Shown piece after piece: positions 1 through 35,878 of a stretch of DNA of 35,878 nt. Source of the stretch: Ignavibacteriae bacterium HGW-Ignavibacteriae-3. Lineage in GTDB: Bacteria; Bacteroidota; Ignavibacteria; Ignavibacteriales; Melioribacteraceae. A program made the translations under genes and the position numbers. The first letter of the stretch is position 1; the number at the start of each line of letters is the position of its first letter. The stretch spans positions 1 to 35,878 of the forward strand of contig PGYS01000017.1 in the NCBI GenBank assembly GCA_002839795.1, read 5' to 3'. The notes under the pieces are model-generated. The model worked only from the letters and a program-made list of their open reading frames with translations, had not been told where the DNA came from and did not search any database.

Positions 1-45
1 GGATATAAGAACAAAAATCTTAAATGTTCGTGCATTTATATTCAC
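1..45 (-). CDS. Start of an unidentified gene running off the left edge
   Basis: A GTG codon at 45-43 on the minus strand opens a frame that stays open to the window edge (15 codons, VNINARTFKIFVLIS). An AGGGAG Shine-Dalgarno sequence lies at 51-56, about six bases upstream. The short N-terminus is basic and then hydrophobic, as in a membrane anchor or signal peptide. It would be the third gene of the minus-strand set after the TolC-like and PhnD-like genes. PhnD-like proteins often sit beside sensor kinases or diguanylate cyclases, so a membrane sensor is possible, but nothing visible proves it. Confidence 0.4.
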   Translation of the reverse strand, partial: MNINARTFKIFVLIS

Positions 46-139
46 TTTTACTCCCTATTTCCTCGAACATAAATTATTCTTAAAACATTTCCGTTTGCGC
101 TTTGCAGCGAATTACCAAAACCGTCCCTGTTTGAACGGA

Positions 140-1126
140 TTATCTAAGCCTGTTTTTCATTTTTTGTGAAGCCAGGTATTCATCGTAAAGTTCTGATATG
201 TTGTCCAAATATTCATTCATGAACGGTACAAATTTTTTCATCCTGAATAATTTTGTGAAATTTTTTCCAGCAGCAGTTTCATGCATTTTGAAAATTGCAG
301 AGGTCAAAAGTTCGTGGTCCTCTGCCTTTTTCTGCTTTTCGGTGTAAAAAGAGATGGCGAGCAGCATTGGTTTAGATTCTGAAAGCACTATCAATTCCTT
401 GCCCACCTGCGGGTTTAATTCTGAAACTATTTTTAATTCACTCTCTAAAACAACGGCAGCATCATATTTTTTGAAAAATACATTTGTAATTATTCTTGAA
501 GGGGAACCCCCCTTTATATCGGCGGTAAGTCTGTTTTTTTTGAATTCGATTTTGTTTCTTTTAAATAGAACATTCAACCAGATATTTAGAATGTTTAAAT
601 TGTCTTCAACAACAACCGATTCCACGATAATTGTTTTATTCTTCAGATCTGAGACGGATTTTATTCCGGAATCCTTTCTGGTTAAAAGCACTAATTTTTC
701 CAAGCATGAATCTCCTACAGCGGGAACTGCAAGCGGATATAAACGGACTTTATTCCGGACGGCTAAATATTCGATTCCCGTCATAGTAATAACATTTAAC
801 TCTTTCTTATTAATGATATCTGTATTTTTTATCAGATCGTGAATTATAACATTCTCACTTTTCAGATTTGAGTTGGCATGCTTTAATATTGTCTGTAATA
901 ATATTTTTGAAGCTGCCTTGGCATCAGAGAGATTAATGTTTCTGAACACGCTGGGGCTATAGCCCACAATAAATTCGTTGCTTGAATTGGCTGATTGTAT
1001 ATCCGGAATATATTTCCCCTCTATCTCATTTGAGGTCAGTATTTCTGAAAATATAAAACAGCAAAGCATTCCAAACAGGACGGCGTGTTTTGAAATCAAG
1101 AAATTAGTTATAAACGATTTTTTCAT
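140..1126 (-). CDS. PhnD-like periplasmic substrate-binding protein
   Basis: A 328-residue protein with an N-terminal hydrophobic segment (about residues 11-28) that fits a signal peptide or anchor. The body resembles the phosphate/phosphonate ABC transporter substrate-binding family (PhnD, type 2 periplasmic fold): an early FIVGYSPSVFRNI strand, a central MTGIEYLAV region, and the LVLLTRKDSGIKSVSDLKNKTI stretch, where the SVSDLKNKTI part is typical of this fold. There are no transporter ATPase or permease genes beside it, so it may act as a ligand sensor and not in uptake. It follows the TolC-like gene by 31 bases and is probably cotranscribed with it. The ligand cannot be told from sequence. 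The family assignment is fairly good; the specific role is unknown. Confidence 0.65.
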   Translation of the reverse strand: MKKSFITNFLISKHAVLFGMLCCFIFSEILTSNEIEGKYIPDIQSANSSNEFIVGYSPSVFRNINLSDAKAASKILLQTILKHANSNLKSENVIIHDLIKNTDIINKKELNVITMTGIEYLAVRNKVRLYPLAVPAVGDSCLEKLVLLTRKDSGIKSVSDLKNKTIIVESVVVEDNLNILNIWLNVLFKRNKIEFKKNRLTADIKGGSPSRIITNVFFKKYDAAVVLESELKIVSELNPQVGKELIVLSESKPMLLAISFYTEKQKKAEDHELLTSAIFKMHETAAGKNFTKLFRMKKFVPFMNEYLDNISELYDEYLASQKMKNRLR

Positions 1127-1157
1127 TCAGAAATCATATTGTTAAGAATTAATGTTG

Positions 1158-2567
1158 CTACCTTTCTGTTGCCAGCACCAGATCCAATTCAGACTGCAAC
1201 AGTGTCCATTCATATTTAGCAGTTTCATACTGAGCCTTCATTAACGATTCTGTTATTTGCGCCTGGATGAGATCCTTCAATTCCATAATGTCGCTGAAAT
1301 ATGCCTTTTCTACTAAATCCCTGTCATCCACTGCCGCCTGCATTGCCTCTCTTGACGCCGCTTCTTTCAGTTTTGCAGTCTCAAGTTTGTTGTAAAGATA
1401 TTGCACTTTGAGAGAAATACCCTTCGTCAACATTTCCTTCTGCGTATTCAGCTGATCATAATTTGCTTTTGCCTGATCAATCATACCGGAAGTCTTAAAT
1501 CCGTCAAAAATATTTAATTGAACTCCCACACCTACCATCCAGAGATTCTTGTTATCCGGCGTTGTCATTCCATAGTCATAAGAATTAAATAATTTTTTGT
1601 AACTCCCGAAGAGAGCAACGGAAGGATACAGTTCACTTTTTGCCAGATCAATTTTTGACTCGAATGCCTTTAGACCATAACCGACCTTCGAGAATAGGGG
1701 ATTTCGTTCGATCGCAGTGGTTATCAGCGATTCAAGATCCGCTGTTTGTACTACATGAGGAAATTCCGTCTCCGCTATCCTTACACGGGTTTTCCAGTCC
1801 AGTCCCATTGCATGTGCCAGGGCAGCCAGAGCATTTTTATTTTCGCCCTCAATCTGTATCCAAATTGATTTAACGGCTTCCGTAACGGTTTTATTTTTAA
1901 GATAATCGGATTTGGTAACTTTGCCGCTTCCGTTCAGGTATGTCGATTCGGTAAGTTTAAGTGTAGAGTTCAGGCGTTCATATGCTTCGTTTGCAATCTC
2001 CTCGAGTTTAATTGTGAGCAATGTGGCATAAAAAAGTTTTTTTGTTTCAAAGATGATCTGCTGATCGTTTCCTCTCGAATCGCTTTTGGCGATTTCCAAC
2101 GCGGCCTCTGCTTGGGAAATATAAGAACTTATCTTTCCTCCGGTATATAGAGGAAATAAAAATTCGAGTGATGCTGTCACTGTTTGATTGTCTGCCAGTT
2201 TAATATTCTGATTTGGAATAGAGAAAGCCCCCGGTGAAATTGAAAATGTGCCCATATTTATAGGAGGAATTTCCACGCTCATTTCGGGAAAAATAAAATT
2301 CGGATTCTGGTCCATCAGAAGATATGCCGCATTTAAATCGACTTTGGGAAAACCGCCTGACCGCGCCTGCTTGACCTGAGCTTCCGCTGCTTTTACTCCG
2401 AGGCTTGATGCTGTGCGGGACAAATTATTTTTCAAAGTCATTTCTATACATTGGTCCAATGTCAGAACTATAACGGGAGTATTATCTCTCTCCTGAGAAA
2501 TTAAATCATCTAATGGAATTGTTACAAAAAACAATATAAATATTACAGTAAACTTCTTGCCGCTCAT
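1158..2567 (-). CDS. TolC-family outer membrane efflux protein
   Basis: A 469-residue protein with an N-terminal signal peptide (KKFTVIFILFFVTIPL) and two copies of the outer-membrane efflux pattern. Family marks are LTLDQCIEMTLKNNLSRTA near residue 35, QARSGGFPKVDLNAAYLLM near 73, FLFPLYTGGKI near 136, and in the second half SELYPSVALFGSYKKLF and QLNIFDGFKTSGMIDQAKA. The long helical segments between these form the periplasmic tunnel of TolC trimers. No inner-membrane pump or membrane-fusion protein lies downstream; instead a PhnD-like binding protein follows. The pump partner may be elsewhere or upstream is absent. ATG at 2567-2565 is preceded by GGGGAC on the minus strand. Family assignment is secure; the exported substrate is unknown. 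Confidence 0.88.
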   Translation of the reverse strand: MSGKKFTVIFILFFVTIPLDDLISQERDNTPVIVLTLDQCIEMTLKNNLSRTASSLGVKAAEAQVKQARSGGFPKVDLNAAYLLMDQNPNFIFPEMSVEIPPINMGTFSISPGAFSIPNQNIKLADNQTVTASLEFLFPLYTGGKISSYISQAEAALEIAKSDSRGNDQQIIFETKKLFYATLLTIKLEEIANEAYERLNSTLKLTESTYLNGSGKVTKSDYLKNKTVTEAVKSIWIQIEGENKNALAALAHAMGLDWKTRVRIAETEFPHVVQTADLESLITTAIERNPLFSKVGYGLKAFESKIDLAKSELYPSVALFGSYKKLFNSYDYGMTTPDNKNLWMVGVGVQLNIFDGFKTSGMIDQAKANYDQLNTQKEMLTKGISLKVQYLYNKLETAKLKEAASREAMQAAVDDRDLVEKAYFSDIMELKDLIQAQITESLMKAQYETAKYEWTLLQSELDLVLATER

Positions 2568-2732
2568 TATAGTCCCCGGATTAATTTGTAATTTAAACGA
2601 TTCTCTTAGTCGTGAAAATATATAAGGTTAAGAGAGCCACTTCCTCATTATTATAATCGAGATTTAGCAGAAATTGTTTACCTGACAGAGGGAGAACCGG
2701 TGAGTTAAAATTGGATTTCGATTGGTCCCGCA

Positions 2733-3257
2733 TCATAGGGATAAGCTCATTTTCTGAAAAATTCGCGAGAATGTATCGTAATCATTAGCCGAATAAAGAA
2801 TAAACGCCACCTGCGCCAGGCTTGAATTAGATTCAAGAAATTTTTGTACGCTTGATAGCGCAATTCCCGAGGCCTGATCGAATGGGAACCCATAGATACC
2901 TGTACTGATTGCCGGAAAACAGATTGTAGAGAGAGAATTTTCTACGGCGATGTTTAATGAGTTGATGTAGCAGCTGGACAAGAGATTTTTTTCACCGGAT
3001 GCGCCGCCGTGCCACACCGGTCCAACTGTGTGAATTATAAATTTTGCCGGCAGATTATAACCTTTGGTGATTTTTGCTTCACCTGCTTTACATCCTTTCA
3101 GGTTTCTGCATTCATCCAGAAGTCCCGGCCCGGCAGCTTTATGAATTGCTCCGTCAACGCCCCCTCCCCCTAATAGTGTAGTGTTCGCGGCATTTACGAC
3201 TGCATCGGCATTAAACCGGGTGATATCGCCTTGAACGATCCTGATTCTGCCATCCAT
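2733..3257 (-). CDS. Macro-domain protein, likely O-acetyl-ADP-ribose deacetylase
   Basis: A 174-residue single macro domain. Diagnostic motifs are [19 protein letters not shown] (residues 7-25), the glycine-rich [16 protein letters not shown] loop that wraps the distal ribose, the [12 protein letters not shown] strand, and the [17 protein letters not shown] phosphate-binding loop. These match the MacroD/YmdB class, which hydrolyses O-acetyl-ADP-ribose and removes mono-ADP-ribose from acidic residues. The Asn of NAAN and the Asp of GGVDGAI, both linked to catalysis in this class, are present. It begins three bases after the stop of the DUF985 cupin gene, so the two are almost certainly translated from one message. 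The natural substrate is inferred from the family. Confidence 0.9.
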
Positions 3258-3260
3258 TGA

Positions 3261-3764
3261 TTACTCAATTGTGAATCTTTCAATAATTGATTTATAATCC
3301 GGAAACTTTTTAATCAGATCATTTCTCTTTGCAAGTTCAAAATCAGAAAAATCAAAACCAGGCGCAACGGTACAGCCCAATAAGGAATAAGAAACTTTAT
3401 CCTCGACTTCGGCAGCGAACCAGCTCCCGGCGGGTACTGCGAACTGTAGGGTTTCATTCAATTCTATTTTCGCGCCGATTTTTACCAATGAATAACCGGC
3501 ATCATTAAATAAGTGCAGTAGAATTGCTGATCCTTTATAATGATGCCAGATTTCATCAGACTTCAAACTGTGAAAAAGTGAAACCTGATTTCCCACCAGC
3601 ATATAATAAATTGATGTTGAAAAATTTCTTTCACCATTCATATTATCCGGAAGCGAATTTTTCTGAATGATTCCATCCGACCGGTAAACCTCTTTGAAGT
3701 AGCCGCCCTCCGGGTGGGAGATTAGTTCAAGTCTATTTATGATTTCCGCTGCTTCGTTATTCAT
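3261..3764 (-). CDS. DUF985 cupin-domain protein
   Basis: A 167-residue protein of the cupin_5 (DUF985) family. The N-terminal LELISHPEGGYFKEVYRS is the family hallmark, followed by STSIYYMLVGNQVSLFHSLKSDEIWHHYKGSAILLHL, where the spaced His and Glu residues line the beta-barrel, and by VPAGSWFAAEV and LLGCTVAPGFDFSDFELA. Members are small, single-domain proteins, some annotated as epimerase-like or sugar-binding; the reaction is not established. It lies 12 bases after the esterase and three before the macro-domain gene, as the middle member of a compact minus-strand operon. Confidence 0.85.
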   Translation of the reverse strand: MNNEAAEIINRLELISHPEGGYFKEVYRSDGIIQKNSLPDNMNGERNFSTSIYYMLVGNQVSLFHSLKSDEIWHHYKGSAILLHLFNDAGYSLVKIGAKIELNETLQFAVPAGSWFAAEVEDKVSYSLLGCTVAPGFDFSDFELAKRNDLIKKFPDYKSIIERFTIE

Positions 3765-3776
3765 ACCTGAAATTGT

Positions 3777-4583
3777 CTACTGATTAAATAAAAATTTTAA
3801 AGGACGATTTAATCTATCCGCCCAATCCAGTTCAGAATGTTTTCCCTTTCTTTGAAAATAACATAAAAGATTTTTACCCTGTTCAAATCCAATAGACCTA
3901 AGGAGAAGGCACATTTTTTTATTATCTTCTATTAATTCCTTTTCTTCGCAGCCGCAATCAAGATAGATCTTTAATCCTTCCCGTTTGATCGTCTTTTCTT
4001 TTACAGATTCGAATATCTCACGGTTGTTCACCCAGAATGAATTTGACATGCATGCTGCCTTCCCGAAAACTTCAGGAAAATTTAAGATCAGCTGAAAAGA
4101 TATTAATCCGCCGAGAGACGAGCCCATTACTGCAGTATCCCCGGGACCTGTTTTGGAGCGGTAAGTCTCATCTATAAAAATTTTTAATTCTTTAATGATG
4201 AACCGTGAATACAATTTCCCTTTAGGCGTGAATAAGTTGTACTCATTTAATCGATCCCTGGTGTTGCAGATTCCCACAACAATAAACTCCTCTACCAGCT
4301 TTTTCTTAATGAGCTGTGTTGTTGTTTCATCCACTCTCCAATCATACCCAATAAAAGATGTATGTGGACTGAAGAGATTCTGGCCATCCTGCATATAAAG
4401 AACAGGGAATCTGCTGTTTGAATGATGATAGGAGGGCGGAAGCCACACCAGAATATCTCTTTCGTTTTTAAGGTTGGAACTGTAGAAATCACTGTGATAA
4501 ATAAGTTCGCCTATTATCTGATCGCGGCCAGGCTTTTTTTTTCTTCTATTTATTTCAATGTTCGCCAATAACTGACCACTCAT
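3777..4583 (-). CDS. Alpha/beta-hydrolase, esterase D / enterochelin-esterase-like
   Basis: A 268-residue cytoplasmic protein (no signal peptide) of the putative esterase family PF00756. The early strand RDILVWLPPSY and LYMQDGQNLF, where the Gln-Asn run is typical, lead to the nucleophile elbow GSSLGG with Ser156. Asp209 (YLDCGC) and His249 (GKHSELDW) complete a plausible catalytic triad. The family includes enterochelin esterases, S-formylglutathione hydrolase relatives and many enzymes of unknown substrate. It is the first gene of the operon with the DUF985 cupin and the macro-domain protein; O-acetyl ester chemistry would suit the macro-domain partner but is only an inference. No siderophore genes are nearby. 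Confidence 0.8.
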   Translation of the reverse strand: MSGQLLANIEINRRKKKPGRDQIIGELIYHSDFYSSNLKNERDILVWLPPSYHHSNSRFPVLYMQDGQNLFSPHTSFIGYDWRVDETTTQLIKKKLVEEFIVVGICNTRDRLNEYNLFTPKGKLYSRFIIKELKIFIDETYRSKTGPGDTAVMGSSLGGLISFQLILNFPEVFGKAACMSNSFWVNNREIFESVKEKTIKREGLKIYLDCGCEEKELIEDNKKMCLLLRSIGFEQGKNLLCYFQRKGKHSELDWADRLNRPLKFLFNQ

Positions 4584-4772
4584 ATATTTTGAATTAAATA
4601 TAGTGCATTAGAAAAATATTTGTTTATTGAACTTGATTAATTTTTTCATTATCCGGGGAATCTAAATGACTGCAGATCCATCCAAAAGTGTATTAAAATA
4701 ATTTCTTTCTCATTATGAAACGCTTCTTTATAACTTAAAGTGTTCCCACGCAAATGAAAACATAATATTTAT

Positions 4773-4788
4773 TGGCACTTTAATTGAA
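4773..4788 (+). promoter_or_regulatory. Candidate sigma-54 (-24/-12) promoter
   Basis: TGGCAC at 4773-4778, five bases, then TTGAA at 4784-4788. This matches the sigma-54 consensus TGGCAC-N5-TTGCW except that the normally conserved C of the -12 element is A. It would start transcription near 4798, about 19 bases before the ATG at 4817. The sequence around 4772-4800 gives only a poor sigma-70 alternative (TTGGCA-N17-TTAGCT). Confidence 0.3.
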
Positions 4789-4816
4789 CTTTAATTAGCT
4801 CAAAAAAGTGCAAAAT

Positions 4817-5236
4817 ATGAATTTCATTGAAATCATCTCGAGTGTATTAATCTATGGAGGCGGACTTCTGTTTCTGGTGGTGTTGATCTCTTTTCTACTT
4901 TCCAAAATGAAAGCTGAAAAAAATCGGGGCAGTGTACATCCTGTTCGGTCGCAAAAAGTTCCGAAGATCGGGTCGAAGGATAATGGGGGGGAGGAACAGA
5001 ATTATTTCAGAAAGAATCAGAAGAATGCATATCCTCAGATTTATTCTATCGAGAGTTCACGCCAGAGGGAATTAAAAATAATAAGAAAGGCCACCGCATT
5101 TACAAGGGATGGACAGGAAAGTTACAGGCAGGATTCAGACTCCCAGATGAAAACCGGCGGAAACGGAACACGTTATACGATAATTAACAATGAATCAAAT
5201 AAGGCCGGCAGTAACGCCGCAAATTTTTACTTCTGA
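4817..5236 (+). CDS. Unrecognised membrane-anchored small protein
   Basis: A 139-residue protein that I cannot assign to a family. One transmembrane segment spans about residues 8-28 (VLIYGGGLLFLVVLISFLLSK), followed by a strongly polar tail rich in Ser, Asn, Gln, Lys and Arg that looks disordered (several NRG, GGN, QDSDSQ stretches). The start is uncertain: ATG at 4817 is used here, but an in-frame GTG at 4808 would add three residues; neither has a clear Shine-Dalgarno sequence. A sigma-54-like promoter sits just upstream. Its tail composition resembles a cytoplasmic or periplasmic linker more than a folded domain. It is followed by a separate unknown gene on the same strand. Confidence 0.6.
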   Translation: MNFIEIISSVLIYGGGLLFLVVLISFLLSKMKAEKNRGSVHPVRSQKVPKIGSKDNGGEEQNYFRKNQKNAYPQIYSIESSRQRELKIIRKATAFTRDGQESYRQDSDSQMKTGGNGTRYTIINNESNKAGSNAANFYF

Positions 5237-5306
5237 AAATCACCCCAGCTTAAATATCCTTCAAACTGCAATAAATAAAATTCCGATTAACTATATCTGC
5301 GCCAGA

Positions 5307-5322
5307 TTAGTATAAGTACTAA
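5307..5322. promoter_or_regulatory. Palindromic operator, copy 1 (TTAGTA-N4-TACTAA)
   Basis: A perfect inverted repeat TTAGTA-TAAG-TACTAA. The same half-sites with the same four-base spacer recur at 5361-5376. Hexamers separated by four bases are the geometry of FNR/CRP-class sites, though the half-site sequence differs from the FNR consensus TTGAT. Confidence 0.55.
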
Positions 5323-5354
5323 GGTTTTTGGCCCAAAACCTGCCGAAAAAGTAC

Positions 5355-5382
5355 AAAGCATTAGTACATGTACTAATGTTTT
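5355..5382. promoter_or_regulatory. Palindromic operator, copy 2 (extended 28-bp palindrome)
   Basis: The core TTAGTA-CATG-TACTAA at 5361-5376 lies inside a perfect 20-bp palindrome (5359-5378) that extends to 28 bp with a single G/T mismatch. Centres of the two copies are 54 bp apart, about five helical turns, so two dimers would bind on the same face. It overlaps the frame upstream of 5433, which supports the later start for that gene. Confidence 0.6.
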
Positions 5383-5432
5383 ATCCCTGTCAGCATCATA
5401 CATTAGACTTGCATTTAGCAGGTTTGAGAGAA

Positions 5433-6035
5433 ATGAGGCCTGATCCTAAAAACAAAATTGCTGCAATATTTATTACGGGATATTTTGTTTCGTTTCTCAG
5501 GGATAAACTTGCGGATGATGAAGTTGCTGATAACGAACATATAGGATTTTTGATACCGGTACTTTATCAAAGAATTGTGACTACACTTTCGGATCTTTAT
5601 GAAATTTTGTTCGATGAACCGCTGATTACAGGCTCTGAAACGAAGACTAATGAGATGCTTGGTGTTACATTGGAAAAAACTTTTGGACAAATCTCAGAAA
5701 AGATTCAGAGGGGGGGTGAATCTTTTCTGGAACTTTCTTTCTGCTGCGGCGGAATACTAGGCCTCACCGGGATGGAATTTTCAAACCTCCGCGAGAAAGA
5801 AAATTATGAAGTGATAATGAAGAATCTTCTACACTCGCTTAATCTGAATTTCTCACCTAATGAACTTAAAATTATCCTGCGGGATCTCACATCATGTGAA
5901 TTACTGACCAGAAGAATTTCACGCGACCAGCTTGTTTTTCTTATATGCGGCAATCAAAGTCATTATAAACAGGTTTATGAAATACAAAATCTCCTCGAAT
6001 CAAACCACTTATACAGTGCCGCCGCTATGGCATAA
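5433..6035 (+). CDS. Unrecognised protein preceded by twin operators
   Basis: A 200-residue, mostly helical protein with no family I recognise. Visible features are a hydrophobic N-terminal stretch (KIAAIFITGYFVSFL), an acidic DKLADDEVADNEH segment, a central SFCCGGILGLTGMEF region with adjacent cysteines, and a C-terminal block with TSCELLTRR and FLICGN. No signal peptide is evident. The frame is open back to a TTG at 5328, but the stretch 5328-5432 reads like non-coding DNA and contains a 28-bp palindrome, so ATG 5433 (after GGTTTGAGAG) is preferred; ATG 5376 is a weaker option. The paired operators suggest tight control by a dimeric regulator not encoded next to it. Function unknown. Confidence 0.6.
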   Translation: MRPDPKNKIAAIFITGYFVSFLRDKLADDEVADNEHIGFLIPVLYQRIVTTLSDLYEILFDEPLITGSETKTNEMLGVTLEKTFGQISEKIQRGGESFLELSFCCGGILGLTGMEFSNLREKENYEVIMKNLLHSLNLNFSPNELKIILRDLTSCELLTRRISRDQLVFLICGNQSHYKQVYEIQNLLESNHLYSAAAMA

Positions 6036-6143
6036 TCAATGATCCTTTTATCAGTTTATCAGCTTTTAATCGCATAGTTAATCATCAGATTCATTTCATT
6101 CCCTCTATAATCCATCTGCCAATATTATTTCCGGACATTTTTT

Positions 6144-6157
6144 ATCATATTTATGAT
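6144..6157. promoter_or_regulatory. Inverted repeat upstream of aminotransferase
   Basis: ATCATA-TT-TATGAT, a perfect 6+6 inverted repeat in the AT-rich gap 6036-6224, 67 bases before the aminotransferase start. It could be an operator, but a 14-bp AT-rich palindrome can arise by chance. Confidence 0.25.
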
Positions 6158-6224
6158 GTAAATTTTCCTGATTGTTGAAAATCAAAATTATAAGATTATT
6201 TGGAACTCACCATTTGGAGACCGT

Positions 6225-7418
6225 ATGATTAAATTTTCGGACTGTGTAAACGGAATGAGAACATCAGAAATTCGTGATTTGATGAGTATGGCAATGAAGC
6301 CGGAGATAATTACTTTCGCCGGGGGGATGCCGAATAACGATTTATTCCCCGTAAAGGAGATTGATGAAATCTATAACGGCCTTGATGACGCAACCAAAAA
6401 AGTCGGATTTCAATACGGACCTACTCCGGGATATCCTCCTCTAATAGAATCTCTAAAAGAATATTTAAGAAGTAAAAATTTACCGGTAGATTCAAACGAT
6501 CTTATCATCACTTCCGGTTCTCTACAGGCAATTAATATTATCGCAAAACTGTTTGTTAATCCCGGTGATACCGTGATTACGGAAAATCCATGCTTCATCG
6601 GCGGGACCTCGGCATTTAAATCCTATCAGGCAAACATTGTTGGCATTCCCCTCGATTCCGATGGAATTATTATGGACGAACTTAAACGTGCTATGGAAAA
6701 TGAAGCCAAGGACGCAAAGATTCTTTATCTCTCTCCCTATTTTCATAATCCCGCAGGAATTATCTACAGCAAAAAGAGAAAAGAGGAATTACTAAAATTC
6801 CTTGCAGGAAAAGAGCTGATATTAATTGAAGATGATCCCTACAGCGAACTTTATTTTAATGAAAGTGATAAAGATTTAACAGTTCCAATGAAAACCATTC
6901 AGCCGGAACCGGTCCCGATCTGCTACACAGGATCGTTTTCCAAAATTCTTGGTCCGGGAATGCGTCTCGGATGGCTTCTCGCAACGCCCGAAATAATTAA
7001 CAAAGCCCAGCTCACAAAGCAATCGATGGATGCTTGCTCTTCAACTTTTACACAGGTACTCGCGGATCAATTCCTGAGAAAAGGAAAACTGCGGCCTTAT
7101 GTTGAAAGACTCCGGGAAATTTATTCCAGAAGAATGAAGATTATGAATGATAGTCTTGTAAAAAATATGCCGCCTGAAGCTAAATGGGTGGTGCCTAAAG
7201 GAGGATTTTATTTCTGGATTACTCTTCCTGAAAAAGTTGACGCGCTCGAAGTGTTAAAAGAATCTATGAGCAAGGGAGCGATTTTTGTGATCGGCAGAAC
7301 ATTCGATCCGGAAGGTATTAAAAACAATTGCTTCAGACTCGCATTTTCTCATACACCGGAAGATGAAATTGATAAGGGAGTGAAGATTATTTCTGAAGCT
7401 TTAAAAGCACGATTATAA
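6225..7418 (+). CDS. PLP-dependent aminotransferase (fold type I, LysN/aromatic-like)
   Basis: A 397-residue class I/II aminotransferase. The opening ITFAGGMPNNDLFP is characteristic of the 2-aminoadipate/LysN and MocR-related branch. The PLP-binding lysine is Lys240 in TGSFSKILGPGMRLGW; the cofactor-contacting region LSPYFHNPAGIIYS and LIEDDPYSEL (Asp contacting the pyridine nitrogen) and the C-terminal LAFSH arginine-containing segment are present. Length is normal. Enzymes of this branch use aromatic, branched or aminoadipate substrates with 2-oxoglutarate. It converges with iorAB on the other strand; together they would convert aromatic amino acids to aryl-pyruvates and then to aryl-acetyl-CoA, an inferred pathway. 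ATG 6225 has GGAGA seven bases upstream. Confidence 0.88.
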   Translation: MIKFSDCVNGMRTSEIRDLMSMAMKPEIITFAGGMPNNDLFPVKEIDEIYNGLDDATKKVGFQYGPTPGYPPLIESLKEYLRSKNLPVDSNDLIITSGSLQAINIIAKLFVNPGDTVITENPCFIGGTSAFKSYQANIVGIPLDSDGIIMDELKRAMENEAKDAKILYLSPYFHNPAGIIYSKKRKEELLKFLAGKELILIEDDPYSELYFNESDKDLTVPMKTIQPEPVPICYTGSFSKILGPGMRLGWLLATPEIINKAQLTKQSMDACSSTFTQVLADQFLRKGKLRPYVERLREIYSRRMKIMNDSLVKNMPPEAKWVVPKGGFYFWITLPEKVDALEVLKESMSKGAIFVIGRTFDPEGIKNNCFRLAFSHTPEDEIDKGVKIISEALKARL

Positions 7419-7450
7419 TTATTAAGATAATCCGTTGTTCATTTAGCTGA

Positions 7451-8032
7451 TTATTTTTTTTCTGATACCAAATCGGCTCCGGCTTTCAGCGCGGCGAGAT
7501 TCAACTGAACTACGGATTCTCCTTTTTTGCCGAAAAGTTGTCTGATCCCGGATTCCAGATTCCGGTACGGAATATCAAGATGTTCAGAAGAAGCTCCGAG
7601 CAACACCACATTTGATGATTTTAAAGAGCCGATCTTTTTTGCAGTCTCATCCGCGTTTATTACAATAACATTTTTATAAGAGTTAATTTGATCTAGCAAA
7701 AGTTTCATCTCGGGATAATTAGGAATGTTTACAAAGGGGGTTGAGTTTGTGATTATCCATCCATCATTTGAAAGAAATGGTAAATAGCGTAGAGATTCCA
7801 TCGGTTCTACGGATAAGATCATATCCGCCTCTCCGGCCGGTATCAGATCGGATGCAATCTCATTAGAGGAAATCCTTAAGTGAGATTGAACTGCTCCTCC
7901 GCGCTGGCTCATTCCATGAACTTCCGCCTGTTTAACAAAAAGTCCTTTCTCAATAGCCGCCAGTCCTATAACAGCGGCGATGGATAGAATTCCCTGTCCG
8001 CCTACACCGGCAAGAATAATATCTTTTTTCAT
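7451..8032 (-). CDS. iorB: Indolepyruvate oxidoreductase subunit beta
   Basis: A 193-residue gamma-type subunit of the 2-oxoacid:ferredoxin oxidoreductase family. The N-terminal DIILAGVGGQGILSIAAVIGLAA and KQAEVHGMSQRGGAVQSHLR motifs are typical of IorB. The reaction oxidises indolepyruvate and other aryl-pyruvates with CoA to the aryl-acetyl-CoA and reduced ferredoxin. Its start overlaps the end of iorA by four bases, showing translational coupling. The stop faces the aminotransferase stop 32 bases away; no hairpin terminator is visible in that gap. Confidence 0.9.
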   Translation of the reverse strand: MKKDIILAGVGGQGILSIAAVIGLAAIEKGLFVKQAEVHGMSQRGGAVQSHLRISSNEIASDLIPAGEADMILSVEPMESLRYLPFLSNDGWIITNSTPFVNIPNYPEMKLLLDQINSYKNVIVINADETAKKIGSLKSSNVVLLGASSEHLDIPYRNLESGIRQLFGKKGESVVQLNLAALKAGADLVSEKK

Positions 8033-9627
8033 AGTTCGGTTTTATTTTTTTTCTTTTTAGTGATTGTCTGTATACACTCGCGTTCAGCTATGATAACCGA
8101 AACTCCGTTATAGGCAAGTTCCTCTGCCATAACTTCCACCATCTCATTGTGATTTTTTTTCAGCGGGGTTAATACCCTTACGTGTTCCGGCTGAACGCCC
8201 ACACCCAGACAAATTTCTTTAATCCTTCCTGATGCGGAGGACTCCTGTCCCCCGGTCATGGCCACGGCGGAATTATCGGAGATAACAATTGTGACAGGAG
8301 AATTTTCGTTGACGGCATCGAGCAATCCGGTAATTCCCGAATGTGTAAATGTTGAGTCACCGATAACGGCAACGGACGGGATCAATCCCGCGTCGGCGGC
8401 GCCTTTGGCCATAGTAATTGACGCGCCCATATCGACGCATGAATTTATTGAATTGAAAGGGGGAAGCGCACCGAGCGTGTAACATCCTATATCGGAGAAG
8501 ACTCTCTTCTCGCCGTAAATTTTCATGGCCTCGTTCAATGCATCGTAAACATCTCTATGGCTGCATCCGCTGCAGAGTTCGGGCGGCCTGTTAGCAATTA
8601 ATTCGGGAACAGGTAATCCTTCCTTTGTTTTAAAACCCAGCGCCCTTGCTACAATGGTCGGATTAAGTTCTCCGTCCCTTGGTAATGTTTCGTCAAGCCG
8701 GCCGTGAATTGTTTTTCCATGATTGAAAAATCCTTTTAATGATTCTTCAACAATCGGATAACCCTCCTCCAGAATTAAAACTTTTTCACATTCCGAGTTT
8801 AAGCGCTCAATCATTTTTTGCGGAAGCGGATACTGTCCGATCTTTATAATTGGATGAGGACAATTTAGGCCGGGATAATTTTCAATTAAATAATTGTATG
8901 ATATTCCGCAGGCGATAATACCAAGCGATTTATCATTACCATCGAAATATTTATTGTAAGGGGAAGTCTCAGATTCGAATTTAAAATTTTTCTGGTTCTC
9001 AAGTAGAATTTTGTATCTGACCCTTGAGTTGGCCGGAAGTAAAATGAATTGTTTCGGATCATCGGGTAATGAGATTGAATTTTCATCTATTAGTTCTTTA
9101 GTCTCAACTCCGTATCGTGAATGAGAAAGTCTGGTAGTAATCCTGATCATAGCGGGAATTTTATACTTTTCAGAAAAAGAAAATCCCTCCCGCGCCATAT
9201 CGTAGGCTTCCTGCTGGTTTGAAGGTTCAAAAATGGGAATCATCGCAAATTTCCCGAAGTATCTGCTGTCCTGCTCATTCTGGGACGAATGCATTGAAGG
9301 ATCATCGGCGACAGTAATTATAAGTCCCCCGTTGATTCCGGTTATTGCGGAATTGATGAATGGATCAGCCGCAACATTCAATCCGACGTGCTTCATACAA
9401 ACCATTGCCCGCTTTCCCGCATAAGACATTCCGAGTCCGGACTCCATCGCGGTCTTTTCATTAACAGACCATTTGCTGTGTATTTTTTTGCGTGCCGCTA
9501 ATTTTGATCTCTGAACATATTCCGCAATTTCTGTTGAAGGTGTACCCGGATAGGCGTAAATACCCGAAATACCGCCGTCCATTGCTCCTTGAGCAATTGC
9601 TTCGGCGCCAAGTAAAAACATTTTCAT
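8029..9627 (-). CDS. iorA: Indolepyruvate oxidoreductase subunit alpha, lacking ferredoxin domain
   Basis: A 532-residue thiamine-pyrophosphate enzyme. The N-terminal LLGAEAIAQGAMDGGISGIYAYPGTPSTEI is the pyrimidine-binding domain signature; the cysteine motif LCSGCSHRDVY and the pyrophosphate-binding GDSTFTHSGITGLLDA ... VISDNSAVAMTGGQ are in the second half. Archaeal and many bacterial IorA proteins continue after the IIAERECI strand into a domain with two 4Fe-4S clusters. Here the protein ends 12 residues later in a lysine-rich tail with no cysteine cluster, so electrons must pass to a separate acceptor. Bacteroidetes-type IorA proteins are similarly short, so this may be lineage-typical. 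Cotranscribed with iorB. Confidence 0.9.
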   Translation of the reverse strand: MKMFLLGAEAIAQGAMDGGISGIYAYPGTPSTEIAEYVQRSKLAARKKIHSKWSVNEKTAMESGLGMSYAGKRAMVCMKHVGLNVAADPFINSAITGINGGLIITVADDPSMHSSQNEQDSRYFGKFAMIPIFEPSNQQEAYDMAREGFSFSEKYKIPAMIRITTRLSHSRYGVETKELIDENSISLPDDPKQFILLPANSRVRYKILLENQKNFKFESETSPYNKYFDGNDKSLGIIACGISYNYLIENYPGLNCPHPIIKIGQYPLPQKMIERLNSECEKVLILEEGYPIVEESLKGFFNHGKTIHGRLDETLPRDGELNPTIVARALGFKTKEGLPVPELIANRPPELCSGCSHRDVYDALNEAMKIYGEKRVFSDIGCYTLGALPPFNSINSCVDMGASITMAKGAADAGLIPSVAVIGDSTFTHSGITGLLDAVNENSPVTIVISDNSAVAMTGGQESSASGRIKEICLGVGVQPEHVRVLTPLKKNHNEMVEVMAEELAYNGVSVIIAERECIQTITKKKKNKTEL

Positions 9628-9799
9628 TCTTTCACCGTGCTATTAATCAATAAGATGATATTTTCCGTTAAAAATTACAGTATGTCTATGAACACTGCAA
9701 CAAAAATAGCTATTATTCTTTCCAACTTTTCTTTGATTAAAGGCCTCTCCTTCCGTATTTTTGTTCTGAATCTAAAAACGAATAAAGTGGTAATATTAA

Positions 9800-10273
9800 A
9801 TGAGAATTTGCGACATATTAACAGTAGAAAAAATCATTCCTTCCATGACTGGTATAACCAAGGCAGAAGTTCTTGATGAATTGCTGGATCTATTCAAAGA
9901 AGATGAACGCGTTACCGATCTGGATGACATGCGGAACGCTGTTCTGGAAAGAGAAAAAATTATGTCTACCGGGGTTGGCAAGGGTTTTGCCATTCCGCAT
10001 GCAAAAACAAACAGTGTAAATGAAATTGTTGCCGCGTTCGGTAAACTTGATAATCCTGTTGATTTTCAGGCCCTCGATGAACAGCCGGTTAATATTATTT
10101 TCATGCTTGTCGGAAAAGAAAATCTGGTAGGACCGCACATTAAATTACTCAGTCGGATCTCCAGAATGATGAATAAGGATGAATTCCGCGAGAACCTTGT
10201 AAATGCTTCAACGTCGGAAGAAATTCACGCGCTTTTCGAGGAAGAAGAGAAGCAATATTTCGAAGCCATTTAA
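9800..10273 (+). CDS. PTS EIIA (fructose/mannitol/nitrogen-type) domain protein
   Basis: A 157-residue stand-alone EIIA domain of the PtsN/FruA type. The phospho-acceptor His67 is in the motif GVGKGFAIPHAKTN, and the C-terminal half has the typical VNIIFMLVGKE and HIKLLSRISRMM. No EIIB/EIIC transporter genes lie nearby, so a regulatory role like that of EIIA-Ntr is more likely than sugar uptake. It lies three bases before hisS, so the two are almost certainly cotranscribed. The start ATG 9800 follows the divergent iorA by 172 bases; this gap shows no clear promoter to me. Confidence 0.85.
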   Translation: MRICDILTVEKIIPSMTGITKAEVLDELLDLFKEDERVTDLDDMRNAVLEREKIMSTGVGKGFAIPHAKTNSVNEIVAAFGKLDNPVDFQALDEQPVNIIFMLVGKENLVGPHIKLLSRISRMMNKDEFRENLVNASTSEEIHALFEEEEKQYFEAI

Positions 10274-10275
10274 TT

Positions 10276-11535
10276 ATGATAAAAGCCGTAACCGGTACAC
10301 GCGACACTCTCCCTTCAGATATTCCAAAATGGAATTATCTTCAATCCATTGTTGAATCCGTTTTCTCCAGATTTAACTATAAAGAAATTCGGACTCCCAT
10401 TTTTGAAGATACAAGCCTCTTTGCGCGGGGAATAGGGGAAGCAACCGATATTGTTGGCAAGGAGATGTATACGTTTTTAGACAGGAGCGGAGAGAGTATA
10501 ACCCTGCGTCCCGAAATGACTGCCGGAGCCGTACGCGCATTCATTGAACATTCTCTTGATAAAAAACAGAATCTTAACAAACTGTATTACATGGGACCGA
10601 TGTTCCGTCAGGAACGTCCGCAGGCCGGAAGATTCCGCCAGTTCCATCAGTTCGGCGCGGAAGCTTTGGGAAGCAATGATCCGCTTCTTGATGCCGAAAT
10701 GATAATCATGGCTTACGATATCTTTGCCCAACTCGGACTAAAAAATTTGTTAGTAAAAATAAATTCCCTTGGTGTCCCGGCTTCAAGAGAGAATTATAAA
10801 AATATATTAAAAAAGCATTTGGAACCTTTCTTCGAAAAACTTTCATCGGAAAGCAAGAAAAGAGTTGATACAAACATCCTTCGACTGTTCGACAGCAAGG
10901 AGGAGAATGACCGGAATATTATGGAGAATGCACCTCTGCTCCTGGAATATCTTGATGAGGATAGTCTTCAGCATTTCGAAAAAGTTAAGCAGGCGCTTCT
11001 CGCATCACGTATTCCGTTTGAAGTTGATGCAAGACTGGTCAGAGGTCTGGATTATTATACACATACAACATTTGAGATTGTGAGCGGAAGTGTAGGATCT
11101 CAGAGTGCTCTCTGCGGGGGCGGTAGATATAATCTCCTGGTTAAGGAACTTGGAGGACCGGATATTCCCGGAATTGGTTTTGCTGCGGGTATGGAAAGAA
11201 TTCTTCTCGCCTGTGAAAATGAAAAATCATTTACATTGGATGAAGAGAAGCTTGATCTCTATCTTGTTACAATAGAAAAGGGTTTGGAAAATTTTTCATA
11301 TAATACCGCGTTAAATTTCAGAAGAAACGGATTGACTGTGGATCTGGATTATCTTAACCGCAGCGTTAAAGCACAAATGCGTGAAGCCAACAGAACGAAT
11401 TCGAGGTTTGTTCTATTAATCGGCGGCGATGAATTTGCACGCGGAGAAATTGTCCTTAAAAATATGAGCACCGGCGCCCAGAAAAATTTTGGAAAAGATG
11501 AGTACGATAAAATCCTTTCGGAAATAAAGGAGTAA
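10276..11535 (+). CDS. hisS: Histidine--tRNA ligase
   Basis: A 419-residue class II aminoacyl-tRNA synthetase of normal bacterial length. It charges tRNA-His with histidine. Motif 1 lies in KEIRTPIFEDTSLFARGIG, motif 2 in LYYMGPMFRQERPQAGRFRQFHQFGAE, and motif 3 in GIGFAAGMERILLA. The histidine-specific loop LVRGLDYYTHTTFEI is present, as is the LCGGGRYN segment. The N-terminal KAVTGTRDTLP is typical of bacterial HisS. It is in a run with the EIIA-like gene (three-base gap) and the unknown gene that begins three bases after it. Confidence 0.97.
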   Translation: MIKAVTGTRDTLPSDIPKWNYLQSIVESVFSRFNYKEIRTPIFEDTSLFARGIGEATDIVGKEMYTFLDRSGESITLRPEMTAGAVRAFIEHSLDKKQNLNKLYYMGPMFRQERPQAGRFRQFHQFGAEALGSNDPLLDAEMIIMAYDIFAQLGLKNLLVKINSLGVPASRENYKNILKKHLEPFFEKLSSESKKRVDTNILRLFDSKEENDRNIMENAPLLLEYLDEDSLQHFEKVKQALLASRIPFEVDARLVRGLDYYTHTTFEIVSGSVGSQSALCGGGRYNLLVKELGGPDIPGIGFAAGMERILLACENEKSFTLDEEKLDLYLVTIEKGLENFSYNTALNFRRNGLTVDLDYLNRSVKAQMREANRTNSRFVLLIGGDEFARGEIVLKNMSTGAQKNFGKDEYDKILSEIKE

Positions 11536-11538
11536 TAA

Positions 11539-12084
11539 TTGTCTCTTAAAAAACCAGACAGCATTCCTAAAATTCCTAAAACACGCAAAAAGAAAGCGCA
11601 GTCAGCGCTTGATGCAATCCCTGCAAAAAAACCCGATAAATTAGAGTACTCTTGCAAATCATATTATAAGTATGACGAGGCTGCCAGAAAACAATTCTGC
11701 GTCTTCGCAATTGAAACAGTTGTTGAGTTTACAAACTTCTCCTACGAAGTTTCGGTCGATGTGGTTCAGGAAAAAAATGTTATAAACTTTATACTCATGG
11801 GTCTCAAGGCAAATATGAATGTAGTACCAATGGTTCAGCCTGCGAAAAAAGAAATGCTTTTTCAGGATCTGGTAGGCGATTATATAGTGAACGTTGTAAA
11901 GCAGGACGGCGCTATTAATACCGGAGAATTTCATTTTAACATATATAAGAAAGAAATTGTTCTGACCAAACAATACAAACCCAAAAAGAAAAACAACCGC
12001 CTCTTCTGTAAATTTGAAGTGGCCGAAGAAGAATTCTCATTTCCCGAAAATAATAAAGGAATAGAACGCAGATTGATAAGATAA
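11539..12084 (+). CDS. Unrecognised conserved-looking protein downstream of hisS
   Basis: A 181-residue protein of no family I recognise. A lysine-rich, probably disordered N-terminus (residues 1-35) precedes a domain predicted to be mostly beta strands (VVEFTNFSYEVSVDVV, INFILMGLKA, FHFNIYKKEIVLTKQY). No signal peptide or membrane segment. The start is TTG 11539, with AAGGAG seven bases upstream; no ATG fits better. Spacing of three bases to hisS shows it is in the same operon. Codon use matches its neighbours, so it is likely a real, native gene. Confidence 0.7.
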   Translation: MSLKKPDSIPKIPKTRKKKAQSALDAIPAKKPDKLEYSCKSYYKYDEAARKQFCVFAIETVVEFTNFSYEVSVDVVQEKNVINFILMGLKANMNVVPMVQPAKKEMLFQDLVGDYIVNVVKQDGAINTGEFHFNIYKKEIVLTKQYKPKKKNNRLFCKFEVAEEEFSFPENNKGIERRLIR

Positions 12085-12138
12085 TTATGATTAATTAGAA
12101 TCATTAAGGATCATTAAAATCCGTGTTCCATTTGTTTT
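12085..12138. repeat. Interspersed repeat, ATCAT/AAAATC(C/T)GTG family, copy 1
   Basis: The gap before rlmB holds GAATCATTAAGGATCATT followed by AAAATCCGTGTTCCATT. The same arrangement, GAATCATAATCATCATA then AAAATCTGTGTGCCATT, occurs between sufD and sufS. The two copies are about 40 bases long with several substitutions. Confidence 0.55.
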
Positions 12139-12870
12139 ATGCAAAAAATCATTGGCAGAAAACCCGTTCTCGAAGCGCTAAAATCCGATGCTGAAATTGA
12201 AGTCGTCTATATTGCATTTAGTCAGCACGGTGAAATTATAAGCCAGATATTTTCCGCCGCGAAAACACGCGGGGTTAAAGTTACTCAGCTTGCCGTTCCT
12301 AAATTTGATAAACTTTCCGATGGGCAAAACGCTCAGGGTGTTATAGCTCTTAAAAGCTCGCAAAAATATTTTGAAATCGGCGAGCTGATTGAAAAATCAA
12401 AAAAATCCCTCTCGCCTCTGCTCCTTCTGCTTGACTCAATTCAGGATACGCACAACCTCGGTGCGATCTTAAGATCAGCCGAATGTGCAGGCTCTGACGG
12501 AGTGATAATTACTACCAACCAGACCGCTCCGATTAATGAGACTGTAGAAAAAATTGCCGCAGGTGCTGTTTCGCATTTAAAAATATGCAAAGTTACAAAT
12601 CTTGTCCGCGCTATAGAAGATCTAAAAAAGAACGGTTTCTGGATTGTCGGAACCCATCTCAGCGGCGAGAAAAACTATGATCAGCTTGATTATAAAATGC
12701 CTGTTGCGCTGGTAATGGGGAATGAAGAAAAGGGGATTCGAAAACTTGTTGCTGAAAACTGCGACTTCCTGGTAAAAATCCCTATGAAGGGAAAGATCGG
12801 ATCGCTGAATGTTTCCGTTTCCACAGGAATTCTACTTTTCGAAATAAACCGCCAAAGAAGTACAATTTAA
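12139..12870 (+). CDS. rlmB: 23S rRNA (guanosine-2'-O-)-methyltransferase RlmB
   Basis: A 243-residue SpoU/TrmH-family (SPOUT) methyltransferase. It opens with IIGRKPVLEALKSD, the substrate-binding domain start, and carries the three knot motifs: LDSIQDTHNLGAILRSAECAG (motif 1, with Asn-Leu-Gly-Ala and Arg), ALVMGNEEKGI (motif 2) and KIPMKGKIGSLNVSVSTGILLFE (motif 3). This combination is that of RlmB/TrmH-3, which methylates G2251 in 23S rRNA using S-adenosylmethionine. It lies 54 bases after the unknown gene and 106 before sufB, where a separate suf promoter is seen. Confidence 0.93.
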   Translation: MQKIIGRKPVLEALKSDAEIEVVYIAFSQHGEIISQIFSAAKTRGVKVTQLAVPKFDKLSDGQNAQGVIALKSSQKYFEIGELIEKSKKSLSPLLLLLDSIQDTHNLGAILRSAECAGSDGVIITTNQTAPINETVEKIAAGAVSHLKICKVTNLVRAIEDLKKNGFWIVGTHLSGEKNYDQLDYKMPVALVMGNEEKGIRKLVAENCDFLVKIPMKGKIGSLNVSVSTGILLFEINRQRSTI

Positions 12871-12914
12871 TCTGATTTTGGAACCATATTCTGCGTAAAA
12901 TCGTTTTAATATTA

Positions 12915-12936
12915 ATCTTGACTTTATTATCAAGAT
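12915..12936. promoter_or_regulatory. Candidate Rrf2-type operator of the suf operon
   Basis: Perfect inverted repeat ATCTTGA-N8-TCAAGAT overlapping the -35 element and spacer of the sufB promoter. The TTGACT...TCAA core resembles IscR-type sites in layout. An Rrf2 regulator with three conserved-looking cysteines is encoded at the end of this cluster. A single half-site ATCTTGA also appears at 19267-19273, just upstream of that regulator. Confidence 0.6.
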
Positions 12937-12946
12937 AGAATAATTT
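12918..12946 (+). promoter_or_regulatory. Sigma-70-type promoter of the suf operon
   Basis: TTGACT (12918-12923), a 17-base spacer, and TAATTT (12941-12946). Transcription would begin about 12953, 24 bases before the sufB ATG. A bound regulator at 12915-12936 would cover the -35 box. Confidence 0.6.
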
Positions 12947-12976
12947 TGAATCCGCAATAAAAATGAAAGATGAAGA

Positions 12977-14485
12977 ATGAATGAAGTGAAAGAAATCTCA
13001 AAAGAGAATAATTCTAAAGGTATTAAGCCCGTCGAAGAGACCAGTGACGATATGAAAATGCTGGACGATCTTACAAGTTCTGAATATAAATGGGGTTTTG
13101 TTACCGATATCGAATCTGAGACAGCTGCCAAAGGCCTGAATGAAGAAGTTGTAAGAATGATCTCGAAGAAGAAGAATGAACCCGAATGGATGACCGAATG
13201 GCGCTTGAAAGCTTTCCGACATTGGTTAAAGATGGAAGAACCCACCTGGCCTAATGTACATTATCCTAAAATCGATTTTCAAAATATCAGCTACTACTCG
13301 GCGCCCGTTCAAAAACCAAAATTAAATTCACTTGATGAAGTTGATCCGGAATTATTAAAGACATTCGAGAAACTTGGGATCCCGCTTGAAGAACAGAAAC
13401 TTCTTTCCGGAGTTGCAGTTGATGCAGTGTTCGATTCAGTTTCTGTTGCGACTACATTCAAAGCATCATTGAATGAAAAAGGAATAATTTTTTGTTCCGT
13501 CTCCGATGCCGTTAAAGATCATCCGGAACTTGTAAAAAAATATCTCGGATCCGTAGTACCGTATACAGATAATTATTACGCAGCCCTCAATGCTGCTGTA
13601 TTCAGTGACGGTTCATTCGTCTTTATCCCTAAAGGTGTGAGATGCCCTATGGAACTCTCCACATACTTCAGAATCAACTCAATGGATACCGGACAGTTTG
13701 AACGGACTCTCATCATAGCCGAGGAAGAATCCTACGTCAGTTATCTTGAAGGATGTACCGCTCCCATACGCGACAACAATCAATTGCATGCTGCTGTTGT
13801 TGAGCTTGTCGCACTCGACGAGGCCGAAATTAAATATTCAACGGTTCAGAATTGGTACCCCGGAAATAAAGAGGGTAAAGGCGGAATTTATAATTTTGTT
13901 ACAAAGCGCGGCGCGTGCAGAGGAAACCATTCTAAAATTTCCTGGACTCAGGTGGAAACCGGATCAGCAATTACATGGAAATATCCAAGCTGTATTCTGC
14001 AGGGTGATTATTCCGTCGGTGAATTTTATTCCGTAGCAGTTACAAACAATATGCAGCAAGCAGATACCGGAACGAAAATGATCCATTTGGGCAAGCACAC
14101 AAAAAGCACAGTAGTCTCTAAGGGCATTTCAGCCGGCCGAAGCAATAATTCATACCGCGGTCTGATTAAGATCGGAAAGAATGCCGAGGGAGCGAGAAAC
14201 TATACACAGTGCGATTCCATGCTTATGGGGGACAGATGCGGTGCTCATACATTCCCTTATATCGAGGTTGAAAACGAATCATCAAAAGTTGAACATGAAG
14301 CAACCACTTCTAAAATCGGAGAAGACCAGATCTACTATCTGAATCAGCGCGGAATCGGCACTGAAGACGCTGTTAATCTGATAGTCAATGGTTTCTGTAA
14401 GGAAGTTTTTAAGGAATTACCGATGGAGTTTGCCGTCGAGGCACAGAAACTTCTGGCGATAAGTCTGGAAGGTTCTGTTGGTTAA
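12977..14485 (+). CDS. sufB: Fe-S cluster assembly scaffold SufB
   Basis: A 502-residue SufB, of usual length, the main scaffold of the SufBCD complex on which iron-sulfur clusters are built. Landmarks are [10 protein letters not shown], the [15 protein letters not shown] helix, [19 protein letters not shown], the beta-helix core with [33 protein letters not shown], and the C-terminal [22 protein letters not shown] followed by EHEATTSKI; the cysteine in TQCDS corresponds to the conserved cluster-forming Cys of SufB. It is the first gene of the suf run with its own promoter and operator just upstream. ATG 12977 follows GAAAGATGAAGA, a moderate ribosome site. Confidence 0.97.
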
Positions 14486-14523
14486 AACAATTCAAAATTT
14501 ATAAAGTAAAATATATAATTAAT

Positions 14524-14550
14524 GCTGATAGCTGAACGCTGACAGCCGAA
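14524..14550. repeat. GCTGATAGCTGA-type short repeat between sufB and sufC
   Basis: GCTGATAGCTGAACGCTGACAGC shows internal tandem repetition of a GCTGA(T/A)(A/C) unit. It lies in the 78-base gap sufB-sufC. Such AGCTGATAGC tracts are common dispersed repeats in related genomes, from general knowledge; only one copy is in this window. Confidence 0.45.
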
Positions 14551-14563
14551 AACGAGGAAAAAA

Positions 14564-15328
14564 ATGTTATCAATTAAAAATCTGCATGCCAATGTGGAAG
14601 GAAAAGAAATTCTGAAAGGTATTAATCTGGAAATTAAAGCAGGGGAAGTACATGCCATAATGGGACCGAATGGTTCCGGTAAAAGTACTCTTGCGAATGT
14701 GCTGACGGGAAATAAGAGCTACGAAGTAACCGGCGGTGAAGTAGTGTTCGATGGAAAAGATCTTCTTGATCTTGATACAGAAACCCGCGCGCGTGAGGGA
14801 ATGTTTCTTGCTTTCCAGTACCCGGTCGAAATTCCGGGCATTAGCAATGCGACATTTCTAAAGACAGCTTTAAATGAACTAAGAAAGTATAAATCGCTGC
14901 CTGAATTGACACCCAGGGAGTTTCTTGAAAGGATTAAGGAAAAAGCCAATATTCTTGGTCTTGATGAAACTCTCATCAGCCGCTATGTAAATGTCGGATT
15001 CTCCGGAGGAGAGAAGAAACGTAATGAAATATTCCAGATGCTAATGCTCGAACCGAAGTTTGTTCTTCTCGATGAGACCGATTCGGGGCTGGATATCGAT
15101 GCACTAAGAATCGTTTCCGACGGTGTTAATGTTTACAAGAATGAAAAAAATGCATTCCTCGTGATTACTCACTATCAACGGCTTCTAAATTATATTCACC
15201 CTGATTTTGTACATGTCCTTTATAAAGGAAAGATTATTAAATCGGGCGGCAAAGAATTGGCTCTTGAATTGGAAGATAAAGGCTATGATTGGATAAAGAC
15301 TGAAGAAGTAGAAATCGATAAAGCGTAA
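14564..15328 (+). CDS. sufC: Fe-S cluster assembly ATPase SufC
   Basis: A 254-residue ABC-type ATPase of the cytoplasmic SufBCD complex. Walker A is GPNGSGKSTL (near residue 35), the Q-loop FQYPVEIPGISN is SufC-specific, the signature is FSGGEKKRNEIFQM, and Walker B is FVLLDETDSGLDIDAL, with the H-loop in VITHYQRLL. It powers conformational change of SufB-SufD during cluster assembly. GAGGAAA precedes ATG 14564. The stop codon overlaps the possible ATG 15328 of sufD. Confidence 0.97.
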   Translation: MLSIKNLHANVEGKEILKGINLEIKAGEVHAIMGPNGSGKSTLANVLTGNKSYEVTGGEVVFDGKDLLDLDTETRAREGMFLAFQYPVEIPGISNATFLKTALNELRKYKSLPELTPREFLERIKEKANILGLDETLISRYVNVGFSGGEKKRNEIFQMLMLEPKFVLLDETDSGLDIDALRIVSDGVNVYKNEKNAFLVITHYQRLLNYIHPDFVHVLYKGKIIKSGGKELALELEDKGYDWIKTEEVEIDKA

Positions 15329-15339
15329 TGGGAGAGAAA

Positions 15340-16665
15340 ATGACAGGCAAAGAGTTTTATATAGATAATTTCAAAATATTTCAGGAAAAGTTGAACGGAG
15401 AATCTAAATCATTTTTAAATGAAATTCGAAAAGATGCACTTAAAAGTCTATCCGAACTTGAATTTCCTACAAACAAGGTTGAGGATTGGAAATACACGAA
15501 TGTTACTCCGATACTTAAACAGAATTTTGTTCCGGCGGTCAATGCTTCAGTTCCAAAAATAACTGAAAAAGAGATTCAGAGTTATCTGTTTCAGGATTTT
15601 GACTGCCACTTATTAGTTTTTATTAACGGACTCTATTCGGAGGAACTAAGTATAGTTGGACAATTGCCCAAGGGCGCAGTAGCCGGAAGTCTTCGAAATT
15701 TGACAAAAGAAAATCCGGAACTGTTAAGCAAATACTTAAACAAAATTTCCATAACAGATAATGCCTTTAATGCTTTGAATACAGCTTATGCTCTGGATGG
15801 ATTGGTGGTTGTTGTGCCGGACGGAATAATTATAGAGAAACCAATTCAGGTTTTATATCTCAATACCAACGATAAAGAAAATGTACTTTCACTACCCAGA
15901 AATTTAGTTGTTGCGGGAAAGAACTCTCAGGTGAGCATAGTAGCAAATTACCGCGGAGCAGGCGAGAAAATCTACTTCAGTAATATTATTACCGAAGTGT
16001 TTGCCGATGAGAACTCAATTGTTGATCTCTGTAAAATCCAGAATGAAACTGATGATTCATTCCACATCGAAAAAGTACAGGCAATTCAGAAGAAAAACAG
16101 TGTTTTCAACCATTACAATATTACGTTCGGCGGTTCGATTACGCGGAACGACATTAATTCCCGTCTGGATGGAGAAAATATTGAAACCCATTATTACGGT
16201 TTATATATGGTAAACGGAAAGCAGCATGTTGATAATCATACATTTGTAGATCACGCGAAGCCGAACTGCATGAGCAATGAAGTTTATAAGGGAATTCTCG
16301 ACGACAGTTCGCGCGGGGTGTTTAACGGAAAAATAATCGTGCGGCGGGATGCTCAAAAGACCAATGCATATCAGCAGAACGAAACAATATTGTTGTCAAA
16401 TAAAGCGACTATCGACACAAAACCGCAGCTTGAAATCTTTGCCGATGATGTAAAATGTTCTCACGGCGCGACCGTCGGTCATCTGGACGAAACTTCCGAA
16501 TTTTACATCCGATCGCGCGGAGTGCCCCAGGAGCTCGCAAAATCCATGCTGATCAGAGCTTTTGCAAACGATGTAATTGAGACGGTAAAAATTGATCCGC
16601 TTAAAGAACAGATTAATCATATGATATTTGAACATCTGCATCGTGTGGAAATTAAAACTGAATAA
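15340..16665 (+). CDS. sufD: Fe-S cluster assembly protein SufD
   Basis: A 441-residue SufD, partner of SufB in the SufBC2D complex. Family marks are FPTNKVEDWKYTNVTPIL near the N-terminus and, near the C-terminus, KPQLEIFADDVKCSHGATVGHLDE and FYIRSRGVPQELAKSMLIRAFANDVIE, including the conserved His of CSHGATVG. ATG 15340 is chosen because GGAGAG at 15331-15336 is well placed for it; an in-frame ATG at 15328 that overlaps the sufC stop would add four residues but has no ribosome site. The coupling to sufC is evident either way. Confidence 0.95.
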   Translation: MTGKEFYIDNFKIFQEKLNGESKSFLNEIRKDALKSLSELEFPTNKVEDWKYTNVTPILKQNFVPAVNASVPKITEKEIQSYLFQDFDCHLLVFINGLYSEELSIVGQLPKGAVAGSLRNLTKENPELLSKYLNKISITDNAFNALNTAYALDGLVVVVPDGIIIEKPIQVLYLNTNDKENVLSLPRNLVVAGKNSQVSIVANYRGAGEKIYFSNIITEVFADENSIVDLCKIQNETDDSFHIEKVQAIQKKNSVFNHYNITFGGSITRNDINSRLDGENIETHYYGLYMVNGKQHVDNHTFVDHAKPNCMSNEVYKGILDDSSRGVFNGKIIVRRDAQKTNAYQQNETILLSNKATIDTKPQLEIFADDVKCSHGATVGHLDETSEFYIRSRGVPQELAKSMLIRAFANDVIETVKIDPLKEQINHMIFEHLHRVEIKTE

Positions 16666-16678
16666 TAGAACGCCGATT

Positions 16679-16742
16679 GTTATGATTTTACATGATCATA
16701 ACGAATCATAATCATCATAAAAATCTGTGTGCCATTAAGGAC
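16679..16742. repeat. Interspersed repeat, ATCAT/AAAATC(C/T)GTG family, copy 2
   Basis: The gap sufD-sufS contains a perfect GTTATGAT-N8-ATCATAAC inverted repeat (16679-16702) followed by GAATCATAATCATCAT and AAAATCTGTGTGCCATT, which matches the element before rlmB (12085-12138). Confidence 0.55.
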
Positions 16743-16747
16743 TTAAA

Positions 16748-17998
16748 GTGATAACTACAATCCCTGAAGTCAAAAGAAAATTTGATGTAGAGGCAGTAAG
16801 AAACGATTTTCCGATTTTGAAACGTCTGGTAAACGGAAAGCCTCTTGTCTATCTCGATAACGCGGCGACTTCTCAGAAACCGCAGTCAGTTATTGATGCC
16901 ATTACGCAATACTATACTTTTGATAATGCCAATATTCACAGAGGATTATATTTCCTTAGCGAACTTGCCACCGAACAGTACGAAACCGCGCGTCTGAAGG
17001 TAAAAGAATTGATTAACGCCATGAGCGTTTCTGAAATTGTACTGGTGCGTGGAGCTACTGAAGCAATTAATCTTGTTGCATCGTCATTGTGCAGAGCAAA
17101 ACATTTTAAAGACGGCGATGAAGTTTTGATTTCGCACATGGAACATCATTCTAATATCGTTCCGTGGCAGTTAATGAGCGGAAGGAAAAAGATCAATTTG
17201 AAAGTCATTCCAATCACCGATGCCGGTGAGCTGGACATGGAAGCATTTGAAAAAATGTTGAACGAGAAGACAAAACTTGTTTCGGTCGTTCATATTTCCA
17301 ATTCGCTCGGAACGGTTAATCCTGTGAAAAAAATAATTGATATTGCACATTCAAGAGGCATTCCGGTTCTGCTTGACGGCGCCCAGGCAATTCCTCATTA
17401 CAAAATTGATGTGCAGGAGCTTGATGCGGATTTCTATGTATTCTCAGGGCACAAGGTTTTCGGTCCAACGGGGATTGGAGTTCTTTACGGCAAAACCGAG
17501 TATCTGGAAATGATGCCTCCGTATCAGGGCGGCGGCGATATGATTCGTACGGTGACTTTTGAAAAAACCACCTATGATGATATACCCAGAAAATTTGAAG
17601 CAGGAACTCCCAACATTGCCGGCGGAATCGGATTAGGCGCAGCGATCGATTACCTGAATCAGTTTGACCGTACGGAGATTATTAATCACGAAAATCATCT
17701 TCTTAAATACGGAACTGAACAGCTTTTGCAGATCCCTGGTCTCCGCATAATAGGAACCGCAAAGGAGAAGGCGTCAGTTATATCATTCGTTATCGAAGGT
17801 ATTCATCCGTATGACATCGGAACTATAATAGATACGGATGGAATTGCTATACGAACGGGACATCATTGTACTCAGCCCATAATGGACCGTTATAAAGTAC
17901 CCGCCACGGCAAGAGCATCGTTTGCGTTCTACAATACTGTTGAGGAAATCGATACACTCGTTGCGGGAATTCGTAAAGTAAAAAAGATGTTTGCTTAA
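16748..17998 (+). CDS. sufS: Cysteine desulfurase SufS
   Basis: A 416-residue type II (SufS/CsdA) cysteine desulfurase that takes sulfur from cysteine, leaving alanine, for cluster assembly. Motifs are [12 protein letters not shown] near residue 35, [11 protein letters not shown], the PLP-binding lysine in [17 protein letters not shown], and the active-site cysteine in [12 protein letters not shown]. The start is GTG 16748, with AAGGA at 16737-16741; the next in-frame methionines fall after conserved sequence. No SufE or SufU partner is encoded in the window. It is separated from sufD by a repeat-bearing 82-base gap. Confidence 0.96.
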
Positions 17999-18006
17999 TG
18001 TGAAAA

Positions 18007-18098
18007 TGTCATTCCGAAGGATCCCGAATTTTCGGGAGACTGAGGAATCTTGAAAAAGATAAAGATTTCTCCACCGCCGGGGCGGTGTCGAAATGACA
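18007..18098. repeat. TGTCATT...TGACA palindromic repeat, copy 1
   Basis: A 92-base element bounded by TGTCATTCCGA and TCGAAATGACA. Inside are CCCGAATTTTCGGG and CACCGCCGGGGCGGTG hairpins and the GAGGAATCTT / AAGATTTCTCC complementary arms, so the transcript could fold into a long stem. It fills the sufS-sufT gap. Confidence 0.75.
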
Positions 18099-18140
18099 AA
18101 ATTAATTTTTATTACTTAAAGATGATGGTAGTGAACGATT

Positions 18141-18455
18141 ATGGTTGATAGAGAAAAATTAGAGCAAGCCGTTATATCGGTTCTAAAGACTTGTTTCGAT
18201 CCGGAGATTCCTGTTGATATTTGGGAGTTAGGATTGATTTACGGAATTAAAATCGATGAAGGTTCTAATGTGTATATTAAAATGACACTTACCTCGCCGG
18301 CTTGTCCGGTTGCGGGAAGTCTCCCCGGCGATGTTAAGGATAAAGTTAAAAGTATTAAAGAAGTGAAAGATGTGTATGTGGACCTCGTCTGGGATCCGCC
18401 GTGGAATATGGATAAAATGACTGAAGAAGCAAAATTACAATTAGGGTTTTTATAA
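18141..18455 (+). CDS. sufT: SufT / MIP18-family (DUF59) Fe-S assembly protein
   Basis: A 104-residue DUF59 protein. Hallmarks are TCFDPEIPVDIWELGLIYGI, the conserved cysteine in MTLTSPACPVAG, and DLVWDPPWNMDKMTEEAKLQLG at the C-terminus. DUF59 proteins of suf operons help deliver iron-sulfur clusters to target enzymes. Length is standard. It lies between two copies of the palindromic repeat, still in the orientation of the suf genes. No strong Shine-Dalgarno sequence precedes ATG 18141, though GGTAGTG is near. Confidence 0.92.
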   Translation: MVDREKLEQAVISVLKTCFDPEIPVDIWELGLIYGIKIDEGSNVYIKMTLTSPACPVAGSLPGDVKDKVKSIKEVKDVYVDLVWDPPWNMDKMTEEAKLQLGFL

Positions 18456-18462
18456 ACTTGAC

Positions 18463-18547
18463 TGTCATTCTGAACAAAGCCGCCGAGGGACTCCTACGGA
18501 GAAGGTTCTAAGATTCTTCCCCCGCATTCAGCGGGATTAGAGTGACA
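18463..18547. repeat. TGTCATT...TGACA palindromic repeat, copy 2
   Basis: An 85-base element that starts TGTCATTCTGAAC and ends TTAGAGTGACA, with an inner CCCGCATTCAGCGGG hairpin. It fills the sufT-bacilliredoxin gap and shares ends and hairpin layout with copy 1, at reduced identity. Confidence 0.65.
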
Positions 18548-18573
18548 GGAATAATAAATGAAAGGAAATACAA

Positions 18574-19110
18574 ATGTTCAACATAAATACAAGTGCGCCA
18601 ATTTACGATCCTGAATCGGTTCAGCCTATGCGCGACGAACTTATCTTTGTAGGATTTGAAGAAGCAACGACTCCCCAAAAAGTTGATGATCTTTTATCAC
18701 CCAATGATGATAAAACGGTTTTTGTGATGATAAATTCAGTTTGCGGATGCGCCGCCGGCAGCGCGCGTCCCGCCGCGGCTTTATCTCTTCAGAATAATAT
18801 TGTGCCGGATAGACTGGTTACTGTCTTTGCAGGTCAGGACCGCGAAGCCGTTGATCATTTAAGAAAAAAATATTTGGGCAGCGTTCCTCCTTCTTCTCCA
18901 TTTATGGCTTTATTTAAAAACGGGGAGCCGGTTTTCGCTCTTCCTCGCCATCATATTGAAGGTAGAAATGCGCAGGAGATTGCTGAAGATCTCAAGAATA
19001 TTTTTAATCAGCAGTGCAAAGCAAAAGGACCATCAATTTCTCCTGAAAAATATAAGGAATTGGTTCATGCAGTAGCTTGCGGTTCAAAAATACCATTGAA
19101 TAAAAATTAA
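18574..19110 (+). CDS. Bacilliredoxin-family (BrxA/BrxB) protein with C-terminal extension
   Basis: A 178-residue YphP/YqiW-type protein. The redox motif Cys57-Gly-Cys59 in MINSVCGCAAGSARPAA is the bacilliredoxin signature, and the fold continues with VTVFAGQDREAVDHLRKKY, PPSSPFMALF and EPVFALPRHHIEGR. Family members in Bacillus are about 145 residues and remove bacillithiol from proteins. Here about 33 more residues follow, holding Cys148 and Cys169 in QQCKAKGP and HAVACGSK. Its place in the suf cluster suggests protection of thiols during cluster assembly or a link to low-molecular-weight thiols, an inference. AAAGGA precedes ATG 18574. Confidence 0.88.
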   Translation: MFNINTSAPIYDPESVQPMRDELIFVGFEEATTPQKVDDLLSPNDDKTVFVMINSVCGCAAGSARPAAALSLQNNIVPDRLVTVFAGQDREAVDHLRKKYLGSVPPSSPFMALFKNGEPVFALPRHHIEGRNAQEIAEDLKNIFNQQCKAKGPSISPEKYKELVHAVACGSKIPLNKN

Positions 19111-19136
19111 TTAAATAGAATACAGAATGAAGTGGT

Positions 19137-19233
19137 TGTCATTTCGATCCCGCCATCGGCGGGAGAAAAATCTTGCACTACAATAGATTTCCCGGTCGTC
19201 ATTCGACTGGCTCATGACACTCTAGAAATGACA
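19137..19233. repeat. TGTCATT...TGACA palindromic repeat, copy 3
   Basis: A 97-base element opening TGTCATTTCGATCC and ending AGAAATGACA. It contains a perfect CCCGCC-ATC-GGCGGG hairpin. It fills much of the bacilliredoxin-rrf2 gap. Confidence 0.7.
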
Positions 19234-19286
19234 CATGCTTATATCAAATTGTTTCTAATAATTAGGATCTTGAGGTCAGGCAGAAA

Positions 19287-19772
19287 ATGAAATTCAGTGC
19301 ACAGGAAGAATACGGCTTAAGATGTCTGCTGCGTATCGCAAAATTTTACGCTGTTGAAAAATCTTTGACCATTCCGGAAATCAGCAGGGCTGAGGGAATC
19401 AGCGAGCATAATGCCGGAAAAATTCTGCGGGTCCTTCGTATCGGCGAATTTCTTGAAAGCTCGCGCGGACAGATCGGCGGCTATACACTCACGCGTCCCC
19501 CGGAGGAAATTTTAGTCGGTGATGTTCTAACTGTACTCGGCGGAAGATTATTTGATGATGAATTCTGCAATACTCACACCGGGGCAATGGACATCTGCAC
19601 TAATTCGATTGATTGTTCTGTCCGCTCACTCTGGAAGCAGATCCAGGAATCTGTGGATTCAGTTCTAGCCAATATGACGCTGAAAGATCTGATGGGAAAA
19701 GAAAACTATTTTTTCGGCGGATTCAGCGGCGGTTCAAAATCAGAAAATGAACTGAAAGAAATTGAATCTTAG
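19287..19772 (+). CDS. Rrf2-family Fe-S-type transcriptional regulator
   Basis: A 161-residue Rrf2 protein. The N-terminal winged-helix domain shows KFSAQEEYGLRCLLRIA, TIPEISRAEGISEHNAGKILRVL and the wing RGQIGGYTLTRPPEEI, and the dimer helix follows. Three cysteines, Cys94, Cys104 and Cys110 (spaced Cx9Cx5C), lie where IscR-type proteins hold a 2Fe-2S cluster (Cx5Cx5C in IscR), so it may sense cluster status. Located at the end of the suf run, it is the natural candidate for the operator at 12915-12936. AGGTCAGG precedes ATG 19287. Whether it is in the sufB transcript is unknown, since repeats fill the gap. Confidence 0.9.
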   Translation: MKFSAQEEYGLRCLLRIAKFYAVEKSLTIPEISRAEGISEHNAGKILRVLRIGEFLESSRGQIGGYTLTRPPEEILVGDVLTVLGGRLFDDEFCNTHTGAMDICTNSIDCSVRSLWKQIQESVDSVLANMTLKDLMGKENYFFGGFSGGSKSENELKEIES

Positions 19773-19815
19773 TGATTAATTGTTGGTCTTGTGGTAGATT
19801 TGAAAAATTCTAAAA

Positions 19816-19898
19816 TGTCATTTCGATGGAGTCCATATAGTTTTCATCGGGACGATTTAGAATTCTTAATAAAATGTCTCTCTACGTTCAACATGACA
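19816..19898. repeat. TGTCATT...TGACA palindromic repeat, copy 4
   Basis: An 83-base element opening TGTCATTTCGATGGA and ending CATGACA, the most diverged of the four. It lies in the 282-base gap between rrf2 and the lipoprotein. The rest of that gap (19919-19999) has partial inverted ATAACGGCTATT / ATTACCGGTTAT sequences, perhaps another repeat, and no recognisable promoter. Confidence 0.6.
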
Positions 19899-20054
19899 AA
19901 TATTTTCTTTAGAGGATTATAACGGCTATTGATCAGAATTAGATTTACTATTACCGGTTATAGATCACAAATATCTTGTAACCGCTGATAACTGCTTTGC
20001 AATGTACCGTTCATTTATTTATTTTGTTGCCTATCTGATAAGGATAAATCCTAA

Positions 20055-20393
20055 ATGACAAATATTTTTCGCCGTACAATTCTTTACACTACGCTGTTTA
20101 TCTTTCTGTCTATCATCTACGGATGCAGCTGCAACTGCGGTAAGGACAGCGATATGGAAAATATGATTAAAGGATATATAGCCGTCGTCGGCAATGAGCC
20201 GTTCACTAAACTCGCATTGCAGACGGACGATAATAAAACCTACATACTGGAATGCAGTAAGGAATTAAAAGATGAACTTTGGAAAAAGCAGGGAAGTTAT
20301 TATTATATAAAATATGGCGAAATGAATAAGGAAGAAGTAGTTCCGACTATCGTGGTCGAGAAAGTTATTCCGTTCACTAAATCCGACAAGTAA
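20055..20393 (+). CDS. Small lipoprotein of unknown function
   Basis: A 112-residue protein with a signal peptide ending in a lipobox, SIIYG-Cys24, so it is a likely lipoprotein. The mature part begins with a cysteine-rich CSCNCGKDS and continues with GYIAVVGNEPFTKLALQTDDNKTYILECSKE and a TIVVEKVIPF C-terminal strand, reminiscent of small OB-like domains that bind a ligand; this is only an impression. AAGGAT precedes ATG 20055. The stop codon directly abuts the ATG of the protease gene, so the two are an operon. Confidence 0.75.
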   Translation: MTNIFRRTILYTTLFIFLSIIYGCSCNCGKDSDMENMIKGYIAVVGNEPFTKLALQTDDNKTYILECSKELKDELWKKQGSYYYIKYGEMNKEEVVPTIVVEKVIPFTKSDK

Positions 20394-22733
20394 ATGAAGA
20401 AGAATATGAAAACACTCATTAAATATATTTTAATTCTGGCTCTAACATCCTCCTTGTCTTATCCTCAGACATTAACAAAAATTTCAGTTCAAAAAGAAGT
20501 TGAATCCGAATTATCAATTACGGAAAGTTACCCGATCGATGCAAGACCTTTGTTGGAAAGATTTAGCCAAGCGAATGGAATTGATCTAAATAATATTGAA
20601 CCGATCCCGGCTTCTCTTAAAAAAACCGCGTGGAATTTTTCCGTCGGGTCAAAATATACCTGGTGGGCAAGTGATTTAAGAACCGGTGCATCTCCTTCAT
20701 TCTATCAGGTGAGTGCTACTTGCCAGGCGGTTGGTACCAACTGCTATGTGTTTGTGCAGGACTCACTCTGGACCTCAAGAGTTGACCAGAACGCGGTTGA
20801 CAGCGTACGAATTGCTTTCGATTCGAAAACTCCAAGCGGTTCTATAAATCCTAATAAAGGTATCTATCAGAATAATGTCGATACTTTTGGAAATCCTCCG
20901 AATGTTGACGGAGATTCTAAAATCATAATTTTGATTCTCGATATTAGAGACGGATACAGTGGAAGCGGCGGGTATACTGCGGGGTATTTTTACGGATATA
21001 ATCAGGGTAACGGAACGTGGAGTAATAAAGCCGAAATTTATTACCTGGACGGGAATCCGTTGAATTTAAAAACCTCGGGCGGACTTACAACCGGCATGAG
21101 TACAACCGCGCACGAGTTTCAGCATATGATTCAGTACAACTATCACGGAATTATTTACTCCGGATCGCAGGAAACATTTTACAACGAAGGACTTTCTTTA
21201 GTGGCTGAAGTGATCAACGGTTATCCGCTTTATAGCCAGTCTTCTTACTATAATATCAGCACAAACAGATATATGCTTGACTGGAATCCCAACAATAACG
21301 CTACTGACGTATTAAAAGATTATTCACGCGCTGCCCGGTTTTTTCTTTACCTCAAAGAACAGTTTGGTGTAGGTGTGCTTAAAGGTATTACACAATCCTC
21401 TAAGGTCGGCATGAGCGCGCTGGATCTTGACGCTTTACCGGCTGTCCCGACTTCAAGAAGATTCAGCGATATAGTTGTTGACTGGTGGGTTGCGAATTAT
21501 CTGAATGACAGATCGGTCGATGCTAAATGGGGTTATATATATCCCAATGTGCCGAAAGTTTCTTCGACTTCAATTTTGAATCCTAATGTAACTTCAAGCG
21601 ATGCCGTTTATAAACTCGGGGCACAATATTTATCTTTTACTTCGGGTAAAAATTTAAGAATTAATTTCGATACGCAGAATAATGCATCTATTAAATTAAA
21701 AGCTATCAAAACAGGTCCGGCAGGCAAGCAGGTGGTAGATGTGACACCGGCTGCGGATTTTAACGTAACAGATTTTGGAACAAATTATACTGATGTCACT
21801 TTTCTGATCTGCCAGAATGATTTCGGTTTTATGAACACTTCCCAGGTTAATAAGGGTCCCTATACATATTATTATTACGCTTCGGGTACATACGAAAATA
21901 AACCGATAGAAATTGCGTATGACCTCAATCAACCCACTGGTGTTTTTAATTGGCCTGCCGGTGATTCAGTAGCTGTTGTTTTTGATGGTGTTCCAAATAC
22001 GATGCTTGATTCGATTAGAGTTGCCTTAAGAACCTTGGCACCAATGAACGGAGGAGTTTGGCGCAAAGCAACCACTGGTACTGCATTATTTGGGAAACAA
22101 TTAGCAGGACCAATAACCGCTACTGGTAAAACGTACGTATCTGGAACTTATCCACCTAGCTGGCCAAACTGGGTTAAAATTGATCTTCGTAGTCTCAAAA
22201 TTGACGCAGGTTCATCATTTGTAGTTTCGTTTCTGATTGATGGAGCTTATCAAGCAGGCTTATCAACTGGACCAAACAGAATTATGAATACATATCAACC
22301 TACTTCCAATGGTTTAACATATACCACAAATAATGGAATCAGGAAATGGTATAATTTCTATGTAGATAGTTCTGCACCCCAAGATTCATTTATTGTTTAT
22401 TTAATGCGCGCTTATGTTTCTGATAAAACCACTGGAGTTGAAAAAGTAATAGAACTAATGCCGGCGACTTATTCACTCAACCAGAACTATCCTAATCCGT
22501 TTAATCCGAGTACTGTAATAAGTTATAATCTTCCGGCTGCGGGTCATGTTTCTTTAAAAATATACGATCTGATGGGAAGAGAAGTGGCAACTCTTGTTGA
22601 TAAATTCCAGCAGGCGGGCTCTCACAATTCTCAATTCTCCATTCTGAACTCTCAATTTGCAAGCGGTATTTATTTCTATACTATCAAAACCGGAAATTTT
22701 ATTAAGACTAAGAAAATGGTGTTGATGAAGTAG
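20394..22733 (+). CDS. Secreted M30-like metalloprotease with T9SS sorting domain
   Basis: A 779-residue exported protein. After a signal peptide (TLIKYILILALTSSLSYPQ) comes a catalytic domain with HEFQHMIQY (His240, Glu241, His244) and a downstream YNEGLSLVAEV (Glu265), the zinc site pattern of M30 hyicolysin-like peptidases. A middle part of beta-rich repeats follows, and the last 85 residues are a type IX secretion sorting domain (NQNYPNPFNPSTVISYNLP ... LKIYDLMGREVATLVDKF ... SGIYFYTIKTGNFIKTKKMVL). It is thus likely secreted and held at the cell surface. The tail contains an odd repeat-derived insertion (see 22626-22659). The gene follows the lipoprotein without a gap. Confidence 0.85.
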   Translation: MKKNMKTLIKYILILALTSSLSYPQTLTKISVQKEVESELSITESYPIDARPLLERFSQANGIDLNNIEPIPASLKKTAWNFSVGSKYTWWASDLRTGASPSFYQVSATCQAVGTNCYVFVQDSLWTSRVDQNAVDSVRIAFDSKTPSGSINPNKGIYQNNVDTFGNPPNVDGDSKIIILILDIRDGYSGSGGYTAGYFYGYNQGNGTWSNKAEIYYLDGNPLNLKTSGGLTTGMSTTAHEFQHMIQYNYHGIIYSGSQETFYNEGLSLVAEVINGYPLYSQSSYYNISTNRYMLDWNPNNNATDVLKDYSRAARFFLYLKEQFGVGVLKGITQSSKVGMSALDLDALPAVPTSRRFSDIVVDWWVANYLNDRSVDAKWGYIYPNVPKVSSTSILNPNVTSSDAVYKLGAQYLSFTSGKNLRINFDTQNNASIKLKAIKTGPAGKQVVDVTPAADFNVTDFGTNYTDVTFLICQNDFGFMNTSQVNKGPYTYYYYASGTYENKPIEIAYDLNQPTGVFNWPAGDSVAVVFDGVPNTMLDSIRVALRTLAPMNGGVWRKATTGTALFGKQLAGPITATGKTYVSGTYPPSWPNWVKIDLRSLKIDAGSSFVVSFLIDGAYQAGLSTGPNRIMNTYQPTSNGLTYTTNNGIRKWYNFYVDSSAPQDSFIVYLMRAYVSDKTTGVEKVIELMPATYSLNQNYPNPFNPSTVISYNLPAAGHVSLKIYDLMGREVATLVDKFQQAGSHNSQFSILNSQFASGIYFYTIKTGNFIKTKKMVLMK
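22626..22659. repeat. Tandem (A)TTCTCAATT motif inside the protease coding region
   Basis: The reading frame encodes SQFSILNSQF from the tandem run TTCTCAATTCTCC ... ACTCTCAATT. Related sorting domains usually have about VxFNASNLxSG here. The stretch resembles low-complexity intergenic repeats seen in these bacteria, read in frame. Confidence 0.5.
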
Positions 22734-22770
22734 GCGAGAAGTAAAACAAGAAAAATAGATTGTTGTTAAT

Positions 22771-22803
22771 AAAAAACCCGATTCATCGAATCGGGTTTTT
22801 TTT
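22771..22803. terminator. Bidirectional intrinsic terminator
   Basis: Stem CCCGATTC-ATC-GAATCGGG (22777-22795), flanked by an A-run on the left and a T-run on the right. It serves the convergent protease (plus) and deoxyhypusine synthase-like (minus) genes. Confidence 0.9.
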
Positions 22804-22826
22804 ATTATTGGTGCAGGAAAAAACTA

Positions 22827-23864
22827 TTACACTTTTTCTTTCGAGTAGATCATACTCAATTCTTTCGGGGTTCTGCTTTTCCAGGAGCCTTTATGATATG
22901 CGTAACCGGCAACTAACGGCATTGCTAATGTAGCTTCGGAATAAACCATCTGCTCGTAGGTAGTTTCAACTTTTCCCCATGAACTTGCCTCTTTTAGAGT
23001 TGAACTCGAAAGAGCTCCGTCACGTACATCGGCAACAGTAATCTGAACTGCGTATTTATGCATCGAGGCGTTCTCTTCAAGAAGTTCAGCGGCTACAACA
23101 ATATCCTGTGTAAAATTTTTAGGAACACCTCCGCCGATCATGAATATTCCCGTTTCCTTATTCTGAAGTTTAATCTGCGTCAGTTCAAGAAAATCTTTTC
23201 CCGAATCGATGGATACATGATTATCTGGATTTTTAACCTGATGCATTACAATACCGAATCCAGCGGAACAATCGGAAAATGCCGGAACGAATATCGGGAC
23301 ATTCTTTTTATATGCGGCATAAATTACGCTGTCATCAACTTTCGGACCGCCGTTATCTTCGAGGTATTTTCCGAAATGCCACAGCAGTTCACGTGATGAA
23401 TATGGTCTCGGTTCCAAAGAATCGAAAATTTTTGCGGTTGTATCATCACAAATGCGGAGTTCGTCTTCATCAATAAATGTATCGTAGATTCTGTCTATAT
23501 GAAGATCTCGCATAACATTATCGTCAACAAACGGAGTTCCTATGTAATGCTTGAATCCGAGAGCCTCAAAAAAATCCTGATCAACCATAATTGCGCCGGT
23601 TGAAACAATAGCGTCGACCATATTATTATTAACGAGATCAAAAACAACCTTCTTGAGACCCGCACTGAAGAGACTTCCGGCAAGTGTGAGTATAACGGCG
23701 CATTCCTTATCCTTCAGCATCATATCGTAGATCTGCGCGGCGCGGTTAAGGTCGCGTGCGCTGAATGCCATTTTTTCCATGGAATCTACAAGCTGAATTA
23801 CATTATGCTCTTTAATGTCTATATGTTGAATAACATTTTTAAGGTAATCTTTTTTTGTTGCCAT
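22827..23864 (-). CDS. Deoxyhypusine synthase-family protein
   Basis: A 345-residue member of the deoxyhypusine synthase family. NAD-contacting regions LTLAGSLFSAGLKKVV and DAIVSTGAIMVDQDFF are visible, and the catalytic lysine of the family is kept in the motif SSWGKVETTYEQ (Lys298). In eukaryotes and archaea the enzyme moves the butylamine group of spermidine onto eIF5A, but bacteria lack that protein, so this bacterial homologue may act on polyamines, for example as a homospermidine synthase; this is inference. ATG 23864 is chosen because AGGAGG lies just upstream; an earlier frame start at 23888 would skip the ribosome site. It lies downstream of the GNAT gene. Confidence 0.85.
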   Translation of the reverse strand: MATKKDYLKNVIQHIDIKEHNVIQLVDSMEKMAFSARDLNRAAQIYDMMLKDKECAVILTLAGSLFSAGLKKVVFDLVNNNMVDAIVSTGAIMVDQDFFEALGFKHYIGTPFVDDNVMRDLHIDRIYDTFIDEDELRICDDTTAKIFDSLEPRPYSSRELLWHFGKYLEDNGGPKVDDSVIYAAYKKNVPIFVPAFSDCSAGFGIVMHQVKNPDNHVSIDSGKDFLELTQIKLQNKETGIFMIGGGVPKNFTQDIVVAAELLEENASMHKYAVQITVADVRDGALSSSTLKEASSWGKVETTYEQMVYSEATLAMPLVAGYAYHKGSWKSRTPKELSMIYSKEKV

Positions 23865-23908
23865 TAATTCCTCCTTTTTGGTTGGCAAAGATAATGTAAA
23901 ATCAGAAA

Positions 23909-24418
23909 TTATTTATTAAAAATTTTTCTTCCTATTAAATGTAGCACGGAACTGTTTCCCATTTTAAACGGCTGCTCTTCGAAAAAAATAAATCCAAGTT
24001 TCTGATACCATTTCAATGCGGATAGATTCTGCTCCATTACTCCAACATAAATTTCTAAATAGCCTTTTTTCACCGCCTCCCGACAGGATAAGAGAAAGAA
24101 TTTTTCTCCAATCTGCATTTTCTGAAATTCGGGCAATACGTAAATTGAGGAGAGATAGAATCTGTTCTCACTTTTATTTTCGTTTAATTTGAGCCAGCCA
24201 ACAATTTCCCCCTCATTTTCTGCTACAAAACAACTGTATTCGGAGTTCTGACATAACTCTATCAAGGATTCTTCAGAGTAGGTTTTATTGAGGTAAAAAT
24301 CAAGGTCTTCCTGAAGAATGAATGATGAATAAGCTTTTTGCCAGGATAATTGTAGTACATCACGCACTCCCGGAACATCGTTCACATTCCATTTTCGGAT
24401 ATCGGTAGTTCTAATCAT
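23909..24418 (-). CDS. GNAT-family N-acetyltransferase
   Basis: A 169-residue acetyltransferase of the GNAT fold. The core acetyl-CoA motif is FYLSSIYVLPEFQKMQIGEKFF, with the Q-K-x-x-I-G-E phosphate loop, and the C-terminal strand SALKWYQKLGFIFFEE completes the family pattern. The N-terminal ATDIRKWNVNDVPGV region is typical. The acceptor is unknown; it could be a small molecule or a protein. It starts two bases after the epimerase stop, so it is cotranscribed. Confidence 0.85.
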   Translation of the reverse strand: MIRTTDIRKWNVNDVPGVRDVLQLSWQKAYSSFILQEDLDFYLNKTYSEESLIELCQNSEYSCFVAENEGEIVGWLKLNENKSENRFYLSSIYVLPEFQKMQIGEKFFLLSCREAVKKGYLEIYVGVMEQNLSALKWYQKLGFIFFEEQPFKMGNSSVLHLIGRKIFNK

Positions 24419-24420
24419 AA

Positions 24421-25458
24421 TTAAAAAAACATCTTTGCAAATTTTAAAATTCCCTGCTTCCAGGGTACGCGGTGACTGATGCCGGAGTGATCTTTAAATT
24501 TATCCAAGTTTTCGAGATACCATTTATAATTTCTTACCAGAGAATCCTTGTTGGAATATTTCGGAGAGAATCCTAAGATTTTTTCGGCTTTTTCGATGGA
24601 GACGAATGAATCCTTTGATGCCGTTTCGTACACCCATTTATAAATAGGGGAAAGTTCTAACGCCTCAAGGAATTTGAGTGTGAGAATAATCGGCGCGGCT
24701 GGGAGTCCTATTATCTTTTTGCCGAATCCCGCATAATCCAACACTGCCTGATAATCTTCTTTCATTGTTGTGAATTCCCTGGCGCCTATGTTAAATGTAT
24801 CATTTGCTGTTTCTTCGGGCAGCGTAATGCATTTGTAAATTGAATCGCATAAGTCCTCTACATCAAGAAGCTGATACCTGTTGCTGCCATCGCCGATCAT
24901 CGGAAAATTTTTCCCGTCCTTGGCCCAATCATAAAATAAGGCAAAAACTCCGAGCCGTTCGGGACCTATAAATGATTTCGGTCTTATGATTGGTATGCAC
25001 ATTCCCTTGCCGCGGAAATCGAGGCAAATTTTTTCCGCCTCAATTTTTGCTTTTCCGTAAGGTCCAACTCCATCAAGTTTATCATCTTCATATATCGGAT
25101 GATGATCCGGAATTCCATAAACTGCAGTGGATGATATATGAATGAATCGGGGTATTTTTTTCATGAATGCCTCATGAAGCAGAAGGCGAGTTCCTTTAAC
25201 TTCCGTTGAATATATTTCCCGGTGTGAATACAGCGGAAGTGCGGCTGCCGTGTGAATTACCAGATCAATTTCTTGAAGAGCATTCTCAACTGTCACGTGA
25301 TTACGTATGTCGCCTTTTATTATTTTGATTTTATCCTTCATATCCGGATAATCAAATTCGGCAATATCAAGAGAGACAATCTCATGATTTTTATCAACCA
25401 GATAACGAATCAGATTTATTCCGAAGAAACCGGCTCCGCCCGTAACCAGAATTTTCAT
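24421..25458 (-). CDS. Extended SDR NAD-dependent epimerase/dehydratase
   Basis: A 345-residue extended short-chain dehydrogenase. The Rossmann motif is GGAGFFGINLIRYL (residues 7-20), the acidic NAD-specific residue is Asp in IVSLDIAE, the catalytic pair is in GPYGKAKIEAEK (Tyr-x-x-x-Lys), and a Thr/Ser lies in HISSTAVYG. The class includes nucleotide-sugar epimerases and steroid-type dehydrogenases; the substrate is not clear. First gene of the minus-strand operon with the GNAT protein and the deoxyhypusine synthase homologue. Confidence 0.85.
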   Translation of the reverse strand: MKILVTGGAGFFGINLIRYLVDKNHEIVSLDIAEFDYPDMKDKIKIIKGDIRNHVTVENALQEIDLVIHTAAALPLYSHREIYSTEVKGTRLLLHEAFMKKIPRFIHISSTAVYGIPDHHPIYEDDKLDGVGPYGKAKIEAEKICLDFRGKGMCIPIIRPKSFIGPERLGVFALFYDWAKDGKNFPMIGDGSNRYQLLDVEDLCDSIYKCITLPEETANDTFNIGAREFTTMKEDYQAVLDYAGFGKKIIGLPAAPIILTLKFLEALELSPIYKWVYETASKDSFVSIEKAEKILGFSPKYSNKDSLVRNYKWYLENLDKFKDHSGISHRVPWKQGILKFAKMFF

Positions 25459-25592
25459 TTACTTCCCATTTATTTTGAACAAATCTAATTAAAAACGGGA
25501 CTTTAACGCAAAAAAAGGGATAAATATTCAAGAATTGAGGAATTTTTATTATAAAAAATGCGTGTTAAAGATAAATTTTAAACTGATGTTTC

Positions 25593-25621
25593 TTGACATT
25601 CTAACCGTATACAAATATATT
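25593..25621 (+). promoter_or_regulatory. Sigma-70-type promoter for rplM-rpsI
   Basis: TTGACA (25593-25598), exact, a 17-base spacer, then TATATT (25616-25621). Predicted start near 25628, giving a leader of about 35 bases before the TTG start of rplM. Confidence 0.8.
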
Positions 25622-25662
25622 TACACCCTTTGAAAAATAGCATTTTGCTTTTGGAGGATGTT

Positions 25663-26103
25663 TTGAAGCAGGAAAGAATCACAAAATTTATTAAACCGGA
25701 AGACGCAAATCAGAAATGGTATGTAATTGATGCCAAAGATAAGATTTTAGGTCGTTTAGCCGCCAAAGTAGCGCGCGTAATTCGCGGAAAAGAAAAAGCA
25801 GTCTTTACTCCTAACATGGATACGGGCGATTTTGTAGTAATCATAAACGCCGATAAGGTTCGTATGACGGGTAAAAGGGAATTACAGAAAACCTACTTTA
25901 CGCACTCAACTTATCCGGGTGGAGGCAGGTTTAGAAGTTACGCGGAAGTGATGGCTAAGAAGCCCGAGTTTGCCGTTGAAACTGCTGTAAAGGGAATGCT
26001 GCCTAAGACTAAGCTTGGAAGGCAATTAATTAAGAAATTAAAAGTGTATGCCGGAGAAACCCATCCGCATGCCGCTCAGAAACCAGAAGTATTAAGTTTT
26101 TAA
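25663..26103 (+). CDS. rplM: 50S ribosomal protein L13
   Basis: A 146-residue L13. Marks are WYVIDAKDKILGRLAAKVARVIRGK, TGDFVVIINADKVRMTGKRELQKTYF, and VKGMLPKTKLGRQLIKKLKVY with AGETHPHAAQKPE at the end. It is an early-binding 23S rRNA protein. The start is TTG 25663, five bases after GGAGG (25653-25657); an in-frame TTG at 25630 coincides with the predicted transcription start and has no ribosome site. Twelve bases separate it from rpsI, the standard L13-S9 pair. Confidence 0.97.
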   Translation: MKQERITKFIKPEDANQKWYVIDAKDKILGRLAAKVARVIRGKEKAVFTPNMDTGDFVVIINADKVRMTGKRELQKTYFTHSTYPGGGRFRSYAEVMAKKPEFAVETAVKGMLPKTKLGRQLIKKLKVYAGETHPHAAQKPEVLSF

Positions 26104-26115
26104 TGGAGTGATTTA

Positions 26116-26502
26116 ATGACAGATAAAATTTTTGTCGGAAGAAGAAAAAATGCTGTTGCAAGAGTTTATCTCAGAAGCGGCTCCGGAAAAGTTACTGTTA
26201 ATGATAAAGATTTTGAAGTTTATTTTCCTTTAAAGGAGCTCAGCGAAAATCTGAAGCTTCCTTTTATTGCTACTGAGACAGTTGGAAAATATGATGTTTT
26301 TGCAAATACGGCAGGCGGAGGAATCTCCGGTCAATCCAATGCAATCCGTCTTGGTATTTCAAGAGCCCTGGAAAGTATCAACCCTGAATTCAGACCTGCT
26401 TTAAAGTCGGGCGGACTTCTTAAAAGAGATCCGAGAATGGTTGAGCGTAAAAAATACGGACAGAAGAAAGCCCGTAAAAGATTCCAGTTCTCCAAGAGAT
26501 AA
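26116..26502 (+). CDS. rpsI: 30S ribosomal protein S9
   Basis: A 128-residue S9. The N-terminal [24 protein letters not shown] and the C-terminal basic tail [25 protein letters not shown], whose final Ser-Lys-Arg reaches the P-site tRNA, are diagnostic. Cotranscribed with rplM. A strong terminator follows seven bases after the stop. Confidence 0.98.
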
Positions 26503-26508
26503 TATTTC

Positions 26509-26537
26509 AAGCCCGACTTTTACCGGTCGGGCTTTTC
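26509..26537 (+). terminator. Intrinsic terminator after rpsI
   Basis: Perfect nine-base stem AAGCCCGAC / GTCGGGCTT (26509-26517 and 26526-26534) with an eight-base loop and a short T-run. Confidence 0.85.
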
Positions 26538-26667
26538 CCAATGGGGAAGTATTCTTACTTAAAAATTTAATTAACATTATTCATACTCTCGGATTTGCCC
26601 CCTGTGTCTCACACTAAAAGAGATGGAAGGCAAAGATGAAAAGAGTAGAAGAAAAACAGGAGAAAAA

Positions 26668-27618
26668 ATGCCACGAGTAGAACTCACACAACTTATTGAA
26701 GCCGGAGCTCATTTCGGCCACTTAACACGCCGCTGGAACCCTAAAATGAAACCTTACATCTTCATGGAGAAGAATGGTATTCATATTATCGATTTGAAAA
26801 AAACACAGGAAGCCGTTGATAAAGCCGCTGATGCGCTTACTGAAATAGTTTCCCAGGGAAAACGTGTTCTTTTTGTAGGGACAAAAAAACAGGCAAAGGG
26901 GATTATTGCCACCGAAGCAAGAAGATCTGACAGCAACTGGGTCAGCGAGCGCTGGTTGGGCGGTATGCTTACAAATTTTCAGACAATCCGCAAGAGCATT
27001 AAGCATTTGCAGAATATAGAGAAAATGGAGAGCGATGGTACTTTCGAAAAAATCACAAAGAAAGAACGCCTTGTTTTAACACGCGAAAAAGATAAATTGA
27101 GAAAAGTTCTTGACGGCGTTGAAACATTAGCTAAAATGCCGGGTGCGCTGTTTATTGTTGATATCAAAAAAGAATCTATCGCAGTTAACGAAGCTTTAAA
27201 ACTCAATATTCCGATTTTTGCCGTTGTCGATACGAACTGCGATCCTGATCCGATTGATTATATTATTCCTTCCAATGATGATGCTTCGCGCGCTGTGGAA
27301 GTTATTACTAAAATTATGGCCGACGCAATTTTAGAAGGCAATGCCAAAGCAAAAGAATTACGCGCTCATGAAGTCGCTGAAAAAGAAAAAGAGAAAAAGG
27401 ATGAGACGCAGCAGGAAAGCGAAAGAAAAGATACCAAAGGAAAAGTGAGAAGAGTAAGAATTGACGGCAAGGAAGATAGAAGACCTCAGCAGAGAGATAG
27501 AAGAGATAACAGAGGCGGTGATAGAACGGCACATAAAGCAGAACCAAAAGCAGAACCGAAGCCGGAAGTGAAAGAAGAGATCAAACCGGAACAGAGTCCT
27601 GAGAATAAAACGGAATAG
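26668..27618 (+). CDS. rpsB: 30S ribosomal protein S2 with long charged C-terminal extension
   Basis: A 316-residue S2. The core shows [55 protein letters not shown], and [33 protein letters not shown]. About the last 80 residues are a Lys/Glu/Arg/Asp-rich tail ending with [18 protein letters not shown], longer than the roughly 240-residue E. coli protein and likely disordered. ATG 26668 follows AGGAGA (26658-26663); a frame start at 26623 would add 15 poorly conserved residues. The 130-base leader shows no promoter that I could define. Confidence 0.96.
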
Positions 27619-27661
27619 TAGTTAAACTAATATTATTTGAAATTATAGAGGTAGATAAATT

Positions 27662-28531
27662 ATGGCAGTTACTGCAAATCAAGTTAAAGAGTTGAGAGAT
27701 AAGACCGGCGCAGGAATGATGGACTGCAAGAAAGCTCTCGCAGAATCCGACGGAGATTTTGAAAAGGCAGTTGATATATTAAGAAAAAAAGGCGCTTCGG
27801 TTGCAGCTAAAAGAGCTGAAAGAACAGCCAACGAAGGTGTTGTTCTTACTAATGTATTTAATGAAGGCAAATCGGCAGCCATTCTTGAAGTTAATTGCGA
27901 AACCGATTTCGTAGCAAAGAGCGAAGATTTTATAAACTTTGCTAACTTTGTATTGGACGTGATCCTAAGCGCTAAACCGGCTGACGTTGAAGCATTGTTA
28001 AAATTAAACAAAGACGGAAAAAATGTAGCCGAAGAATTAAATGCGCTTATCGGAAAGATCGGGGAGAAGATTGAAGTTTCCCGATTCGCCCTTGACAATA
28101 CATCGAACGGAGTGATAGTCGATTATATACACATGGGATCCAAACTTGGCGTGTTGATCGAAGCTGAGAATGTTCCTGCCGATAAAGCCGCTGAGTTCCA
28201 GCCCATACTGAAAGACATCGCCATGCAGGTAGCTGCGATGAGACCGCTTTCAATCTATCGTGACGAGGTTGATAAAACGGTAATTGAGAAAGAAGTTGAA
28301 ATTTATAAAGAGATTGCGCGCAAAGAAGGAAAACCCGAACAGATTCTGGAAAAAATCGCGATTGGTAAATTGAATAAATTTTACGAAGAGAATTGCCTCT
28401 TCGAACAGGCATTCGTAAAAGATAATACCAAAAAGATCAGCGGTTTGATTGATGAATTCAATAGTAAGAATTCATCCCAGGCCAAACTTGTCAGGTTCAG
28501 ACGATTTCATCTGAGCGATGAAAATAAATGA
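27662..28531 (+). CDS. tsf: Translation elongation factor Ts
   Basis: A 289-residue EF-Ts, the guanine nucleotide exchange factor for EF-Tu. The N-terminal UBA-like VKELRDKTGAGMMDCKKALAESDGDFEKAVDILRKKG and the core VNCETDFVAKSEDFINF, the contact with EF-Tu, are present, and the C-terminal helices carry ENCLFEQAFVKD. It follows rpsB by 43 bases as in most bacteria. GAGGTAGA precedes ATG 27662, and a strong terminator follows the stop. Confidence 0.98.
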   Translation: MAVTANQVKELRDKTGAGMMDCKKALAESDGDFEKAVDILRKKGASVAAKRAERTANEGVVLTNVFNEGKSAAILEVNCETDFVAKSEDFINFANFVLDVILSAKPADVEALLKLNKDGKNVAEELNALIGKIGEKIEVSRFALDNTSNGVIVDYIHMGSKLGVLIEAENVPADKAAEFQPILKDIAMQVAAMRPLSIYRDEVDKTVIEKEVEIYKEIARKEGKPEQILEKIAIGKLNKFYEENCLFEQAFVKDNTKKISGLIDEFNSKNSSQAKLVRFRRFHLSDENK

Positions 28532-28536
28532 TTCTC

Positions 28537-28570
28537 AAAAAGGTCTTATTTCTAAATAAGACCTTTTTTT
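28537..28570 (+). terminator. Intrinsic terminator after tsf
   Basis: A 13-base stem AAAGGTCTTATTT / AAATAAGACCTTT with a two-base loop and a following T-run. pyrH starts 23 bases after it, so pyrH-frr needs read-through or a promoter in this short gap. Confidence 0.88.
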
Positions 28571-28588
28571 TTATATTGGAAAGCAATT

Positions 28589-29329
28589 ATGAAAAAGCAT
28601 CTTAAATACAAAAGAATTCTGCTTAAACTAAGCGGTGAATCTCTTGCCGGCGCTAATGATTTCGGCATCGATCCTAAAATTCTGGATTTCTTTTCCAGCG
28701 AAATTAAAAAAGTTCACGAGCTGGGCGTTCAGGTTGGAATCGTAATCGGCGGCGGCAATATCTACCGCGGTCTGCATTCGGACGGAAAGGGAATCGACAG
28801 GGTTACAGGGGATCAGATGGGGATGCTCGCTACCATGATCAATTCACTTGCTCTTCAGAGCGCCTGCGAAGATAAAGGGATTTTCACTCGTTTGATGACA
28901 GCGATTAGTATGGAGGCTATAGCAGAACCTTATATCCGCAGAAGAGCAATACGGCATCTCGAAAAAGGAAGAATTGTTATCTTCGGTGCCGGTACAGGGC
29001 ATCCTTATTTCAGTACGGACACAGCCGCATCTTTAAGAGCGGTTGAAATTGAAGCCGATGCGATATTTAAGGGAACCCGCGTTGACGGTGTTTTTGATTC
29101 AGACCCCGAAAAAAATCCTGAGGCCTCACTATTTGAAGAGATATCATATCTCGATGTAATGCAGAAAAATCTAAAAGTAATGGATTTAACCGCTATAAGT
29201 TTATGTAAGGAAAATAATCTGCCTATCATTGTATTTAATATGGATAAACCGGATAACCTCCTGAAAGTTATTACCGGCGAGAATATCGGGACTTCGGTTA
29301 AGGATTTTTCGAAAACAATAAAAAATTAA
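28589..29329 (+). CDS. pyrH: Uridylate kinase (UMP kinase)
   Basis: A 246-residue bacterial UMP kinase of the amino-acid kinase fold, which makes UDP from UMP with ATP. Landmarks are [50 protein letters not shown], and [28 protein letters not shown] and [21 protein letters not shown] in the ATP-site half. Length is typical. It sits between tsf and frr, the usual rpsB-tsf-pyrH-frr order. Confidence 0.97.
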
Positions 29330-29353
29330 TTATAAAATTATTGCGAGGATTCT

Positions 29354-29914
29354 ATGATTAACCATCCACAAATTAAAGATGCACGCCATAGAATGGATAA
29401 AAGTGTGGAAGCGTTCCGCTCCGAGATCGTTAAGATTAGAACCGGTAAGGCAACTACAGCGCTTCTTGACGGTATTAAAGTTGACTACTACGGAACAATG
29501 AGTCCGCTCCATCAGGTTGGAAATGTAACAGTTCTTGATGTCCATACCATTGCTATTACTCCATGGGATAAGAGTATGGTGCAGGCTATTGATAAGGCTA
29601 TTCTCGCATCCGACCTTGGATTAAATCCTATCAGTGATGGGACTAACATTAAAATTCCGATTCCCTCCCTTACGGAAGAGAGAAGAAAGGATCTGGTTAA
29701 ACTTGTGAAACGCTTTGGTGAAGATGCCAAAATTGCTTTACGAAATGTAAGACGCGATGCCAACGATCATCTTAAACGAATGGAAAAAGAGAAAGAATTA
29801 ACAGAAGACGAATTGAAAGAAGCTGAAAAAGAGACCCAGAAACTTACAGATGAACATATTGCTAAGGTCGAAGAGATCATTAAACACAAAGAAAAAGAGA
29901 TTATGGAAGTCTGA
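29354..29914 (+). CDS. frr: Ribosome recycling factor
   Basis: A 186-residue ribosome recycling factor, which with EF-G splits post-termination ribosomes. The hallmark regions are FRSEIVKIRTGKATTALLDGIKVDYYG, ITPWDKSMVQAIDKAI, IPSLTEERRKDLVKLVKRFGEDAKIALRNVRRDAN, and a final helical ELTEDELKEAEKETQKLTDEHIAKVEE. GCGAGGA precedes ATG 29354; 24 bases follow pyrH. A terminator lies 36 bases after the stop. Confidence 0.98.
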   Translation: MINHPQIKDARHRMDKSVEAFRSEIVKIRTGKATTALLDGIKVDYYGTMSPLHQVGNVTVLDVHTIAITPWDKSMVQAIDKAILASDLGLNPISDGTNIKIPIPSLTEERRKDLVKLVKRFGEDAKIALRNVRRDANDHLKRMEKEKELTEDELKEAEKETQKLTDEHIAKVEEIIKHKEKEIMEV

Positions 29915-29949
29915 TTTGAAGCTGCAAACGGATAGAATTTAGAATTAAG

Positions 29950-29978
29950 AAAAAACCCCGGCAGAACCGGGGTTTTTT
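29950..29978 (+). terminator. Intrinsic terminator after frr
   Basis: Twelve-base stem AAAAAACCCCGG / CCGGGGTTTTTT with a CAGAA loop (29950-29978), including an uninterrupted run of six T. Confidence 0.93.
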
Positions 29979-30039
29979 GCTTAAAATCAAAATTTGTGCG
30001 GTATTTACAGTTTTTTGTTTGCTAATAAATCCATAATTT

Positions 30040-30068
30040 TTGAAGGACGAATAAATCTTATTTACGAT
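30040..30068 (+). promoter_or_regulatory. Candidate promoter for malic enzyme
   Basis: TTGAAG (30040-30045), 17 bases, TACGAT (30063-30068); a start near 30075 would give a 30-base leader before ATG 30105. The match is moderate. Confidence 0.35.
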
Positions 30069-30104
30069 AGATTCAATTTTAAATTAATCGAGGAATATAT
30101 TTAT

Positions 30105-32357
30105 ATGGGTACAACAAAAGAAGAGGCTCTGCGCTATCATAGCGAAGGCAGGAAAGGAAAAATAGAAGTCATCCCTTCCAAACCTTGTTTTACGGCTCAT
30201 GAGCTTTCGCTGGCTTATTCACCCGGCGTAGCTGAGCCGTGCAGAGAAATTGAAAAAAATGATGATGATGTTTATAAGTACACTGCAAAGGGCAATCTTG
30301 TAGCGGTAGTATCTAATGGAACTGCTGTTCTTGGATTGGGTGATATCGGACCGCATGCAGGCAAACCAGTTATGGAGGGAAAAGGAGTATTGTTCAAAAG
30401 ATTTGCCGATATCGATGTTTTTGACATTGAATTAAAAACAAAAGACCCTAAGGAAGTTATTAAAACAGTTCAGTTCCTTGAACCTACCTTCGGAGGAATC
30501 AATCTTGAAGATATTAAAGCGCCCGAGTGTTTCGAAATAGAAGAAGAATTGAAACGTACGATGAACATTCCCGTTTTCCATGATGATCAGCACGGAACGG
30601 CAATAATATCGTGCGCGGCACTGATTAACGCCGCGGAATTAGTCGGGAAAAAATTAGATAAGATTCGCATCGTTGTTAACGGCGCCGGTGCATCGGCAAT
30701 CTCTTGCTGCAAATTATATGTTGCTGCCGGTGTCAAGGTTGAGAATATCGCTATGTTCGATACTAAAGGCCACGTCAACAAAAAAAGAACAGACTTAAAT
30801 AAATACAAAGAATTATTTGCTCAGGATAAGCATTATGAAGATTTAGCCGATGGAATGAAAGGTGCGGATGTATTTGTCGGATTATCAAAAGGTAATGTTG
30901 TTTCTAAAGATATGGTAAAATCGATGGCTAAAAATCCAATTGTTTTTGCCATGGCTAATCCTGATCCGGAAATAAAATATCAAGATGCGGTAGATGCCCG
31001 AAAAGATGTTATCATGGCAACCGGAAGAAGCGATTATCCCAATCAGGTTAACAACGTATTGGGATTCCCGTTTATTTTCAGAGGAGCACTTGATGTACGC
31101 GCGTCATCAATTAATGAAGAAATGAAAATGGCGGCAACACGGGCACTTGCCCAGCTCGCGCGCGAAAAAGTTCCTGAAGTTGTGATCAATGCGTACGGCG
31201 GCCAGGAATTTTCCTTCGGCCCTGAATATATTATTCCCAAACCGTTCGATCCCCGGGTATTATGGACGGTCGCACCCGCGGTTGCAAAGGCGGCTATGGA
31301 TACTAATGTCGCAAAAAATCCGATAACCGATTGGGAAGCCTATAAAGTAGAACTTCAGGAGCGTCTCGGATTCTCTACGGAGATTGCCCGTGTTATGGTC
31401 CACAAAGCTCAGCAAAGTCCGAAAAAAGTTGTATATCCTGAAGGCGAAGAAGAAAAGATCATCCGGGCAGCCGCAGCAGCGAATGACGAAAATATTGCAA
31501 AGCCGATTCTTCTGGGTAATGAAGAAGTTATCAGGACAAAAATTGCAGAAATGGAATTCGACTTGAACAATTTTGAAATAGTTGATCCTGAAACCAGTCC
31601 TAAGGCAAAGACATACGCCGATGAATTTTATAAAAGACGGCAGAGAAAAGGAGTAACACCAAGCGATGCAAAAATTTATTTGCGCCAGCCGAATTTTTTT
31701 GCCGCTATGATGGTTGAACTTGGTGAAGCAGATGCCATGGTAGGGGGGCTCACGCAGCATTATCCGCAGACTATTCGGCCCGCTCTTCAGTGCATAGGTG
31801 TAAAGAAAGGATCGAAACTTGTTTCAGGAATGTATATTGTTATTATTAAGAGAAAAGTATTTTTCTTTTCCGATTGTACCGTAAACGTGGATCCTACTTC
31901 TGATCAGCTTGCCGAAATTACAATAGCAACAGCCGAAGCGGTCAAAGCGTTTGATATTGTTCCTAAAATTGCAATGTTGTCTTTCAGTAATTTTGGAAGT
32001 ACTCCGTATCCGCAGTCAATCAAAGTCGCCAATGCGGTTAAGATTGTTAAAGAACTGCGCCCGGATCTGATGGTAGACGGAGAAATGCAGGCGGATACCG
32101 CCGTTGTTGCCGAAAGAATGGCCAAGGATTTTCCGTTCTCAACTTTAAAAGGTGATGCGAATGTTCTCATTTTCCCTACTCTCGAAGCTGGAAATATTTC
32201 ATACAAACTTCTGCAAAGACTTACGGACGCCACTGTTATAGGTCCGATTCTTTTGGGAATGAACAAACCTGTTCACGTAATACAAAGAGGCGACACCGTA
32301 AACGATATTATCAATATGACGGCTATTGCCGTTGTTGGCGCGAATATCCACAAATAG
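30105..32357 (+). CDS. maeB: NADP-dependent malic enzyme with phosphotransacetylase-like domain
   Basis: A 750-residue MaeB-type enzyme, which oxidatively decarboxylates malate to pyruvate. The N-terminal malic domain has [14 protein letters not shown] and [23 protein letters not shown], with the catalytic region [20 protein letters not shown](P)-binding follows with [16 protein letters not shown]. From about residue 430 there is a phosphotransacetylase-like domain with [15 protein letters not shown] and [16 protein letters not shown], thought to be allosteric in this family. ATG 30105 follows AGGAA (30091-30095); the frame is open to 29994, but that extension overlaps non-coding sequence just beyond the terminator. 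Confidence 0.95.
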
Positions 32358-32383
32358 TTTTTATATGCGGGTGTTGGTATCAA

Positions 32384-32416
32384 AAAAAACCCAGCTTCAT
32401 TAGAAGTTGGGTTTTT
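32384..32416 (+). terminator. Intrinsic terminator after malic enzyme
   Basis: Stem AACCCAGCTTC / GAAGTTGGGTT with one G-T pair, a four-base loop (32388-32413) and flanking A- and T-runs. Confidence 0.85.
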
Positions 32417-32433
32417 GTTTTTTATATTGCATA

Positions 32434-32449
32434 AAGATAATTTTATCTT
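32434..32449. promoter_or_regulatory. Inverted repeat upstream of the L,D-transpeptidase-like gene
   Basis: AAGATAA-TT-TTATCTT, a perfect 7+7 inverted repeat 25 bases before the GTG start at 32475. It may be an operator or a chance AT-rich palindrome. Confidence 0.25.
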
Positions 32450-32474
32450 AGCCACATAATACCGGCAAAGTAAA

Positions 32475-33101
32475 GTGCTAAAAAATATTTTATATATTTC
32501 CGGAAGTATCATCATGTTTTTCGCCGGTGTTGTGCTTTACGGAGTTATCCTGAATCTGAAGGAAGTTTCTCTCAGAGAAGCTCTTTTGGAAAAAGGAATT
32601 ACGGAAGTGAAAGATGTCAGACTGATTGTAGACAGAAAAAATTACAGAATAGAATTGTATTCGGGTAAATTACTGATCAAAACTTATAAAGCGGTATTCG
32701 GAAAAAATGCCGGAACGCTTAAGATTTCTGCGGAGGATAATGTAACTCCGATTGGTAATTATAAAATTTGCGCGGTGGATTCGAATTCGAAATATCATAA
32801 ATTCCTCCACCTTAATTATCCAAACGAGCAGGATGCGGCCGAGGCATTAAAGCAATCCTACATTAATAATGATGAATTCAACGCCATAGTTCTTGCTGAT
32901 AATAAGGACGAATGCCCTCCCGAAGAGACAAAACTCGGCTCCGCATTAGGCATTCATGGAATAGGAACATACGACGCAATATTCAAGAATCTTCCGTTTT
33001 CTTTCAATTGGACAAACGGATCTATAGCAGTCAGTAATGAAAATATTGATGAACTTTTTTCTATTGTAAAAATCGGTACGCCCGTTAAAATAACATACTA
33101 G
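32475..33101 (+). CDS. YkuD-type L,D-transpeptidase-like protein, catalytic Cys replaced by Ser
   Basis: A 208-residue protein with a membrane anchor (residues 5-27) and a YkuD domain (VKDVRLIVDRKNYRIELYS, TPIGNYKI, LGIHGIG, NWTNGSIAVSNENIDELF and a closing GTPVKIT). Active enzymes of this group have the motif (W)TxGCIAVTNxxMDE with an essential Cys; here the position is Ser183 (codon TCT, 33021-33023), while His161 of IHG remains. The enzyme may be inactive or have gained another role in the cell wall. GTG 32475 is the start, with only a weak ribosome site; ATG 32514 would lose half the anchor. It is followed after 12 bases by the BamA-like gene. Confidence 0.8.
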   Translation: MLKNILYISGSIIMFFAGVVLYGVILNLKEVSLREALLEKGITEVKDVRLIVDRKNYRIELYSGKLLIKTYKAVFGKNAGTLKISAEDNVTPIGNYKICAVDSNSKYHKFLHLNYPNEQDAAEALKQSYINNDEFNAIVLADNKDECPPEETKLGSALGIHGIGTYDAIFKNLPFSFNWTNGSIAVSNENIDELFSIVKIGTPVKITY

Positions 33102-33113
33102 CGGATTTAATTT

Positions 33114-35237
33114 TTGAAACTAAGATATTTCTATATCATCTTTCTTTTTGCTTCGTTCATAATTTCCGCTCAACCGGAGATTGAATATGAGTTGACCAGC
33201 ATTCAGTTTAAGGGAAATGAAATATTCTCCGCGTCAGACCTCAGACCATTGATCCAGTCAAAAGAATCCCCCGGTTGGTTATCAAAATTTATGAATAAAT
33301 TTTCCTCCCTGGGCGGTGAGGCTGTCTATTTCGATTCCCTGCTCATCCCGGGTGACATTAATTCTCTTAAAGCATTTTATCAGTCCAGGGGATATTTCAG
33401 AACCCGTATAACAGCCGATCACAGAATTGATTCTGCTGATGGCACCGCCTCGCTTGTTTTTAAGATACACGAATCTCAGCCGGCCTATTTCAAATCCTTT
33501 GTTGTAAAAGGACTGGAATGGATAGCTCCATCTTTTCAGGAGACTCTTTATGGACAGATGCATCAGGATACCAGTACTGTTTATGAAGACGCGATTGTGG
33601 AGGACAAGAAAAATTTCATATTGAACTTTCTTCGTGACCACGGGTACATGCTGGTTAATACGGATCGGCCCGATATTGTTATTGATACCATTAAGAACAG
33701 CGTATCTGTGCTGATGAAATTTGAAACGGGTACGCGTTATAAGATCGGCGAAATTAGAACTAAACGGACGGGAATGGGAGCGGATTATGTCGATGACGAG
33801 TTGCTAAAGGAAATTGTCGGAATTAATCCCGGGACCTGGTACAGCAACTATGATATCCAGAGAGGTACCGTACGCTTATTCAGAACCAATTTGTTCTCAC
33901 GTGCCTCTGTTAACGGTGTTATTGCGGACACAAGCGGTATATACGTTCCGCTGGATATAACTGCCGATATCGGTCTGATGCATGAACTCTCCCCCGAGAT
34001 GATTGTAAATAATGAGGATAATACTTTTAATTTAGGCTTGGGTTTAAATCTGACCAAGAAAAATTTTCTCGGGGCGGCAAGAAAAATCACCATAGGAACA
34101 TCAATAGCGGCGCAGAATATCTCTGAATTTATTAAGAATCCCTCTTTTGCGGATTCTACATTTTACGGATACGCGGATGCGAGAATATCGATAGAACAGC
34201 CGTTTCTTTTCGGTCAGCCTATCAACTCAAAACTGGAAACATATATCACAACTCAAAAAAGAAAAGATGAATATAATTCTCTGCTATACGGCGCAAAATT
34301 CAGTTTCGACTTTGAACTTCCGCAGATCACCTATTTTAATTCATTCAATGCCTATTTCAATATTGAGCGTACAGAATATACTTATAAGCGCAATTACCTT
34401 CTTGAGCTGATGAGCCGTTCGTTTCTTTTGAAAGATTATACACAAAGCGCCGCCGATTCTCTGGCAAAAGACAGACTCGATACTACACTTGGCGGGAAAC
34501 TTGTCTCTGCAAATACTAATGCCACAATAGGCGCCAATCTCGGCGCCAATAAAACAAACGATCCATTTTTTCCTACAAGAGGATATGCTATTTCATTTCT
34601 GATCGAAGATGCCAATTCTATTCCGTATCTCTTCAGTAAATTGACGAACTCAGAATTTTCGAGACCGCTTTTTTTCAAAGCTGTAGCCACGGCGGCGCTA
34701 TATCTTCCGGTCTTTGATTCCAGGGTCGACGCGATAGGACTTAAATTTAAGATCGGGCAGATATTTACTTATAGCGGAGATAAAGCAAATATTTCCTTGA
34801 ATCAGAGGCTGTACGCGGGCGGAGGCAACTCTGTACGCGGATGGCCCACAAGAGAACTGGTTCCGAGAACGGAAGAATTTAATCTCACGGAAAATCTTAA
34901 TCAGGGAGACCTTGAAGCCATTCTGATTAGAGGTGCGGCGACAGGCGGATTTTTTCTTTTTGAGGGTTCGGTCGAAATGAGAAACCGCCTGTTCGGACGG
35001 TTCGGTTCAGCTCTGTTCCTTGATTACGGCAACACATTTAACAGCCCTAAAGAATTCAGGTACGACGCAATTGCGGTTGCTGCCGGATTCGGTCTCCGTT
35101 ACTATTCGGATTTTGCGCCGTTCAGGATCGATTTCGGGATTAAGGTTTATGATCCAAGCGACCTACGTCCCATTTCCCAAAAACAATTCTGGAAAGATCT
35201 ACTACAGTTCCATATAGGAATAGGAGAGGCATTTTAA
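33114..35237 (+). CDS. BamA/TamA-like outer membrane protein (Omp85 family)
   Basis: A 707-residue Omp85-family protein with a signal peptide (FYIIFLFASFIISAQ), three or so POTRA-like regions in the N-terminal 250 residues (TSIQFKGNEIFSASDLRPLI, LKAFYQSRGYFRTRI, IVGINPGTWYSNYDIQRGTVRL), and a C-terminal beta-barrel. The barrel has the conserved lid-loop motif GGGNSVRGWPTRE and ends in phenylalanine. Its length is closer to TamA-type proteins than to full BamA (about 800). It inserts or exports membrane proteins; the partner is not visible. The start is TTG 33114, required because no ATG occurs before the conserved part, and a signal peptide begins there. Confidence 0.88.
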   Translation: MKLRYFYIIFLFASFIISAQPEIEYELTSIQFKGNEIFSASDLRPLIQSKESPGWLSKFMNKFSSLGGEAVYFDSLLIPGDINSLKAFYQSRGYFRTRITADHRIDSADGTASLVFKIHESQPAYFKSFVVKGLEWIAPSFQETLYGQMHQDTSTVYEDAIVEDKKNFILNFLRDHGYMLVNTDRPDIVIDTIKNSVSVLMKFETGTRYKIGEIRTKRTGMGADYVDDELLKEIVGINPGTWYSNYDIQRGTVRLFRTNLFSRASVNGVIADTSGIYVPLDITADIGLMHELSPEMIVNNEDNTFNLGLGLNLTKKNFLGAARKITIGTSIAAQNISEFIKNPSFADSTFYGYADARISIEQPFLFGQPINSKLETYITTQKRKDEYNSLLYGAKFSFDFELPQITYFNSFNAYFNIERTEYTYKRNYLLELMSRSFLLKDYTQSAADSLAKDRLDTTLGGKLVSANTNATIGANLGANKTNDPFFPTRGYAISFLIEDANSIPYLFSKLTNSEFSRPLFFKAVATAALYLPVFDSRVDAIGLKFKIGQIFTYSGDKANISLNQRLYAGGGNSVRGWPTRELVPRTEEFNLTENLNQGDLEAILIRGAATGGFFLFEGSVEMRNRLFGRFGSALFLDYGNTFNSPKEFRYDAIAVAAGFGLRYYSDFAPFRIDFGIKVYDPSDLRPISQKQFWKDLLQFHIGIGEAF

Positions 35238-35246
35238 GATTAGTAA

Positions 35247-35273
35247 AAAGGCGACCAATATTAGATCGCCTTT
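35247..35273 (+). terminator. Weak hairpin after BamA-like gene
   Basis: Stem AAAGGCGA / TCGCCTTT (35247-35254 and 35266-35273) with an 11-base loop and no long T-run. The rest of 35274-35422 shows nothing I could define. Confidence 0.5.
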
Positions 35274-35422
35274 CCATCTCTGCATTTACGTTTTTTGTTT
35301 CACACTTCCTGATTTTTACACTGCCCCTATTTGTTGTACCAGCATAATTGTTCGTTTCCTTCATCCTCCCGGAATCCTAATATGATTATTGGATCCGTTT
35401 TGTGGGGGGATAGGTCAAAAAA

Positions 35423-35878
35423 TCAATCTTGCTTTTCTAAAACAACTATTATTGGAGTTTGAGTTTCCAGTTTTCCTTCAAGTTTCCCGTCTTTAATCTT
35501 AAAATATAACTGCGGTAACGAAAGGACATTCTGAAAATTTTTGAATTGTAGTGAATCATTTTTTATAGTATAAATACCTTCAAAAATTTCATCAATTCCT
35601 TCGTGTTGTGAGCTCGGTGGTTTCGGCACTATTAATCTACCTCTTACAGTGAAATCAATCGATAGTACCGCGGATATCATTCCCCCATTCGCCAATACAT
35701 CCCATGAAGCATCATTGGGTAGAGGTTGGGTGAAGGTTGTTGCTAAATAATTACCTGACACACGCAAAGCGTTAGGGTCGTATTGTATTAGCTCATTGAG
35801 ATTTTCCTTGCATGACATTAATGAGGCTAAAAAGGTTATTGCAAATATTATCCTTAGGATTGTTTTGCAATGATTCAT
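35423..35878 (-). CDS. Small lipoprotein of unknown function
   Basis: A 151-residue protein on the minus strand whose ATG is the last codon of the window. A signal peptide with lipobox FLASLMS-Cys23 predicts a lipoprotein. The mature part has no family I recognise; it has short beta-like stretches (LRVSGNYLATTFTQ, RGRLIVPKPP, GIYTIKNDSLQFKNF, LPQLYFKIKDGKLEGKLE). That pattern (GxYxIxxDxLxxK) is like small beta-barrel lipocalin-type or DUF4488-like lipoproteins, a loose impression. The upstream region lies outside the window, so an earlier start cannot be excluded. Confidence 0.6.
   Translation of the reverse strand: MNHCKTILRIIFAITFLASLMSCKENLNELIQYDPNALRVSGNYLATTFTQPLPNDASWDVLANGGMISAVLSIDFTVRGRLIVPKPPSSQHEGIDEIFEGIYTIKNDSLQFKNFQNVLSLPQLYFKIKDGKLEGKLETQTPIIVVLEKQD

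Follow-up and report, generated by a model that had tools for sequence, protein, structure and literature searches.

The suf operon in the window, by which we mean the whole 35,878-nucleotide stretch of DNA that was analysed, begins with sufB and ends with a gene for an Rrf2 protein, and a conserved 22-bp sequence overlaps the promoter in front of sufB. We propose, with a probability of roughly four in five, that this sequence is an operator and that the product of the last gene, a RisR-like Rrf2 repressor, binds it in its Fe-S cluster form and controls the sufB promoter. The kind of regulator is already known and the mechanism described below is likely, judged from sequence comparisons; what is new is the operator, its wide conservation together with a switch of half-site, and the prediction of a fourth ligand for the cluster.

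A predicted operator in the sufB promoter

A preliminary description of this DNA had pointed to a perfect inverted repeat, ATCTTGA-N8-TCAAGAT, lying across the -35 element and spacer of a promoter TTGACT-N17-TAATTT some 30-odd bases before sufB, and to an Rrf2 protein with three candidate cluster cysteines (CX9CX5C) that closes the suf cluster. The sequence between 12915 and 12946, the position of rrf2 as the last gene of the operon and the residues C94, C104 and C110 of its product confirm these observations. The repeat, ATCTTGACTTTATTATCAAGAT, occupies positions 12915-12936; TTGACT (12918-12923) is followed by a 17-base spacer and by TAATTT (12941-12946), and the ATG of sufB at 12977 lies 30 bases past TAATTT and 40 past the repeat. 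The -10 region fits TAnnTTTG, the sigma-A -7 consensus in flavobacteria (PMC9723704). The features of the region are as follows.

12915..12936, + strand: predicted 22-bp operator, ATCTTGAC-TTTATT-ATCAAGAT (sequence and conservation)
12918..12923, + strand: -35 element TTGACT, within the left half-site (sequence; conservation)
12941..12948, + strand: -10/-7 element TAATTTTG (conserved offset after the operator; match to the flavobacterial consensus)
12977..14485, + strand: sufB (TIGR01980 and NF008773 above cut-off)
14564..15328, + strand: sufC (TIGR01978 above cut-off)
15328..16665, + strand: sufD (TIGR01981 above cut-off)
16748..17998, + strand: sufS, GTG start in the ORF list (TIGR01979 above cut-off)
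18141..18455, + strand: SUF-associated protein with FeS_assembly_P domain (PF01883 above cut-off; TIGR02945 139 bits, slightly below the cut-off of 143.4)
18574..19110, + strand: bacilliredoxin, BrxA/BrxB family (TIGR04191 above cut-off)
19287..19772, + strand: rrf2, RisR-like regulator with E8, R12, C94, C104 and C110 (PF02082; residue conservation)

By itself the symmetry of the repeat is weak evidence, because the window contains 8 perfect 7-8-7 inverted repeats, and we rejected it as a stand-alone argument. When up to three mismatches were allowed, 6 matches were found in the window compared with 4.11 expected, and 26 of 100 shuffled sequences reached 6; only the exact copy therefore stands out. 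A candidate second operator before rrf2, at 19267, has 3 mismatches and was discarded as falling within chance. The weight of the operator reading thus comes from conservation in relatives and not from symmetry.

The gene order of the window is sufB-sufC-sufD-sufS-SUF-associated gene-bacilliredoxin-rrf2, and nearly every relative locus of sufficient length shares it around rrf2. In the window 176 bp (19111-19286) separate the bacilliredoxin gene from rrf2, so that an internal promoter before rrf2 is possible. This gap was seen by eye to hold repeat-like sequence (GTCATTTCGAT...), which is echoed past rrf2 near 19816.

Conservation of the operator in the class

The Rrf2 protein was used to search 245 genomes of the class, which gave 91 matches at E <= 1.0e-29, the window's own included; the nearest named relatives of the protein are metagenome-assembled genomes called Bacteroidetes bacterium, Melioribacter and Stygiobacter, which places the window in the Ignavibacteria, probably in the Melioribacteraceae. 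Apart from the window there were 90 matches, and we examined the neighborhoods of 80 of them, leaving out nine of one family (f4) and one partial match. With the window this makes 81 loci. In 8 of these sufB, or at least its start, lay beyond the contig, and they were set aside, leaving 73 readable. The pattern ATCTTGAC-N10-AGAT, with 12 fixed bases, is present upstream of sufB in complete form in 67 of these, with one mismatch in five and with two in one. The claim that relatives in the Ignavibacteria would keep the repeat upstream of sufB thus held, at no more than one mismatch, in 72 of the 73 loci with an orthologous rrf2 at the end of the suf operon. A set of named loci, which partly overlaps these 73, gave a similar picture: 60 of 80 had a readable sufB start, and 53 of the 60 showed no mismatch, five showed one and two showed two, so that 58 of 60 fall at or below one mismatch. 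A script set the starts of sufB; at a few loci (e.g. L055, L057, L067, L102, L113) the operator lies at or just inside the start, which was probably placed too far upstream.

As a control, sufB was located in 63 of the 71 class genomes without a close orthologue, and 50 of these were scanned over a slightly longer stretch. None had a site with at most one mismatch, one had two mismatches and 49 had three or more. The one scanned genome of family f4 that lacks the orthologue (L309) likewise shows no operator. Operator and orthologue are both distributed by lineage, so that their co-occurrence is not independent from genome to genome. In 10 of the 50 (L204, L212, L214, L216, L223, L224, L225, L227, L299 and L306) a different Rrf2 gene, whose product is 23-32% identical, lies near sufB, possibly a second, independent recruitment to suf. 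On a contig of a metagenome-assembled genome named Terriglobia (L196), the suf operon and the orthologue occur together with the operator ATCTTGACACTTTGGTATAGAT, as a result of either transfer or misbinning.

Alignment of 72 sites reveals how this conservation is distributed. The left half is ATCTTGAC in 68 of them, with TTGA in all 72 and the following C in 97%. The right half occurs in three types, TCCAGAT (28), TCAAGAT or TCAAGAA (11) and TA(C/T/A)AGAT (33). The TA of a TAnnTTTG-like box is found at a fixed offset after the operator in 66 of the 72, and TT at bases 5-6 of this box in 51. The left half may be the more constant one because it also serves as the -35 element, and this bears on a simpler account, in which the block is merely a strong promoter (TTGAC plus TAnnTTTG) with incidental symmetry, while the rrf2 product acts elsewhere. 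That the more constant half is the one holding the -35 box would fit such an account, as would the frequency of perfect 7-8-7 repeats noted above. However, T16 and the AGA at positions 19-21, which belong to the promoter spacer, are present in all 72 aligned sites, the block is absent from the sufB regions of the 50 genomes without the orthologue, and in 29 loci of another class the two half-sites have changed jointly. We therefore consider a promoter without an operator to be very unlikely, and take the sequence to be, very probably, where a cluster-sensing repressor binds.

Number of sites per genome

In the whole genome the exact pair of arms occurs solely at the sufB site, and the only one-mismatch copy, at C148:5025, falls within an ORF. 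Among 57 genomes of the family, 54 have a match to the 22-bp pattern with no more than one mismatch, and 40 have an exact one, at one place per genome except for one genome with two places; SufB adjoins the site in 25 of the 29 loci taken from this search (L263-L291). A pattern one base shorter, used as a spacing control, gave scattered matches in 27 of the 57 genomes and, among the matches listed, none coincides with a place of the 22-bp pattern. Since the exact operator is single in the genome, the regulator looks local and dedicated to suf. When two mismatches were allowed over the 14 arm bases, the window's genome yielded 42 places compared with 13 for the reversed pattern, and there may be weak extra targets beyond sufB.

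The regulator protein

The product of rrf2 belongs to the Rrf2 superfamily, with scores of 94.2 bits for PF02082 (threshold 30) and 88.2 for TIGR00738 (threshold 73.3). Its score for IscR is 57.5 bits against a cut-off of 207.55 (TIGR02010), and its cysteines are spaced CX9CX5C and not CX5CX5C. It also falls below the NCBIfam equivalog cut-offs for NsrR (40.6/182), RirA (47/193), CymR (72.8/195) and the Xanthomonas-type suf regulator (57.4/110.65 bits). The protein has C13 in addition to C94, C104 and C110. All 81 near orthologues possess the three cysteines, with spacings X9/X5 in 79 and X10/X5 in 2, and C13 is common (68/81) without being invariant. Over a set of 118 orthologues, E8, R12, C104 and C110 are invariant, C94 is present in 116 and E7 in 107. 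Two proteins from a farther class (L357, L358) are without C94, yet keep C104, C110, E8 and R12.

The conservation of E8 and R12 acquires meaning from a profile alignment, in which they fall on Asp8 and Arg12 of the Streptomyces coelicolor NsrR, with the N-terminal helix ungapped. The cluster of NsrR takes its fourth ligand, Asp8, from the partner subunit, and a salt bridge between Arg12 and this Asp8 provides a connection to the reading helix; a review calls the fourth ligand of RisR unknown and supposes a non-protein one (PMC11138216). Glu8 is accordingly a candidate fourth ligand, suggested by the alignment, and an alternative to the non-protein ligand supposed for RisR.

Two further explanations concern the identity of the regulator and its signal. 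The genome holds three Rrf2 genes, and the products of the other two also have cysteines near their C-termini, so that one of them might bind the operator instead. The paralogue on C38 has E8 and R12 and that on C130 has E8 and Q12; because both share E8 and one also R12, these residues do not single out the suf-linked group. Both paralogues, however, are located on other contigs, and the operator goes with the suf-linked orthologue, both switching type at one branch when the regulators are placed on a tree, which makes binding by a paralogue extremely unlikely. The Rrf2 gene on C130 (L322) is near an ORF that by eye reads like a quinol nitric oxide reductase, and its product may for this reason be an NsrR-like sensor.

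Alternatively, the cysteines of the suf-linked protein might sense something other than a cluster, for instance thiol redox state through bacillithiol and bacilliredoxin. Rrf2 proteins are known to sense several signals (PMC9973013), C13 is widespread as noted above, and in the window, as in many related suf operons, the gene that follows the SUF-associated gene and precedes rrf2 codes for a bacilliredoxin (YphP/YqiW). The cysteine spacing, however, is that of RisR, the predicted target is the cluster-assembly operon itself, and E8 and R12 correspond to cluster-site residues of NsrR. Further, in family f10 no bacilliredoxin match was found in the operon at the 12 loci examined, yet the regulator is kept at all 12 and the operator at all 11 that were readable. 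A thiol signal is thus unlikely, and we favor cluster sensing. The bacilliredoxin gene may point to a connection between SUF and bacillithiol-type redox control.

A switch of half-site outside the class

Outside the class, orthologues at E <= 1e-25 were found in 7 of 148 genomes drawn from the phylum. In two families of another class, which we guess to be Bacteroidia, the orthologue is scattered: 13 of 61 genomes have it in one family and 18 of 79 in the other. A predicted operator was obtained from 33 of 37 non-class loci. Four of these sites resemble ATTTTGA(C/T)-N6-GTAYAGAT and 29 resemble RTTTATAC-N6-GTATAAAY; in the latter, from another class, both half-sites have changed together, RTAC-N6-GTAY replacing TTGAC. 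No site was found at one orthologue locus with a readable sufB (L338), and three loci (L336, L343, L359) were without a usable sufB start. These sites were chosen as the best candidates with an AC-N6-GT core, and on that basis 32 of 33 have at least five of eight paired positions plus the full core, compared with 23 of 874 control stretches from the same loci. The offset to the promoter is looser than in the class. In one family, a form of the site with a T6 spacer is present in 8 of 13 genomes with the regulator gene and in 0 of 48 without it. Upstream of sufB in three loci (L340, L341, L344) there are two tandem operator-like sites, 24 bp apart.

A tree of 106 regulators, which are short proteins and leave 45 of 106 inner branches open, requires a single change for the switch of the left half-site (SH-aLRT 100), and operator and regulator type change on one shared branch. 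Position 42 of the protein is N or T in 74 of 77 regulators with TTGAC-type sites and Y in the other 3, and it is Y or H in 29 of 29 with RTAC-type sites. Since this difference falls on one branch only, its effect is confounded with that of descent, and the two site types are split as well as by position 42, or better, by residues 47, 63, 121, 87 and 28. We also sought residues of the reading helix tied to the type of the right half-site (GTA versus TC), which changes five times on the tree, and found no clear link.

A model for control of the suf operon

In the model that we favor, a dimer of the RisR-like repressor, loaded with an Fe-S cluster, would sit on the operator at 12915-12936. Because the bound repressor would cover the -35 box and the spacer, the sufB promoter would be closed to RNA polymerase. 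When clusters are scarce, as during iron shortage or in the presence of oxidants, the apo-protein would leave and the operon would be transcribed. The rrf2 gene is probably on the same transcript as the suf genes, and a negative feedback loop would thereby be closed. The cluster would probably be bound by three cysteines of one subunit (Cys94, Cys104 and Cys110) together with Glu8 of its partner, and Arg12 would relay the state of the cluster to the helix that reads the DNA, much as the pair Asp8 and Arg12 does in the Streptomyces NsrR. Of the local cluster-sensing repressor that the preliminary description had suggested, a local regulator of the Rrf2 type at sufB is upheld by conservation and the single exact site; DNA binding and the sensing of clusters are what we infer.

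A more general proposal, which is tentative and against which the odds lie somewhat, is that RisR-type sensors hold a [4Fe-4S] cluster on three cysteines and the partner's Glu8, wired by Arg12 to the reading helix, and that in the Bacteroidota the N6 spacing stayed fixed through a single change of half-site, TTGAC giving way to RTAC, for which residue 42 of the reading helix (Asn to Tyr) is a candidate specificity switch. For control of the SUF operon in the Ignavibacteria and part of the rest of the phylum, the analysis supplies a DNA site, the layout of its promoter and the set of genes. Two questions become directly testable, namely which residue serves RisR-type repressors as fourth cluster ligand and in what manner an Rrf2 regulator changes its half-site yet keeps its spacing. 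If the proposed role of Glu8 is true, it answers the open question of the fourth ligand of RisR.

Comparison with known systems

A literature search, judged by title and abstract among the matches listed, brought up no paper on such a suf regulator in Ignavibacteria or Bacteroidetes, the RisR paper being the one exception. RisR of Myxococcus xanthus (MXAN_1152, group IS6, described in 2023) carries out cluster-dependent repression of suf and isc; it has Cys92, Cys102 and Cys108, its spectrum suggests a [4Fe-4S] cluster, its footprints of about 30 bp extend over the -35 and -10 of suf at a site TTGAC-N7-GTCC, and the IS6 group includes Chlorobi (PMC9973013). The window protein shares with RisR the CX9CX5C spacing, a gene beside suf genes, the IS6 group being one whose genes adjoin suf or isc genes, and a palindrome with a TTGAC half-site that overlaps the suf -35 in AT-rich surroundings. 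The two differ in the site, which is TTGAC-N7-GTCC for RisR and TTGAC-N6 in the window and its relatives; GAC-N7-GTC is a feature of the M. xanthus protein and not a known hallmark of IS6. They differ also in gene position, upstream of suf for RisR and last in the operon here, and in scope, since RisR controls isc as well, whereas the exact copy of the window's operator is single in its genome.

IscR of Escherichia coli has CX5CX5C and recognizes a type 1 site with GAC-N7-GTC spacing. The likeness to it comprises the Rrf2 family, control (here predicted) of Fe-S assembly genes and a GAC-type half-site, and the difference lies in CX9CX5C and N6 in place of CX5CX5C and N7. The cysteine spacing, called unusual in the preliminary description, is so relative to IscR; it is not a new one, because RisR has it. 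The S. coelicolor NsrR (5n07) resembles the window protein in its three cysteines, a carboxylate at position 8 (Asp in NsrR, Glu here) and Arg12, and differs in its CX5CX5C spacing (C93, C99, C105), its NO signal and its 23-bp site. As a whole, these comparisons, which rest on published features of RisR and not on descent, make "RisR-like", with an N6 site, the most fitting description of the window's regulator.
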